Assembly: GCA_013416405.1 (NCBI GenBank)
Contig: JACCET010000005.1
Coordinates: forward strand, 124,001-188,000
Direction of reading: 5' to 3'
Length of the DNA: 64,000 bases
Source: Alcaligenaceae bacterium
Lineage (GTDB): Bacteria > Pseudomonadota > Gammaproteobacteria > Burkholderiales > Burkholderiaceae_B
Shown in pieces: positions 1-64,000 of this stretch. Made by a program: the position numbers and the translations under genes. Each line of letters starts with the position of its first letter. Within the stretch, counting starts at the first letter, position 1. A model generated the notes under the pieces. The model ran no database searches. It had not been told where the DNA came from and was given only the letters and a program-made list of their open reading frames with translations.

Positions 1-1878
1 CGCCAGTTCACGATTGCCATCACACGCTTGCAGCACCTCACGCAGCAGCGCGAGTTCGGTCTGCGCCCGACTGGTGCGCAGCGCCTGATGGGGCTGCGTG
101 TCCGGCGCCCGCCCCGCAAAAAGCTCCGGCGCAATCTCGCGTAGATCTTCAAGCGTGATCGGGGCCGCCTGCGCCGGCCCATGAAACACCATGGCGCGCT
201 CTATCAGGTTCTCAAGCTCCCGGATATTCCCCGGCCAGGCGTAATTTTCCGCCGCTTCCACTATCAGATGAATCAGCCTGTCGTCGACCGGACCCGGGCT
301 GTTCAACCTGAGGGCTATCCTGTCGGCCAGATGTCGCGCCAGAACGGGAAGATCGGCGCGGCGCTCTCTTAATGCAGGCAAATGCACCAGCAGGATATTC
401 AAACGGTAATACAAGTCCTGGCGGAACTCTCCCTGCAGCACCCGCTGCTCCAGATTGCGGTGCGTGGCCGCAATCACTCGCACATCGACGGGCGTAGGCT
501 CAGTCGCACCGATACGCAGCACTTCTTTTTCCTGCAGCACCCGCAAAAGCCTGGTTTGCAGCGATAAAGGCATATCGCCTATTTCATCCAGGAAAATCGT
601 GCCGGTGTGCGCCGCCTCGAACAAGCCAACCTTGCCGCCACGACTGGATCCGGTGAACGCGCCATCCACATAGCCGAAAAGCTCGCTTTCCAGCAAAGTA
701 TCGGGAAACGCCGCGCAATTGATGGCAACAAAGGGCTGGGATTGGCGTGCGCCGGCATTATGTATGCCTTGCGCCAGCAGCTCTTTGCCGGTGCCGCTCT
801 CACCCACAATCAGCACGGTAGCACTGCTTTGCGCGCAGGTCTGTGCGCGTTGCCTGACCCGCGCCAGCGCCTTGCTTTGCCCTATGAGGTTCTCCAGCCC
901 GTATTTAGCATGACGCAAGCCTGGCTGCGCCCGGGAACGCAAGCTGCGATCCAGGCGCTGAATGACGATGGGATCCTGGCAGATAAGCACCGCGCCCGTT
1001 TGTCGGCCCTGCTCCACAATAGGCATGCGCGTGACAACCACTGTCTTGCCGCCCACCTGTTGAACATGCTCAAGCTCGGCCTGGCCTGTGCGCAAGGTGT
1101 TGGCCAGACTCAGCTCGCGCCGCAGCGCGCCCAGACGTTGGCCGATAAGCTGGTCGGCCGGCATGCCCAGGATAGCTTCCATTTCCGGGTTGACCGTCTC
1201 GATGCGCTCATCCAGATTCACCGCCACGACACCATCCTTAAGCTGCCCCAATATGGTGCTGAGCTTCTCACGCTTGGCTGCCTCCAGGCGTGCAATGCGC
1301 GCCACTTCGATGGCGCCTTCCATGGCTTCGCGCACGGCGCCCTGGGAATACAGCAGCACACCATCCAGACCATAGGAGCGAGCCAGGTCGACCACCAGGC
1401 CAGGCGCAACCACCGCCTGTACGCCCAAAGCCAGCAAATCTTGCACACAGGCCTCGGCCTCTTGCTCGGTTGTGTAGGAACGCAGTTCAACACGCAAGGA
1501 AAAGCGTTCGTTGAAGTGGGCAAGCTCGGAAGGCACGGTGCCGTATGTGACCACGGCCAGCCGGTTGGATTTACCCGAGGCACGCGCCAGGCCCTGCATA
1601 ACATCAAACCCACCCGGCTTGACCAGCACCACCGGCAGATCCAAGTGTTCCCGCAGAAAACTTCCGTTCGACCCCGCTGACACCACCGCATCGACCCCAC
1701 CGGCCTGTCGCAAGACGGCAATGCCGGCCACCGCGTCATCGTAAGCCTTATCCAAAATAACGACTTCAGCCAAAGCGCGGTAAGCGGGTGCAAGCTCTTC
1801 GAGCAGCGCGCGCAAACCATGAAATCCTACCGCGGCAATACGCAGGCGAGGGCCGCCCGGAGCCGGGAAAAATGCCAT
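1..1878 (-). CDS. prpR: PrpR, sigma54-dependent activator of propionate catabolism (3' end outside window)
   Basis: Transcription factor that senses a methylcitrate-pathway intermediate and activates the divergent prp genes with sigma54 RNA polymerase. Reading on the minus strand from ATG at 1878 the frame is open to base 1 (626 codons). Visible in order: a PrpR_N-type sensor region, a PAS-like segment, then the AAA+ domain with Walker A GESGTGKE near residue 358, the sigma54-contacting GAFTGS loop near residue 410, FLDEIGD, and the start of a Fis-type helix-turn-helix (LREVLQACDGNRELA) at the window edge. Only about 20 residues of the C-terminus should be missing. It is divergent from prpB with about 250 bp between the starts. 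The family call is firm; the inducer is known from PrpR homologues, not from this sequence. Confidence 0.93.
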   Translation of the reverse strand, partial: MAFFPAPGGPRLRIAAVGFHGLRALLEELAPAYRALAEVVILDKAYDDAVAGIAVLRQAGGVDAVVSAGSNGSFLREHLDLPVVLVKPGGFDVMQGLARASGKSNRLAVVTYGTVPSELAHFNERFSLRVELRSYTTEQEAEACVQDLLALGVQAVVAPGLVVDLARSYGLDGVLLYSQGAVREAMEGAIEVARIARLEAAKREKLSTILGQLKDGVVAVNLDERIETVNPEMEAILGMPADQLIGQRLGALRRELSLANTLRTGQAELEHVQQVGGKTVVVTRMPIVEQGRQTGAVLICQDPIVIQRLDRSLRSRAQPGLRHAKYGLENLIGQSKALARVRQRAQTCAQSSATVLIVGESGTGKELLAQGIHNAGARQSQPFVAINCAAFPDTLLESELFGYVDGAFTGSSRGGKVGLFEAAHTGTIFLDEIGDMPLSLQTRLLRVLQEKEVLRIGATEPTPVDVRVIAATHRNLEQRVLQGEFRQDLYYRLNILLVHLPALRERRADLPVLARHLADRIALRLNSPGPVDDRLIHLIVEAAENYAWPGNIRELENLIERAMVFHGPAQAAPITLEDLREIAPELFAGRAPDTQPHQALRTSRAQTELALLREVLQACDGNRELA

Positions 1879-1891
1879 AGACAGCCTCTTC

Positions 1892-1939
1892 GTTTCAAAT
1901 AAATTGCAATATGCAACGTCATTATTTCATATTTGAAAC
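1892..1939. promoter_or_regulatory. Putative PrpR upstream activator site (nested inverted repeats)
   Basis: GTTTCAAATA at 1892-1901 and its exact reverse complement TATTTGAAAC at 1930-1939 face each other. Between and over them lie TTGCA-ATA-TGCAA (1904-1916) and TTTCA-TATT-TGAAA (1925-1938). It is about 110-150 bp upstream of the two sigma54-type promoters, the usual spacing for an enhancer-bound activator. Assignment to PrpR is inferred from position. Confidence 0.5.
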
Positions 1940-2046
1940 ATAATGTCTGGCACTGAACGATTATCTTTCGGCTTGCCAACATGAAATTTCCTTTTTGCTA
2001 CTATGACTTAGGCTGCCCTGCCCGCTACGCACGCATCGAACAACAG

Positions 2047-2063
2047 TTGGCATGCCTATTGCT
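2047..2063 (+). promoter_or_regulatory. Sigma54 (-24/-12) promoter P1 for prpB
   Basis: TTGGCATG-N4-TTGCT: the -24 GG is at 2049-2050 and the -12 GC at 2061-2062, with the exact spacing of the sigma54 consensus (TGGCACG-N4-TTGC). It fits with PrpR being a sigma54 activator. Confidence 0.7.
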
Positions 2064-2082
2064 TTATTAAGGTATTCGCCAA

Positions 2083-2098
2083 TGGCACAGCCATTGCT
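2083..2098 (+). promoter_or_regulatory. Sigma54 (-24/-12) promoter P2 for prpB
   Basis: TGGCACA-N4-TTGCT with GG at 2084-2085 and GC at 2096-2097 is a second, slightly better consensus match 35 bp downstream of P1. A start near 2109 would leave a short leader that still contains the AAAGAGG ribosome site at 2113-2119. Confidence 0.7.
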
Positions 2099-2126
2099 TG
2101 CCCCCACTGAACAAAGAGGTTTCGAC

Positions 2127-3032
2127 ATGTCCAATACCCATTCCCAAGTTCAATCGGCCGGAGCACTGTTCCGCCAGGCCTTGAAAGAAGAAAGCCCCCT
2201 GCAGATCATAGGCGCCATCAACGCCAACCATGCCTTGCTGGCCAAGCGGGCGGGCTATAAAGCCATTTACCTGTCCGGTGGCGGCGTGGCTGCAGGCTCA
2301 TTGGGTTTGCCGGATCTGGGCATCAATACGCTGGACGATGTACTGACTGACATCCGCCGCATCACCGATGTATGCGACGTACCCCTGGTTGTCGATATCG
2401 ACACCGGCTTCGGCCCTTCGGCCTTCAACATCGCCCGCAGCATCAAAAGCCTGATCAAGTTCGGCGCTGCCGCTTGTCACATCGAGGACCAGGTTGGCGC
2501 CAAGCGCTGTGGCCACCGTCCTGGCAAGGAAATCGTAACCGCCCAGGAAATGGTCGACCGCGTCAAGGCAGCTGTTGATGCACGCACCGACAGCGACTTT
2601 TTCATCATTGCACGCACCGATGCCATCGCCGTCGAAGGCGTGGATGCCGCACTGGATCGCGCAGCCGCCTGCGTCGAAGCGGGCGCCGATGGCATCTTTG
2701 CCGAAGCATCCTACGATCTGGCCACTTTCGAGCGCTTCTCCAAAGCCCTGAACGTTCCAGTTCTGGCCAATATCACCGAGTTCGGCAAGACACCTTTATT
2801 CTCGGTTCAGGAACTCGAATCGGCCGGGGTCGGCATGGTACTGTATCCACTGTCCGCTTTCCGTGCAATGAACAAAGCCGCCGAATCCGTTTACGAGGCC
2901 ATACGTCGTGATGGCCACCAGAAAAACGTGGTCGACATGATGCAAACGCGTGAAGAACTCTACGATCGCATCGGCTACCACGACTATGAATCGCGACTTG
3001 ACGCCCTGTTCCAACAAGGCAAATCGAAATAA
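2127..3032 (+). CDS. prpB: 2-methylisocitrate lyase
   Basis: Last step of the methylcitrate cycle: splits 2-methylisocitrate into pyruvate and succinate. The 301-residue product belongs to the isocitrate lyase/PEP mutase superfamily. The catalytic signature KRCGH is at residues 126-130 (Cys128), with VDIDTGFG upstream as part of the Mg-binding region. I chose ATG 2127 because AAAGAGG precedes it at proper spacing and MSNTHS matches the usual N-terminus; a longer frame from 2052 would begin inside the sigma54 promoters. First gene of prpB-prpC-acnD-prpF, 20 bp before prpC. Confidence 0.96.
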
Positions 3033-3052
3033 TCTTTTTCAGGAGCTGCAAC

Positions 3053-4210
3053 ATGGCCAATACCGAAACTCAAGAAAACAAGCCCAAAGCCAAGAAATCC
3101 GTTGCCCTGTCCGGCGTTGTCGCGGGCAACACAGCCCTATGCACGGTGGGGCGCAGCGGCAACGACCTGCATTACCGCGGCTACGATATTCTGGATATCG
3201 CAGACACCTGCGAATTCGAGGAAATTGCCCACCTGCTGATACATGGCAAGTTTCCCAACAAGGCTGAACTAAGCGCATACAAGGCAAAACTGCGCAAGCT
3301 GCGCGGCCTGCCCGCCCAACTGCAAAGCGCGCTCGAAGCCCTACCTGCAGCCAGCCATCCCATGGATGTCATGCGTACCGCCGTATCGGTTCTGGGCTGC
3401 ATACTGCCGGAAAAAGACGATCACAACCTGCCCGATGCACGCGACATCGCTGACCGCCTGATGGCCTGCCTGGGCTCGGCCCTGCTGTACTGGTATCACT
3501 ACAGCCACAATGGCCACTATATCGATGTGCAAACCGATGACGACAGCATAGGCGGCCACTTCCTGCACCTGTTGCACGGCAAGGCACCCAGCGAGGAATG
3601 GGTTCAAGCCATGCACACCTCGCTGATTCTTTACGCCGAGCACGAATTCAACGCCTCCACTTTCGCCAGCCGCGTCATTGCGGGAACCGGATCCGACATT
3701 TATTCGGCTATCACCGGTGGTATTGGCGCCTTGCGCGGCCCCAAACATGGTGGCGCCAACGAGGTTGCCTTCGAAGTGCAGAAGCGCTACGAAAACCCCG
3801 ACGAGGCCGAAGCCGACATTCGCCGCCGCGTCGAGAACAAAGAAGTCGTGATCGGCTTCGGGCACCCGGTCTATACCGTTTCCGACCCACGCAATAAAGT
3901 CATCAAGGAAGTTGCGCGCAATCTGTCCGAAACGCAGCAGAACACCAAGATGTACGAGATTGCAGAGCGTCTGGAAACCGTCATGTGGGACGCCAAGAAA
4001 ATGTTCCCCAATCTGGACTGGTTCTCGGCAGTGTCGTATCACATGATGGGTGTACCCACCGCCATGTTCACGCCATTGTTCGTCATTGCCCGTACGGCTG
4101 GCTGGTCGGCGCACATTATTGAGCAGCGCGTCGACAACAAGATCATCCGGCCAACCGCCAATTATGTTGGCCCTGAAGATCAGAAATTCGTTCCACTGGA
4201 TCAACGTTAA
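3053..4210 (+). CDS. prpC: 2-methylcitrate synthase
   Basis: Condenses propionyl-CoA with oxaloacetate to give 2-methylcitrate, the entry step of the pathway. The 385-residue protein is a type II citrate synthase homologue of PrpC length. [15 protein letters not shown] carries the catalytic His and the C-terminal [15 protein letters not shown] is also typical. The separate, housekeeping gltA is not in the window. AGGAG lies just upstream of ATG 3053. It sits between prpB and acnD with gaps of 20 and 6 bp, so the genes should be co-transcribed and perhaps translationally linked. Confidence 0.95.
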
Positions 4211-4216
4211 ACCGCC

Positions 4217-6817
4217 ATGAACACTGCATACCGTAAACCCCTGCCCGGCACCGGGCTGGATTACTTCGACACGCGAGCCGCTGTCGAAGCCATTCAGCCT
4301 GGCGCCTACGACACATTGCCTTATACCTCGCGCGTGCTGGCTGAAAACCTGGTGCGCCGCTGCGATCCCGATACGCTGACAGCATCGCTGCAGCAACTGA
4401 TAGAGCGCAAGCGCGACCTGGATTTTCCTTGGTTTCCGGCCCGGGTGGTTTGTCACGATATTTTGGGACAAACTGCACTGGTCGACCTGGCGGGCCTGCG
4501 TGAAGCCATCGCCAAGCAAGGCGGCGATCCGGCGCAAGTCAATCCAGTCGTACCTACCCAGTTGATCGTCGACCATTCGCTGGCCGTCGAACACGGCGGC
4601 TTTGAAAAAGATGCTTTCGTCAAGAATCGTGCCATCGAAGACAGACGCAACGACGATCGCTTCCACTTCATCAACTGGACCAAGAAAGCGTTCAAGAACG
4701 TTGATGTGATTCCACCCGGCAACGGCATCATGCACCAGATCAATCTGGAACGCATGTCGCCTGTGGTTCATGCGCGCGACGGCGTTGCCTTTCCGGACAC
4801 CCTGGTGGGCACCGACAGCCACACGCCACACGTTGACGCGCTGGGCGTGATAGCCATAGGCGTGGGTGGACTGGAAGCGGAAAGCGTCATGCTGGGCCGG
4901 GCCTCGTGGATGCGCCTGCCCGATATCATCGGCGTTGAACTGACCGGCAGGCTGCAGCCCGGCATTACCGCTACCGATCTGGTGCTGGCCCTGACCGAAT
5001 TTCTGCGTAGCCAGAAAGTGGTTTCGTCTTACCTGGAATTCTATGGTGAAGGCGCTGCGCGCCTGACACTGGGCGATCGGGCCACGATCTCGAACATGAC
5101 CCCTGAATATGGCGCCACGGCAGCCATGTTCTATATAGATCAGCAAACCATAGACTACCTGAAGCTGACCGGCCGCGACGACGAGCAGGTCAAGCTGGTG
5201 GAAACCTACGCCAGGCATACCGGGCTATGGGCCGACAGCCTGGAAACAGCCCAGTACGAACGCGTACTAACGTTTGATCTATCGGCAGTCACGCGCAATA
5301 TTGCCGGTCCGTCGAATCCACATCGCCGAGTGCCCACCTCGGAACTGGCCGAGCGCGGCATTTCCGGCGTAGTCGAAAACGAAGCCGGCCTGATGCCCGA
5401 TGGCGCCGTGATCATCGCCGCTATTACCAGTTGCACCAACACCAGCAATCCGCGCAACGTAATCGCTGCCGGACTACTGGCACGCAATGCCAACGCACGC
5501 GGCCTGACCCGCAAACCCTGGGTCAAGTCCTCGTTGGCACCGGGCTCCAAAGCCGTGCAGCTCTACCTGGAAGACTCACAGTTGCTACCCGAGCTGGAAC
5601 AGCTCGGCTTTGGCATCGTGGGCTTTGCCTGCACAACCTGTAACGGCATGAGCGGCGCCCTGGATCCAAAAATCCAACAGGAAGTCATCGAGCGCGACCT
5701 GTACGCAACGGCTGTGCTGTCCGGCAACCGCAACTTCGATGGCCGCATACATCCTTATGCCAAGCAGGCTTTTCTGGCCTCGCCGCCACTGGTGGTTGCT
5801 TACGCCATTGCCGGCACCATACGCTTCGACATCGAAAAAGACGTCCTGGGCATAGATAAAGACGGCAATCCCGTCACGCTTAAGGATCTTTGGCCCACCG
5901 ACGAAGAAATCGACGCGATCGTGGCAGCCAGCGTGAAGCCCGAACATTTCCGCATGGTTTACGAGCCCATGTTTGCCGCCAGCGCAGTCCAGGGCGAACA
6001 GCTTAAACCTTTGTACGACTGGCGGCCGCAAAGCACGTATATTCGCTGCCCGCCATACTGGGAAGGCGCCCTGGCCGGTGAGCGCACCATGAAAGGCATG
6101 CGCCCCCTGGCCGTCCTGGGTGACAACATCACCACTGACCATTTGTCGCCTTCGAACGCCATTATGCTGAATAGCGCGGCAGGTGAATACCTGGCCAAAA
6201 TGGGCTTGCCCGAAGAGGATTTCAACTCTTACGCCACACACCGGGGTGATCACCTGACCGCTCAACGCGCGACGTTTGCCAATCCCAAACTCCTGAACGA
6301 AATGGTTCAGGAAAACGGACAGGTCAAACAAGGTTCACTGGCGCGCATCGAGCCTGAAGGCAAAGTGGTTCGCATGTGGGAAGCCATCGAAGCCTATATG
6401 GAGCGCAAGCAGCCGCTGATTATTATTGCGGGCGCCGATTATGGCCAGGGTTCCTCACGCGATTGGGCCGCCAAGGGAGTACGCCTTGCCGGCGTGGAAG
6501 CGATTGCCGCCGAAGGTTTTGAACGCATACACCGTACCAATCTGGTGGGCATGGGTGTACTGCCGCTGGAGTTCAAGCCGGGAACAAATCGCAACACGCT
6601 GAACATCGATGGCACTGAAACCTACGATGTGCTGGGCCAACCCACCCCACTGGCCACGCTGACGCTGGTGATCAACCGCCAGAACGGCGAACGTGTCGAG
6701 GTGCCGGTTACCTGTCGCCTGGACACTGCCGAGGAAGTCTCGATTTACGAAGCGGGCGGTGTGTTGCAGCGTTTTGCCCAGGACTTCATCGAATCGGCAA
6801 CGGCCGGTCAAGACTAG
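4217..6817 (+). CDS. acnD: Fe/S-dependent 2-methylisocitrate dehydratase AcnD
   Basis: Aconitase-superfamily enzyme that dehydrates 2-methylcitrate to 2-methylaconitate and, together with PrpF, replaces PrpD in many proteobacteria. The product has 866 residues. The three [4Fe-4S] ligands are visible: Cys406 in TSCTNTSNP and Cys472/Cys475 in GFACTTCNG. The swivel domain has GSSRDWAAKG. The start is 6 bp after prpC. Its neighbour is prpF, the diagnostic partner that separates AcnD from the paralogous AcnA. Confidence 0.95.
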   Translation: MNTAYRKPLPGTGLDYFDTRAAVEAIQPGAYDTLPYTSRVLAENLVRRCDPDTLTASLQQLIERKRDLDFPWFPARVVCHDILGQTALVDLAGLREAIAKQGGDPAQVNPVVPTQLIVDHSLAVEHGGFEKDAFVKNRAIEDRRNDDRFHFINWTKKAFKNVDVIPPGNGIMHQINLERMSPVVHARDGVAFPDTLVGTDSHTPHVDALGVIAIGVGGLEAESVMLGRASWMRLPDIIGVELTGRLQPGITATDLVLALTEFLRSQKVVSSYLEFYGEGAARLTLGDRATISNMTPEYGATAAMFYIDQQTIDYLKLTGRDDEQVKLVETYARHTGLWADSLETAQYERVLTFDLSAVTRNIAGPSNPHRRVPTSELAERGISGVVENEAGLMPDGAVIIAAITSCTNTSNPRNVIAAGLLARNANARGLTRKPWVKSSLAPGSKAVQLYLEDSQLLPELEQLGFGIVGFACTTCNGMSGALDPKIQQEVIERDLYATAVLSGNRNFDGRIHPYAKQAFLASPPLVVAYAIAGTIRFDIEKDVLGIDKDGNPVTLKDLWPTDEEIDAIVAASVKPEHFRMVYEPMFAASAVQGEQLKPLYDWRPQSTYIRCPPYWEGALAGERTMKGMRPLAVLGDNITTDHLSPSNAIMLNSAAGEYLAKMGLPEEDFNSYATHRGDHLTAQRATFANPKLLNEMVQENGQVKQGSLARIEPEGKVVRMWEAIEAYMERKQPLIIIAGADYGQGSSRDWAAKGVRLAGVEAIAAEGFERIHRTNLVGMGVLPLEFKPGTNRNTLNIDGTETYDVLGQPTPLATLTLVINRQNGERVEVPVTCRLDTAEEVSIYEAGGVLQRFAQDFIESATAGQD

Positions 6818-6835
6818 AGACTAAAGGGACTATCC

Positions 6836-8032
6836 ATGGCATACCAAGCCCAGATAAAAGTGCCTGCAACGTATATGCGCGGCGGCACCAGCAAAGGTGT
6901 TTTCTTCCGGTTGCAAGACTTGCCTGAAGCAGCGCAACAACCCGGTGCTGTCCGCGATGCGCTGCTGCTGCGCGTGATCGGCAGCCCGGATCCCTATGGC
7001 AAGCACACCGATGGCATGGGGGGCGCTACGTCCAGCACCAGCAAAACGGTGATCCTGTCCCGAAGCAGCCGCCCCGATCACGATGTGGACTATCTTTTCG
7101 GCCAGGTGTCGATAGATAAGCCATTTGTGGACTGGAGCGGGAACTGCGGGAATCTGTCCGCGGCCGTCGGGCCATTCGCCATTGCCAATGGCCTGGTGGA
7201 TGCCAGCCGTATTCCGCAAGATGGGGTCGCGGTCGTGCGTATCTGGCAAGCCAATATTGGCAAGACCATCATCGCGCATGTGCCCATCACGCAAGGCGCG
7301 GTGCAGGAAACCGGTGACTTCGTGCTGGATGGCGTCACGTTTCCCGCCGCCGAGATCCAGCTTGAGTTCATGGATCCGGCCGCCGAGGAAGACGGCGCAG
7401 GCGGAGCGATGTTTCCCACAGGCAATATCGTCGATGACCTTGATGTTCCTGGCATAGGCGTGCTCAAGGCAACGATGATCAATGCCGGTATTCCAACGGT
7501 TTTCGTCAATGCCAAGGACATCGGCTACACGGGACTGGAGTTGCAGGATGCCATCAATGGCGACGACAAGGCTTTGGCCAGGTTCGAAACCATACGGGCT
7601 CACGGCGCGCTGCGCATGGGGCTGATTGCAGACGTAAGCGAGGCCGCCCAGCGCCAGCACACGCCCAAGGTGGCTTTTGTAGGCAGTCCAGCCGATTACA
7701 CAGCTTCCAGCGGCAAGCAGGTCGCGGCATCCGATATCGATCTGGTGGTGCGTGCCTTGTCCATGGGCAAGCTGCATCATGCCATGATGGGTACGGCAGC
7801 GGTCGCCATTGGCACGGCAGCTGCAATTCCGGGCACGCTGGTCAATATGGCCGCGGGCGGGACTAAACGCGAGGCAGTTACCTTCGGCCATCCGTCGGGC
7901 ACGCTGCGGGTAGGTGCCGAGGCGGTGCAGGATGGCGGCGACTGGAAAGTGAGGAAGGCCATCATGAGCCGCAGCGCTCGGGTCCTGATGGTGGGGCAGG
8001 TGCTTGTCCCCGGAGATGTTGTCCAGGGCTGA
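6836..8032 (+). CDS. prpF: 2-methylaconitate cis-trans isomerase
   Basis: PrpF converts the trans form of 2-methylaconitate made by AcnD into the cis form for the housekeeping aconitase. It is a 398-residue, cofactor-free isomerase with a duplicated diaminopimelate-epimerase fold. Recognisable blocks are YMRGGTSKGVFF at the N-terminus, DGMGGATSSTSK, and DWSGNCGNLSAAVGPFA with the reactive Cys. It starts 18 bp after acnD and is last of the tight prpBC-acnD-prpF block; a 530-bp gap with an inverted-repeat element follows. Confidence 0.95.
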   Translation: MAYQAQIKVPATYMRGGTSKGVFFRLQDLPEAAQQPGAVRDALLLRVIGSPDPYGKHTDGMGGATSSTSKTVILSRSSRPDHDVDYLFGQVSIDKPFVDWSGNCGNLSAAVGPFAIANGLVDASRIPQDGVAVVRIWQANIGKTIIAHVPITQGAVQETGDFVLDGVTFPAAEIQLEFMDPAAEEDGAGGAMFPTGNIVDDLDVPGIGVLKATMINAGIPTVFVNAKDIGYTGLELQDAINGDDKALARFETIRAHGALRMGLIADVSEAAQRQHTPKVAFVGSPADYTASSGKQVAASDIDLVVRALSMGKLHHAMMGTAAVAIGTAAAIPGTLVNMAAGGTKREAVTFGHPSGTLRVGAEAVQDGGDWKVRKAIMSRSARVLMVGQVLVPGDVVQG

Positions 8033-8078
8033 TCAGAAAGCCTTGTCGTTCTTGACTCACGCTACCCTAACGGGTACG

Positions 8079-8371
8079 GCTTCGGCTTCACGCTACATGA
8101 TGGCCTGGGTGCTGTGGTGGGCACTGCTTCGGCTTCACGCGCTACGACCCCGGCTACGCCGGGGTTTCCCGTTTTCTGGCGGCCTGTCGAGGCGGCTGCG
8201 GAACTCGCCCGAATGAACAGCCACTGGCTGTTCATAAACGCCGGGCTCACACAGCCGCAGCCTTGCACCCTCGCCATCCCGACAGAAAACGGCTTGCGCG
8301 AGGCGCCTACGCAGCACCCACCACAGCACCCAGGCCACGTATGCAGAGGCCGTGGCGCGTGAAGCCGGAGC
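8079..8371. repeat. ~290-bp intergenic inverted-repeat element
   Basis: The 534 bp between prpF and prpD has no convincing gene but strong symmetry. A perfect 21-bp inverted repeat pairs 8101-8121 with 8317-8337, flanked by GCTTCGGCTTCACGC (8079-8093, again as a direct copy at 8126-8140) facing GCGTGAAGCCGGAGC (8357-8371). Inside are two hairpins: CCCCGGC-TAC-GCCGGGG (8148-8164) and ATGAACAGCCA/TGGCTGTTCAT (8212-8234). It looks like a REP/BIME-like or miniature mobile element. The last part, 8372-8566, shows nothing else recognisable. Confidence 0.65.
8148..8168 (+). terminator. Possible terminator of the prpBC-acnD-prpF transcript
   Basis: A 7-bp GC stem with a 3-base loop (CCCCGGC-TAC-GCCGGGG) is followed by only TTT. 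The weak T run and its position inside the repeat element make this an uncertain call. Confidence 0.35.
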
Positions 8372-8566
8372 GGCCCCTGTCACACAGGCCTTTCTTAAGA
8401 AACCAAAAAACTCAACAGCGCAAACAAAAAACTCAACAGCGCATCAGTTTTCCCCACAAGTACCCGAGCGAAACACAACCATCGGCCGTCAATGGCCTTG
8501 TTGTCCGCACCCCCGTGCAGGGCGTATAGTGGTTCCAGCCAATAACCGCAAACAGGAGCCCTTGCC

Positions 8567-10009
8567 ATGTCTTCGGCCGCCCACCCCGAATGGGATCAGG
8601 TTATGGTCGACATCGTCGACTACGCCCGTGAATACCAAATAACCTCCCCGCTTGCCTACGACACCGCCCGTAACTGCCTCATCGACACCCTGGGATGCGG
8701 CCTGGAAGCGCTGAAGTTTCCGGCCTGCACCAAGCTGCTTGGGCCCATACTGCCTGGCACGGTGGTACCCAACGGTGCCAAAGTGCCCGGAACGCAATTC
8801 CAACTTGATCCCGTCCAAGCCGCGTTCAACATTGGCGCCATGGTACGTTGGCTGGATTTCAACGACACCTGGCTGGCAGCCGAATGGGGACACCCCTCTG
8901 ACAACCTGGGCGCCATATTGGCCACGGCTGACTGGCTCTCGCGCTCTGCCGTTGCCGTTGGCAAGCCGCCGCTGACGATGCACGACGTCCTGACGGCCAT
9001 GATCAAGGCGCACGAAATCCAGGGCTGCATCGCACTGGAAAACTCATTCAACAAGGTAGGTCTTGATCACGTCGTATTGGTCAAAGTAGCCTCAACCGCG
9101 GTCGTTTCTTCCATGCTGGGCCTGAGCCGCCAAGAAGCGCTGAATGCCATGTCACTGGCCTGGGTCGACGGGCAAAGCCTGCGTACCTATCGCCATGCAC
9201 CCAATACCGGCAGCCGCAAAAGCTGGGCGGCCGGAGATGCCACCAGCAGGGCCGTGCACCTGGCGTTGATGGCCAAGACAGGCGAAATGGGGTACCCATC
9301 TGCCTTGTCGGCTCCAACCTGGGGGTTTTACGACGTGCTATTCAAGGGCCAAGCCTTCAGCTTCCAGCGCCCTTATGGCAGCTACGTGATGGAGAACATA
9401 CTGTTCAAGATCTCATTCCCCGCCGAGTTTCATTCGCAAACGGCCGTGGAATGCGCTATGGACATACACCAAAAACTGGCCCTGGCAGGAAAAACCAGTG
9501 ACGATATCCAGAAGATCACCATACGCACACACGAAGCCTGCCTGCGCATCATCGACAAAACGGGGCCGTTGAACAATCCAGCCGATCGCGATCACTGCAT
9601 ACAATATATGGTGGCGGTGCCACTGATCTTTGGCCGCCTGACGGCCGCCGACTATGAAGACGACATCGCTGCAGATCCACGCATTGATGCTTTGCGCGCC
9701 AAAATCACATGCATTGAAGACCCCGAGTTCACTGCCAGCTACCATAATCCGCAAGAGCGCTCGATAGCCAATGCCCTGACGGTGGAGCTGAACGACGGTA
9801 GCGTGCTGGACGAAGTAGTGAATCTTTACCCCATAGGACACAAGCGACGCCGCGACCAGGGCATTCCCTTGCTCGAGGTCAAGTTCCGCTCGCACCTTGC
9901 AGGCCGTTACCCTGCCCGGCAACAGCAGCGCATCATCGAAGCCTCACTGGATCAGGAAACGCTGGAGCGCATGCCCGTGCATGAATATATGGATTTATAC
10001 GTGATCTAG
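8567..10009 (+). CDS. prpD: 2-methylcitrate dehydratase, MmgE/PrpD family
   Basis: The MmgE/PrpD-family protein dehydrates 2-methylcitrate without an iron-sulfur cluster. At 480 residues it has the length of PrpD proper (about 483 in enterobacteria). The N-terminal region ARNCLIDTLGCGLEAL and the block MVRWLDFNDTW are typical, as is WAAGDATSRAVHLALMA further on. AGGAG lies upstream of ATG 8567. Together with acnD-prpF the cell carries both routes for the same dehydration, an arrangement known in some beta- and gammaproteobacteria. It is separated from prpF by the repeat element, so its promoter may differ. Confidence 0.9.
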   Translation: MSSAAHPEWDQVMVDIVDYAREYQITSPLAYDTARNCLIDTLGCGLEALKFPACTKLLGPILPGTVVPNGAKVPGTQFQLDPVQAAFNIGAMVRWLDFNDTWLAAEWGHPSDNLGAILATADWLSRSAVAVGKPPLTMHDVLTAMIKAHEIQGCIALENSFNKVGLDHVVLVKVASTAVVSSMLGLSRQEALNAMSLAWVDGQSLRTYRHAPNTGSRKSWAAGDATSRAVHLALMAKTGEMGYPSALSAPTWGFYDVLFKGQAFSFQRPYGSYVMENILFKISFPAEFHSQTAVECAMDIHQKLALAGKTSDDIQKITIRTHEACLRIIDKTGPLNNPADRDHCIQYMVAVPLIFGRLTAADYEDDIAADPRIDALRAKITCIEDPEFTASYHNPQERSIANALTVELNDGSVLDEVVNLYPIGHKRRRDQGIPLLEVKFRSHLAGRYPARQQQRIIEASLDQETLERMPVHEYMDLYVI

Positions 10010-10119
10010 GCGTCGCTACCCCTGTACCGGTCAAGATACTGTCGTGCAGAAGATGACCGGGCGTGTATCGGTACAATGCTAGCTCGCCGTAATACTCCCG
10101 CACTACTGACTACTTCGCC

Positions 10120-10515
10120 ATGTTTGACACCATTGTTTTTTACGCCCTGCCTTTATCCTTTACGCTGCTGGTTGCCTGCGCCCTGACCGCCCTGGTATCG
10201 GCCGGCGTACTGTTTATGTTTCGGCTGCGCATCACCAACCAGACCTTGAAACATCCCTATCTGGATAAGTTCTCCTGGGCTCGCTTCCCACTGACCATCA
10301 AGGTGGCCATTTTGCTGGACTACTTCCTGCGTCTGGCTTTTCCGAAATCCAAATTCTGGATTATTGGCGATGCCAATCACCGCCTGGCCCATGTGCAGCC
10401 AGAGGACGTTTCAGCCCATATCAAATGGCCGCTGATGGGTTTATGGGGCGGTTGCTTTATAGGGCTGGTCGCCATGCTGGTGCTATGGTCCATGATCATC
10501 ATTAAAATGGTCTGA
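10120..10515 (+). CDS. Small membrane protein of unknown function
   Basis: A 131-residue product with two clear membrane segments: residues about 7-35 (hydrophobic, near the N-terminus) and about 107-130 at the C-terminus. The middle part is soluble and basic (LDKFSWARFPLTIKVA). I do not recognise a family. Reading direction and GC use match the neighbours, and the frame has no competing gene, so a real gene is likely. It stands alone between prpD and the GNAT-like gene. Confidence 0.65.
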   Translation: MFDTIVFYALPLSFTLLVACALTALVSAGVLFMFRLRITNQTLKHPYLDKFSWARFPLTIKVAILLDYFLRLAFPKSKFWIIGDANHRLAHVQPEDVSAHIKWPLMGLWGGCFIGLVAMLVLWSMIIIKMV

Positions 10516-10620
10516 GCGTCGTTAGCGTTGCGGGCAAGCTCACGCATCCAGCACCATCAATCGCCAGTACAGAACATCACATACACTGAACATCCACATC
10601 CAACGATGGAGTTGCACACC

Positions 10621-10896
10621 ATGAGCCGTGCCATACAGCATAATCAAGCCGAAAAGCGTTTTGAATGGATAGAAGACGGCGTGGCCAGCGAAATGGTTTA
10701 CGAGCTTCAGAACGGCGTCATGTCCATCCTGCATACCGGCGTTCCCGAGGCTGTGGGTGGACGCGGTATTGCTGCCGACCTGGCCCAGGCAGCGCTTAAT
10801 ACCGCCCGCGAACAGGGGTGGCTGGTGCGTCCGGTTTGCTCTTATGTCGACGCATATATCCGGAAAAACCCGGAATATCAGCCGCTGCTGGCCTGA
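10621..10896 (+). CDS. Small GNAT-like N-acetyltransferase (COG2388 type)
   Basis: A 91-residue protein of the short Gcn5-related family (YjdJ/NATD1-like). The pattern LHTGVPEAVGGRGIAADLAQAAL matches the acetyl-CoA-binding Q/RxxGxG/A region (VGGRGIA) and VCSYVDAYIRKNPEY the usual C-terminal strand-helix. The substrate is unknown for most members. I chose ATG 10621, preceded by GGAG; in-frame starts at 10528 and 10606 lack a better site and extend beyond the family length. Confidence 0.8.
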   Translation: MSRAIQHNQAEKRFEWIEDGVASEMVYELQNGVMSILHTGVPEAVGGRGIAADLAQAALNTAREQGWLVRPVCSYVDAYIRKNPEYQPLLA

Positions 10897-10974
10897 CTTT
10901 TCCGGCAGGGTTCTACCGGTGTCCTGACTCTATTTCCCCTCATTTCTCCTTTACGCCACAGTCCTAGCCTTCAG

Positions 10975-10995
10975 GTCTTATATAAGATATAAGAC
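10975..10995. promoter_or_regulatory. Operator-like palindrome upstream of acnB
   Basis: GTCTTATAT-AAG-ATATAAGAC is a perfect inverted repeat with 9-bp arms, ending 2 bp before the acnB -35 hexamer. Its AT-rich dyad form resembles GntR-type operators on TCA-cycle genes in betaproteobacteria; the regulator is not in this window. Confidence 0.6.
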
Positions 10996-10997
10996 AT

Positions 10998-11026
10998 TTG
11001 CTTCCAGCGCTGCTTGCCTCTACAAT
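10998..11026 (+). promoter_or_regulatory. Sigma70 promoter of acnB
   Basis: TTGCTT at 10998-11003, a 17-bp spacer and TACAAT at 11021-11026. The predicted start near 11033 leaves a leader of about 40 nt before ATG 11075. Confidence 0.6.
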
Positions 11027-11074
11027 TGAGGGGACGCTTCATTCCCATCTCTCTTAGAATCAAGGGCATGCACC

Positions 11075-13666
11075 ATGCTGGAAACTTATCGCCAACACGT
11101 TGCCGAACGCGCCGCGTTGGGCATACCTCCCCTTGCGCTGTCTGCGCAACAAACTGCTGATCTGATCGAACTGCTCAAGGCTCCGCCCGCTGGCGAAGCA
11201 GCCTTTCTGGTCGACCTGTTTACTCACCGCGTACCGGCCGGTGTCGATGACGCCGCCAAGGTCAAGGCCTCTTACCTGGCAGCCATTGCGCTGGGCAAGG
11301 AAACCTGTGCACTCATCGACCGCAAGCACGCCACCGAGTTGCTGGGCACCATGCTGGGCGGCTACAACATCGGCCCGCTGATCGATCTGCTCGACAACGA
11401 CGAGCTGGCTCCCGTTGCAGCTGAAGGCCTGAAGAAAACACTGCTGGTGTTCGATGCCTTCCACGACATTCAGGATAAAGCCGCCAAGGGCAACCAATAC
11501 GCACAGGCTGTTTTGCAAAGCTGGGCCGACGCAGAGTGGTTCACACGCAATCCGGAAGTGCCTGAAAGCCTGACCATTACCGTGTTCAAGGTACCGGGCG
11601 AAACCAATACCGACGATCTTTCGCCGGCACCCGATGCCACCACCCGTCCCGATATCCCGCTGCACGCCTTGGCCATGCTCAAGAACCGCCGCGACGGCGC
11701 TGCATTCGAGCCAGAAGAAGACGGCAAGCGCGGCCCTATCAAATTCATCGAATCCCTGAAAGAAAAAGGCCATCTGGTCGCCTACGTGGGCGACGTGGTG
11801 GGTACCGGCTCGTCGCGCAAATCAGCCACCAACTCAGTCTTGTGGTTCACAGGTGAAGACATCCCCTTCGTGCCGAACAAGCGCTTTGGTGGCGTATGCC
11901 TGGGCAATAAGATTGCCCCCATCTTCTATAACACCATGGAAGACGCAGGTGCGCTGCCCATCGAGCTGGACGTTTCCAAAATGGAAATGGGCGATGTTAT
12001 TGAACTGCGCCCCTACGAAGGCAAGGCGCTTAAGAATGGCGAAGTCATCGCCGAGTTCCAGGTCAAGTCCGACGTCTTGTTCGATGAAGTCCGTGCTGGC
12101 GGCCGTATTCCGCTGATCATCGGACGCGGCCTGACCGCCCGGGCACGCGAAGCCCTGGGCCTGCCCGTTTCCACGCTATTCCGCCTGCCGCAAAATCCTG
12201 TCGATTCCGGCAAGGGCTATTCGCTGGCACAGAAAATGGTCGGCCGCGCCTGCGGCTTGCCTGAAGGCCAGGGCGTACGTGCCGGCACTTATTGCGAACC
12301 GAAAATGACATCGGTCGGCAGCCAGGACACCACTGGCCCCATGACGCGCGACGAGCTCAAAGACCTGGCTTGCCTGGGCTTTTCAGCTGACCTGGTCATG
12401 CAGTCCTTCTGCCATACCGCTGCCTATCCCAAGCCTGTCGACGTCAAGACTCACCACGAGCTGCCTGAGTTCATCAGCACCCGTGGCGGGGTTTCCTTGC
12501 GCCCCGGCGACGGCATCATCCACTCGTGGTTGAACCGCATGCTGTTGCCCGACACCGTGGGTACCGGTGGCGACTCGCACACCCGTTTCCCCATAGGCAT
12601 CAGCTTCCCGGCCGGCTCTGGCCTGGTGGCATTTGCCGCTGCCACGGGTGTTATGCCCCTGGACATGCCTGAATCGGTGCTGGTGCGCTTCAAGGGCGAA
12701 TTGCAGCCCGGCGTAACCTTGCGCGACCTGGTCAACGCCATTCCGCTGTATGCCATCAAGCAAGATCTGCTGACCGTTGCCAAGCAAGGCAAAAAGAACA
12801 TCTTCTCGGGCCGCATCCTTGAAATCGAAGGCTTGCCCAACCTGAAGATCGAACAGGCATTCGAGCTGTCCGACGCGTCGGCTGAACGCTCGGCCGCAGG
12901 CTGCAGTGTGCGCCTGAACAAAGAGCCCATCATCGAATACATCACCAGCAATATCACGCTGCTGAAATGGATGATCGCCAATGGCTACGAAGACGAGCGC
13001 ACGCTGGGCCGCCGTATCAAGGCTATGCAAGCCTGGCTCGACAATCCCCAATTGCTCGAACCCGACGCTGACGCCGAATACGCAGCGGTCATTGAAATCG
13101 ACCTGGCCGACGTGCACGAGCCCATCGTTGCCTGCCCGAACGACCCTGACGATGTGAAAACGCTGTCCGACGTCTCTGGCACTGTCATCGATGAAGTCTT
13201 CATCGGCAGCTGCATGACCAATATCGGCCACTTCCGCGCGGCATCCAAGCTGCTGGAAGGCAAACGCGACATTCCCACCAAGCTGTGGATGGCTCCTCCC
13301 ACCAAAATGGATCAAAAGCAGCTGACTGAAGAAGGTCACTACGGCGTCTTGGGCGGTGCCGGTGCACGCATGGAAATGCCAGGCTGCTCTTTGTGCATGG
13401 GTAACCAGGCACAAGTGCGTGAAGGCGCCACGGTCATGTCCACCAGCACCCGTAACTTCCCGAACCGCCTGGGCAAGAACTCGAATGTGTTCCTGGGTTC
13501 GGCAGAGCTGGCCGCCATTTGCTCGCGTCTGGGTCGCATTCCCACTCGCGAGGAATACATGGCCGACATGGGCCTGCTCAGCGACAACGGTGATCAAATT
13601 TACCGCTACATGAACTTCGACCAGATCGAAGACTTCCAGGAAATCGCCGACTCAGTCGACATCTGA
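11075..13666 (+). CDS. acnB: Aconitate hydratase B / 2-methylisocitrate dehydratase
   Basis: Main TCA-cycle aconitase; in propionate metabolism it also rehydrates cis-2-methylaconitate to 2-methylisocitrate, linking it to the prp genes upstream. At 863 residues it matches AcnB rather than AcnA/AcnD. It has the AcnB-only N-terminal HEAT-like domain, the swivel domain with [12 protein letters not shown] near residue 250, and [4Fe-4S] ligands Cys713 ([12 protein letters not shown]) and Cys771/Cys774 ([10 protein letters not shown]). Single-gene unit with its own promoter, an operator-like palindrome and a strong terminator. Confidence 0.97.
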
Positions 13667-13694
13667 TGACCTGAACGGCCATTCGGCCACGATC

Positions 13695-13727
13695 GCTCTC
13701 GGTGCAAAGCACCGGGAGCTTTTTTTT
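13695..13727 (+). terminator. Rho-independent terminator of acnB
   Basis: GCTCTCGGTGC-AAA-GCACCGGGAGC forms an 11-bp stem with one G-U pair, followed by eight T. Confidence 0.9.
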
Positions 13728-13815
13728 GTCCTGAATACACGCATGCCCTAGCACCTTGCACAAGAGGGAAAGCGGTACACTAGGACGATTATCCGCATTA
13801 CTTTTGACGCAACAT

Positions 13816-15018
13816 ATGCCTGCTACTACGCTGCCCCGTCTGTCCCGCGATGCACAGCGTCTTCTGAGCCTCACCGAAGCGCTGTCTCGTTCAGGAAGCC
13901 GACTGGAAGATATTTACTGGGAAGACCTGCTGGCCGTTCAGCTGAACAAGCTACTACTCGGCAAGAAAAACAAAATAGTCGAAACCGCACTGGATCATTT
14001 GCTGGTCACCGATATCAACGCCTACGAGATTCTGGTAGAACAAGCCGAAACCCTGTCCGAGTCTACCCGTCTTGTACACGAGGGCAATGAATACGATGTC
14101 TTGCTGTTCTCGGCGCCCTTGGTCGCCTGGACGCGTTACCAGCTTCCCCAGGGCGAGCTCACCACCGGGCAGGTCACTGACTTGATCGCCCACATGCAGG
14201 CCAGTGTCGCGGCGCCAGATGCACGTCTGGCCATTATTCCCAGACTGGTCAATTTTGACCAAATGCCTCAGTCCTTTCAGGAAACTCGTTCCTGGATTCA
14301 GCAGCTTGCCCACCAGGCGCTGGATATGTCAGGCGAAGCACAGCCCATCAAACTTGATGGCGAAATAGATAGTCTGCTGGCTGACGCACGCTTTCTGGTC
14401 GGCGCCATCGTCGTTCCCAAAGGTCAGCCCCTGTTCCGTTGGCAGATCAAGCAAGACGCTAACACCTTTATTTCTCGCCAGCAGTGCCACGAAGACTGGG
14501 CACACGGCAGTGCAACCATACTGGCACCCCTGTTTACGGGCTGTCATGTTGAGTTCCTGCAACCCGACGCATACTATGTCAATAGTCGTGAAGCAGACCG
14601 GCGCATACGCCCACTGGCCTTGAAGGCGGCCGTCACTTGGCTGCAGAGTGCCGCGCAATTGTCCGGAGGCGAGCTCCTCGCCGTCATTGCCGGCTGCGGC
14701 GACAGCGGCATAGAAGAATATCGCATAGGCTTCAGCCCTCGCCAGAGCAACGAAGTGATCTACGGTTGCATCTGGCCTGTACTCAGCAAAGAAGAAGCTG
14801 CCTCCGATAGCATGCATGACGGCCATGTCGATGTGCCTGACGAAATCTCAGACCTGCTCAAGGAAATGGGCGTTTCCGATATTCGGCGTTTGCCCGGTGT
14901 ATATGCTCCCGAGTTCTGCGACGACTGCGGCGCGCCTTTCTTTCCCAATGCCCTGGGTGAAATGCTGCACCCTGAACTTCCCGAAGAAACTGACCTGACT
15001 CCCATACACTTTCATTGA
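13816..15018 (+). CDS. DUF2863 family protein
   Basis: A 400-residue member of DUF2863, a family of unknown function found mainly in Burkholderiales. The N-terminus LSRDAQRLLSLTEALSRSGSRLEDIYWE is characteristic, and the C-terminus has a CDDCG motif (a possible metal site) followed by an acidic tail. I chose ATG 13816 (MPATTLPRLSRDA) because the family starts here; an in-frame ATG at 13756 would add 20 atypical residues just after the acnB terminator. Its stop directly abuts the earP start (TGA-ATG), so it is probably co-transcribed with earP and perhaps efp. Confidence 0.85.
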   Translation: MPATTLPRLSRDAQRLLSLTEALSRSGSRLEDIYWEDLLAVQLNKLLLGKKNKIVETALDHLLVTDINAYEILVEQAETLSESTRLVHEGNEYDVLLFSAPLVAWTRYQLPQGELTTGQVTDLIAHMQASVAAPDARLAIIPRLVNFDQMPQSFQETRSWIQQLAHQALDMSGEAQPIKLDGEIDSLLADARFLVGAIVVPKGQPLFRWQIKQDANTFISRQQCHEDWAHGSATILAPLFTGCHVEFLQPDAYYVNSREADRRIRPLALKAAVTWLQSAAQLSGGELLAVIAGCGDSGIEEYRIGFSPRQSNEVIYGCIWPVLSKEEAASDSMHDGHVDVPDEISDLLKEMGVSDIRRLPGVYAPEFCDDCGAPFFPNALGEMLHPELPEETDLTPIHFH

Positions 15019-16131
15019 ATGGACCGACTCAGCATCGATATCTTTTGCCGGGTAGTCGATAACTTTGGTGATATCGGTGTGTGCTGGCGCCTGGCCAAAC
15101 AGCTGGCCCACACATCTGCTGTAAAGGCTGTGCGTCTTTGGGTAGACGACTTACACAGTTTTGCCCGCATCGAACCAAGGCTGAATGCCGCTACTGCCGG
15201 AGCCTCAGTAGATGAAGTAGCCATCGTGCACTGGACACCGTCGCCACCCGACCTTGTGCCACATGATGTCGTCATAGAGGCCTTTGCCTGCGATCCGCCT
15301 CCCCGCTTTATTGAGCGCATGGTGGAACAGGACAGCCTCTGGATCAATCTGGAATACCTGAGCGCCGAACCATGGGTCGAGTCGTGTCACGCCCTGCCTT
15401 CGTTACAAGCCAACGGCCTGTCAAAAGCTTTCTTCTTTCCTGGATTCACGCCGGTCACCGGCGGACTGCTGCACGAACCAAATTTGTTGTTGGACAGGGA
15501 TGCCTGGCTTGCTGAACCTGCTTTACGGGATGGTCTGCTGCGCAACATCGGCCTGCCCGAACCTCATATAGCCGCATTGCTTAGCGGTGCACGCCAGATT
15601 TTATTGTTCGCCTATCCACAAGTTCCGGCTACCAGTTTGCTGCAAGCCCTGGCCAGCCAGGCAACTCCATCCGTCATCCTGGTGCCCACCGGCGTCTGCC
15701 CGGATCTGGCTCGCGGGCAGCACGGCGCAGCCTACGTCCACGACATACCGTTCGTGGATCAGCCCAGCTTTGACCGTTTGTTGTGGAGTAGCGACTTGAA
15801 CTGTGTGCGCGGTGAAGACTCACTGGTACGTGCCCTATGGGCTGGCAAGCCTCTGCTCTGGCATATATATCCGCAGGATGACAATGCCCACATGGCAAAG
15901 CTGGACGCATGGCTTGCCCTGTCGCCCTTTCAACCACTGATCGCCGACGTGATGAGGGCCTGGAACCAATCTTCTACCCAGTCCAGCACCACATTGCTAC
16001 GGCAGGCTCTGGCGCCGCACGCCTGGGCTGAGTGGCAAGCCGGCAGTGCACACTGGACCCGGCAGTTGGCGCAACTACCGGACCTGGCCGGTGCACTGGT
16101 GAGTTTCTGCCTTCAACGCAAAGAGTCATGA
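15019..16131 (+). CDS. earP: EarP, EF-P arginine rhamnosyltransferase
   Basis: Transfers rhamnose from dTDP-rhamnose to Arg32 of elongation factor P, which activates EF-P for translation of polyproline stretches. The 370-residue protein has the GT-B-type EarP N-terminus FCRVVDNFGDIGVCWRL with the catalytic Asp residues, and the nucleotide-sugar site RGEDSLVRALWAGKPLLWHIYPQ. It begins at the base after the DUF2863 stop and is followed 190 bp later by efp, the usual pairing. dTDP-rhamnose synthesis genes are not in this window. Confidence 0.95.
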   Translation: MDRLSIDIFCRVVDNFGDIGVCWRLAKQLAHTSAVKAVRLWVDDLHSFARIEPRLNAATAGASVDEVAIVHWTPSPPDLVPHDVVIEAFACDPPPRFIERMVEQDSLWINLEYLSAEPWVESCHALPSLQANGLSKAFFFPGFTPVTGGLLHEPNLLLDRDAWLAEPALRDGLLRNIGLPEPHIAALLSGARQILLFAYPQVPATSLLQALASQATPSVILVPTGVCPDLARGQHGAAYVHDIPFVDQPSFDRLLWSSDLNCVRGEDSLVRALWAGKPLLWHIYPQDDNAHMAKLDAWLALSPFQPLIADVMRAWNQSSTQSSTTLLRQALAPHAWAEWQAGSAHWTRQLAQLPDLAGALVSFCLQRKES

Positions 16132-16321
16132 CACGCATCGTGCAATGAGCATCCACGGCTTTATCTGGTTTTCAGGATGCCTGCGCCAAAAACTTCGTGC
16201 GTGATGCAGTGCTTGAAGCGCATTGGCCCCGAAACGGTTAAAATGCCAGGTTTAGTGAGTCTTGCTTCGGCCCGGCAGCTGTATCTGGCGGAGCACTTGA
16301 AACCCCGGAGTTTTTAAATTT

Positions 16322-16879
16322 ATGAAAACCGCACAAGAACTGCGCGTTGGTAACGTCGTGATGGTCGGCAACGAGCCATTGGTCGTACAGAAAACCGAAT
16401 ACAACAAATCAGGTCGCAGCTCGGCCGTCGTTAAGCTGAAATTCAAAAATTTGCTGACAGGCTCTGGCAGCGAATCGGTTTCCAAGGCAGACGAAAAATT
16501 TGAAATTGTCACGCTGGATAATAAGGAATGTACGTACTCCTACTTTGCCGACCCCATGTATGTATTCATGGACACAGAGTACAACCAGTACGAAGTTGAA
16601 GCCGAAAGCATGGGCGACGCGCTGAACTACCTTGAAGAAGGCATGACAGTAGAAGTCGTGTTCTACGACGGTCGCGCCATCTCGGTTGCCTTGCCCACCA
16701 TAGTCGTACGCGAAATTATCTACACCGAACCTGCCGTCAAGGGCGATACGTCGGGCAAAGTACTTAAGCCCGCCAAGATCAACACAGATATGGAAATCGC
16801 TGTGCCGCTGTTCTGCAACATCGGCGACAAAATCGAAATCGATACCCGCACCAACGAATACCGTAGCCGGGTGATGTAA
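16322..16879 (+). CDS. efp: Elongation factor P
   Basis: Ribosome-binding factor that relieves stalling at consecutive prolines. It has 185 residues in three domains (KOW-like N-terminal, two OB-type). The tip of the first loop reads NKSGRSSAV with Arg at position 32, the form modified by EarP-type rhamnosylation, in contrast to Lys34 in the EpmA type. This agrees with earP being next door. A bidirectional terminator follows. Confidence 0.97.
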
Positions 16880-16906
16880 AAAAAGCGGCCTTAGCCGCTT
16901 TTTTTA
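16878..16906. terminator. Bidirectional terminator between efp and the DUF1178 gene
   Basis: A-rich run, GCGGC-CTTA-GCCGC stem, then seven T; the A tract gives a T tract on the other strand, so it can serve both converging genes. Confidence 0.85.
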
Positions 16907-16924
16907 TCTGATGCCCACGCTTAT

Positions 16925-17401
16925 CTACTGCAAGCGCTCATCGTCCAGAAAATCAGGTATGGGCATCACATTGATGCCATCCTGAGCCAACTCTTCACGC
17001 TCTTGCTGCGTGGCAACGCCGCGTATGGCGCGCTCTTGGGTTTCGCCGTCGTGCATGCTGCGCACTTCCTGAGCGAAACGCACGCCCACATCTTCAGTAT
17101 TGCGTATGATCTGGCGAACATGCTGCAGCACTTGAGCCTGCAACTGCGCCATTTGTCCCGTACTGGGCGCTGCCACGGCACCGCTGGCCCCGGCGGCGGG
17201 CTCGGCCGACCCCTTGATATGACTGACGTTCAGCCGAGGCGCCGAGAGTTTTTTGCTGATCTGTTGACTATTGCACACAGGGCAGCTGAGCAGGCCCCTG
17301 GCCTGCTGCGATTCGTAGTTATCAGCCGAGCTGAACCAGCCTTCAAAGACGTGGCTCCGGTCGCACTGAAGATCAAAGACTTTTAGTGACATATCAACCA
17401 T
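16925..17401 (-). CDS. DUF1178 family zinc-ribbon-like protein
   Basis: A 158-residue protein of DUF1178, function unknown. The start region LKVFDLQCDRSHVFEGWFSSADNYESQ is the family hallmark. One CPVC pair (about residue 41) with an upstream Cys suggests a metal-binding ribbon. The middle is low-complexity Ala/Gly. Two near starts exist: ATG 17401 and ATG 17392; the second fits the family better. It lies at the end of the yej-like minus-strand genes, 73 bp after them, and may be transcribed with them. Confidence 0.85.
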   Translation of the reverse strand: MVDMSLKVFDLQCDRSHVFEGWFSSADNYESQQARGLLSCPVCNSQQISKKLSAPRLNVSHIKGSAEPAAGASGAVAAPSTGQMAQLQAQVLQHVRQIIRNTEDVGVRFAQEVRSMHDGETQERAIRGVATQQEREELAQDGINVMPIPDFLDDERLQ

Positions 17402-17474
17402 ATGCGGGCGTAGTGCCCGAATTCAAGATGCAAAGCGCGTGCCACGGGAATGTGCCTTGTATGCTTTGCCGTCA

Positions 17475-19193
17475 TTATAGGCGTGGCACCGCCGCCAACA
17501 AGCGGGCGGTTTCGGGATGCGACGGAGCAGTCAATACATTTTCAGTGGTACCGGACTCGATAATCCGGCCTGCGTGCATGATGGCTATATGGTCAGACAG
17601 ATATTCAACCACGCCGAAATTGTGGGTAATGAATAAATAGGCCATATTCAAGTCATGCTGTAAGGCCTTGAGCAAATCAAGTATCTGCGCCTGTACCGAT
17701 ACATCCAGTGCAGACGTCGGTTCATCGCAAACCAGCACGGCGGGTTCCACCGCCAATGCGCGCGCAATGGCCACCCGCTGGCGTTGGCCACCCGAAAACT
17801 CATGCGGATAGCGGCTTACCGTGTTACTGGGCAAGCCTACGCGATCAAGCAGCTCGCGCAGTCGGGCCTGGCGCTGCCGGCGCGAACGGTCGGGACGCAA
17901 GGCCGCTATGCCTTCATCCAATATTTCCCCCACCAGCATACGAGGATCCAGCGACGCATAGGGGTCCTGGAAAACGATTTGTATGGATCGGCGCAGGTGC
18001 TGCAGACGCCTGCCACGCGCATCAAGCAGGCTGACGCCATCCAGGCTGGCGCTGCCTTCGACCTGCGCCGTTTTATCCAGCAAACGCAATAAAGCCTTGG
18101 CCGTGGTTGTCTTGCCGCAACCGGATTCGCCCAGCAGGGCCAACGTTTGACCGGCGCGCAGCTCAAAACTGACATCCTTCACTATGCTGGTGGATGATGC
18201 ACCACGATGCCACCAGCCTTGCTTGTTGTGATAGGCCACAGATAAGCCCTGCACCGCCAGCAGCGGCTGCTCTGCCTGGTGGGCGCTGCGGGTGTCAGGT
18301 ATCCAGCCTGCAGTAGCCGCCGGCGCATCAGGATTGCCGCCAGATAAGGCCTGCCCACGCTTGGCAAAGGTAGGAATCGCGGCCAACAGCTCGCGTGCAT
18401 AGGGATGGCGCGGCGACGCAAAGAAACTGGCTGCATCGACCGTTTCCACGATTTCGCCGGCACGCATCAAGGCAACATAGTCGGCAACATTCTTGACGAC
18501 GGCCAGATCATGGGTGATCAGCATGATGGCCAGGCCCATTTCTTTCTGGATATCAGCCAATAGCGTCAGAATTTGCGCTTGCACCGTCACATCCAACGCT
18601 GTAGTGGGCTCATCGGCTATCAGCAAGCGTGGCTCGGCTGCCAGTGCGATGGCTATCATGATGCGTTGCTTCTGGCCGCCCGAGAACTGAAAAGGATAGT
18701 CGTCCAGGCGTTTTTCGGCATCGGGAATGCCCACCCGTGCCAGCCACCAGGCAGCACGCGCCTTCAAGGCTTTGCCACGATAAGCCGTATGCGTGCGCAA
18801 GGATTCGGCCAGTTGCCGCCCTACCGTCAGCACCGGATTCAAGCTGGTGGATGGTTCCTGGAAAATAATGCCGATCTGCCCGCCCCGCACCGCACGCATA
18901 CCCTGTTCAGACAGGCTGTTAAGCTCGGTATGCCCCAGCTGAATGCGCCCCGCAGCGATACGGCCGGCTTCGGGAAGCAGACGCAGTAAAGCCAGGGCTG
19001 TCATGCTTTTGCCGCAACCAGATTCCCCCACCAGGGCAAAGGTCTGCCCCTGCTTGATGGCAAGCTCCAGTGACTTGACTGCCTGCACGGTCCCGGCGTC
19101 GCTGGCAATATGAACTGAAAGATCCTGAACAGACAACACAGGCTGTTCAGTGCCGGGCGTATAGGCAGGGTTCAGTATTGCGGGCTGACTCAT
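17475..19193 (-). CDS. Peptide ABC transporter, fused double ATPase (YejF/GsiA-like)
   Basis: Energy-coupling subunit of an oligopeptide-type importer. The 572 residues hold two complete ABC domains in one chain: the first with Walker A GESGCGKSMTALALL, signature FSGGQKQR and ADEPTTALD; the second with GESGCGKTTTAKALL, FSGGQRQR and CDEPTSALD. The Opp/Dpp-type C-terminal extension follows the first domain. Both sites look catalytically intact. Its start overlaps the stop of the upstream permease gene (ATGA), last of a four-gene operon. Substrate unknown; YejABEF homologues take up peptides and microcin C. Confidence 0.92.
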   Translation of the reverse strand: MSQPAILNPAYTPGTEQPVLSVQDLSVHIASDAGTVQAVKSLELAIKQGQTFALVGESGCGKSMTALALLRLLPEAGRIAAGRIQLGHTELNSLSEQGMRAVRGGQIGIIFQEPSTSLNPVLTVGRQLAESLRTHTAYRGKALKARAAWWLARVGIPDAEKRLDDYPFQFSGGQKQRIMIAIALAAEPRLLIADEPTTALDVTVQAQILTLLADIQKEMGLAIMLITHDLAVVKNVADYVALMRAGEIVETVDAASFFASPRHPYARELLAAIPTFAKRGQALSGGNPDAPAATAGWIPDTRSAHQAEQPLLAVQGLSVAYHNKQGWWHRGASSTSIVKDVSFELRAGQTLALLGESGCGKTTTAKALLRLLDKTAQVEGSASLDGVSLLDARGRRLQHLRRSIQIVFQDPYASLDPRMLVGEILDEGIAALRPDRSRRQRQARLRELLDRVGLPSNTVSRYPHEFSGGQRQRVAIARALAVEPAVLVCDEPTSALDVSVQAQILDLLKALQHDLNMAYLFITHNFGVVEYLSDHIAIMHAGRIIESGTTENVLTAPSHPETARLLAAVPRL

Positions 19194-20647
19194 GGGTGGG
19201 CTTCCTGCGTGGCGCGCGATCGCTGCGGCCTGAATCTGCGCATGCGGGGGTCAAAGGCGTCTTGCACCGCGTCGGCAAAGATATTGGCCGACAGCACCAG
19301 GGCCAGCAAGAACACAAAGGCGCCCAGTAGATTCCACCAAACCATGGGATCGCGTGACATTTCCAGACGGGCCGCATCTATCATGGTGCCAAATGACGGC
19401 GTGCTGGGATCAACGCCTATGCCCAGATAAGAAAGCACCGCCTCGTAGAGCACCAGGCTGGAAAACTCCAGCACCAGGGTGATCAGCACGATATGCATCA
19501 GGTTGGGCAAGAGATGACGGTACATGATGCGAATATGCCCTATGCCAAACGCACGCGCCGCCTGCACGTATTCCAATTCACGCAGCTTCAGGGTTTCGGC
19601 ACGCAGCAAACGGCACAGGCCGGCCCAGCCGGTCAGCCCCAGAATCAGGCAAAGCAGGAACAGACGCAGGTCTGCTCTGGCCGCCACGGTGTCGAACATG
19701 CCTGGATTGTTGTCGATATAAACCTGCATCATCAACACACACGCGGCAATCAACAGCACGCCGGGTATGGAAGTCAGTGTGGTGTAGATATATTGAATAA
19801 TGTCATCGACACGGCCTTTGAAGTAGCCTGCGGCAATGCCGAAAATAAGCGCCGGGGGCAGCATGGCAATGGTGGTCAGCGTACCTATCACCAGCGCGGT
19901 GCGCACGCTTTTCAGGCATTGCCACAAGACATCGTTGCCCGTCCTGTCGGTGCCCAGCACATGGTAGTCGGCACCCACCGACAGTGCCACACAAACCAAT
20001 AACAGAATAATGCTTAGGGTTAGCCACATGGGGCGCCACGGAACACCGGACTCGCTGCGCCACCATGCCCGCCAGGCCTGAGCAAGGCCGGCACTGTGTC
20101 GGGTCTGCAACAAGGTCAGCAGGCCTGCAAGCAGCAAAGAAAGCGCCAGCCCCAGGGCAACACCATGGAGCGCACGGCTATAGATATCTGCCTTGTGATC
20201 CGCTTCATTTTGCAACAACAAGCCTGCGTGCTTTAAGCGTGGAAAATCCCTGACCGCCTGCCCATCTATGATTTGTGTTTCCTTGGTGAACTGTCGTATG
20301 GCCAGCGGCGCAGAGTATGTATTCTCGCGCTGGGCCAAGCGGGTCAGGGACAGCAGATCATCAAGGGCGGAACGCAATACCGGCGAATAGACCGGGTCAG
20401 TTTGCGCCACCTGCACGCTACCGGACACCGGAGGCAGCAAGGGGCGATAGTGAACTGAATCAAGCACGCCCAGCACTACAAAAAAAGCCAGCACCACGGC
20501 CGCGCACATGGCCGATGGCGTCTGCCCCACGCTGCGCCAGGCCGAACGCAACGAAGCACTGCGACGGGCACGCAACACATAGATGACGAGTGCCAGCACC
20601 AGGCACAAAACAAAGATATCAGTCCACAGGAAAACGAATTTTGGCAT
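19190..20647 (-). CDS. Peptide ABC transporter permease (YejE/OppC-like)
   Basis: Membrane subunit of the same importer. At 485 residues it is longer than a plain OppC permease; the N-terminal part has an extra membrane segment and a periplasmic loop, as in YejE. The C-terminal half contains the binding-protein-dependent transport domain with LRELEYVQAARAFGIGHIRIMYRHLLPN, the EAA loop that contacts the ATPase. It starts 4 bp after the upstream permease gene and overlaps the ATPase start. Confidence 0.9.
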   Translation of the reverse strand: MPKFVFLWTDIFVLCLVLALVIYVLRARRSASLRSAWRSVGQTPSAMCAAVVLAFFVVLGVLDSVHYRPLLPPVSGSVQVAQTDPVYSPVLRSALDDLLSLTRLAQRENTYSAPLAIRQFTKETQIIDGQAVRDFPRLKHAGLLLQNEADHKADIYSRALHGVALGLALSLLLAGLLTLLQTRHSAGLAQAWRAWWRSESGVPWRPMWLTLSIILLLVCVALSVGADYHVLGTDRTGNDVLWQCLKSVRTALVIGTLTTIAMLPPALIFGIAAGYFKGRVDDIIQYIYTTLTSIPGVLLIAACVLMMQVYIDNNPGMFDTVAARADLRLFLLCLILGLTGWAGLCRLLRAETLKLRELEYVQAARAFGIGHIRIMYRHLLPNLMHIVLITLVLEFSSLVLYEAVLSYLGIGVDPSTPSFGTMIDAARLEMSRDPMVWWNLLGAFVFLLALVLSANIFADAVQDAFDPRMRRFRPQRSRATQEAHP

Positions 20648-20651
20648 GGCC

Positions 20652-21629
20652 TTACTCGAATCGGATCCGAGGATCGGCGAGGGTGTAGGAAATATCGGCC
20701 AGGATCAGGCCAACGATGTACAGTGCCGACCCCAGAAACACCATGGCACGCACTATGGAAAAATCTTGTGCATTGATGGCATCGATGGTGTAGCTGCCCA
20801 GGCCTGGAATGCCGAAAAAGGATTCGGAGATCAGGCTGCCCATGAACAATAGTGGAATGGCCGAGACAGTGCCCGTGAGTATGGGCAGCATGGCGTTGCG
20901 CAGAATATGTCGGAACAGCACCAGGCGTTCCGGCAAGCCCTTGGCTCGTGCGGTACGCACATAGTCTTTACCGGCCTCTTCAAGAAACAGGGTACGGTAA
21001 AACCGCGATTGCGCCCCCAAACCCGAAATAATGCTGACGGCCACCGGCAGCACCAGGAAACGCAGGCTTTCCCAGCCATCAATAAAGCCAGAATAAGGCA
21101 CCCAGCGCAGAATTTTCGCAAACAGCCATTGGCCGGCAATAATGTAGAACAGACCCGAAATGGACAACAGCACGACGCAAAAGACCACGCCTGCAAAGTC
21201 CAGCCGGGTGCCCTTGAAAAACACCAGCAGCAGCGCAAAGGCAATACAGGCAAACAGGCCCAGAACGAAAGTGGGCAAGGCCAGCGCCAGGCTGGGGCCC
21301 ATGCGCTGGCTGATCTCGTAGCCTATGTCTCGGCCCTCGTCCGAAAAACCAAAGTTAAAACGAAGCAAAGGCACCGAACGCTGGTAGAAGATGGTGTCGG
21401 TAAATTTGGCCGCCGCGCTGGCTTCGGTATTGATGAACAGCGGCTTGTCGTAGCCTCTTTCTGTTTTCCAGCGATCAATGGCGCTCTGGCTGACACGCTG
21501 CCCGCCTATGGACAGGCGCGCCATGTCGTCGGGCGTATTTACAGCAAAAAACAGCACGAAGGTCAGCAGGTTCACGCCTATAAGTATCAAGATCCCATAC
21601 AGCAGCCGACGAAGAATGTAGCGGATCAT
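20652..21629 (-). CDS. Peptide ABC transporter permease (YejB/OppB-like)
   Basis: A 325-residue OppB-type permease. It begins MIRYILRRLLYGILILIGVNLLTF, the standard first membrane helix, and has the EAA loop RTARAKGLPERLVLFRHILRNAMLP. I chose ATG 21629 because it overlaps the TGA of the binding-protein gene (ATGA); a longer frame from 21764 would lie inside that gene. The long periplasmic insert after TM1 (FINTEASAAAKFTDTIFYQRSV) is typical of the YejB branch. Confidence 0.92.
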   Translation of the reverse strand: MIRYILRRLLYGILILIGVNLLTFVLFFAVNTPDDMARLSIGGQRVSQSAIDRWKTERGYDKPLFINTEASAAAKFTDTIFYQRSVPLLRFNFGFSDEGRDIGYEISQRMGPSLALALPTFVLGLFACIAFALLLVFFKGTRLDFAGVVFCVVLLSISGLFYIIAGQWLFAKILRWVPYSGFIDGWESLRFLVLPVAVSIISGLGAQSRFYRTLFLEEAGKDYVRTARAKGLPERLVLFRHILRNAMLPILTGTVSAIPLLFMGSLISESFFGIPGLGSYTIDAINAQDFSIVRAMVFLGSALYIVGLILADISYTLADPRIRFE

Positions 21630-23857
21630 GGGCGCCTCTCGTGTTGGATCCGGCTCAGGACGGTTGCCCGGTCGCGGGCACGTGCCATGCGCCAGGCAAG
21701 CCCGGCGCCAAGCAACAGCAGCGCGGCCAGCACCCACAGTGGCCACCAGATCGGAACATTCCACTCCTTGATCTTCTGCTCGCGCAGCGGGGCATCTATG
21801 CGCAGATACTGCAAAGTATTGCGCACCATCTGGGTAGGCTTGGCATTACCGACCCAGGCCTGATAAGCGCCGCCCGACTTGGGAAAGTAGCCAAACATCC
21901 AGGGCGCATCATGCTGAACCAGGGCCACCATCTTGTGCACCAGCGCTTCTTTTTCCGGACCGTCGTCCAGAAAACGCATTTGCTCAAACAGGCGATCGTA
22001 TTCGGGATTCTTGTAGTTCGACGCATTTTCACCACCGTTGTCGGCCTTGGCGTTGGGGCCATACAGCAAGAACAGGAAATTCTCGGCATCGGGATAATCA
22101 GCCACCCAGCCCCACATATACATTTGTGCGCTGCCGTTGCGCATCTTGTCCTGGAAGCGGTTGTAGTCGGTCGCCCGTACTTCAAGCTGAACATGTATCG
22201 CTGCCAACTGCCGGCGCATCCAGTCCAGCGTGGCGCTGGAGCCCATGCCCCCGGCGGAATCAAAATGCAGAATCAGCGGTTTGCCGGTTTTTTCGTCCCG
22301 GCCGTCGGGATAGCCGGCCTGGGCAAGCAGACGCTTGGCATCATCCAGCGGTCGACGCACGGCCCGACCGTTCTCAAACTTATAGACTTGTCGGTTAATA
22401 CCCTGGGGCGGTTCCTGATAGCCCAGCACACCCGGCGGAACAGGGCCCTGGGCTACCTGGCCCTCATTGTTCAGGAAAATGGAAACATATTGCTCCCAGT
22501 CGAAGGCTATGCTGATGGCCTGCCGCAGCTTGCGGTTCTTTTCCTGCTGTTCCGGCGTATCGCCCAGGCCCACAACGGGATCCAGCCAGTTGAAACCCAG
22601 GTAAAACTGCTGGGCCTCGGTCGAACTGCGCAAGACCAGACCGTGATCCTTGTAGAGCGCTGCCTTTTCGGCGGAATCGCCCGCAGCCACCCTCATGGCC
22701 ACGCCATATTCGCCACGATCGACCTGTGGCAGATCGTAATAGCCCTGAAGAAACTTGCCCATGAGGGGCACGCTTTCCTTTTCCAGTGAGAACACAATGC
22801 GGTCTATGAAGGGGGTCAGCTTGCCACAATCGGCCAGCAGGCCGTTCGCCCTATCGGATGGTTCGCCCTGACAGGGATAGGGCTCACCCCGGAAGTTGGG
22901 ATTACGTTGCAGCACATGGCGGCGATTCACGATGGACTCGGCCATCATGTAGGGACCTGTTCCCACGGGCCAGGTATTGAGCGACAAATTGTGCTCTGCC
23001 ATGCCGGGCTGATGATAGAAACGGTCGGCCTCCCAGGGGATAGGCGCGGTAAAGGTCATGGCCAGCCAATATTTGAATTGGGGATACTTGCCCTTGACCT
23101 TGATGCGCAAGGTGTGTGCGTCTATGGCCTGCACGCCCTCGAACTCCGTTTCGCGCAAATCCAGCCAGGCACGCTGCGCATCGTTGCCCCCTTGCTCGCG
23201 CAGCGCCTGTTCGGCCTGCTTCAGGCGGTCGCCGTAGTCGCCAAGGCCCACAATATGCGAGGCCATCACGCCATATATGGGCGAGACGACGCGCGGGCTG
23301 GCCAGCCGACGGAAAGCATAGACGTAATCATCGGCGACCAGCTCGCGCGTGCCGGTATGCTCAAAATCGGTAATGCTGAACTTGCCCTGCAATGCGTGGG
23401 GTTCAATGGGCCAATACAAAGGCTTGCCCGAGTCATCACGCGCAAAGGCCGGATGCGGCTGAAACATGATGCCCGGCTTGATACGCACGTCGTACACGCT
23501 GTATGCCACCTGTGCACCGGGCGCATCATCGGGCAGGCTACGGTCGTGCTCATCGAAATAAACCGGAGGATCTATGGACGCCGCCGCCCTGGGCACCAGC
23601 TTGTAGGGCCGTGCCAGGTAGTGATACCCATACAGCGGTTCGTAAATGGAATAGGTAAAGGGCGTTTCGTCGCCGGAATAGGAACTGGCCGGATCCAGAT
23701 ATTTGGGTGAGCGCTGCGTAAACGCGGTGTACAAGACATTTTCCTGCCACTGCGCCTGCTCGTAAGGACTGTTGACTGGATTACGTGAACATGCTGCCAG
23801 CAGCACTAGCAACAGTGCACCAAACAGGCTGCAAACAAATCGCCAGCTGCCTAGCAC
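21626..23857 (-). CDS. Peptide ABC transporter substrate-binding lipoprotein with C-terminal membrane anchor
   Basis: SBP_bac_5-type periplasmic binding protein of about 743 residues, larger than YejA/OppA (about 540-600). The N-terminus is a lipoprotein signal (LLLVLLAAC). The body has family blocks such as NTWPVGTGPYMM and IAFDWEQYVSIFLN. Unusually, it ends in a second hydrophobic segment (WPLWVLAALLLLGAGLAW) followed by Arg-rich residues, suggesting a membrane anchor at both ends. I chose GTG 23857, which overlaps the nuclease stop by 7 bases; in-frame starts at 23875 (GTG) and 23920 (ATG) are possible. First gene of the four-gene operon. Confidence 0.85.
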   Translation of the reverse strand: MLGSWRFVCSLFGALLLVLLAACSRNPVNSPYEQAQWQENVLYTAFTQRSPKYLDPASSYSGDETPFTYSIYEPLYGYHYLARPYKLVPRAAASIDPPVYFDEHDRSLPDDAPGAQVAYSVYDVRIKPGIMFQPHPAFARDDSGKPLYWPIEPHALQGKFSITDFEHTGTRELVADDYVYAFRRLASPRVVSPIYGVMASHIVGLGDYGDRLKQAEQALREQGGNDAQRAWLDLRETEFEGVQAIDAHTLRIKVKGKYPQFKYWLAMTFTAPIPWEADRFYHQPGMAEHNLSLNTWPVGTGPYMMAESIVNRRHVLQRNPNFRGEPYPCQGEPSDRANGLLADCGKLTPFIDRIVFSLEKESVPLMGKFLQGYYDLPQVDRGEYGVAMRVAAGDSAEKAALYKDHGLVLRSSTEAQQFYLGFNWLDPVVGLGDTPEQQEKNRKLRQAISIAFDWEQYVSIFLNNEGQVAQGPVPPGVLGYQEPPQGINRQVYKFENGRAVRRPLDDAKRLLAQAGYPDGRDEKTGKPLILHFDSAGGMGSSATLDWMRRQLAAIHVQLEVRATDYNRFQDKMRNGSAQMYMWGWVADYPDAENFLFLLYGPNAKADNGGENASNYKNPEYDRLFEQMRFLDDGPEKEALVHKMVALVQHDAPWMFGYFPKSGGAYQAWVGNAKPTQMVRNTLQYLRIDAPLREQKIKEWNVPIWWPLWVLAALLLLGAGLAWRMARARDRATVLSRIQHERRP

Positions 23858-24486
23858 TGCTGCTTCTGCCAGCACTGATAACGCCAGGCCCAGGGCTGGA
23901 CTGGTTTGCCGTCTTGCCAAATACCCACTCGTTTGCTGCGAGCCTGTTGTTCCAGGTCGGGTAGTTTAGGGTCTCGCATGAACTTGCCGCGTTTTTCCAT
24001 ATTGGCCCAGGCCAAGCCCGCCTGCACCTGTTTCTGATTGGCGGTCATACCGTCATCCAGAGGTACATCGCAAATATTGCGCTCGTAGCGGTCTTGTTCA
24101 AAGCACAGCAGTGTTAGTGTTTTGCCGCCTATCAGGCCAGACAGGGCATCGCGTGACTTCTGCGCCATGGGTTGCCCCGGCCGTTCGCGATCTTTGGTGA
24201 GTTCAGGCGCGTCGATGCTGGACATGCGTATACGCTGCTGTTTGCCATTGACCAGCAAAGTGAAGGTATCACCATCTGCCACACGCACCACACGGCCGGC
24301 AAGCGTGTACGATGCACCATCGTGATTGGCCGTGCTTGCCGGGGTCTGCGCCTGAGCCTGCGTTTCGGGCGCAAGTCTGTTCAGCACACCCGTTGCGGCC
24401 AGTGCAATCAGCACGACCACCACCAATACCTGAGACCAGCGGCGCGCCATCAGAGCATTAACCAGCCGTCGTAGCAATGTATTCAT
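23851..24486 (-). CDS. Thermonuclease (SNase)-family protein, membrane-anchored or exported
   Basis: Staphylococcal-nuclease-fold protein of 211 residues from ATG 24486. A hydrophobic segment VLVVVVLIALAATGVL after RRLVNALMARRW is a signal anchor. The nuclease core shows VVRVADGDTFTLLVNGKQQRIRMSSIDAPEL, including the catalytic Arg and Asp/Glu of the motif, then a Cys-containing variable part and GLAWANMEKRGKF. An alternative start at 24552 adds 22 residues before the basic stretch. It sits directly upstream of the peptide transporter genes and overlaps the first; the link in function is unclear. Confidence 0.85.
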   Translation of the reverse strand: MNTLLRRLVNALMARRWSQVLVVVVLIALAATGVLNRLAPETQAQAQTPASTANHDGASYTLAGRVVRVADGDTFTLLVNGKQQRIRMSSIDAPELTKDRERPGQPMAQKSRDALSGLIGGKTLTLLCFEQDRYERNICDVPLDDGMTANQKQVQAGLAWANMEKRGKFMRDPKLPDLEQQARSKRVGIWQDGKPVQPWAWRYQCWQKQQC

Positions 24487-24630
24487 GACTCTGTTCACGC
24501 GTTTCACTATCCCTACATAAAGTAAGCCCCATGCCTGCTGCAGGTGGCGCAACGATTATAGGGGCTGACGCGGCACAGCAAAAGCTGGTTAATCCGTATA
24601 CTACCGGCGGCACTAGCTGGATTGAAACAA

Positions 24631-26271
24631 TCACACAGGCCAGGCCCGCTCCAGCACACTATTCAGGGTCAGTGGCCCCGGCAGCGCCCCATAAACCCGC
24701 CCGGCCAACTGAAAGCGGCTATGGATGAAGGCATCAGCCAGCGCCTGAGGGGCATGCTGGCGCAACAGATTTGCCTGAACCAGCAGGATCAGTTCCTGGG
24801 CAATGTGACGGGCAGCTGCTTGCAGATCAGGACCCGCCAGCGTCAAAAGAGACACTAGTTCCGCGACACGGCGTTTAAGCGCGGGTTCATCGGCGCAATC
24901 GTGCTCAAGACCGTCCAGTAAGGCTACCGCCAATTCCGGATGACGCTTGAGTGCGCGCAGCACATCCAGGCACATGATATTGCCCGACCCTTCCCAGATA
25001 GAATTGACCGGTGCCTCGCGATATAGCCGGGCCATGGGAGCGTCTTCGATATAGCCGTTGCCACCCCAGACCTCCATGCACTCGCCCAGCGCCGAAATTG
25101 TTCGTTTGCATATCCAAAACTTGGCGGCCGGCGTCAGTATGCGACGGCAGGCTTGCTCAAACGGGTCGTTGCTGGTGTCGTCAAACGCACGCGCAAGGCG
25201 CAGCGCCAGCACCGTTGCAGCCTCGCTTTCCAGGGTCAGGTCCATCAGCACGCTTTGCATGAGCGGCTGACGTACCAGTGGTTGCCCGAAGGCAACCCTA
25301 TGATGTGCATGATGCAAGGCCTGCACCAGCCCCTGGCGCAATAAGGCTGCACTGCCCAGCACACAGTCCAGCCGTGTATAAGACGCCATCTCGACCAGGG
25401 TGGCGACTCCGCGCCCAGCCTCACCGACCAGAACACCCGTGGCGTCCTGAAATTCGACTTCGGCGCTGGCGTTGGAGGCATTACCCATCTTGTTCTTCAG
25501 ACGCTGTATATGCACGCCGTTCTTGCTGGCGTCATCCAGCCAGCGCGGCACATAAAAACAAGAGAAAACGTCATCATGACCCGCAAGCACCAGGTGTGCA
25601 TCGGAGGTGGGCGAGGAAAAAAACCACTTATGCCCGGTCAAACGGTAAGGCATGCCACGGCCACCCGTGCCCAGCGGCACCGCGCGGGTGGTGTTGCTGC
25701 GCAGATCGGAACCACCCTGCTTCTCGGTCATGCCCATGCCTATGATCATGGAGGTTTTGTCGGCCAAGGGCAGATCGCGCTCGTCGTATTGCGTTGAGTA
25801 CAACAGTGGCGCCACCGTATCGAACCAAGACTCGTGCTGAAGCACAGGAATGGCGGCCGAAGTCATGGTAACGGGGCATAAGGAACCGGCCTCAAGCTGC
25901 CCGTGCATCAGATAAGTGGCGGCACGTGCAAGCTGTGCGCCCGCTCCAGGCGTTGACCACGCACTGGCATGCATGCCTTGCAGAAAAGCCATGCGCATAA
26001 AGCGGTGCCAGGCAGGATGAAAATGTACTCGATCAACCCTGTGCCCCAGCCTGTCGTAAGTTTCAAGTTCGGGTTTGTGGCGATTGGCCTCGTGCGCCAT
26101 GGCAAAGGTTTCTGCACGGCCCAGGCGCTCACCGTAGTGCAGCAAAGCCTGTTCGTGAGACTGCCCGCCCTCTCGCCTGACGCCTTCTTGTAGCGCGGCG
26201 TCGCTGGTATACAGGTTGTAATCGCCAAGCTCAGGAACCTGGTTGGTGACTTCGTGTGTCGTCCAGCCCAT
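24631..26271 (-). CDS. aidB: AidB-type acyl-CoA dehydrogenase
   Basis: Flavoprotein of the acyl-CoA dehydrogenase superfamily, 546 residues, the length of AidB (about 541) and longer than ordinary ACADs. The N-terminal region NQVPELGDYNLYTSDAAL and VDRVHFHPAWH are AidB signatures, with GMGMTEKQGGSDLRSNTT in the flavin region. AidB is part of the adaptive response to alkylating agents in enterobacteria and has weak isovaleryl-CoA dehydrogenase activity; ada is not in this window. Divergent from the DUF423 gene with 160 bp between. Confidence 0.93.
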   Translation of the reverse strand: MGWTTHEVTNQVPELGDYNLYTSDAALQEGVRREGGQSHEQALLHYGERLGRAETFAMAHEANRHKPELETYDRLGHRVDRVHFHPAWHRFMRMAFLQGMHASAWSTPGAGAQLARAATYLMHGQLEAGSLCPVTMTSAAIPVLQHESWFDTVAPLLYSTQYDERDLPLADKTSMIIGMGMTEKQGGSDLRSNTTRAVPLGTGGRGMPYRLTGHKWFFSSPTSDAHLVLAGHDDVFSCFYVPRWLDDASKNGVHIQRLKNKMGNASNASAEVEFQDATGVLVGEAGRGVATLVEMASYTRLDCVLGSAALLRQGLVQALHHAHHRVAFGQPLVRQPLMQSVLMDLTLESEAATVLALRLARAFDDTSNDPFEQACRRILTPAAKFWICKRTISALGECMEVWGGNGYIEDAPMARLYREAPVNSIWEGSGNIMCLDVLRALKRHPELAVALLDGLEHDCADEPALKRRVAELVSLLTLAGPDLQAAARHIAQELILLVQANLLRQHAPQALADAFIHSRFQLAGRVYGALPGPLTLNSVLERAWPV

Positions 26272-26431
26272 GATGCACCTCGCATTTGAAAAGACGTCAA
26301 TTCATCATAGCACCATGCATGGCTGGGCCAGCCCTGTGACTGCGCGATGGGTTAAAGTTATGGCTAGTCGCAACGCCCTCTTGCCTGCGGACTTTCCGTC
26401 CCTATTTTGTATCAATGACACTGGAAACACC

Positions 26432-26803
26432 ATGACCGATCGCCAACTGATTATTGTTGCAGCCCTGACCTTGCTCGTGGGTGTTGGCGCCGGCGCCTTC
26501 GGTGCTCACGGTCTGAAACGCATGATCACACCCGACATGCTGTCCGTATGGCAGACTGCAGTGCTATATCAGTTGATACACGGCCTGGGCATGCTGGTCA
26601 TTGCCGCCCTGGGCACCCGCATGGGTACGCCACTATTAAGCCTGTCGGGTAGTGTCATGTTCGCCGGCATATTGATATTCAGCGGCAGCCTGTACACACT
26701 AGTACTGACAAACACAAAATGGCTGGGCGCCATCACCCCCATAGGCGGCCTGGCTTTCCTGATTGCCTGGGCCATGGTGGCTATAGCCGCATATCGCTCG
26801 TAA
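26432..26803 (+). CDS. DUF423 (YgdD-like) membrane protein
   Basis: A 123-residue integral membrane protein with four predicted helices. The hallmark GAGAFGAHGLK follows the first helix, and the last helix contains GGLAFLIAWAMVAIAAY. Function of the family is unknown. ATG 26432 gives the family length; a longer frame from 26243 would overlap the divergent promoter of aidB. Confidence 0.9.
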   Translation: MTDRQLIIVAALTLLVGVGAGAFGAHGLKRMITPDMLSVWQTAVLYQLIHGLGMLVIAALGTRMGTPLLSLSGSVMFAGILIFSGSLYTLVLTNTKWLGAITPIGGLAFLIAWAMVAIAAYRS

Positions 26804-26850
26804 TCACCGCCCGGCCAGCACCACAAACACTCTTACACCACGAGAAAGAA

Positions 26851-27471
26851 ATGAACGCTCTTGAGCTGCTAGAACAAAGCCCGGTCATGCCGGTTATTGT
26901 CATCCAGGATATAGACACGGCCGTCGAGTTGGCACGGGCCCTGGTGGCCGGCGGTGTGCGCAGCCTGGAAATCACCCTGCGCTCAGACGCCGCCCTACAA
27001 GCTATCACCCTGATCAGCCAGGAAGTGCCCCAGGCCCTTGTGGGTGTGGGCACCATACGCAATGCCGATCAATGGGATGCAGCAGTCAAGGCAGGGGCGC
27101 GCTTTGGCGTCAGCCCGGGGCTTACCGCCGATATAGCAGCCGCCGTTCAGGCGTCGGGCCTGCCTTTTCTACCTGGCGTTGCCACGGCTTCCGAGTCCAT
27201 GTACGCAGCAGACCAGGGGTTTAGCGTGCAGAAACTCTTCCCCGCCGAAGCGGTGGGTGGCGTTACGCTGCTCAAGGCCCTGCAAGGGCCACTGCCCGAC
27301 ATCATGTTCTGCCCAACGGGCGGTATCAACGCCAACAATGCCGCCAAGTATCTGGCCTTGTCCAATGTGAAGTGCGTGGGTGGGTCATGGCTGACCCCAA
27401 AAGAAGCGGTGGAAGGTCGGCAATGGAGCGTTATCACCGATCTGGCCAGGCAGGCCTGCGAAATCAGCTAA
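26851..27471 (+). CDS. eda: KDPG (2-keto-3-deoxy-6-phosphogluconate) aldolase
   Basis: Splits KDPG into pyruvate and glyceraldehyde-3-phosphate, the last specific step of the Entner-Doudoroff path and of KDG catabolism. The 206-residue class I aldolase has SLEITLRS with the catalytic Glu, the Schiff-base Lys in SVQKLFPAEAVGG, and the phosphate loop FCPTGGINANNAAKYL. AGAAAGAA precedes ATG 26851. It is 47 bp after DUF423 and converges with the KDG-kinase-like operon on the minus strand, its likely source of substrate. 6-Phosphogluconate dehydratase (edd) is not in this window. Confidence 0.93.
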   Translation: MNALELLEQSPVMPVIVIQDIDTAVELARALVAGGVRSLEITLRSDAALQAITLISQEVPQALVGVGTIRNADQWDAAVKAGARFGVSPGLTADIAAAVQASGLPFLPGVATASESMYAADQGFSVQKLFPAEAVGGVTLLKALQGPLPDIMFCPTGGINANNAAKYLALSNVKCVGGSWLTPKEAVEGRQWSVITDLARQACEIS

Positions 27472-27496
27472 GGACCCATCCGGTCAAAACCAGCCC

Positions 27497-28474
27497 TTAT
27501 TTTGCAGTGCCGGCCAGGTAGGCCGCCAGGGGTTGTTTACCCTGCAAGGCCAGCAGCAGATTGCTGGTGGCCATTTCAGACATGGCCAGGCGGGTTTCAT
27601 GCGTTGCAGAGCCTGTGTGCGGCAAGGCCAGCACTTTGGGGTGATCAATCAGCGGAGAGTCCGTCGGCAAAGGTTCAACTTCAAACACGTCCAGACCCGC
27701 CGCGCGTAGCGTCCCACGATCCAGGGCATCCAGCAAGGCTTCTTCCTGTACGACCGGGCCACGCCCGCCATTGATCAATATTGCACCCGGCTTCATGAGC
27801 GCAAACTCTTTGGGACCAATCAGGCCGTGCGTTTGGTCGTTCAGGGGCAGCACCACCACCACAAAATCCGATTGTTCCAGTACTTCCTGCATGCTGGCCG
27901 CCTGAGCTTTGCCCTGCGGCAGTCCGCTGGGTACTGGCGTACGTGTGTGATACAGCACAGGCATATTGAAGCCCATCGCGGCGCGTTGGGCCACGGCCCG
28001 ACCAATACGACCATATCCTAGGATGCCCAGTGTTTTTCCGTGCACATCCCAGCCGAATTGATCATCGCCCAGGCTGCGCTTCCAGCGCCGCTGCTGCACA
28101 TAACGGCCCAGCTCAAGAATACGGCGGCTGGTGGAAAGCACCATGGTGAAAATCAGGTCGGCAACGGTTTCGGTCAGCACGCCTGGCGTGTGGCACAAGG
28201 CTATGCCACGCTGTTGCAAGGCAGCCAGCTCAAACTTGTCGACCCCGACGGAGATGCTGGAAATGACTTCCAGGCCAGGCGCCCGTGCCAGCACGGCCTG
28301 GTCTATGGGAAAGCTGGAACCTATCATGCCCTGCGCCGTGGGCAAGGCATCGAAAAACGCCTGCTCTTGGCTTGCTATCCGCGGGTTCGCCACGATGACA
28401 TCGTGCTCCATCCGAATACGATCCAGCTGTTCAGCCGGCAGTTCACGGTAAACCAGAACCTGCTTACGGCTCAT
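27497..28474 (-). CDS. D-2-hydroxyacid dehydrogenase (GhrB/gluconate 2-dehydrogenase-like)
   Basis: NAD(P)-dependent oxidoreductase of the D-isomer 2-hydroxyacid family, 325 residues. The Rossmann motif LGILGYGRIGRAVAQRA, the substrate loop SISVGVD, INGGRGPVVQEEAL with the catalytic Arg region and LPHTGSATHETR with the catalytic His are visible. Relatives reduce glyoxylate, hydroxypyruvate or 2-ketogluconate. Its start overlaps the stop of the kinase gene (ATGA), and it is the last gene of the operon, which suggests a sugar-acid substrate such as 2-ketogluconate; this is inference. Confidence 0.87.
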   Translation of the reverse strand: MSRKQVLVYRELPAEQLDRIRMEHDVIVANPRIASQEQAFFDALPTAQGMIGSSFPIDQAVLARAPGLEVISSISVGVDKFELAALQQRGIALCHTPGVLTETVADLIFTMVLSTSRRILELGRYVQQRRWKRSLGDDQFGWDVHGKTLGILGYGRIGRAVAQRAAMGFNMPVLYHTRTPVPSGLPQGKAQAASMQEVLEQSDFVVVVLPLNDQTHGLIGPKEFALMKPGAILINGGRGPVVQEEALLDALDRGTLRAAGLDVFEVEPLPTDSPLIDHPKVLALPHTGSATHETRLAMSEMATSNLLLALQGKQPLAAYLAGTAK

Positions 28475-29415
28475 AATCCGGCCTGCTCAAGTTCAAGGCG
28501 CGTAGGCAAGCCTTCGGTATCACCCAATACCTGAACGGCACGCGCGCCTATCCATGCGCCCCTCTCTACGGCACTACGCAACGGTTGGCCCTCAATCAAG
28601 GCGCTGATCACCCCGGCGGCAAAACCATCACCCGCACCGACCGTATCAATAACCTTGGCAACCGGAAAACCCGCCACATAGCCTTGCTCGTCACCCGAAT
28701 CATAGTAAGCGCCATCGGCGCCAAGCTTGATCACCACCAGGTCAACACCCTTGCTGCGATAAAAACCTGCAATGTCTTCAGGCGTATCCAGCCCGGTCAG
28801 CAAACGCCCTTCTTCTATGCCCGGAAACAACCAGTTGGCGCGATAAGCCAGCGCATTGATGCCCTCGCGCATACGCTCGGTGGATGGCCACAGGGAGGGA
28901 CGCAAATTGGGATCGAACGACACTGTTTTGCCTGCGGCACGCATAAGCTCAATAGTCTTGGCCGCAACCTGGTAGCAATTATCGGAAATGGCGGGAAACA
29001 CACCCGTGCTGTGCAAATGGCGCGCACCACATAACCAATCCTGGTCAATATCGGCCACCTGCATCTGGCTGGCTGCGGATCCCTTGCGGTGGTATTCAAC
29101 AGGAGGATCGCTGCCATCCGTGACCTGGCCCTTGAACTGAAATCCCGTGCGCTGCGCCGGATCGCACACAACATGAGAACAATCTATCCCTTCGCTCTGC
29201 ATTTCAGCCAGCAAATAGCGCGCCATCGATTCGGCGCCCAAGCGGCTGGCCCAGCCCACCCGAATACCCAGCCGCGCCAGGCCTATGGCCACATTGGTTT
29301 CAGCGCCGGCGGTGCGTTTGTAAAAACCTTGCGCGTGTTCCAGCGGGCCTGGGCGGTCAGCAACCAGCAGCATCATCGCCTCGCCGAAAGTCACTACATC
29401 CAATGCGTGAGTCAC
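28471..29415 (-). CDS. PfkB-family kinase, probable 2-dehydro-3-deoxygluconokinase
   Basis: Ribokinase-fold sugar kinase of 314 residues. It has the N-terminal FGEAM, the KDG-kinase-like block FYKRTAGAETNVAIGLARLG, and the C-terminal anion-hole motif DTVGAGDGFAAGV with the catalytic Asp. Phosphorylating KDG would give KDPG, the substrate of the eda product encoded 1.6 kb away. GTG 29415 is chosen because it overlaps the TGA of the preceding gene (GTGA); the longer frame from 29544 has no family support. Confidence 0.85.
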   Translation of the reverse strand: MTHALDVVTFGEAMMLLVADRPGPLEHAQGFYKRTAGAETNVAIGLARLGIRVGWASRLGAESMARYLLAEMQSEGIDCSHVVCDPAQRTGFQFKGQVTDGSDPPVEYHRKGSAASQMQVADIDQDWLCGARHLHSTGVFPAISDNCYQVAAKTIELMRAAGKTVSFDPNLRPSLWPSTERMREGINALAYRANWLFPGIEEGRLLTGLDTPEDIAGFYRSKGVDLVVIKLGADGAYYDSGDEQGYVAGFPVAKVIDTVGAGDGFAAGVISALIEGQPLRSAVERGAWIGARAVQVLGDTEGLPTRLELEQAGL

Positions 29416-30185
29416 CGTGTGGTCTCCAGAGTGCGCAACTGCTGAATGGCGCTGCGCGTAATACTTGCCAAGTCCTCGCCCACAAGAGGATATTCGATTG
29501 CGCGCGGCACTCCGCAGGGCATGGCACGCAACAGCGCTCGCCATGGCGCAGCGGAATCCTGCAACGGCACGGCAATCCAGCGGGTAAGTTGGCGCTGCAC
29601 GCCTTTACAGTGAATGTAGCTGACACGCCCGGAAAATGCCTGGGCTGCTTGCATGGGACATTCGCCGTTCCAGTGCCAGTTGCCCATGTCGAACGTCATG
29701 CCCAGGTTCAGGCCAGCGTGGTCGGCCTGCTTGAAAAATGCCTGCAAGACATTCACCGCACCAGCAGTCGGCGTCTGATCATTTTCAATAAGCAAGGTAA
29801 TGTCCTGCTCCGCCAGGCGCTGATCCAGACAGGGCCAGGCGTGGTCCGCAGCACCACCGAACCCACCTATGGACATCTTCAGTGTTTTCGAGCCCAGTGC
29901 CCGTGCGGCGGCCAGGCCGTTATCGAGGTGCTGTTCAGCCAACTTGCCCTGGCTGTCCCACAGCATATCGGGGCTGGAATACACACAAGCCAAACCCAGA
30001 TCACGCACGGTACGGGCCAGCGCATCGAGTTCGCCATCGTGGCCGGTCAGCAATTCCCCACGTATCTCGACACCATCGGCACCGGCCTCGTGGCACAAAC
30101 GCACAAACCATTCCTGTCCGTGCCGCTTAACCTCGGTTGCACCGAAGGAGCCCAGGGAAACAAACACCTGCTGCGGTGAAGTCAT
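29412..30185 (-). CDS. Sugar phosphate isomerase/epimerase-like TIM barrel protein
   Basis: AP-endonuclease-2-fold TIM barrel of 257 residues. Metal-site blocks are seen in LIENDQT, FDMGNWHWNGE and YIHCKG. Members isomerise or epimerise sugars or sugar acids, or dehydrate keto-sugars; the substrate cannot be told. It begins 1 bp after the ATPase gene and overlaps the kinase gene, so it belongs to the transporter-KDG kinase operon. Confidence 0.82.
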   Translation of the reverse strand: MTSPQQVFVSLGSFGATEVKRHGQEWFVRLCHEAGADGVEIRGELLTGHDGELDALARTVRDLGLACVYSSPDMLWDSQGKLAEQHLDNGLAAARALGSKTLKMSIGGFGGAADHAWPCLDQRLAEQDITLLIENDQTPTAGAVNVLQAFFKQADHAGLNLGMTFDMGNWHWNGECPMQAAQAFSGRVSYIHCKGVQRQLTRWIAVPLQDSAAPWRALLRAMPCGVPRAIEYPLVGEDLASITRSAIQQLRTLETTR

Positions 30186-30186
30186 A

Positions 30187-30981
30187 TCAGTGATTCAGGA
30201 TTTGGCCAAGAAAACTGCGCGTCTTTTCGTGCGTGGGATTACTGAAGAATTGCTCAGGCGCGGCTTGCTCAACAATGCCGCCTTCAGCCATGAAGATGAC
30301 CCGGTCGGCCACACTGCGCGCAAAACCCATTTCGTGTGTCACGCACAGCATGGTCATGCCATCGTCGGCCAGGCCTATCATGGTGTCCAGCACTTCCTTG
30401 ACCATTTCCGGATCCAGTGCCGATGTTGGCTCATCGAACAGCATGACTTTGGGCGTCATGCACAGGGCGCGTGCAATGGCCACCCGCTGCTGCTGACCGC
30501 CGGAGAGCTGGCTGGGGTATTTCCTGGCCTGGTCTCCGATACGTACCCGGTTCAGATACTTCATGGCTTGTGCTTCAGCTTCTGCCTTGCTGATACCGCG
30601 CGAGCGCATCGGTGCCAGCATGCAATTCTGCAGCACAGTCATGTGCGGAAACAGATTGAACTGCTGGAATACCATGCCCACTTCCTGCCGGACGGCGTCG
30701 ATATTGCCGGCCTTGGCCGTAAGATCGATGCCGTCGACGACAATACTTCCCTGCTGTATTTTTTCCAAACCATTGATGCAACGGATCAAGGTCGATTTGC
30801 CCGAGCCCGATGGTCCGCAAATAACAATACGCTCGCCGGCGGCAACGGTCAGATCAATATCAGTCAGGACGTGAAATTTGTCGTACCACTTGTTCAGCGC
30901 TTGAATTTCAATGATGGTTCCGCCGGTTGGGGCGGAACGATGCGCTTGATCGGCGGCAGGCGTGGTCTGCGTATCAGTCAT
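30187..30981 (-). CDS. Amino-acid-type ABC transporter ATPase (GlnQ/HisP-like)
   Basis: ATPase of the polar-amino-acid uptake (PAAT) family, 264 residues from ATG 30981 (a TTG at 30987 is also in frame). Walker [10 protein letters not shown], signature LSGGQQQR and Walker [16 protein letters not shown] are intact. An N-terminal tail of about 20 low-complexity residues precedes the domain. With the two permeases and binding protein upstream it forms a complete importer, unusual because it is embedded among sugar-acid enzymes. Confidence 0.92.
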
Positions 30982-31000
30982 GTTCAATCACTCTTGCCAA

Positions 31001-31807
31001 TCAGGATTGCTTCAACTCTGGCAATGGCGTACCCAGCCATTTTTCGAACAACTTGCTGAATTCGCCATTCTTGATGTTTTTGTCGACGGCTTCGTTAACG
31101 GCCTTCAGTGTATTGGCCTCGCCAGGACGCATGGCCACGGCCATTTCCTGCTGCAGCAATACAAACTTATTTTCAAAACGATCGGGAGAGCGCTTGGCGA
31201 TCTGACCGGCTACCGTGGTGGAACACCCAATAGCATCGACCTGGCCGGACAGCAAGGCCTGCATCGCCGAAGCATCATCGTCAAAACGGCGGATGTTGGC
31301 ATCCTTGGGCGCAATCTTGGTCACAGCAACGTCTTGAGTGCTGGCACGGGCCACGCCTATGCGCAGACCGGACAGATCTTCAGCCTTGGCGATCTTGGTG
31401 TCCTTACCCCCGAACACAACGATCTGCGCGGCCGAATACGGATGCGAGAACTGAACCTGCTTGGCACGCTCAGGCGTGATGGCCAGCGAAGCCACCAGCA
31501 TATCGACCTTGTTGGTCAGCAGGAAAGGAATACGGTTGGGGCCGGTAACCGGAACAATATTAACCTTCACGCCCAGATCCTTGGCCAATTGGCGCGCCAC
31601 ATCGGCGTCATAGCCATCGGGCTTGTTCTCGGTATTCATGATGCCATAAGGGGGGAAATCAACCAGCATGCCAATGGTGAGCTCGCCTTTTGCCTTGACA
31701 TCATCAATGGTCTCGGCAACGGCAGCGCTACTGCCCAAGGCAAATACAGCACACGTTGCCAGCAGGGCGGCGCCGGCCACGCTACGCATCTTCTTCATCA
31801 CAAACAT
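31001..31807 (-). CDS. Amino-acid-type ABC transporter periplasmic binding protein
   Basis: SBP_bac_3 family protein of 268 residues with a signal peptide (basic KKMRS, hydrophobic AGAALLATCAVFALG, cleavage near AVAE). Blocks GELTIGMLVDFPPYGIMN and KPDGYDADVARQLAKDLG are typical of amino-acid/opine binders. ATG 31807 has GGAG seven bases upstream; ATG 31798 is an alternative. The ligand is unknown. Given the operon, an amino-sugar acid or sugar-derived compound is possible, but this is a guess from context. Confidence 0.9.
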   Translation of the reverse strand: MFVMKKMRSVAGAALLATCAVFALGSSAAVAETIDDVKAKGELTIGMLVDFPPYGIMNTENKPDGYDADVARQLAKDLGVKVNIVPVTGPNRIPFLLTNKVDMLVASLAITPERAKQVQFSHPYSAAQIVVFGGKDTKIAKAEDLSGLRIGVARASTQDVAVTKIAPKDANIRRFDDDASAMQALLSGQVDAIGCSTTVAGQIAKRSPDRFENKFVLLQQEMAVAMRPGEANTLKAVNEAVDKNIKNGEFSKLFEKWLGTPLPELKQS

Positions 31808-31866
31808 ATCATGTCTCCAGAGTTGGGATAAAACATTTATAAAAAGAAAGCAGGATCAGCCATGCA

Positions 31867-32520
31867 CTATCGCGCCAGCGACATTGCAAGACGCCTCTCC
31901 ATATAGGAAGCCAGCATGGACAACGGCCAGCACAGGAAAAAGTAGATAACGGCTACCACGGTGAACACCAGCATGGGCTGGAAGGTGGCGTTGTTGATGA
32001 TCTGACCCGCGCGGGTCAATTCCGTGAAACCGATAATGGCCGCCAGCGACGTGCCCTTAACAATCTGGACCAGGTAGCCTACCGTGGGTGGCACACCGAT
32101 TTTCAGGGCCTGCGGCAGCACAATGTCACGCATTTTGTGGCGATAAGACAGGCCCAGCGCCTCGGCAGCCTCCCATTGGCCGCGTGGAATGGCTTCGATG
32201 CAACCGCGCCAGATTTCACCCAGGAATGCCCCGCTATTCAGCGTCAGGGCCAACGCGGCGGCAAGCCACGGGTTGATGTCGAACCCAAGAATCGGGGCGC
32301 CGAAAAACACCAGGAACAACTGCAGCAGCAGCGGTGTGCCGCGAAACAGCTGAATGAAGCCCATGGACAGGCTGCGCGCCACCTTGTTTTCGCTAGTGCG
32401 AGACAGCGCGATGATCAAGCCGACTATGCCCCCGCCCACAAAGGCCATGAGTGACAGCGCAATAGTCCATTGTGCGGCTTCAAGTATGAACCAGAAATCG
32501 GAATAGCCAAAAGTACGCAT
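31867..32520 (-). CDS. Amino-acid-type ABC transporter permease (second)
   Basis: A 217-residue PAAT permease (HisM/GlnP fold). It shows the family pattern FIQLFRGTPLLLQLFLVFFG and the EAA loop EAIPRGQWEAAEALGLSYRHKMRDIVLPQA. Start and stop codons are shared with the upstream permease at 32520, so the pair is translated together and probably forms a heterodimer. Confidence 0.92.
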   Translation of the reverse strand: MRTFGYSDFWFILEAAQWTIALSLMAFVGGGIVGLIIALSRTSENKVARSLSMGFIQLFRGTPLLLQLFLVFFGAPILGFDINPWLAAALALTLNSGAFLGEIWRGCIEAIPRGQWEAAEALGLSYRHKMRDIVLPQALKIGVPPTVGYLVQIVKGTSLAAIIGFTELTRAGQIINNATFQPMLVFTVVAVIYFFLCWPLSMLASYMERRLAMSLAR

Positions 32521-33191
32521 TATCGACGATCCGGATAGTTAAGCCCCCACTGGAAAACCAGGCGGAACATAAGGGAAAAGGCTAGCGTCAGTAACAGATA
32601 GATGCCGGTGATGACGATATAGATTTCAAAGCTGCGAAAGGTCTCGGACTGCAGATTTGCCGCGACCGACGTCAAGTCGTCGGCGGAGATAACCGATACC
32701 ACGCTAGAGGCCAGCATCAACAGAATAAACTGGCTGGTCAGTGCGGGATAGATCGCCTTCAGGGCGGGCTTGAGCACCACAAAGCGAAAGACTTCCATTC
32801 GCGACAGATTCAACGCCAGCCCTGCCTCGACCTGACCTTTGGGTATGGACTCTATGCCGGCTCGGACAATTTCCGTGGCGTAGGCGCCCAAATTGAACAC
32901 CATGGCGAACAAGGCAGCCGTATAAGGCGACCAGCGCACGCCTACTGCGGGCAAGGCGAAGAAAAAGAAAAACAATTGAACAAGGAATGGCGTGTTGCGT
33001 ATGACTTCAATATAGATATTGATCAGCCATCGTAGCGGTGCCGGGCCAGCTGTTTTACCCCAGGCACAGAACACCGCCACCAGCAGGCCCAACAGCATCG
33101 CCATGAACGACAACTGGATAGTCATCCAGGTGCCTTGAAGCAGTAAGGGCCAGGCTTCGAAGACCGGACCAAATTGAAAGGTGTAATTCAC
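32520..33191 (-). CDS. Amino-acid-type ABC transporter permease (first)
   Basis: A 223-residue PAAT permease with IYIEVIRNTPFLVQLFFFFFALP and the EAA loop ESIPKGQVEAGLALNLSRMEVFRFVVLKPA. First gene of the seven-gene operon running to 27497 (two permeases, binding protein, ATPase, TIM-barrel isomerase, PfkB kinase, hydroxyacid dehydrogenase). A LacI-type operator and a promoter lie between it and the upstream LacI gene. Confidence 0.92.
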   Translation of the reverse strand: MNYTFQFGPVFEAWPLLLQGTWMTIQLSFMAMLLGLLVAVFCAWGKTAGPAPLRWLINIYIEVIRNTPFLVQLFFFFFALPAVGVRWSPYTAALFAMVFNLGAYATEIVRAGIESIPKGQVEAGLALNLSRMEVFRFVVLKPALKAIYPALTSQFILLMLASSVVSVISADDLTSVAANLQSETFRSFEIYIVITGIYLLLTLAFSLMFRLVFQWGLNYPDRR

Positions 33192-33265
33192 GTTATCTGA
33201 ACCTTGGGTATGGCCGACAATAAAAGCAAACCGCGCGAAATCGCAGATACCGTCTTTATTGCCAC

Positions 33266-33279
33266 TGAAACCGGTTTCA
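33266..33279. promoter_or_regulatory. LacI-type operator in front of the transporter/KDG-kinase operon
   Basis: TGAAACCGGTTTCA is a perfect 14-bp palindrome with the central CG typical of LacI/GalR operators. It lies just downstream of the predicted promoter (33303-33311), where bound repressor would block initiation or elongation. The adjacent LacI gene (33332-34399) is the obvious candidate. Confidence 0.6.
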
Positions 33280-33302
33280 TAATTCAGTGCAAGTAGCAGA
33301 AG

Positions 33303-33311
33303 ATTATAGCA
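33303..33311 (-). promoter_or_regulatory. Extended -10 promoter for the transporter operon
   Basis: On the minus strand the sequence TGC-TATAAT is a perfect extended -10 element; transcription would start near 33296, about 105 nt before ATG 33191. No good -35 was seen, as expected for this class. Confidence 0.5.
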
Positions 33312-33331
33312 GCGATTATCACAAAATTATT

Positions 33332-34399
33332 TCAATCATCCTGCTGCAGGGGCCGCCGGGTATGCGTTCTGCGTGTGGAGCCTCGAGCCACCAGCGTGCC
33401 GTGCAACAGCATTTCCCTGGCCGGTTCGTCCATGCCTTGCAGTCGTTGCAGCAAACAATACGCGGCAAGTCGGCCCAGTTCGTCCGTAGGTTGCGACACG
33501 GCGCTGACGCCTGGACCTATATAGGGTGCCCACGGCGTATCGTCTATAGTCAGCAAGCCAATATCGGTACCCAGGCGCCATCCCAGTTGCTCGACGGCCT
33601 CGACTATGCGCAAGGTGACCACTGCATTGCCTCCGATGACGGCCGGCACGCCTGGGCCGCCATCGGTCGCCACCATGGCGCGCGCGCGCAGCGCTTTCAG
33701 GGATGCGATCAACTCCGCCTGGCCCCCAGCCTCGAGGGCGCGTCCCGACACCTGACCCGCGTTCGCCCGAATAAACTCATTGAAAGCGTGCGTGCGCTCT
33801 ATGCGGGCGCTGATTTTACCCAGGGGCTCTGTCACCAGCATCAACTCGCGGTAGCCTGCGTCCAGCAAATGCTGGCCACAGACGGTAATGGCATGGGTGT
33901 TGTCCAGCGATACAAAGTCAACATCCAGCCCCTCGTGCCGACGGTCGACCAACACAATAGGTTTGCCTTGTCTGGCTGTCTCCAGCGCAGCGCCCGGATC
34001 ATGCCCCGTGGTATTCAGGATGAATCCCTCGACCCTGTACGATGACAAAGCCTGCAGACCGGCATTTTCGCGCTCGCTTTCGTTGCCCATGTTGAACAAC
34101 ATAACCAGATAGCCCGCCTCGCGGCAGGCTTGCTCTGCACCGCGCAGCACCGCCACGGAAAACGGATTGGTAATGTCGGCCACCACCAGGCCTATCAGGC
34201 GCGAGCGCCCTCGTTTCAGCGCCTGCGCCATCGGGCTGGGCACGTAGCCCAACTGGGCTATGGCCACCTCGACACGTCGGGCAATCTCCGGCGACAACAA
34301 GGTATCGCGATGATTAAGAAAGCGCGAGACGGTTGCCTTGGATACACCGGCCTCGCGAGCCACATCAGCAATGGTGCTGCGTGAGGTAGCTTTGCTCAC
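33332..34399 (-). CDS. LacI-family transcriptional regulator (LacI-2)
   Basis: A 355-residue repressor. The helix-turn-helix TIADVAREAGVSKATVSRFLNHRD is followed by the hinge YVPSPMAQALKRGRSRLIGLVV and a periplasmic-binding-like sensor domain. It starts with GTG overlapping the stop of the dehydrogenase gene (GTGA) and is thus the last gene of the first sugar operon, while it sits immediately upstream of the operator of the second. It is likely to control the transporter/KDG-kinase operon; the effector is unknown. Confidence 0.9.
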   Translation of the reverse strand: MSKATSRSTIADVAREAGVSKATVSRFLNHRDTLLSPEIARRVEVAIAQLGYVPSPMAQALKRGRSRLIGLVVADITNPFSVAVLRGAEQACREAGYLVMLFNMGNESERENAGLQALSSYRVEGFILNTTGHDPGAALETARQGKPIVLVDRRHEGLDVDFVSLDNTHAITVCGQHLLDAGYRELMLVTEPLGKISARIERTHAFNEFIRANAGQVSGRALEAGGQAELIASLKALRARAMVATDGGPGVPAVIGGNAVVTLRIVEAVEQLGWRLGTDIGLLTIDDTPWAPYIGPGVSAVSQPTDELGRLAAYCLLQRLQGMDEPAREMLLHGTLVARGSTRRTHTRRPLQQDD

Positions 34400-35544
34400 A
34401 CAGCCACCCAGGCGCTATTGGCGCGATGACTCTTGATCACCGTATCGATAAACCTGTGGCCCGATACGCCAGCTTGCAAGCCGGGCAAATACGCAGCACT
34501 CGGCGGTGCAACAACGCCTGCCTCGTGCGCCTGAATCTGATCAGCCGCGTCGCGATACAGCTGCGCGAAGGCCTCGATATAGCCTTCCGGATGACCGGCA
34601 GGAATACGCGTGGCGTGCATCGCCGCTGCGCTGTCCGCCCGGCCACGCGTGATCCGCTGCGCCACGCCCCCTTGTGGGGTCAGCCACAGCACATTGGGAT
34701 TTTCCTGGTCAAAGCGCAACTGGGCCTGGCTGCCATACACCCGCAGGCTCAAGGCATTCTCGCATCCGGTGGCGACCTGACTGGCCCACAAGGTGCCGCG
34801 CGCGCCATTCGTATAACGCATCATCACCTGCACATGGTCGTCCAGGCGCCGGTCCGGCATGAAGGTATGCAGTTCGGCGGCGATCTCTGCAGGTTCGGCC
34901 CCCGTGACATAGCTGGCCAATTGATAAGCATGAATACCCACATCGCCCAGCGTACCCGCCGGCCCTGCCATGCCGGGATCTTCCCGCCAGCCGCCTTCAC
35001 CGGTGAGAGCCGATGCGTCGGCCCACCAGTCTTGCGAATACTCCACCTGCACCAGGCGCAGTTCACCAATCGCGCCGTCGGCCACCAACGACCGGGCATG
35101 GCGCACAAGTGGGTAGCCAGTATAGGTATGGGTCAGTACAAACAGCGACGCACTGCGACGGGCCAGCTCACGCAGTTCAAGCGCCTCAGTCAGCGACACC
35201 GTTAGCGGCTTGTCGCAGATAATGTGTATTCCTTCGGCCAGGAAGGCTCGAACCACCGGCGCGTGCAAATGGTTAGGTGTAACGATGGACACGGCATCAA
35301 TCCCGCCTTGCCCGTTACGCCGTAAATCGCCCTCGCGCTTGGCCATGTCGCGCCAATCGGCGTAGCTGCGTTCGGGTGCAATGCCGGCATCGGCGGCACT
35401 GGCGGCCGCCCGCTCGGCATTGCCGGACAACGCCCCCGCCACCAGTTCGTAACGGTCGTCCAGGCGCGCTGCCATCCGGTGCACCGCACCAATGAAAGCC
35501 CCCTGGCCGCCGCCCACCATACCCAACCTCAGTCGCCTACGCAT
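34396..35544 (-). CDS. Gfo/Idh/MocA-family oxidoreductase
   Basis: NAD(P)-dependent dehydrogenase of 382 residues. The N-terminal Rossmann motif LGMVGGGQGAFIGAVHR, the catalytic-Lys motif HIICDKPL with VTPNHLHAP before it, and the substrate region DVGIHAYQLASYVTGAEP are clear. Relatives oxidise C3 or other hydroxyls of sugars and glycosides (ThuB, YcjS and levoglucosan dehydrogenase belong to this superfamily). It pairs with the TIM-barrel gene just upstream, 14 bp apart, a combination also seen in those pathways. The actual substrate is not shown by the sequence. Confidence 0.88.
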   Translation of the reverse strand: MRRRLRLGMVGGGQGAFIGAVHRMAARLDDRYELVAGALSGNAERAAASAADAGIAPERSYADWRDMAKREGDLRRNGQGGIDAVSIVTPNHLHAPVVRAFLAEGIHIICDKPLTVSLTEALELRELARRSASLFVLTHTYTGYPLVRHARSLVADGAIGELRLVQVEYSQDWWADASALTGEGGWREDPGMAGPAGTLGDVGIHAYQLASYVTGAEPAEIAAELHTFMPDRRLDDHVQVMMRYTNGARGTLWASQVATGCENALSLRVYGSQAQLRFDQENPNVLWLTPQGGVAQRITRGRADSAAAMHATRIPAGHPEGYIEAFAQLYRDAADQIQAHEAGVVAPPSAAYLPGLQAGVSGHRFIDTVIKSHRANSAWVAV

Positions 35545-35558
35545 ACCTGTCTATCCAC

Positions 35559-36614
35559 TTAATCGATGCCCAGCAGCTTTTTATATTGTTCTGCGGATGC
35601 CGCGCTTTTGGCGAAATCGTCGAAAGCGCTGTCGGCCACCCGAATAATATGCCTGTCAATGAAGGGAGCGCCTTCGGCCGCACCCTGCTCCGGATGCTTC
35701 AGACAGCATTCCCACTCAAGCACTGCCCATCCATCATAATCGTACTGCGCCATCCTGGAAAAAATACCACCGAAATCCACCTGACCATCGCCCAGGGAAC
35801 GGAAGCGACCTGCACGATCCACCCAATTGGCAAACCCTCCATACACCCCCTGCCTGCCGCTGGGTCTGAATTCAGCGTCCTTGACATGGAATGACTTGAT
35901 ACGCTCGTGATAGATGTCGATAAAAGCCAGATAATCGAGTTGCTGCAAAACAAAGTGACTGGGATCGTACAAGATATTGGCGCGCGAATGACCGCCCACA
36001 CCATCAAGAAAACGCTCGAACGTCAGGCCATCGTGCAGATCCTCGCCAGGGTGCAGCTCGTAGCTGACGTCGACACCGGCGGCATCGAAGGCATTAAGCA
36101 CGGGCGTCCAGCGACGAGCCAGTTCTGCAAAAGCCTGTTCCACCAGCCCCGCCGGACGTTGAGGCCAGGGATAGAGATAAGGCCAGGCCAGCGCACCGGA
36201 AAATGTCGCATGCGCCGTCAGGCCCAGCCGCTGCGACGCGCGAGCGGCATACAGCAGTTGTTCATACGCCCATTGCTGCCGCGCCGCCGGGTTGCCCCGG
36301 ACATGCGCCGCGGCAAACCCGTCGAACAAGGCATCGTAGGCAGGATGTACCGCCAACAGCTGGCCTTGCAGATGAGTGGACAGCTCAGTCACGGCCAGGC
36401 CGTGACTGGCCAGCATGCCACTGACCTCATCGCAGTACGTCTGACTTTCGGCCGCCTTGCTTACATCGAACAGAGCCGGATCGTTGGTGGGTATCTGTAC
36501 GCCTTTATATCCCAGGCCAGCCGCCCAGCGGGCCAAGCCTTCCAGGGTATTGAATGGCGGCGTATCGCCGGCAAACTGCGCCAGAAAAACTCCGGGTCCT
36601 TTGATCGTCTTCAT
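35559..36614 (-). CDS. Sugar phosphate isomerase/epimerase-like TIM barrel protein
   Basis: A 351-residue AP-endonuclease-2-fold enzyme, longer than the one at 29412. Metal ligands are likely Glu in SYELHPGED, Asp/His in LYDPSHF, His in KSFHVKDAE and Glu in VLEWECCLKHPEQG. Family members include keto-sugar epimerases and 3-keto-glycoside lyases or hydratases. It lies between the ribose-type transporter genes and the Gfo/Idh/MocA dehydrogenase, suggesting the two act in sequence on an imported glycoside. Confidence 0.85.
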   Translation of the reverse strand: MKTIKGPGVFLAQFAGDTPPFNTLEGLARWAAGLGYKGVQIPTNDPALFDVSKAAESQTYCDEVSGMLASHGLAVTELSTHLQGQLLAVHPAYDALFDGFAAAHVRGNPAARQQWAYEQLLYAARASQRLGLTAHATFSGALAWPYLYPWPQRPAGLVEQAFAELARRWTPVLNAFDAAGVDVSYELHPGEDLHDGLTFERFLDGVGGHSRANILYDPSHFVLQQLDYLAFIDIYHERIKSFHVKDAEFRPSGRQGVYGGFANWVDRAGRFRSLGDGQVDFGGIFSRMAQYDYDGWAVLEWECCLKHPEQGAAEGAPFIDRHIIRVADSAFDDFAKSAASAEQYKKLLGID

Positions 36615-36634
36615 GCTGATGCTCGCGCTATGCT

Positions 36635-37600
36635 TTAGAAAGGAGAGTCGGGGAAATAGAAGTCCTTGGCATTTTCCTTGGTGATCAACACCGACGGAAT
36701 AATGGTGGTTTCGGGTAGCTTTTCGCCTTTCAATCGTGCCTCGGCGGTCAACTTGATGGCGTCATAAATGAATTTGGGCGAATACGATACATCCGCCTTT
36801 ATCAGCGGGTTGCTGTCATCGATAATCGCCTTGACCATACCCTTGGCGCCCGCACCACCAAAGACCTCCTTGATATCAGTACGCTTGGCCTGCTCGATGG
36901 CGCGCAGCACCCCGAAAGCCATATCGTCATCAGCCGCCCACACTGCATCGATATGCTTGAAGCGTGTCAGATAATCCTGCATGACCTTGAACGCGTCATC
37001 GCGATTCCAATTGGCATAACGCGCATCCAGCAACTTGATGTCGGGGTGTTTGTCGATGACCGCCTTGAAGGCGTCCATGCGTTCGTTATCGAGCGTGGTG
37101 GCAATGCCGCGCAGGGCGACAATATTACCTTTACCTCCCAGTTGCTTGACCAGATACTCGGCGGGCAAGCGGCCGAATGCCGTGTTATCGCCCGAGACAT
37201 AGGCATCTTGAGCATTGGTATCGGTCAGGCCGCGATCCACCACCGTAACGTAAACCCCTTTTTTCTTGACCTGTGCCACCGGCTGCGTCAACGAGGCGGA
37301 CTCGAAAGGCATGATGACCAGCGCGTTGATTTTGTTGACCGTGAGCAAATCTTGCAACTGATTGGCCTGTTCAGGCGCGCCGCTCGATGTCTTGACGATG
37401 ACTTTCAGGTCGGGATGCGCTTTCTCCAGCTCGGCTTTTGCCTGGTTTGACCACCACACCACGCCCGCCGTGAAGCTGTGCGTGGCGGCCGGAATGGACA
37501 CGCCCAAGGTCACCTGCTGTTGGGCCAGGGCGCTGGAAGACAGCCCAATGGCCGCCAGGGTGGATATACCCATGGCCAGTTTGCGTAGCGATAATTTCAT
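36635..37600 (-). CDS. Sugar ABC transporter periplasmic binding protein (RbsB-like)
   Basis: A 321-residue Peripla_BP_4 protein. The signal peptide is [20 protein letters not shown] with cleavage near ALAQ. The body shows [47 protein letters not shown] and [17 protein letters not shown], matching ribose/xylose-type binders. ATG 37600 is preceded by GGAGA; the longer frame from 37687 would run into the permease gene. The order ATPase, permease, binding protein is complete. Confidence 0.92.
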
Positions 37601-37655
37601 TTCTTGTCTCCGGGTTTGATGCATTGAAAAAAACACAAGCTCGTTGCGATATTCG

Positions 37656-38690
37656 TCAGGGACGGCGTCGCTGCAGGAAAGCGACAATGATGATCACAGA
37701 ACCTTGCACTGCCGCGTTCAGATACACACTGATGATGCTGGTCAGATTAAGAATATTGCCGATGACCGAAAGCAGAATCGCCCCCACCACGGTACCGGTC
37801 ATGCTGCCCGCTCCCCCTTTCAGCGCGGTGCCGCCCACGATCACGGCGGCAATGGCCTCGAGTTCCCACAACAGTCCGGTTGTGGGGCTGGCAGAGCCTA
37901 GTCGCGGCACATACAGCACGGTGGCAATGCCTACGCACATGCCCAGCAGCACATAGGTCAGCGTTTTGGTTCTGTCGACATTGACTGCCGCATAACGCGC
38001 GACCTGTTCGTTCGAGCCTATGGCCTGTACGTAACGACCAAAAGCAGTACGGTTCAGCAGCAACCCGCCCAGCAGGGCAATGGCGGCAAACACCCAGACC
38101 GGAATGGGTATCCCCAGCAAGCTGCCGTAGTAAACCGGACTATAGGCGTCAGACACACTCATATCCAGCGTAATGGCGCCACCATCCGAAAGATAAGTCA
38201 GGTAAGCACGAAAAATGCCCAGCGTGCCGAGCGTGACAATAAAAGGCTCGATGCGCCCACGCGTAATCAACAGCCCGTGCGCCAGGCCAAGCAAGCCCCC
38301 CAGCGTGAGCGCAAAAGCCATGCCCAACATAATGACGACTACTGGCGACACAATGATGGCGGCCAGCGCGTTCATCACCAGAATCATGCTGCCGGCGATC
38401 AGCGCGGCCATTGACCCGACCGACAGATCGATACCGCCCGAAATAATGACAAAACACATGCCCACCGCAATGATGCCGATGAAAGCGGTTCGCGTCAGCA
38501 CATTCATGATGTTGTCGACATCGGCAAAGCTGCTGTTCAGCAGTGTGCCGGCAATGCATAAAAGCACCAGCCCCACGATGGGACCCAGTCCGTGCAGACG
38601 TCCCGTCCATGAAGACGCGCCATCGCGCGCCGCCCGCTTGTCGGGCGGCACTGGGCTGGTTTCATGCGCTTTGATGTGTTCCGGTTGCAT
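37656..38690 (-). CDS. Sugar ABC transporter permease (RbsC-like)
   Basis: A 344-residue BPD_transp_2 permease with 8-10 membrane segments; [21 protein letters not shown] and [18 protein letters not shown] are the family marks. ATG 38690 has AGGAG ten bases upstream and overlaps the ATPase gene by 29 bases; TTG 38696 is an alternative. The soluble, Pro/Lys-rich N-terminus of about 30 residues is an extension beyond RbsC. Confidence 0.92.
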
Positions 38691-40158
38691 GCGCAATCAG
38701 CTCCTTTTCGTTTAACTGGTCAGCGTCCAGCATGGCCTGCAGCCGGCCTGCGCGCATCACTGCCACACGGTGGCACAAGCCTATCAGTTCCATCAATTCA
38801 GACGAAATCACAATGACCGCCAGCCCCTGGCTGGCCAGCTCATGGATCAGGAAATAGATATCACGCTTGGCGCCGACATCGACACCGCGTGTAGGTTCGT
38901 CGAGCACCACAACCGCTGGATCCGGATGCAGCACCTTGGCCAGTGCGAGCTTCTGTTGATTGCCACCCGACAGCGCTGACGCGGTATTGTCCAGGTTACC
39001 CGTGCGTATGCCGAATTTCTTTACAGCCTGATCCAGCGCTGCGCACTCAAGTTGAGTACTGAGCAATGGGCGCGCGTAACGCTGCAAGGCCATCAGGGTG
39101 ACATTCTGGCGCATGCCGAAATTCAGCAAAATACCCTTGCCCTTGCGATCCTCGCTAAGATAAGTCAGGCCGTAGCGTGCAGCCTGGCGGGGATTGCGTA
39201 TGGGCCGTTCTTTGCCCTGCAGGAAGACTTGCCCGCTGCTGCGTGCTCGCAAACCCAATATCCCTTCGAATAACTCGGTGCGCCCCGCACCCACCAGGCC
39301 GGCAAACCCCAGGATTTCACCTGGGCGGACGTCAAAATCTATTCCCTCGGCCCAACCGGGCACCGACAACTGACGCACGTTCAGAACGGGGGCGCATGAT
39401 GTGGCGACGGGTGACTTCTGCGGAAACAGGTCGGCCAACTCGCGGCCCACCATAAGATTGGCCATTTGCTGGCGCGATACGCTGGCCGTGGGCGCACGGG
39501 TGACATAACGGCCATCACGCATCACGATGATCTGATCGGTTACCCGCTCCACCTCATCCAGTTTGTGCGAGATATAAATAATGGTGACGCCTTGCTGACG
39601 AAACTGCTCAATAAGCGCGAACAAACGTTCCGTTTCACCCGGTGTGAGGGTTGCCGTGGGTTCATCCATTACCAGCAAGCGCGCATGCTTTGCCAATGCC
39701 TTGGCCACTTCCACGAGCTGCTTTTCAGCAACAATCAAACGGCTTACCCGGGTGTTGGGATCTGCATCCAGGCCCACCTTGCTCAGCAATTGCGCCGCCG
39801 CGCCATGCATGAATTTGTTATCCAGAAAAAGGCCACGCTTCTTTTCATGACCCAAAAAAATATTCTGTGCAATGCTCAGTTCGTCAGCCAGGTTAATTTC
39901 CTGGTGAATCAACACAATACCGCGATCTTCAGCAGCGCGAGAGCTATCGAAAGCACAGACTTGACCATCAACCAGAAGCTCACCCTGTGATGGCTTTTCA
40001 TAGCCGCAGAGGATCTTCATGAGGGTGGACTTGCCGGCGCCGTTTTCGCCGAGCAGGCCATATACCTTGCCTCGTTCCAGACTGAAACTTACATCGTTCA
40101 ACACCCGCACGGGACCGAAGTCCTTGCTGATGGCCCTGAATTCTATGGATAAGCTCAT
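38662..40158 (-). CDS. Sugar ABC transporter ATPase (RbsA/XylG-like, double domain)
   Basis: A 498-residue protein with two ABC domains. The first has Walker [18 protein letters not shown] and [11 protein letters not shown]; the second has the usual degenerate P-loop [30 protein letters not shown] and [15 protein letters not shown]. This pattern is standard for carbohydrate CUT2 importers. ATG 40158 overlaps the LacI-1 stop by one base (TGATG), so the regulator and transporter are translated from one message. Confidence 0.93.
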
Positions 40159-41153
40159 CAGGCGCTCTCCCGAATCATCAGCCGGTGTGGCAGCAGCACA
40201 GCCGTCGTCGGCGCAAGTGGATCATCCAGTTGCTTGAGCAGGGCACGAGCTGCCTGCTCCCCGAGCTTGCGCATGGGCTGTGCAACCGTGGTCAAGGCGG
40301 GATACGTTTGTTGGGCAAGTGCTATATCATCAAAACCCATGACCGCCATGTCGTCTGGCACACGCAATTGCGCTTCGTGCAGGCCCCGCAGCATACCTAT
40401 GGCCAAGGTGTCGGATACGGCAAACACGGCAGTGGGCCGTTCAGGCAAGGCAATCAACCTACCAACCGCAGCCTTTCCGGCAGCAAAATCCAGGCTGTCG
40501 GCCTGCAGACAGTAATCGGCGCTAAACGCGATACCAGCCTGTTCGAGCCCATCGATATAACCTTGAAGACGTTCGCTCGCATACATGAATCGGGTATCGG
40601 AATTAAGGAAAGCGATGCGCGTATGACCCTTGCCAACCAAATAAGTAACGGCATCCCGGGCTGCCGCGCGGTTATCAATGCCCACATAAGGAACGTTGGC
40701 CTGGCTATCGAATTCGCAGCAGGCCACCCAGGGGAAGCGCAAGGCTTCACCATGCAAGGCCTGCTGTGCCGTGTAGGGATCCAGGCAAATGGCACCATCG
40801 GCCCGGCGCGACGACAGCAAGTCGAAATAGCGCCGCTCGCGGTTGGCATCACCGCCGGTTTCGCACAACAGTACCGAATAACCCTGGTCTTGCACGGCAG
40901 CGTTGATGCCCTGCACGATCTGGGCATAAAACGGGTTGCCGATATCGGGCACCATAACCAGCAACAGTCGGCTTTCGTCGGTACGCAAGCTGCGAGCCAA
41001 CTGATTGACCCGGTATCCCATGGCCTGAACTGACTCGACAACACGCAAACGCGTTTGCTCTTTAACCGCCTGCTTGCCATTGAGCACACGCGATACCGTC
41101 GCCACCGACACCCCGGCATGCTCGGCCACCTGCGCGATGGACGCGCTACGCAT
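40158..41153 (-). CDS. LacI-family transcriptional regulator (LacI-1)
   Basis: A 331-residue repressor starting at ATG 41153 (a frame from 41189 adds 12 residues). The DNA-binding part ASIAQVAEHAGVSVATVSRVLNGKQAV is a canonical LacI helix-turn-helix, followed by the hinge NQLARSLRTDESRLLLVMVPD. It is the first gene of the minus-strand sugar operon and is divergent from zwf; the perfect 22-bp palindrome between them is its likely operator, allowing joint control of uptake and of zwf-pgl-glk. Confidence 0.92.
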   Translation of the reverse strand: MRSASIAQVAEHAGVSVATVSRVLNGKQAVKEQTRLRVVESVQAMGYRVNQLARSLRTDESRLLLVMVPDIGNPFYAQIVQGINAAVQDQGYSVLLCETGGDANRERRYFDLLSSRRADGAICLDPYTAQQALHGEALRFPWVACCEFDSQANVPYVGIDNRAAARDAVTYLVGKGHTRIAFLNSDTRFMYASERLQGYIDGLEQAGIAFSADYCLQADSLDFAAGKAAVGRLIALPERPTAVFAVSDTLAIGMLRGLHEAQLRVPDDMAVMGFDDIALAQQTYPALTTVAQPMRKLGEQAARALLKQLDDPLAPTTAVLLPHRLMIRESA

Positions 41154-41182
41154 CGCACCCCCCTGGGACGCGGTGTGAGGTC

Positions 41183-41211
41183 TTGCCATGGCGGTATAGG
41201 CTCTCCATAAT
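41183..41211 (+). promoter_or_regulatory. Sigma70 promoter of zwf
   Basis: TTGCCA at 41183-41188, 17-bp spacer, CATAAT at 41206-41211. The -10 runs into the LacI operator, so the transcription start near 41218 falls in its centre. Confidence 0.5.
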
Positions 41212-41228
41212 GTAATCGATTACATTAT
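41207..41228. promoter_or_regulatory. LacI-type operator between LacI-1 gene and zwf
   Basis: A perfect 22-bp palindrome with core TAATGTAATCGATTACATTA (41208-41227), central CG step and the length expected for a LacI/GalR dimer. It overlaps the -10 of the zwf promoter and lies 54 bp before the LacI-1 start, so repression of both directions is expected. Confidence 0.75.
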
Positions 41229-41308
41229 TGCAGTGGCTAACCATCACTTCAATTGGGGGCTTACCCTTAAGTGACGAAACTGGCTGAATTGACCCATAAG
41301 GAATCCGA

Positions 41309-42769
41309 ATGTCCACTACGCCCGCCTTTGACATCGTGTTTTTTGGAGGCACCGGTGACTTGGCCCTGCGCAAGCTCATCCCTTCGCTGTACCACGCACA
41401 CAAGGCCGGCACCTTGCACCAGGACGGACGGATCTTTGCCCTGGGTCGCAAAGATTTAGGGCGCGATGGCTATCTGGCCTTGCTGTCGGAACGGGTCAAA
41501 CCACGATTGGGCGCAGCCTTCACAGAGGACGTCTGGGCCAGCTTTACTAGCCGTCTACATTTTCAGGCACTGGACGCCGGCCGTGCCAGCGACTACACCG
41601 CACTGGCGCAGGCGGTAGACATCTCGCCTGAACGCGCCACGGTTTGTTATTTAGCCACAGCCCCCCATTTATTCATAACGATCTGCCAGCATCTGGCGGC
41701 GGTCGGCCTGAATCACCCCAACGTCAGGGTGGTGCTGGAAAAACCACTGGGGCATGACCTGGAATCGTCCAACGCCATCAATTCGGCAGTCGGCGAATGC
41801 TTTACAGAGAACCAGATTTACCGGATCGACCATTATCTGGGTAAGGAATCCGTACAAAATCTGCTCGCCATCCGCTTTGGCAACACCCTGTTTGAACCTT
41901 TGTGGCGTCGCGAATGGATAAACGACGTACAAATCACCATCGCCGAAGAACTGGGCGTAGAGGAACGCGGAGAATTCTACGACCGCACTGGCGCCTTGCG
42001 CGATATGCTGCAAAGCCATTTGCTTCAGCTGTTGTGCATCGTCGCCATGGAGCCCCCACCCAGCCTGTCGGAAGATGCCGTGCGCGACGAGAAACTGAAA
42101 GTACTCAAGTCGCTCAAGCCCTTCACACCCGAAGACGTGCTGACCAAGACAGTGCGGGGTCAGTACCGTAGCGGTGCAATCAATGGCATGGCCGTTTCGG
42201 CTTACCGCGACGAGGAAAATGTCAGGCCCGACAGCAATACGGAAACCTTTGTCGCCTTGCAGGCTGAAGTCGGCAATTGGCGCTGGGCGGGTGTACCCTT
42301 CTTCCTGCGCACGGGAAAACGCATGCAGGAGCGGGTCGCCGAAATCGTCATCAACTTTCGCAAGGTGCCCCATTCGGTCTTTCCCATGCCTGTCGGCCTA
42401 CACTCGGCTAATCGCCTGGTCATCCGCCTGCAACCCAAGGAAAGCGTGCGCCTATACTTTCTGGCCAAAGAACCAGGCGATGCCATGCACCTTCAGTCCA
42501 CCTACTTGAATCTGGACTTTCACACCATGTTCAAGGCGCGCTGGGCCGATGCCTATGAGCGCCTGTTACTCGACGTGATACGCGGGCGGCTTGCCTTATT
42601 CATGCGCCGCGACGAACAGGCGCAGGCCTGGAACTGGGTCGAACCCATTATCGATTGCTGGGACAACCATGCCGTAACACCCAAGCTGTACACCGCGGGC
42701 AGTTGGGGCCCCGCCGCATCCAACGGCCTGCTCTCGCGCGCAGGCGTCACCTGGCAGGAAGAGACCTAA
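41309..42769 (+). CDS. zwf: Glucose-6-phosphate 1-dehydrogenase
   Basis: Oxidises glucose-6-phosphate to 6-phosphogluconolactone, first step of the Entner-Doudoroff and pentose phosphate routes. The 486-residue protein has the coenzyme motif FFGGTGDLALRKL, the active-site signature RIDHYLGKE and the NADP-structural region that follows. It starts a plus-strand operon zwf-pgl-glk with 26 bp to pgl, and is divergent from a LacI-family repressor across the shared operator. Confidence 0.96.
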   Translation: MSTTPAFDIVFFGGTGDLALRKLIPSLYHAHKAGTLHQDGRIFALGRKDLGRDGYLALLSERVKPRLGAAFTEDVWASFTSRLHFQALDAGRASDYTALAQAVDISPERATVCYLATAPHLFITICQHLAAVGLNHPNVRVVLEKPLGHDLESSNAINSAVGECFTENQIYRIDHYLGKESVQNLLAIRFGNTLFEPLWRREWINDVQITIAEELGVEERGEFYDRTGALRDMLQSHLLQLLCIVAMEPPPSLSEDAVRDEKLKVLKSLKPFTPEDVLTKTVRGQYRSGAINGMAVSAYRDEENVRPDSNTETFVALQAEVGNWRWAGVPFFLRTGKRMQERVAEIVINFRKVPHSVFPMPVGLHSANRLVIRLQPKESVRLYFLAKEPGDAMHLQSTYLNLDFHTMFKARWADAYERLLLDVIRGRLALFMRRDEQAQAWNWVEPIIDCWDNHAVTPKLYTAGSWGPAASNGLLSRAGVTWQEET

Positions 42770-42795
42770 GACACTATTCAAGGAGTCGCGAAAGC

Positions 42796-43450
42796 ATGTG
42801 GCACGAATTTCCTTCTCATGCGTCCTACCTCGACGCACTGGTACGCGATATATCGTCCACCTTGCGGGACGCCGTTACCCGCGACGGGCGTGCATGCCTG
42901 GCTGTATCCGGCGGACGATCACCCATTGCCTTGTTCAACGCCGTGAGCCGTGCCGACCTGCCTTGGTCATCCATAGCCATAACACTGGTCGACGAACGCT
43001 TTGTGCCGCCCGATCATGTCGACAGCAATGAACGGCTGGTGCGCGAGCACCTGCTGCAAAACCGCGCGCGCGCGGCAACATTCAACGGGCTGGTCAGCCA
43101 GCCCGACAACCTGCAACACAGTCTTGATCATGCCAATAGGCAACACGCTGCGTTGACACTGGTTCTACTGGGCATGGGCGATGATGGCCACACAGCGTCA
43201 CTGTTCCCCGATGCGCCGCAACTTGCTCAGGGCCTGGATAGCCAGCAGACAAAACGCTATCTGCACCTTACCCCAACCCGGGCGCCGCATGAACGGATCA
43301 GCCTGACGTTGACGGCTCTGCTTAGCGCGCAGCGTATCATGATTGCGATTGCCGGACCAGCCAAGCGCCAGGTGCTGGCCCAAGCCGCAGAAGGCCCCAA
43401 TCCGGCACTGCCCATCAGCTACGTCATCACCCAAAAAGAGGTTCCCTTCG

Positions 43451-43470
<20 letters not shown>
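42796..43470 (+). CDS. pgl: 6-phosphogluconolactonase (DevB type)
   Basis: Hydrolyses 6-phosphogluconolactone to 6-phosphogluconate. The 224-residue protein has the DevB pattern ACLAVSGGRSPIALFNAVS, LVDERFVPPDHVDSNERLV and LLGMGDDGHTASLFPD. AGGAG at 42781 precedes ATG 42796. It overlaps glk by 20 bases; position between zwf and glk is the usual one in beta- and gammaproteobacteria. Confidence 0.95.
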
Positions 43471-45485
<2,015 letters not shown>

Positions 45486-45510
45486 TGGATGCACAATTGG
45501 GACGCCCAGC

Positions 45511-45545
45511 AAAAAGCCCACCGCATTGCGGTGGGCTTTTAAAAA
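45511..45545. terminator. Bidirectional terminator between the deaminase and cold-shock genes
   Basis: AAAAAGCCCACCGCA-T-TGCGGTGGGCTTTTT: an 11-bp GC-rich stem extended by A/T tracts that works on both strands. Confidence 0.92.
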
Positions 45546-45557
45546 TCTGATCGGTTA

Positions 45558-45767
45558 TTAGATAACCTGGATCGATTTGGCTTGTGGGCCTTTTTGGCCT
45601 TCAGCAGCTACGAAGGAAACGCGTTGGTTTTCTTCGAGCGATTTGAAGCCGGTGCCGATGATATCGGTGTGGTGAGCGAACAAATCTTTGCCACCCGACT
45701 CAGGCTTGATGAAGCCGAAGCCCTTTTCGTTGTTGAACCATTTAACAATACCAGTTTCTGTTTGCAT
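45558..45767 (-). CDS. Cold-shock-domain protein (CspA family)
   Basis: A 69-residue single-stranded nucleic acid chaperone. RNP-like motifs KGFGFIKPE and LFAHHTDI are present. ATG 45767 is chosen over the in-frame TTG at 45776, with AGGGA upstream. The gene has a strong promoter and a leader of about 130 nt, the usual arrangement of cold-regulated csp genes. Whether it is cold-induced cannot be told. Confidence 0.94.
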
Positions 45768-45902
45768 TTTTTGCAATCCCTAAAAATAATGAGCGATATG
45801 CCCTATAGAAGACTGTCAAGGTGTAGAGATTTGAGCAAAAAAGTACTGTTTTACTGGTACTGGATTGTACTAACTTCAACGAACTTGAAAATCTAAGTTC
45901 GT

Positions 45903-45931
45903 ATAGTATAGACAAGAAAAGAAGCAGTCAA
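45903..45931 (-). promoter_or_regulatory. Sigma70 promoter of the csp gene, long leader
   Basis: On the minus strand: TTGACT (45931-45926), 17-bp spacer, TACTAT (45908-45903). Start near 45896 leaves an untranslated leader of about 129 nt, a candidate temperature-responsive RNA. Confidence 0.65.
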
Positions 45932-46006
45932 CTGAATAGCGAATAAATTGACTACTTTTCGTGTCTATTCTGTCGTTTGAATACAGCCAAAGTCATTTCC
46001 GACCCC

Positions 46007-46558
46007 ATGCAAGCACTTCCACGCAGCTTTTACAACAGGGACACCACCCTGGTAGCCCGTGAATTATTGGGCAAATACCTGATTCACCGCCTGGATGGCG
46101 TCGAGCGCATAGGGAAAATAGTCGAAGTCGAGGCCTATCTGGGGCCGCACGACCTGGCTGCCCATACGTCCAAAGGTATTACACCCCGCACGCAAGTCAT
46201 GTTCGGTCCTCCGGGTCATGCCTATGTCTATCTGATATACGGCATGCATCACTGCATGAATGTGGTGACCGAAGCCGACGGCACCGGCGCAGCGGTATTG
46301 CTGCGCGCACTGGAACCCATAAGCAATCTGCCGGGCAGCGCCAGTGGTCCGGGCAGGCTATGCAAGGCCATGGCCATAAACAAAAGTCATTATGGCCAGG
46401 ACCTGTGCGGCTCTGTCCTTTTCATTGCCGAAGACCCCGACGCGGGGCCGGTGGATATCGTGGAGCGCCCAAGGATAGGTGTTGACTATGCAGGGGAATG
46501 GGCCACCAAGCCCCTGCGCTTCTATATAGACGGGAATCCTTATATCTCCAGAAAATGA
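46007..46558 (+). CDS. mpg: DNA-3-methyladenine glycosylase, AAG/MPG type
   Basis: Removes alkylated and deaminated purines in base excision repair. The 183-residue protein has the AAG-fold marks LLGKYLIHR, VEVEAYLGPHDLAAH with the catalytic Glu, YVYLIYGMHHCMNVV, and the C-terminal RFYIDGNPYISR. ATG 46007 is chosen; a TTG-initiated frame from 45977 adds 10 residues. It is unrelated in sequence to AidB but has a similar theme of alkylation damage. Confidence 0.93.
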   Translation: MQALPRSFYNRDTTLVARELLGKYLIHRLDGVERIGKIVEVEAYLGPHDLAAHTSKGITPRTQVMFGPPGHAYVYLIYGMHHCMNVVTEADGTGAAVLLRALEPISNLPGSASGPGRLCKAMAINKSHYGQDLCGSVLFIAEDPDAGPVDIVERPRIGVDYAGEWATKPLRFYIDGNPYISRK

Positions 46559-46577
46559 GCGGCACCACCTACCTCAC

Positions 46578-46606
46578 AAGACAAGTCCGAAATTCCGTGT
46601 TATAGT
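46578..46606 (+). promoter_or_regulatory. Probable promoter of tRNA-Arg
   Basis: AAGACA (46578-46583), 17-bp spacer, TATAGT (46601-46606), with the tRNA beginning 15 bp later. The -35 is a weak match. Confidence 0.4.
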
Positions 46607-46621
46607 TACGCCTCTTTTGCA

Positions 46622-46698
46622 GCGGCTGTAGCTCAGTTGGATAGAGTACTTGGCTACGAACCAAGGGGTCGTGGGTTCGAATCCTGCCAGCCGCGCCA
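46622..46698 (+). tRNA. tRNA-Arg (anticodon ACG)
   Basis: A 77-nt cloverleaf: acceptor GCGGCTG pairs with CAGCCGC, D arm GCTC..., anticodon stem CTTGG/CCAAG with loop CTACGAA (ACG), T loop GGTTCGAATCC, and an encoded CCA end. The 3' part is a usual target of tyrosine integrases, and the accessory region with an integrase begins right after it. Confidence 0.96.
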
Positions 46699-46706
46699 GA
46701 ATTATC

Positions 46707-46741
46707 AAGGGGTTACGTGTTTATTGCACGTAGCCCCTTTC
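46707..46741 (+). terminator. Terminator of tRNA-Arg
   Basis: AGGGGTTACGTG-loop-CACGTAGCCCCT stem (one G-T type mismatch) followed by TTTCT. Confidence 0.7.
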
Positions 46742-47235
46742 TGGTTTTTGCTAGATGGGTACCCAAATGGGTACCCAGCAAAATCAAGTGAAAAGACCCT
46801 TATAGGGAGAAGTACCTGCCGTTGCAGTTCGCATCTGTCCGCCGTTGTCCGCGAAGCAATTTGTCTTTAGGCGACACCCAAACACCAAAAAACGGCATTA
46901 AGGCGCAAATAACCTCAGAGTTACAAACAAATACAACATAGCAGTTTGGTTTTTATAAACAGCATTCGTAGCCTACCCACCCGGTATCGACAAAGCATCA
47001 GACGTTGATCAATAGCCCGGTACAGCCAATATAGTGACAACAGCGGTTGGCATGAACACTTTATAAAAGGTTAAATCAAACGCGGTTATTTGTCGCTGCA
47101 CACCTTGTTTTCCTGCGGTAGAGTTCGCTCATCGGTCTGCGCCGCTCCACGGAACAGCGCGGACGATAGAACATCGGAGAAGTACTCATGCCTTCTTCGA
47201 GCGATTTCAGTAATACCTGATTGGAGACCGCTGCT
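46742..47235. other. Gene-poor stretch at the left end of the island
   Basis: No convincing gene on either strand; the short open frames here are shadows of the tRNA or of the downstream gene. The only structure is two copies of the palindrome TGGGTACCCA (46756-46765 and 46768-46777) 12 bp apart. It lies between tRNA-Arg and the AlpA/Xis-like gene, where an attL core and arm sites would be expected. Confidence 0.5.
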
Positions 47236-47448
47236 ATGGCCGCACAACATGCATTAGCTTCTAATTCCCCGACCCGCCTCCTGACGCTAGAGGAAGTGAT
47301 GCACAGGACGAGCATGCGTAGAACCTTCATCTACAGCCTGGTCCAGAAAGGCGAGCTTCGCCGCGCCAAGATAGGCCGCAACATACGATTCGTGGAGTCA
47401 GACGTGGAAGCGTGGGTTCAGGGCCTCATTAAGACTAGTTCAGAATAA
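47236..47448 (+). CDS. AlpA/excisionase-type helix-turn-helix protein
   Basis: A 70-residue DNA-binding protein: LLTLEEVMHRTSMRRTFIYSLVQKGELRRAKIGRNIRFVESDVEAWVQG is the winged helix-turn-helix of MerR-like excisionases/AlpA, ending in a short linker. Such proteins direct excision of integrated elements or switch integrase genes on. ATG 47236; a TTG at 47221 is in frame. It stands alone on the plus strand, opposite the integrase, with a terminator close behind. Confidence 0.85.
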   Translation: MAAQHALASNSPTRLLTLEEVMHRTSMRRTFIYSLVQKGELRRAKIGRNIRFVESDVEAWVQGLIKTSSE

Positions 47449-47483
47449 GAAGAAGCGCCCCCAGCCTAATCCCAAAATGCATC

Positions 47484-47519
47484 AAGCCCAGAGTGTCTTA
47501 ACGGCATTCTGGGCTTTTT
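47484..47519 (+). terminator. Terminator after the AlpA/Xis-like gene
   Basis: AAGCCCAGA ... TTCTGGGCTT stem with a 15-base loop followed by TTTTTA, 36 bp after the stop. Confidence 0.75.
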
Positions 47520-47631
47520 AGTGCCCAGCCCCTTCTCTTGCTCGGTGGAGCCATAGAGAACACATAGCGCAAAGTCTCGATGCAACGGATCCGTTTTTTC
47601 GCAGGTCGCCTTGAAAAGGCCTGCACCCGTA

Positions 47632-47741
47632 ACGTTTCAGGTGCTCAATCGGTAACTCAAAAATGAGGCACCCGAAACGTACCTGTAGCGTTACGGGTAA
47701 CGCCTGTAACGTTACCGGTAACGTTGCAGGTAACGTTACCG
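47632..47741. repeat. Array of 12-bp repeats plus inverted repeat beside the integrase gene
   Basis: Units at 47685-47696 (GTAGCGTTACGG), 47706-47717 (GTAACGTTACCG), 47718-47729 (GTAACGTTGCAG) and 47730-47741 (GTAACGTTACCG), with a short degenerate GTAACGCCT at 47697-47705. Each good unit contains the palindrome GTAACGTTAC. Just before, ACGTTTCAGGTGCTCA (47632-47647) faces TGAGGCACCCGAAACGT (47664-47680) as an imperfect hairpin. Likely multiple protein-binding sites. The remaining 47520-47631 shows nothing clear. Confidence 0.75.
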
Positions 47742-47761
47742 ATTACAGGTGATGCTCTCAG

Positions 47762-49681
47762 CTATATTGATCCGACGAAGGCTTCCATCTCCCGATGACG
47801 GTCAGCCATTTCGGTGTGGATGTAGATGCTGGTCGTGTTCAGAGAAGCGTGGCCGAGGTTATCTCGAACCGTCTTGAGTTGCACATTGTTCTGCAAGGCA
47901 TGGGTGGCGTGGGTGTGTCGCATCCAGTGCATGCTGGCGCGGCGCAAGGCCTCGGCGGCATACGGCTCCTCATCCTGCATCTGATCAGCGACAGCGCCGT
48001 ATACACCCTTCATGATCTTATCCAGGCTCCGGGTTGTGAGCGCAGCCTGAGTTTGCCCCAAGTGCGATAACAGGGGAATGTCGCCAGGCAGATCCTGAAT
48101 GGTGGTGAAATCATGGCCCCGAGCGCGAAAATAGGCGGTAAGCAGCAGGAGCACGCTTGTCGGAAGCGGAACCTCCCTTTCTTTCCCACCCTTGCCAAGA
48201 ATGTGCAGATACCAGACCGGCTCGCTTCCGAACTGATATGTGCGCAGGTCAGCAACAACAGCCTTTGCCATCTCGTGGATTCGCATGCCTGTACCAAATG
48301 CCAACGACACCAAAAAGCGCTGGCGCAGGCCGCTTTCGTCATCAGGCAACCCTTTCAAGTAGCTCCGGATCCGCTCCCACTGATTAACGGACAGGCTACG
48401 GCTGATCGGTTGCCAGTTTCCCGCATTCATCCGAGGCAATCCATCGAATGGGTTGGAGTCAAGATATCGTTGCCCAATCAGCCAGCCGCATAGCGTTGAA
48501 AGTACTTGTATGGCGTACGCAGCGCTGCGCCGACTTAGGCCCGACTTCACGAATGGCTTCCACGCTGGATGAAATCGCTCGTAGCGCTTGTCGGCAACCC
48601 ATACCTCACGGGGCTGAGGGTCTTTCAGAAATGCCGCGTACTCTCCAACGTCTTCGGTGCTCAAGCTGGAGAACGCTTTGCGCTTGGAATAAATAGACCA
48701 GAGCAGCAAACGCTCAGCTTCTTTGCGATAAGCCCGCTCAGTATTCTCTCGGTCTTTGTATAGGCCAAGCCAAGCATTAATCGCAGCAAGATCGTCGTCG
48801 GCCTGGAGTCTGTTGCGAGTGCCTAATGCCCTGTTGGTGCCTTCTGTACCATTCAAGAAGCTGGTCGCTGCGTTGATCTGCTCCAGGGGAACGATTGCAT
48901 CGCGTGGTGTTTGGCGGCTTTGTGTGCTGACAGCGCCCCCGGCCTGGACACGCTTGAATTTTTCACGCGGCATCATGGCGTAGGCACTTAGCGATCCAGA
49001 TAAGTCACTACCTGCCAAAAAGGAGAGGATGCGCCGCGCAGTGACTTCCCCAAGCCGAGGTATAGCGCGATACCAGCGATATCCCTTGTGATTCATGAAC
49101 AGGATCAAGTCCGCAAGCGTTTCGAGGCTCGCCGCCGCAAATTTGTTCGCCACTCGCTGATCGAACCAGCCAGATATCAGGTCATCGAGCACAGGAGGCT
49201 TACTGATCTGTGCGGCTAGGTCGTTGATGAGCTGGATTTTCCGCTTGAGCAGCCGCAGATTGCGTTCCTGGCGACGAAGTTGCGCAGGTGTGGCCGCAGG
49301 CTCCTCAATTTCAGCCAACGCCCCATATTCTGCGCGGTACATGTCCAGCAGCTCGGCCTCACTGTAGAAATTTCCTGGATCCGCTTCATCACGGTACTCG
49401 TCAAGATTGGGCGGAGCATTGACGCTCTCAGGCCTGGCTTCCTCTTGGAACCGCTTTCTTGGCACACGTAACAGCGCCGCCGCACCGTGCTTCCCTTGGC
49501 GACGAGCTGCTTGAGACAAGGCCGACTCAACCAACTTGAGCGTGCGCTTGGCCGCAGGCAGGTCCGCCCCCGTTTCCAGATAGCGTCCTGCAATGTCTTG
49601 TAGCTCCATTTCCGTCTCGAATGCCGAACGGAAGAAAGCAATATGGTGAAGGCCTAAATAGCGAATAGGAGAGTGCGACAT
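47762..49681 (-). CDS. Large tyrosine-type site-specific integrase
   Basis: A 639-residue recombinase. The N-terminal 300 residues contain a helix-hairpin-helix/DUF3701-like region (SGWFDQRVANKFAAASLETLADL, RLGEVTARRILSFL), then a SAM-like core-binding domain (about 300-420), then the catalytic domain: Arg in GTGMRIHEM, Lys in GKGGKER, HxxR at 585-588, His611 in NLGHAS and nucleophile Tyr620. All catalytic residues are present, so it may be active. It is twice the size of phage integrases and belongs to the island type. It is transcribed toward tRNA-Arg. Confidence 0.93.
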   Translation of the reverse strand: MSHSPIRYLGLHHIAFFRSAFETEMELQDIAGRYLETGADLPAAKRTLKLVESALSQAARRQGKHGAAALLRVPRKRFQEEARPESVNAPPNLDEYRDEADPGNFYSEAELLDMYRAEYGALAEIEEPAATPAQLRRQERNLRLLKRKIQLINDLAAQISKPPVLDDLISGWFDQRVANKFAAASLETLADLILFMNHKGYRWYRAIPRLGEVTARRILSFLAGSDLSGSLSAYAMMPREKFKRVQAGGAVSTQSRQTPRDAIVPLEQINAATSFLNGTEGTNRALGTRNRLQADDDLAAINAWLGLYKDRENTERAYRKEAERLLLWSIYSKRKAFSSLSTEDVGEYAAFLKDPQPREVWVADKRYERFHPAWKPFVKSGLSRRSAAYAIQVLSTLCGWLIGQRYLDSNPFDGLPRMNAGNWQPISRSLSVNQWERIRSYLKGLPDDESGLRQRFLVSLAFGTGMRIHEMAKAVVADLRTYQFGSEPVWYLHILGKGGKEREVPLPTSVLLLLTAYFRARGHDFTTIQDLPGDIPLLSHLGQTQAALTTRSLDKIMKGVYGAVADQMQDEEPYAAEALRRASMHWMRHTHATHALQNNVQLKTVRDNLGHASLNTTSIYIHTEMADRHREMEAFVGSI

Positions 49682-49939
49682 ATCGTTGACCGCTGTAGCG
49701 GTTGCATTAACGATGTCTCCCTCTCCTATTTCTTGTTGTCATTATTTGAGGATGAGTCACCTGGGGATCAGCCCCATCCTACCAGTCAATAGCTTTTTTA
49801 TCAGATCCATGTATTGCTCAATGCGCTTTGCTCAATGTGTAATACGTAATGCGAGATACGTGATCCTCTGGTGCGCGGTACTGGCTCGGCCTCCTCAGGT
49901 GTCTAACGTCATTAAGATGAAGTGGTATGTAAAAACGAA

Positions 49940-50248
49940 TTAACGACTTGTATTCACTTCTTCAATCAAGCGCTCGGTTATGGCTTCAACGGCATCATGC
50001 AAGTCATCGCCAAGCTCGTCCATGGCACCAATTTGCTCTAAAGCAATATCAAGTAAAAGCTGAACAACTGCCGTCTTCGTATCACCTACCCCTTTATGCT
50101 CCAAGACTTTGAGCCAAGCAATCTGTTCAACAGGTAAACGCACACTCATAAGCATTCTAGGTTTACCTCGGTACTTGGACCCATATGGATCATCGATAGA
50201 TAGCAATTTTTCCGCAATAAATTCTGAAGCTTTCATTTGTATTTCCAT
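49940..50248 (-). CDS. Small ribbon-helix-helix-like protein, hypothetical
   Basis: A 102-residue acidic protein. The centre RMLMSVRLPVEQIAWLKVLEHKGVGDTKTAVVQLLLDIAL follows the beta strand-helix-helix pattern of MetJ/Arc-type DNA-binding proteins; the C-terminus is strongly acidic. Start is ATG 50248 or ATG 50236 (MKASEF). No partner toxin gene is adjacent. It may regulate the integrase downstream. Low identity to any family I can name. Confidence 0.55.
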   Translation of the reverse strand: MEIQMKASEFIAEKLLSIDDPYGSKYRGKPRMLMSVRLPVEQIAWLKVLEHKGVGDTKTAVVQLLLDIALEQIGAMDELGDDLHDAVEAITERLIEEVNTSR

Positions 50249-50715
50249 TCACGTAGTACGGTGTAATACACTGTATCACAAGTCTCCGAAAGAGTGGAAG
50301 ACCCCCAATGCGGCGCAATGTTCAATTGGAATTTTCTGTGTAACGGCCTTTTTCTAGTTCCAAATTGAATGACGTAAATTTCAAATTGAATGAAGTTCGA
50401 CAGCAGGTTCCGACCAAACTGCCCGTATGACCCCAAGTCATTGATCTACAAAGCGTTACGAGTAGGACTTCTGGGGATTGCCGATATTTTCTAAAAAAAA
50501 TGGTAGTTCTGATAATAAGGATTATCAGAAGTGCAAGTTGGGTCTGTCGCAGTTGTCCCTCGCCAAAGTAACTTTTTACTGGAATCTGGCAAAGGCTTTT
50601 CTAGCGCCCTACAGGGTCGTATTGGTCGGGCATTTAGACTGCTTGAGGGTTGATCCTGGCTGCAATGCTCAGGATGAAAAGGTTAGCGTCAGGCAAGCTA
50701 TAAACATGACGCGCA
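50249..50715. other. Stretch without recognisable gene
   Basis: Open frames here (for example the plus frame 50478-50795) have no family features and run through the terminator of the DUF932 gene. It is AT-richer than the core chromosome. I see no repeat or RNA gene. Confidence 0.5.
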
Positions 50716-50753
50716 AGAAAAAACCCCAAACGCAAAAAGCGTCTGGGGTCTTT
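50716..50753 (-). terminator. Terminator of the DUF932 gene
   Basis: On the minus strand GACCCCAGACGC-loop-GCGTTTGGGG followed by six T. The stem (CCCCAAACGC at 50724-50733 with GCGTCTGGGG at 50739-50748) differs from the one at 51846-51870 by a compensated pair. Confidence 0.85.
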
Positions 50754-50757
50754 GATA

Positions 50758-51744
50758 CTACGAAATTACATCAAGCATTTCTGAGAAGGCAGTAGTTTTG
50801 AGGTCGTTACCAGCCCCAAACCAAGCTGCATCCAGACGAGTCTCAGGAGAGCGGCCACGGCTGTGATCGACCCATTCGGTGACAGAGTTCACGAGGCACC
50901 AAGCAGTACCTTTGACCATTTCGTGACCACGAGCACCGCCATGAAACAACGCCATGACTTCCTTGAATCCCCTAGTGTTGCGTACATCGGGAAGGGAGCC
51001 ATCAGCACGTTTAGCCAGCTTCCTGGAAAACAATGTAGCTAGGAAAGCATCCGCAAAATCATCGCTGATCTGCTTTTCAGCCAAACGTCGCATTTCAATT
51101 TGGAACTTTTCCCATTGATCGGAAAAAATGCCAAGTTGCATCCGTACTTCTTCTGGCCGGAAATGTGCATCGTGACGAACTTTCACCACACTCTTGGAGT
51201 CGCCGGAGTACGCACGAGACAGTGTGTTATTGCATACGACACGCACAGAAGTTAGCCGAGCTGTGGTAGCCAGGGAGCCGTCATAGCTGGTCGCAAGCAA
51301 TACATAGGGGCGAACAATATCGTCTGCAATGATAGGAGCACCATCATCGATTTTTGCCAATCCCCAAATCTTCGCACCACCTTTCAAAGAGCCAACGGTT
51401 TCCAAATGGAAGCCACCGATCTCGGAAAGTTGATTGAAGAATTCCAACACTTCAGCAGGTTGAACAACCTTGTAGTCCTTAGAGACAACGGACAGCGGCT
51501 TAAGGTTATCGCTACGATAAAGAGTCTTGCGGCCAGGAAACTCATGGTAGGACGCAGTGCCGTCTTCATCAATCAAGCGGTACATAGCTTCGGCTGCGAG
51601 AACCGAGTAATCCAGTCCGGATTCACGACGCCAAGTTTCGATGTCAGAACCAGGCTGGAGGCTTTGACCAAGACCATGCCAAGGTGTTTGACCAACGTAT
51701 GCCATGGATGCTTTGCCGTCGATGATGTCGAGTTGATGAGCCAT
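50758..51744 (-). CDS. DUF932 phage/plasmid-like protein
   Basis: A 328-residue member of the DUF932 (TIGR03299, phage/plasmid-like) family, found on mobile elements; role unknown. Typical blocks: YVGQTPWHGLGQSL at the N-terminus, FPGRKTLYRSDNLKPLSVVSKDYKVVQPAEVLEFF, and VRVVCNNTLSRAYSG in the middle. AGGGAGATATCAA precedes ATG 51744. It has its own terminator, so forms a single-gene unit between two minus-strand small-gene units. Confidence 0.88.
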   Translation of the reverse strand: MAHQLDIIDGKASMAYVGQTPWHGLGQSLQPGSDIETWRRESGLDYSVLAAEAMYRLIDEDGTASYHEFPGRKTLYRSDNLKPLSVVSKDYKVVQPAEVLEFFNQLSEIGGFHLETVGSLKGGAKIWGLAKIDDGAPIIADDIVRPYVLLATSYDGSLATTARLTSVRVVCNNTLSRAYSGDSKSVVKVRHDAHFRPEEVRMQLGIFSDQWEKFQIEMRRLAEKQISDDFADAFLATLFSRKLAKRADGSLPDVRNTRGFKEVMALFHGGARGHEMVKGTAWCLVNSVTEWVDHSRGRSPETRLDAAWFGAGNDLKTTAFSEMLDVIS

Positions 51745-51837
51745 TTGATATCTCCCTTTTAGAGGTACTTGGGCAAGTGCGATATGCGCTTACAGAAAAC
51801 CAAGTGCCTATGAGTCCGGTACAAATGGTGTGAGTAA

Positions 51838-51874
51838 TAAAAAAACCCCAAACTCAAAAAGAGTCTGGGGTCTT
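51838..51874 (-). terminator. Terminator of the two-gene unit 52349-51901
   Basis: On the minus strand GACCCCAGACTC-loop-GAGTTTGGGG followed by seven T; arms at 51846-51855 and 51861-51870. Near copy of the terminator at 50716-50753. Confidence 0.85.
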
Positions 51875-51900
51875 TGGGGAAGCGAATTACGCCAGTGCGC

Positions 51901-52107
51901 TCAATCGCAATTTACGTTCTTCGACAGGAAACCAAGGGCAGCTCCAATCAAGCAAATAGCGATAACCGCAGCTCCCAAGGTATCTCCATCTTTCTGGATC
52001 CGCCACAAATCAGAAGTCAGCTTTTCAAAGCCATGATCACCGAGCAAAGAAAGGTAATCGAGCATCTGCGCGTCTGTGGCCGATGTGTCCTTTTTTTCTG
52101 TTCTCAT
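51901..52107 (-). CDS. Small single-pass membrane protein, hypothetical
   Basis: A 68-residue product with a soluble charged N-terminal half and one membrane segment (LGAAVIAICLIGAALGFL, about residues 44-61) near the C-terminus, ending SKNVNCD. It overlaps the preceding gene by four bases (ATGA), which supports both as genes. Function unknown; tail-anchored topology is likely. Confidence 0.6.
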   Translation of the reverse strand: MRTEKKDTSATDAQMLDYLSLLGDHGFEKLTSDLWRIQKDGDTLGAAVIAICLIGAALGFLSKNVNCD

Positions 52108-52349
52108 ATTGCATCCTCCACGGACTCTATCGTTTCGAGTGAAATCAAATGCCGCACACCATCATCTCGGCGTACGGCGAAAAAAACCTCTACCTGCTGA
52201 CCGCAAGCACGCTCCTCCATCCCCATAAAAGTCCTGATTTTGGTTGCCCCTGGGATGACTTCGCCAAACGGAGTTTCCCAATCCTTGATCTTGAATGCAT
52301 ACCGCTGATTTATGACGGGTTCGCGCAATTGTGCTTGTTGTAAGGTCAT
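52104..52349 (-). CDS. Hypothetical 81-residue protein
   Basis: An 81-residue soluble protein (MTLQQAQLREPVINQRYAF...). It has a Cys in ERACGQQVEVFFAV and an acidic tail. I do not recognise a family. Overlap of its stop with the start of the small membrane protein gene (ATGA) points to a two-gene unit ending at the terminator 51838-51874. Confidence 0.6.
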   Translation of the reverse strand: MTLQQAQLREPVINQRYAFKIKDWETPFGEVIPGATKIRTFMGMEERACGQQVEVFFAVRRDDGVRHLISLETIESVEDAI

Positions 52350-52473
52350 GGTGATATCTGAGCCTAAAAAAATGCCTGTTACTGACTAACGCGGACAGGC
52401 TCAGCGCGGGAGAATGCCATCATTTACCCGTGATGGCCCCGTTCAGCTACGGGCGATGCCGGGGGGATCCTGT

Positions 52474-52683
52474 TCAGTTAGAAAGGGTGACTGGTTTGCC
52501 GCCGCTCTTGCTGTTTAACCATGCTTCCAGACTTGCCAAACTTGCCGCCCCGGCATGTATGCGGCCATCGGCAGCAATGAGGGTGGGAGTGCCTTGAATG
52601 CCATATTTCTCGCCAACAGAGACGGTGCGCGAAACGGGCGTTTCGCATTGGCCGGAATTGTCAGGTTTGGTGCGTTTGAGCAT
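52474..52683 (-). pseudogene. Truncated DsbC-like thiol:disulfide interchange protein (C-terminal stub)
   Basis: The 69 residues match only the last third of DsbC-type disulfide isomerases: CETPVSRTVSVGEKYGIQGTPTLIAADGRIHAGA contains the cis-Pro loop (GTPT). The signal peptide, dimerisation domain and CxxC active site are absent. It lies in the same frame directly after the stop of the broken helicase gene. DsbC genes do occur next to such helicases on integrative elements, so a deletion has probably removed the front part. No function expected. Confidence 0.7.
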
Positions 52684-52689
52684 GTAGCC

Positions 52690-53800
52690 CTACGCCGCAA
52701 TGCGTTGAGTATCATGTGTATGTCCTTGCGTCAGAGCGTCGAGCACGGCCCGCTCCAGATCGCTGTAGGTCAAATCAATTCCGTAGAAGATGCTGCGAGT
52801 GGCCCCGCTTTGATTGCCCAGCTCATCGAATACTTCTCCAGCGCCCCGAAGCTGCGCATCCTTGGCCGATAGCTCAAAACCGTCACTGCATTCGACCAGA
52901 AGTTTTAGGCGTTCCAGCGTCTCTGGTTTCGGCTTAGCATTGTCCTTTAAGAACATAAAGAAATATCCCTTGCCGCCCTTGCGGGCGAGCCGCCCCCGCA
53001 ATTGATGCAATTGTGATGCACCGAAGTTCTCTGGGTTGATTACCACCATCACTTTAAGCGAGGGCAGCGTCAATCCAACCTCAATGACAGTCGAGCTAAG
53101 CAAGACATCAATCTCCCCGGACAGCATCTTGCGAATGGCCTCATCCTTGGCATCGCCTTTCTGACGGCCATGGATGATTCCAACCCGATCTCCGAAAGTC
53201 TTGGCAAATCGGGCGAGCGCCGCTTCGACGGTGCTGCCGGTCTTCTCGCTTTCGACCAAAGGGTAGATAATCGCAACCTGACCTCCCAGCTTGATCTGTT
53301 CCTTAATGAAATTGAACAGACCAGACTCCTTTTTACGCGTGATGATGCGGCTCATGATGTCTTTTTGTACGGGACATTCTTTGAGCATGGAAACGTCCAT
53401 TCCACCCATGGCAACCAGAGCCACGGTGCGCGGAATAGCGGTGGCCGTGGACTCAAGCAGGTTGGAATTGAGCGAAAGCAGTACCTTGCGCTGGGCAACG
53501 CTGAATTTGTGTTGCTCGTCGGTTATTACAAAATCAAAAGTCCGCTCAGCCGCTTCAGCAGCCAACGTCACAGCGGTGGTCCCGATGATGATCCCCTCGT
53601 CAGGGAGGCTCGCGCCTGCCCCGGCACCCGCCATGAACTCGGTAACAGGAACATCGGGGAAGTATTCACGCAGCTCTTTGGCAAGCTGGCGTACCAGCAA
53701 TTTGCCAGGCGCGACGATGGCGACGGATGCGCCTTGCTGATAGGCCGCGACCGCAGGCACCATAAATGTGAGTGTTTTGCCGGTTTGCGCGTAAGCGGGT
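52690..53800 (-). pseudogene. RecG-like helicase of an integrative element, N-terminus lost
   Basis: The frame holds a superfamily 2 helicase from its Walker A onward: AQTGKTLTFMVPAVAAYQ, Walker B VITDEQHKFS, and the C-terminal RecA domain with IIHGRQKGDAKDEAI, LLSSTVIEVGLTLPSLKVMVV and QLHQLRGRLARKGGKGYFF (motif VI, RecG/Mfd style). Everything before the P-loop is missing: a TAG stop lies 12 codons before it and the sequence upstream belongs to an hsdR piece in another frame. An ATG at 53763 could start a 357-residue product, but it would lack the P-loop. Confidence 0.8.
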
Positions 53801-54245
53801 CTTTGACCGGCCTATCTCTACGATACTGACGTTTGGCGTTTTCTACTGACTGCTTGAACTCACTTTTAAGCTCCAGCGTAGCCACCGGGACACCGTTTAC
53901 AAACAACGCCAGATCCAGCCTGGGGTTGTAGTCGCCCTCGCGTGCATGTGGAGAATAAGAAAGCTCAGGCACCACACGCAGGCGGTTTGCACCATATCGA
54001 GCCAAAGACTCTGGGTTCATGCCATGGTCAGGCCTGAAACTACACAAGTCGATTTTGACGCCGGGCACCTTATAGCCATGGCGCAATACGTCTAACGTGC
54101 CTTCCTGTTCCAGGGCGCGGACGGTTTTTTGGACAAGAATTTTGGCGGGATCGTGTGGATTATTCTTACTGAACTTCTCCCAGCGATCGGGATAGGCTAT
54201 CTGAAAATAGGCCAACAAGTCCTCGGTATCCCCCTGTGTCAGACT
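53790..54245 (-). pseudogene. hsdR fragment (type I restriction enzyme R subunit)
   Basis: About 150 residues of the N-terminal nuclease region of HsdR: RHGYKVPGVKIDLCSFRPDHGMNPE, LRVVPELSYSPHAREGDYNPRLDLALFVNGVPVATLELKSEFKQSVENAKRQYRRDRPVKDPLTRKP. The D...E-x-K nuclease motif (LDLALF ... TLELKSEFK) is preserved. The front is cut by the IS3 element near 54245, and after TRKP the sequence passes out of frame into the helicase P-loop. No hsdM or hsdS in the window. Confidence 0.8.
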
Positions 54246-55577
54246 AGTTGTCGCCTCTAAATAAATCGTTTTATTACGCAGAGGCAATAATGAGCGCAGC
54301 ATATTCTGAAGCATTCATCGAACAGGCTTTGGTCAAGGTTTTCTCCCGTGGCACGCGATCGATTCGCTCGGTCTCGGAAGAGCTGAATGTCCGTTTTCAT
54401 ACGTTAAAGTACTGGATGACCAGAAAAACAAAGAATGATCGCCCGCGACTGGCGACAAGCGCGAAGCGGCCCCAGGACTGGAGCCCCGAAGAGCAATTGG
54501 TGGCCTTGCATGAAACGCATGGCCTGTCGGGTGAGGCCTTGCAGGCCTGGTGTCGTGAGCGCGGCGTGTTCACCCATCAGTTGGAAAGCTGGAGAACCGC
54601 TTTTTGTATGGCGACAAAGGCGACCGGCGTCAGCAGCGAGGCCCGGTTATTAAAAGACGAAAATGTAAAGCTCAAACGGGAATTGGTGCGCAAAGAAAAA
54701 GCGCTCGCGGAGGCGGCGGCGTTGCTGGTGCTGCAAAAAAAGTTCCGGGCGCTGTGGGAGGACGAGGACAAATGACCTCTCTTGCACAGCGCAGTCAGAT
54801 CGTCGTGCTCATCGATCAGGCCGTCACCGCAGGCGCACGCCAGGATCGCGCCTGCCAAACCATTTGCTTGAGCCTGCGCACCCTGCAGCGTTGGCGGAGT
54901 GCGCCAGCCCTTGGCGACGGTCGGCCTGGACGATGCCAGGTGCCCAAGAACCGGCTCGGTGAGATGGAACGTCAACGGCTGTTGGCGCTGGCCAATTCGC
55001 AGGAGTTCGGGCACCTGGCACCCAGCCAGATCGTGCCCATCCTGGCCGATCGGGGCCAGTATGTTGCATCCGAATCGACCTTTTACCGGGTGCTGCGTGC
55101 GGCCAACCAGCTCACGCATCGCGGCGCCCAACGACCTGCACACGCCCGCAGCAAGCCGCGCGCGCTGTCGGCCAGCGCCCCAAACCAGCTGTTCAGCTGG
55201 GATATCACCTACCTGCCCACACGAGTCACAGGCATGTATTTTTACCTGTACTTATTCATGGACGTTTTTAGCCGCAAGATCGTCGGCTGGCAAGTTTACG
55301 ACACCGAAAGCAGTGAGCTGGCCAGTGCGGTGATGCGCGACATTTGTGAACGCGACAACATCGCACCCAACCAGGTAGTACTGCATTCTGATAACGGCAG
55401 TCCGATGAAGGGCGCCACAATGCTGGCTACCTTGCACGCCTTGGGCGTGGCCCCCTCCTTTAGCCGCCCAGCGGTGAGCAATGACAATCCTTATTCAGAG
55501 TCGTTATTTAAGACCTTGAAGTACTGGCCGACCTACCCGCGCCGTGCGTTTGAAGGATTAACCACCGCACGCGCCTG
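54246..55577 (+). mobile_element. Truncated IS3-family insertion sequence
   Basis: Two overlapping transposase frames (orfA 54290-54775, orfB from 54772) with a left end that interrupts hsdR near 54245. The right end is missing: orfB is cut at about 55575 where it joins an IS630 fragment. I could not define the terminal inverted repeats or a target duplication. Confidence 0.75.
54290..54775 (+). CDS. IS3-family transposase OrfA
   Basis: A 161-residue protein with the OrfA arrangement: N-terminal helix-turn-helix (EQALVKVFSRGTRSIRSVSEELNVRFHTLKYWM), then a charged coiled-coil (LLKDENVKLKRELVRKEKALAEAAALLVLQKK) ending in an acidic tail. ATG 54290 has AGAGG upstream; an in-frame TTG at 54248 is inside the IS end. 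It overlaps orfB by four bases (ATGA), the site where frameshifting or coupling makes the transposase. Confidence 0.85.
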   Translation: MSAAYSEAFIEQALVKVFSRGTRSIRSVSEELNVRFHTLKYWMTRKTKNDRPRLATSAKRPQDWSPEEQLVALHETHGLSGEALQAWCRERGVFTHQLESWRTAFCMATKATGVSSEARLLKDENVKLKRELVRKEKALAEAAALLVLQKKFRALWEDEDK

Positions 55578-55578
55578 A
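54772..55578 (+). pseudogene. IS3-family transposase OrfB, C-terminus truncated
   Basis: The integrase-core domain is present: LFSWDITYLPT (first Asp), HSDNGSPMKGATM (second Asp) and SRPAVSNDNPYSESLFKTLKY (Glu). The frame breaks after YPRRAFEGLTTARA, where intact relatives continue with about 60 residues ending the DDE domain. The cut coincides with the start of the opposite-strand IS630 fragment. The DDE triad is complete but the enzyme is probably inactive. Confidence 0.8.
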
Positions 55579-55952
55579 TGGACCGCGGTGCCAGAGTATT
55601 TGGCCATGAGCCGCAGGCTCCAGTGCGTTGCCTCTGCCGGGATCTTTTGCGTGGTCAACGTCAGGGTCTCTTGCACCTTCTTTTGCGTAAGCTTGCGTGG
55701 CTGGCCTGGGCGGGGCACGTCGTACAGACCGGCCAAACCCTGTTCTTGGTATCGAGTGCGCCATTTGAATACCACAGGGGCCGAGAGGCCCAGGCGATCG
55801 CTGATCCTGGCCGGCGTCAGCGCCGCGTCCAGATCCTGCAGAATCCTAGCCCGCTGCGCCAGGCGCTGGCCCAGCGTGCTTTTTCGAAGCCATCGCTGCA
55901 GCTCTAGGCGATCCGAGGAAGATAAAGAAAACGTCACGACCGGCTTGCTCAT
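55562..55952 (-). pseudogene. IS630-family transposase, N-terminal fragment
   Basis: About 130 residues of the helix-turn-helix part of an IS630-type transposase: RLELQRWLRKSTLGQRLAQRARILQDL, ISDRLGLSAPVVFKWRTRYQEQGLAGLYDVPRPGQPRKLT and LMAKYSGTAVHQARAV. The DDE catalytic domain is absent; after ARAV it enters the IS3 orfB sequence. ATG 55952 (MSKPVV) is the likely original start. Confidence 0.75.
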
Positions 55953-55985
55953 GGTAGACATCCGATTGAAATGGACATCACTCAT

Positions 55986-56220
55986 TTTATTTCAAATCAT
56001 TATATAAATAGACATATTAATCAAACACTACACTGGAGCGAATACCTATATTTTGTCCTAAAAAGATATTTCGCCAGAAACACGTTATATATTATGCAAT
56101 ATCGAAAAAACTGTCCTAATCTGAGTGACGTTCTTACACTGGTTTGGAAACGATTATCTTAAACAAGTGCAAGAGGTCACGTTGAACGCATGAAACTGAC
56201 TTATACAGCCTCAAGTCATT
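55986..56220. other. AT-rich gap after the IS fragments
   Basis: No gene seen. The sequence changes to strongly AT-rich here and stays so to about 60.7 kb, marking a boundary between differently derived segments. Confidence 0.5.
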
Positions 56221-57567
56221 TTAATCTGAGCGAGTTCTAATGGCATGACGCAATGCATCAATAGCGGATGCCCATGCTTCCAAAGTCTGATCTATTTCTT
56301 TCTCTCCAAGAGCCATGCTAATGTAATACTTGGTGTCTCCCTTAAAGATTCCGCGGTCTCGTAATAATAAATTAAACTGCTTAGTCATCCATGCATCACC
56401 ATTTATCGTATCGCGATAATTTTTGATTTTCTCACGATGAAAAATCACATCGAATATAGGCTCTGCTCCCAATACCTGCGCAGGTAGATCAGCGCGGCGC
56501 AACATCTCGCTCAAGGAGTCCATCAACTTCCTGCCGGTGTCAAAGTAGTTTTCATATGCACCCGGCTGCCTAAGAATATTTAATGTTGCCAAACCGGCGG
56601 ACGCCGCGACGGGGTTACCACTCAACGTACCAATCTGCATCATGAAGCGATCAGGTTCAGTCTTGGACCGATCAAACAAATCCATGATGTCTGCACGTCC
56701 GGCAACTGCAGCCAGTGCGAAGCCGCCGCCACATGCCTTGCCCAAAGTACATAAATCGGGGGTAATTCCGTAATATTGTTGGGCGCCGCCATAAGAAAAC
56801 CTGAAACCCGTCACAACCTCATCGAAGATGAGCACTACACCTGTTTCAGCAGTCACTTCACGGAGCGCTTCTAAGAAGCCATCTTGAGGAGCGATCAGCC
56901 TTTGAAAAGGCTCAACAATTACAGCAGCAAGTTCGTCATGATGCTCGCGAATGAAACGGCGAACGAAATCGGTGTCGTTGAAAGGCAAGACAACAATATC
57001 ATCCTGGATACTGGCTGGAATACCTGGTGAATCAGGGATTGGTTTTGGGAAGGCGGCGTCACTGGTTGGCATGAGACTCATAAGACCATAATCGCTCATA
57101 CCATGATAGCCTCCCTCGAACTTGAGAATCTTGTCTTTCTTTCGAAAAGCTCGAGCCAAGCGCATGGCATAAAAATCAGCCTCGGTTCCAGAGCAAACAA
57201 AACGCACCTTTTCAGCGCAAGGTACGGCTGCCACAATTGCTTCGGCGAGACGAATACCTTGTGGATTATTTGCAAAAAAGGTCGTTCCGTTTTTCAGTTG
57301 CGCGTCCACAGCTGCATCTACCTCAGGATGACAATGCCCTACCAGCATAGGGCCCGAGCCAATCAAATAATCGATATATTCATTGCCACTCTCATCCCAA
57401 ACTCGAGCACCACGTCCTCGCGAGATCACTATCTGTTCCGGTATATTTCCGAAAGTGCCTGCCGGCAGATACTGCCTTGCAGTGCTGGCCAGATCACTCT
57501 CAGACTGAGTCATGATGTTTTCAATACGTCGTCCTGGCTGTTTGGTATCAGAAACAGTATAAGCCAT
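56221..57567 (-). CDS. Class III aminotransferase (glutamate-1-semialdehyde aminomutase-like)
   Basis: PLP-dependent enzyme of 448 residues. VCSGTEADFYAMRLARAF binds the cofactor phosphate, FDEVVTGFR holds Asp249, and Lys277 in TLGKACGGG forms the Schiff base. It resembles GSA aminomutase but the N-terminal and substrate residues differ, and context is catabolic (TRAP importer, aldehyde dehydrogenase), so an aminotransferase for an omega- or beta-amino acid, not haem synthesis, is more likely. AAGGAG precedes ATG 57567. AT-rich codon use contrasts with the core genome. Confidence 0.87.
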   Translation of the reverse strand: MAYTVSDTKQPGRRIENIMTQSESDLASTARQYLPAGTFGNIPEQIVISRGRGARVWDESGNEYIDYLIGSGPMLVGHCHPEVDAAVDAQLKNGTTFFANNPQGIRLAEAIVAAVPCAEKVRFVCSGTEADFYAMRLARAFRKKDKILKFEGGYHGMSDYGLMSLMPTSDAAFPKPIPDSPGIPASIQDDIVVLPFNDTDFVRRFIREHHDELAAVIVEPFQRLIAPQDGFLEALREVTAETGVVLIFDEVVTGFRFSYGGAQQYYGITPDLCTLGKACGGGFALAAVAGRADIMDLFDRSKTEPDRFMMQIGTLSGNPVAASAGLATLNILRQPGAYENYFDTGRKLMDSLSEMLRRADLPAQVLGAEPIFDVIFHREKIKNYRDTINGDAWMTKQFNLLLRDRGIFKGDTKYYISMALGEKEIDQTLEAWASAIDALRHAIRTRSD

Positions 57568-57651
57568 TTTAAGATCTCCTTATATACACATCATTATTAT
57601 GAAAATATGGATAAACATCTAGCAACAAAAAAACCAGTCATTCGAACGAAA

Positions 57652-58950
57652 CTAATATCCTAATACTCGAGGCAGAAATAGGGAGAAATCAGGCCAAAAA
57701 GTAACCAGAAGAAGAACCGGGATATTAACAAAGATAATAAATTTGAAAACATAACCAACATATTTCTGCATAGGTACATTTCCCGCTACAGCACTAGACA
57801 TAAATAATAATGGGGCAACTGGTGGGGTAATATTCCCTACACCAAGATTAACTCCTACGATCGCTGCAAATTGCAACGGATCAATCCCCAATTCTTGTGC
57901 AATCGGATAAAGCACAGATGCGGCTACGATGGACCCAGATATATCATCCATGATCATACCCATGACCAGAAGAATCAGGTTAATCAATAATAGCGCCTGC
58001 CACTGCTCAAAATTATTAGTGACTAGCTCCGCCAACGCAAAAGGAGTTCCCTCATACACCAGCACTGTACTCAAAAGAGTTAAAGCGCTGATCATGATGA
58101 TTAGCGATCCGAGAAGATCCCCCGATATCATGGTCGTTCTAAAAAACTCACGAAAACTTAAGCTCTTATATACAAATAACGCTAACACTATGACATAAAC
58201 GACACCGAATCCGGCTGCCTCAGTGGGGCTTGCTATGCCTCCATATATTCCACCCAAAACGACCACTGGTAACAAAAGGACCAAGGAGGCACTTTTCCCC
58301 TTCCTCTTAAAATCAGCGAAGAACTCTTGTTTGTCACCATATGAAACAGTGGTGATTTTGAATTTGCGAACAAATATATGATTTAAGATGATATAGCCAG
58401 TAGCAGTGACTAAGCCCGGTACCAACGTCGTAAGAAATGCTGCTCCTACCGAGATTTGCATGGTCAAAGCCAAAATCAAGAGAGGAATGCTTGGGGGGAT
58501 TAACAGAGTTAAGATAGAGGAACACGCTACAAGCGACACAAGATATTCACGCGGATAACCCAAGGCTACTGCTCGGGGCATCAATACAGTCCCGACACTC
58601 GCAATAGCTGCACTTCCTGCACCTGAGATCGCTCCAAACAATGCACATGCAACGACGATCACAGTCCCTAGTCCGCCTTTGAATCGACCCACAAATAACT
58701 CCATGAAATTTACTAACCGCTCACCCTGGCCACTCTTTTCCGCCAAGACGCCCATGTAAATAAATAAAGGCAATGCTATCAATGCGGGACTATCGATTCT
58801 TGAAACCATTGTTGAAAAAACGGTTTCAATATCTATATTTAAAAAATAGGCGATCCCAAATGAGCCCAATCCGAATGCCGCGGCAATAGAAACTCCGCCC
58901 AACACCAAAATAACAGATGCGATAAGTCCGATAACAACCGACAAGGACAT
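57652..58950 (-). CDS. TRAP transporter large permease (DctM)
   Basis: A 432-residue DctM-family protein with about 12 membrane segments (LIASVILVLGGVSIAAAFG..., GAISGAGSAAIASVGTVLMPRA, VNLGVGNITPPVAPLLF). It forms the ion-coupled channel of a tripartite carboxylate importer with the DctQ and DctP genes upstream (28 and 6 bp gaps). AT-rich like its neighbours. Confidence 0.93.
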   Translation of the reverse strand: MSLSVVIGLIASVILVLGGVSIAAAFGLGSFGIAYFLNIDIETVFSTMVSRIDSPALIALPLFIYMGVLAEKSGQGERLVNFMELFVGRFKGGLGTVIVVACALFGAISGAGSAAIASVGTVLMPRAVALGYPREYLVSLVACSSILTLLIPPSIPLLILALTMQISVGAAFLTTLVPGLVTATGYIILNHIFVRKFKITTVSYGDKQEFFADFKRKGKSASLVLLLPVVVLGGIYGGIASPTEAAGFGVVYVIVLALFVYKSLSFREFFRTTMISGDLLGSLIIMISALTLLSTVLVYEGTPFALAELVTNNFEQWQALLLINLILLVMGMIMDDISGSIVAASVLYPIAQELGIDPLQFAAIVGVNLGVGNITPPVAPLLFMSSAVAGNVPMQKYVGYVFKFIIFVNIPVLLLVTFWPDFSLFLPRVLGY

Positions 58951-58978
58951 GATAGTTCCTTTTGCCTACGTGGATTAA

Positions 58979-59479
58979 TTATTTTTTATATATACGTCGT
59001 GCCACAATAAACAAAATATTGAGACCAAAGCCAACAACCAGCGCAGATGCAGATAACGTAATCGGTATATTGAAATACAATGAACGATAGTCATGAGTAA
59101 ATGCTGTAATAAATATATCAATGCTCGCCATGAGAGCTATCATTGAAAAAATCAATAAACCAAGATTTGATATATTCCCAAGTATATTTTTAACGGTCTC
59201 ATTTTTAATCAGTTCGTCAAGCCCCCCTTTAATATGAGAGTCTGTTAACGTTGTATGTGCCATTCCTAGAAAATATGACCAGATTGCAGCGATCCCAATG
59301 ATCTCATCATATCCAGAAATACTAATTCCGAAATTACGGAAGACAACCTGAGTAAACGTTAATAGCACCACAATCAATAGATAGACGAAGAGCAGTATCT
59401 GAATTAGTCTTTTTATATAGGTCATTGTAGATAGCCGCGTTAAAAAACGGACCACGTCAGTAATCCGTTTTCCTTTCAA
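58979..59479 (-). CDS. TRAP transporter small permease (DctQ)
   Basis: A 166-residue DctQ-type protein with four membrane helices: the first at LIQILLFVYLLIVVLLTF, and GISISGYDEIIGIAAIWSYFLGMA typical of the family. The frame opens with TTG 59479; ATG 59425 (MTYIKRL) is an alternative that would start at the first helix. Located between DctP and DctM. Confidence 0.85.
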   Translation of the reverse strand: MKGKRITDVVRFLTRLSTMTYIKRLIQILLFVYLLIVVLLTFTQVVFRNFGISISGYDEIIGIAAIWSYFLGMAHTTLTDSHIKGGLDELIKNETVKNILGNISNLGLLIFSMIALMASIDIFITAFTHDYRSLYFNIPITLSASALVVGFGLNILFIVARRIYKK

Positions 59480-59484
59480 ATGAA

Positions 59485-60504
59485 TTAATAGGCGATTTTT
59501 TCTATTTTGTCCATTATTTCATCGCCTACTGTTTCACGAAGCACAGGCCATTCACTATCGCGAGCTATCTTTTTGATCTGCTCGTATTGATCCGCACTTA
59601 ATCGAACAACCTTTACATTCTTATCTTCGAGTTCTTTTAAGAATTTTTCCTCTCGATCCTTTGCACCATCCCAGGCCAGCGCTGTCGCTTCACGACCAGC
59701 GTCAACAAGTGCATTTTGTATATCAGGCTTTAGGCTGTCAAACCACTTATTATTTACAGCAACTCCAATTATCCCTTCAAAATAATCACGGCTGTATAAA
59801 TATGTCTCCATTACATCCGCAAATTCTTGAGCTGCCTCCTGCGCTGGGCAGGCGCCCTTGCCATCAATTGATCCTGTTTGCAGAGCAGTGTAAGTTTCGG
59901 AGTATGGCATGGGCACAGCACTGAAGCCTAAGGCTTCAAACCGCGCGATCATCCCTTTATAGGGCGCTACACGAACTTTATATTTTGTCTCCGACGGCAG
60001 CTTAGTGGGCGCGTCTTTTCTAAAGCATATGCCGCCAAATCCCGTGGGAGCCCATGAGAGCATCTTGTAGCCGGCATCCTTGCCTATATCATTGATTATG
60101 TCCAAAAACTTGCCGTTTGGGCCATATAGATCAAATGCCTGCTCATAGTTACTAACGAGCCCACCCATTAATCCTATGGCTAAACGTTTGTCGATGTCTG
60201 ATGACATTGTGACGACATCCATCTTCCGCTGCCCGTTTGCCACTTGCTTGCTGATTTGGTAGACATCGCCGAATGGGCTACCCATGCGGACCTTTACCGT
60301 AATGTCTCCATCTGTTTTCTTTTCTGCTGATTCAGCGAACTTCTCCGTCATTTGAGTGACTATATGGTCTTTTCCATACACGGTTCCTACAGAGAATGTT
60401 TCTGCATGAGCTAGCGATGTAAATTGAAAAAGCCCGACTGCAACTGAAATGGTTGCAATCTCTAGTTTGATTGCGCGACCTTCTTTGCGTGATTTAACTA
60501 TCAT
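59485..60504 (-). CDS. TRAP transporter periplasmic binding protein (DctP)
   Basis: A 339-residue DctP family protein with a signal peptide (basic start, ISVAVGLFQFTSLAHA, cleavage before ETFS). Family blocks KVRMGSPFGDVYQISKQVANGQRKMDVVTM and KYKVRVAPYKGMIARFEALGFSAVPMPYSETYTALQTGSIDG are clear; the Arg in KVRVAPY usually binds the ligand carboxylate. AGAGG precedes ATG 60504. The ligand is a carboxylate of unknown type; it may be an amino acid or keto acid given the genes around. Confidence 0.9.
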   Translation of the reverse strand: MIVKSRKEGRAIKLEIATISVAVGLFQFTSLAHAETFSVGTVYGKDHIVTQMTEKFAESAEKKTDGDITVKVRMGSPFGDVYQISKQVANGQRKMDVVTMSSDIDKRLAIGLMGGLVSNYEQAFDLYGPNGKFLDIINDIGKDAGYKMLSWAPTGFGGICFRKDAPTKLPSETKYKVRVAPYKGMIARFEALGFSAVPMPYSETYTALQTGSIDGKGACPAQEAAQEFADVMETYLYSRDYFEGIIGVAVNNKWFDSLKPDIQNALVDAGREATALAWDGAKDREEKFLKELEDKNVKVVRLSADQYEQIKKIARDSEWPVLRETVGDEIMDKIEKIAY

Positions 60505-60720
60505 CTGATGCCTCTCTTATATAATTTATAATAATGAATATTACGCTACCACCATAACGGGGGATCGAAATCATCCTCCTATTAATTACTACGTAACTCG
60601 ATTACATCTCCCATTTTTATTTATAAGTCGGTTTTATGATATTAATAAAATATTGATTGTTTTATTTAGGCGGGCTTTAGTTATATTAAAAGAACCTAGT
60701 AAATGAGATGGCTGCCAGGG
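60505..60720. promoter_or_regulatory. AT-rich region upstream of the TRAP operon
   Basis: 216 bp without a gene, with long A/T tracts on both strands, between the ALDH stop and the TRAP binding-protein start. A promoter for the TRAP and aminotransferase genes is expected here, but no single hexamer pair stands out. The sequence regains normal GC at about 60.7 kb. Confidence 0.35.
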
Positions 60721-62217
60721 TCACTCGCGACTGATCAACACCGTTTTCTTCTGCGTGAAATGGTCGAGCATTGCCTCCATTGAGGCTTCTTTCCCTAGGC
60801 CCGACAGCTTTATGCCGCCGTATGACAGGCCTGGCTGGGCCACGATGTTCTGATTCACCTGCACAAACCCCGCCTGCAGACGCTGTGTGGCATCTAACGC
60901 CCGGCGCAAATCCTTAGTCCAGATGGTAGCTGCCAACCCATAGTCAGAATCATTAGCCATGCTGATGACCTCTTCATAGTCATCAAACGGAATTACACAC
61001 GTTACTGGTCCGAAAATTTCCTCACGAGCCAGACGATCATCATTGCTTACACCAACAAACACCGTTGGCTGTACAAAAAACCCATCCTTGAGCTCAGACG
61101 CTTCGGGCATACTGGATAACTGCAGGGTTTGCACGCCAGGCATCTGACGCCCTATATCTACGTATGAGCGCACCCGATCAAGCTGAGCTGCCGAAATGAT
61201 GGTGCCTATGTCAGTACGCTCATCCAGCGGATCACCCATCACCATGGCATTCACTACGTTACTCATGCGTGCTACGAACTCTTCACACAACGAGCGATGC
61301 ACGAACATGCGCGAAGCGGCGGTGCAACTCTGGCCTTGACGAGTGAAACGCATGCCTGCCACGGCTCCTGCAACGGCCCTCTCCAGGTCCGCATCCTCCA
61401 TGACGATCATCGGACTTTTGCCGCCCAGTTCCAGCGTCGCGGGGATTAGGCGATCGGCCGCTGCCCGGGCGATGATCTTGCCGGTCTCTACAGACCCTGT
61501 GAAAGTCACCTTTCCTATGCGAGGATCCGCAATCAGAGGGCCGCCACATGTAGGGCCGAAACCGGACAGGATGTTGATAGTGCCGGGTGGCAAGGTTCGG
61601 TTCAGCAGATCGACAACAAAGAGCGTGGACAAAGGAGCTTCTTCAGCCGACTTGATGACGACGGTATTGCCAGCGACCAGAGCGGGGGCGATCTTGAAGG
61701 CCATCAGCATTAGCGGAGCATTCCAGGGCAGAATGACCGCCACCACGCCAATGGGCTCACGCTGCGTGAATACCAACATATTGGGCGCAAAAGGTATGGT
61801 CTCACCCTTAAGCTCGCTACCCAGGCCACCATAAAATTCGAAGCAGTCGGCCAGAACATTGGCTTCTACCCGACTCTCAGTGCGGATGGCCTTACCGGTT
61901 TCCAACGCTAGCATGGTAGCAATCTCTTCAGTATGCTCAGCCAAGCTTGCGGCGGCCTTTTGCAGGATCTGGCCACGGGCCCGTGGGCTCATCGCCGCCC
62001 AGTCGGATTTTGCCGCTACGGCTGCATCTACGGCCGCAGTAACGTCTCGCTCATCCCCATCGGCTGCCATACCTACAGGCTGCCGGGTCGCAGGGCTGGA
62101 CACAGGGAATGTCTTGCCGCCCAGTGGCGCCTGCAACCTGCCCGCATACAGATGTTGACCAGAAAGCCGCATGGCATGTTTCAATGCAGTATCAAGTGCA
62201 GAGTGTGGCTGATTCAT
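60721..62217 (-). CDS. NAD(P)-dependent aldehyde dehydrogenase
   Basis: A 498-residue ALDH-superfamily enzyme. The catalytic Cys298 is in RQGQSCTAASR, the general base Glu263 in LELGGKSP, and the coenzyme region is TFTGSVETG; WNAPLMLMAFKIAPAL is the substrate-channel Asn motif. It could oxidise the semialdehyde made by the nearby aminotransferase, although the two genes lie in segments of different base composition. Substrate unknown. Confidence 0.92.
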   Translation of the reverse strand: MNQPHSALDTALKHAMRLSGQHLYAGRLQAPLGGKTFPVSSPATRQPVGMAADGDERDVTAAVDAAVAAKSDWAAMSPRARGQILQKAAASLAEHTEEIATMLALETGKAIRTESRVEANVLADCFEFYGGLGSELKGETIPFAPNMLVFTQREPIGVVAVILPWNAPLMLMAFKIAPALVAGNTVVIKSAEEAPLSTLFVVDLLNRTLPPGTINILSGFGPTCGGPLIADPRIGKVTFTGSVETGKIIARAAADRLIPATLELGGKSPMIVMEDADLERAVAGAVAGMRFTRQGQSCTAASRMFVHRSLCEEFVARMSNVVNAMVMGDPLDERTDIGTIISAAQLDRVRSYVDIGRQMPGVQTLQLSSMPEASELKDGFFVQPTVFVGVSNDDRLAREEIFGPVTCVIPFDDYEEVISMANDSDYGLAATIWTKDLRRALDATQRLQAGFVQVNQNIVAQPGLSYGGIKLSGLGKEASMEAMLDHFTQKKTVLISRE

Positions 62218-62283
62218 GATGAATATTTCCTTCTACGGTAATGACAAGCTGACGTGCCCGCACTACAGGCAGCCGCCATATTT

Positions 62284-63075
62284 TCAGACCCCACGAAACC
62301 GGGGAGAACGTTTCTCTTTCCAGGCACGCGCGCCTTCACGCATGTCTTCAGACGCCTCCGAGCGCAATACTGCTCGGGCATTGGCGCCTTCATCTAGAGT
62401 CCCTGCGACAATGCTATTCAGATCCTGCTTGATGCCCAGCAAAGCCAGTGGTGCCATGCCTGCAAGCTGCTCACTCAGGCTGTCTACACGCATCATCAGT
62501 TCATCAGCTGGCACAAGGTCAGTCAGAAAGCCGATACGCAACATTTCATCAGCATCGATTTTTTTGGCCGTCAGAAATAAGGACTTGGCTGCATTGAGAC
62601 CCAAACGTGAGATGTAACGACGCATCCCACCCGGATAGAAATGCAAACCTAATCTAGCAGCCGGCATGAATATATTGGCCTGCGGAGTGCCAATACGAAA
62701 ATCGCAGGCCAGACACAGATCTGTTCCACCTCCGTAGGCACCACCCTGGACAGCAGCAATCGTGACTGGGCGGGCTTTTGTCAGTAAGTCGATGGTTTCG
62801 CCAAAATACAATGAGCTGGGTGCTTCTTCACTAGCCAGCGAAGAAATATCGTAACCACTGCAAAAATACTTTCCAGCCGACAGCACACGGAGCACCATGA
62901 CCGCTTGAGTTGTATTGATCTCTTTTAGATACATACGCAAGGTAGCCAGATCGTCGGGGCTCAGACGATTGCTGTACGCGGGTTTGCGCAAAGAGATAGT
63001 GGCAATGCGCCCCTGGATATCCAAGCTGGGTCGGGTGCCATCTTCAGAAGAGTTATGGAGGCCAACCGGCATCAT
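62284..63075 (-). CDS. Enoyl-CoA hydratase/isomerase family protein
   Basis: A 263-residue crotonase-fold protein. Oxyanion-hole segments are YFCSGYDISSL and AAVQGGAYGGGTDLCLACDFRIGT; ARLGLHFYPGGMRRYISRLG follows. The usual Glu at the second catalytic position is not obvious (the loop has YGGGTDL), so hydratase activity is uncertain and an isomerase or other crotonase reaction is possible. Its start overlaps the stop of the CoA-transferase gene (ATGA). Confidence 0.87.
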   Translation of the reverse strand: MMPVGLHNSSEDGTRPSLDIQGRIATISLRKPAYSNRLSPDDLATLRMYLKEINTTQAVMVLRVLSAGKYFCSGYDISSLASEEAPSSLYFGETIDLLTKARPVTIAAVQGGAYGGGTDLCLACDFRIGTPQANIFMPAARLGLHFYPGGMRRYISRLGLNAAKSLFLTAKKIDADEMLRIGFLTDLVPADELMMRVDSLSEQLAGMAPLALLGIKQDLNSIVAGTLDEGANARAVLRSEASEDMREGARAWKEKRSPRFRGV

Positions 63076-64000
63076 TGATCCCTCCCCGATGCGACCACTG
63101 CATCGGCTCGTTTCATCTGTCGAATTACCCCTGCCTGCTGCAGCGTATCCACTTCGTCGACAGACAACCCAAAGCTCAGCAACACTTCGCGTGTGTGTTC
63201 GCCCAGCACAGGCGGGGGCGTGCGCACCGTGCGACGTGCGGGATCGTTGGAACTGCGTATGGGCAAGCCGACCTGCCTCAAGGCACCTAACACAGGGTGT
63301 TGCACCGTCTCTACTAGGCCACTAGCAAGGACTTGGTTATCGTTGAAAACATCTTCCAGATTATTGATGGGCCCGGCAGGGATCTTGTGAGCTATGAACA
63401 GCTCGGTCCATTCCATGCGGCTGCGTGTGCTTAAGCGTTCTTCGATAAGGTCTTTAAGAACGTGACGATTATTCATGCGTTCAGCGTTGGTCAGAAAACG
63501 CGGATCTCTGATCAGATGCTGCAACCCGACTAGTTCACACAACTGCAGCCACATAGACTGTGTAGCCGGCGCTAGGTTGATCGGCCCATCTGCGGCCTCG
63601 AACGTGCCATAAGGAGCAATGACTGGGTGCAGATTGCCGCAGGGTTGTGGAATCTCACCCACACTCAAGTAACGCTGGCCTTGGACGCTGAGCAGGCCCA
63701 TGAGGCTCCCCAGCAGGGACGTATCCACATGCTGGCCACGACCTGAGTGCTGGCGCTCGATCACTGCTGACAGAATGCCTATGACTAGCCACATGCCCGA
63801 CGTCAGATCGCCGACTGCAGTCCCCACCCGCATTGGGCCGCTCTCGGACGTGCCACTTAAACTCATGAACCCAGAATAGCCCTGGGCAATCTGATCGAAG
63901 CCTGCCCACTCACGTGCCGGCCCAGTACGCCCAAAGCCAGAAATCGAGGCCATAATCAGTCCAAGATGATCTGCCGAGAGTGTTTCGTACGACAGCCCCA
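63072..64000 (-). CDS. CaiB/BaiF family (class III) CoA transferase, 5' part outside window
   Basis: The frame is open to the window edge; the visible 309 codons begin LSYETLSADHLGLIMASISGFGRTGP, a segment that in the family lies about 100 residues from the N-terminus, so an ATG at 63953 is not the real start. The catalytic Asp is in GRGQHVDTSLLGSLMGLL; GSLMGLLSVQG and PPPVLGEHTREVLLSFG near the C-terminus are family marks. It moves CoA between carboxylic acids, fitting with the hydratase and ALDH genes. Confidence 0.92.
   Translation of the reverse strand, partial: GLSYETLSADHLGLIMASISGFGRTGPAREWAGFDQIAQGYSGFMSLSGTSESGPMRVGTAVGDLTSGMWLVIGILSAVIERQHSGRGQHVDTSLLGSLMGLLSVQGQRYLSVGEIPQPCGNLHPVIAPYGTFEAADGPINLAPATQSMWLQLCELVGLQHLIRDPRFLTNAERMNNRHVLKDLIEERLSTRSRMEWTELFIAHKIPAGPINNLEDVFNDNQVLASGLVETVQHPVLGALRQVGLPIRSSNDPARRTVRTPPPVLGEHTREVLLSFGLSVDEVDTLQQAGVIRQMKRADAVVASGRDQ

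Follow-up and report, generated by a model that had tools for sequence, protein, structure and literature searches.

In the window, the whole 64,000-nucleotide stretch of DNA analysed, two sigma54-type -24/-12 matches stand in front of prpB, and the upstream one, P1, is well supported by sequence comparison as the PrpR/sigma54 promoter of this gene. On balance, our analysis favours a model where prpB is driven by P1 alone and the downstream match, P2, is mainly a by-product of a hairpin or palindrome within the leader. A second promoter at P2 is improbable, although real uncertainty attaches to this reading. We infer the start sites, the folding or other use of the repeat and the non-promoter status of P2 from sequence. 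The promoter arrangement in front of prpB looks largely ordinary, as does P1 itself.

Layout of the prpR-prpB region and the two -24/-12 matches

Table 1. Positions of the features between and including prpR and prpB, in window coordinates
Feature	Position	Strand	Description
prpR	1..1878	-	sigma54-type activator of propionate catabolism; frame runs past the low end of the window
UAS TTTCATATTTGAAA	1925..1938	.	presumed PrpR binding site, palindromic; binding predicted
P1 -24/-12 element	2048..2063	+	likely prpB promoter, predicted start ~2074
Inverted repeat CAATGGC-ACA-GCCATTG	2080..2096	+	possible stem-loop at ~+7 of the P1 transcript
P2, second -24/-12 match	2083..2098	+	overlaps the inverted repeat
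AAAGAGG	2113..2119	+	prpB ribosome-binding site, read directly
prpB	2127..3032	+	2-methylisocitrate lyase; ATG at 2127; PEP_mutase/ICL domains

PrpR carries PrpR_N, PAS and Sigma54_activat domains within the window and, in the part of its frame beyond the window's end, HTH_8, and the intact GAFTGS loop that the first-pass annotation had ascribed to it is read directly in the translation. Downstream of prpB (Table 1) the gene order is prpC, acnD, prpF and a prpD-family gene. The closest named relative is Pusillimonas sp. MFBS29 (L001), whose PrpB is 97% identical. Between positions 1850 and 2200 there are two sigma70 promoter-like matches (plus strand 1878-1905; minus strand 1949-1921) where 0.4 are expected, with none on the plus strand between the UAS and prpB, and no terminator-like site is found in the same interval. 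The spacer between UAS and P1 includes one of the best-kept stretches of the region, TTTCCTTTTTGCTACTATGACTTAGGC at 1987-2013, with 23 of 27 columns fixed across the four genomes of the genus. By eye, several other Burkholderiales loci have at this place a AATCAANNACTTA-like sequence, which resembles the IHF consensus; scanning the family loci upstream of P1 with the same consensus turned up no consistent match.

P1 reads TGGCATG-CCTA-TTGC (2048-2062) and P2 reads TGGCACA-GCCA-TTGC (2083-2097). They stand 35 bp apart with 10 bases from GG to GC in both, so the earlier description of two complete -24/-12 elements holds, and each agrees with the consensus TGGCACG-N4-TTGCT in 11 of 12 letters. 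The usual spacing from the -12 element would place their starts at ~2074 and ~2109, leaving leaders of ~53 and ~18 nt respectively, and P2 would lie wholly within the region transcribed from P1.

This pair is unlikely to have arisen by blind chance alone. The pattern TGGCAYRNNNNTTGC has 31 matches (18+13) in the 3.66-Mb genome and its reversed control has 5; of the 31, no two but those at prpB lie within 100 bp of each other. The looser TGGCAYNNNNNTTGC has 57 matches (control, 7), from which the expected number of equally close pairs in the genome is 0.014 under random placement and 0.002 at the control's density. It is because of this low expectation that P2 needs an explanation within this genome. 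Across the family the tandem sigma54 design does not recur: such a pair is present in 2 of 268 genomes, that of the window and G211, against 1 for the reversed control. The G211 pair (L123, C1:684361-684398, minus strand), the only other strict tandem pair among the 268 genomes, has 8 bp between its sites.

Conservation of P1 and P2 in relatives

A match to the PrpR N-terminus is present in 90 of the 268 family genomes, of which 30 loci were read, the window's own included, with prpR and prpB divergent in all. The P1 counterpart, chosen by hand as the good site closest to the gene, retains TGGCA and the -12 GC in every one of the 30 and scores 8 to 12 of 12 letters. This conservation, together with the presence of rpoN, underlies the assignment of P1 as the PrpR/sigma54 promoter, and further marks of such a promoter are also present: GG-N10-GC in front of prpB, a divergent prpR whose product has a GAFTGA-type loop, and a palindrome upstream. 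An upstream site of the form TTTCA-N3-5-(T/C)GAAA is recognised in 25 of the 30 loci; its distance from P1 is 121-125 bp in 16 of these and 84-189 bp in the remaining 9. TTTCA-N4-TGAAA is the form that stands at 121-125 bp, and 8 of the 16 loci with this spacing come from one genus (g4) and are thus not independent.

Within the window's own genus, where the comparison rests on four genomes, 14 of 16 columns of P1 are fixed, including all 12 letters read by sigma54, and both changes fall in the spacer (2 of 4 letters fixed). The UAS is similarly well kept (13 of 14 columns), as is the ribosome-binding site before prpB (A(A/G)AGAGG in 4/4), against 6 of 16 columns in the interval that separates P1 from the repeat, 7 of 16 after the repeat and 117 of 248 for the intergenic region as a whole. 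Among 80 loci selected by PrpB, some of them too short upstream to tell whether PrpR is present, 16 have a PrpR match upstream of prpB and all 16 were read. The other 64 (L003-L031 and others; Achromobacter, Bordetella etc.) have no sigma54-type PrpR match beside prpB.

The picture for P2 is different. A second GG-N10-GC with at least 9 of 12 letters downstream of P1 is present in 3 of the 30 family loci, all of this genus, with scores of 11 in the window's genome and 9 each in G210 and G209. In the fourth genus member, G208, TTAC replaces TTGC and the -12 GC is gone. Among the 16 PrpB-selected loci with PrpR, a P2-like site occurs in L001 alone, which is taken as the same genome as G210. The first-pass annotation had proposed tandem sigma54 promoters, with P2 as a staged or backup start, and had suggested that an intergenic comparison would reveal whether both sites are conserved. 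The P1 half of that proposal is well supported by comparison, and a second complete -24/-12 element does exist, but the two elements are not kept together in relatives: among the loci read P2 is confined to the genus, is intact in the window's genome alone, and its fixed positions track the inverted repeat better than a promoter. Across the four genus genomes 10 of 16 columns of P2 are fixed, made up of 7 of the 12 sigma54-read letters and 3 of the 4 spacer letters, so the spacer is kept better than the letters that sigma54 would read, the reverse of P1. C2097, which belongs to P2 and lies outside the repeat, is fixed in 4/4.

The leader repeat and rival readings of P2

In the four genus genomes the arms of the inverted repeat have 11 of 14 columns fixed and its centre none of 3, reading ACA, CCA, TAC and AGA. 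All four genomes retain five of the seven pairs, in one case by way of a G-U, while the two end pairs are each disrupted in a single genome. Such conservation suits a repeat whose centre is free to change more than it suits a sigma54 element. Several results weigh against the repeat reading, the fixed C2097 outside the repeat among them. No pair has a double-sided change among the four sequences, so compensatory change is not seen in the stem. By folding energy the four leaders do not stand out from shuffled sequences (p 0.12, 0.14, 0.23 and 0.54). Equally long stems turn up in 70 of 5000 shuffled leaders and, among 3762 53-nt pieces cut from the window, in 82. Rfam returned only two matches, both far below the gathering score (E 0.61 and 0.64) and on the minus strand.

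A similar repeat, CGATGGTCCGCCATTG, is visible by eye farther downstream in G224; MAFFT did not place it against the genus copies, and the counts leave it out. A leader hairpin as a rule of the family was rejected after 30 leaders were folded, those of other genera being mostly without one. The leaders of eight Alcaligenes-like loci (L103-L109, L111) do fold into a short hairpin, located at +7 or +8 in the predicted P1 transcript, with shuffle p of 0.01-0.15; the stem of L111 is a different one in the same placement. The motif ATGGCNNNGCCATTG was considered as a dispersed regulon operator and set aside. Across the four genus genomes it was listed at 23 places. Of these, 4 fall at prpB, with one place in the window's genome counted twice, and no regulon operator is seen because 18 of the 19 other places lie inside open frames of at least 100 aa.

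Activators of sigma54 promoters bind upstream and contact the polymerase through DNA looping. In the favoured model, PrpR bound at TTTCATATTTGAAA, ~123 bp upstream, would reach a polymerase waiting at P1 in this way. The transcript from ~2074 would open with the inverted repeat, which may fold as a stem-loop upstream of the ribosome-binding site. P2 would then take its TGGC from the left arm and its spacer CCA and following TTG from the right arm, and only in this species would the remaining letters complete the match. As to what the repeat might do, the simplest guess is a contribution to leader stability.

The main alternative, that P2 is a true second PrpR/sigma54 promoter of recent or species-specific origin, giving a ~18 nt leader as a backup or staged start, appears unlikely. 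It would account for the quality of the match with its exact spacing, for the low expectation of a close pair, for the retention of GG-N10-GC in three of four genus genomes and for the invariance of C2097, a base that the repeat does not claim. It sits poorly with the lack of any site of at least 9 letters in the other 26 family loci read, the degradation of P2 in G210 and G209, the missing GC in G208, letters that vary more than the spacer between them, a position inside the initially transcribed region of P1 and the rarity of tandem pairs in the family. P2 might instead be a secondary sigma54 binding site at which holoenzyme feeds, delays or blocks P1 and starts no transcript of its own. The sequence quality of P2 is consistent with such a role, as is the proposal of similar roles near sigma54 promoters in the accessible portion of PMC3844500, but the lack of conservation weighs against it exactly as it does against a promoter, and we consider it quite improbable. 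Equally improbable is that the conserved P2 bases are where a small upstream ORF starts, or, in the window, where prpB has an alternative start (2082). In favour, ATG GCN NNN CCA TTR is kept in 4/4 genomes of the genus, and the Ala and Leu codons change at their third base. Yet the frame differs between genomes: it is in frame with prpB in the window, runs for 8 codons to a TGA in G210 and in G208, and stays open through the part read in G209. No ribosome site is seen before 2082 within the predicted P1 transcript, and it is the A(A/G)AGAGG before the later prpB start that is kept. Translation from the in-frame ATG at 2082 would extend PrpB N-terminally by 15 residues.

A further possibility arises from the presence of two rpoN genes in the window's genome (G000; C1:9250-9717 and C33:272697-273164). 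The rpoN genes of the genus fall into a group b (G000b, G210b, G209a and G208), 80-88% identical within the group, and a group a (G000a, G210a and G209b), 69-78% identical, with G208 having the group b (C33-type) gene only. The three genus members with RpoN-a keep the GG-N10-GC of P2, and G208, which is without RpoN-a, has lost the GC. At n=4 this joint loss is a lead that may be coincidence. P2 could be a working sigma54 site for the second RpoN, or compete through it, such that two RpoN proteins share one PrpR-controlled operon through staggered sites with the P2 polymerase braking or relaying P1. We regard this as very unlikely. Near the group-a gene of the window's genome lie genes for a response-regulator activator, an AAA+ activator that lacks a receiver domain, a member of the glutamate dehydrogenase family and an ABC transporter whose solute-binding protein is of family 3, surroundings that hint at a role outside propionate use. 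According to the available part of PMC4676750, the -11 base helps to separate RpoN1 and RpoN2 promoters in one bacterium. This base is T at both P1 and P2, and hence gives no hint of a split between the two RpoN proteins.

The favoured model of P1 as sole promoter carries a caution, in that the arms of a leader inverted repeat can supply most of a near-perfect -24/-12 match next to a genuine promoter, and column-by-column comparison of near relatives can separate the two. It also provides prpB in these bacteria with a testable start site and a conserved spacing of the activator site. If P2 were active, the two sites would form a tandem sigma54 pair of a kind rare in nature, and in a genome that encodes two RpoN proteins.

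Comparison with known systems

A literature search on tandem, dual or overlapping sigma54/RpoN promoters, which covered sources in part and mostly outside subscription papers, named no tandem pair before prpB. The arrangement here is like that of Salmonella prpBCDE, with PrpR, sigma54 and IHF, in having a -24/-12 site before prpB. In the accessible part of PMC3844500 the Salmonella site TGGCATAGCCTTTGC is bound by sigma54, and it resembles P1, TGGCATGCCTATTGC. The two systems differ in that the operon here is of the acnD/prpF type and that a single site is given before Salmonella prpB in the same portion of PMC3844500, against two matches in the window. A need for IHF at the Salmonella promoter is indicated by a cited title, whereas no IHF site is established in the window.

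Ralstonia solanacearum, a Betaproteobacterium, also provides a parallel: PrpR precedes prpB, the operon has an RpoN promoter and there are two rpoN genes. RpoN1 is required there for growth on propionate; the part of PMC4676750 that describes this mentions an RpoN promoter for the operon and no tandem pair. P2 itself can be compared with the secondary sigma54 sites found by ChIP-chip in Salmonella, which, in the available text of PMC3844500, have a good consensus off the expected promoter and in some cases drive weak expression. P2 is likewise a good consensus match away from the expected promoter, and differs from those sites in lying within a leader, 35 bp from the likely promoter and overlapping an inverted repeat.
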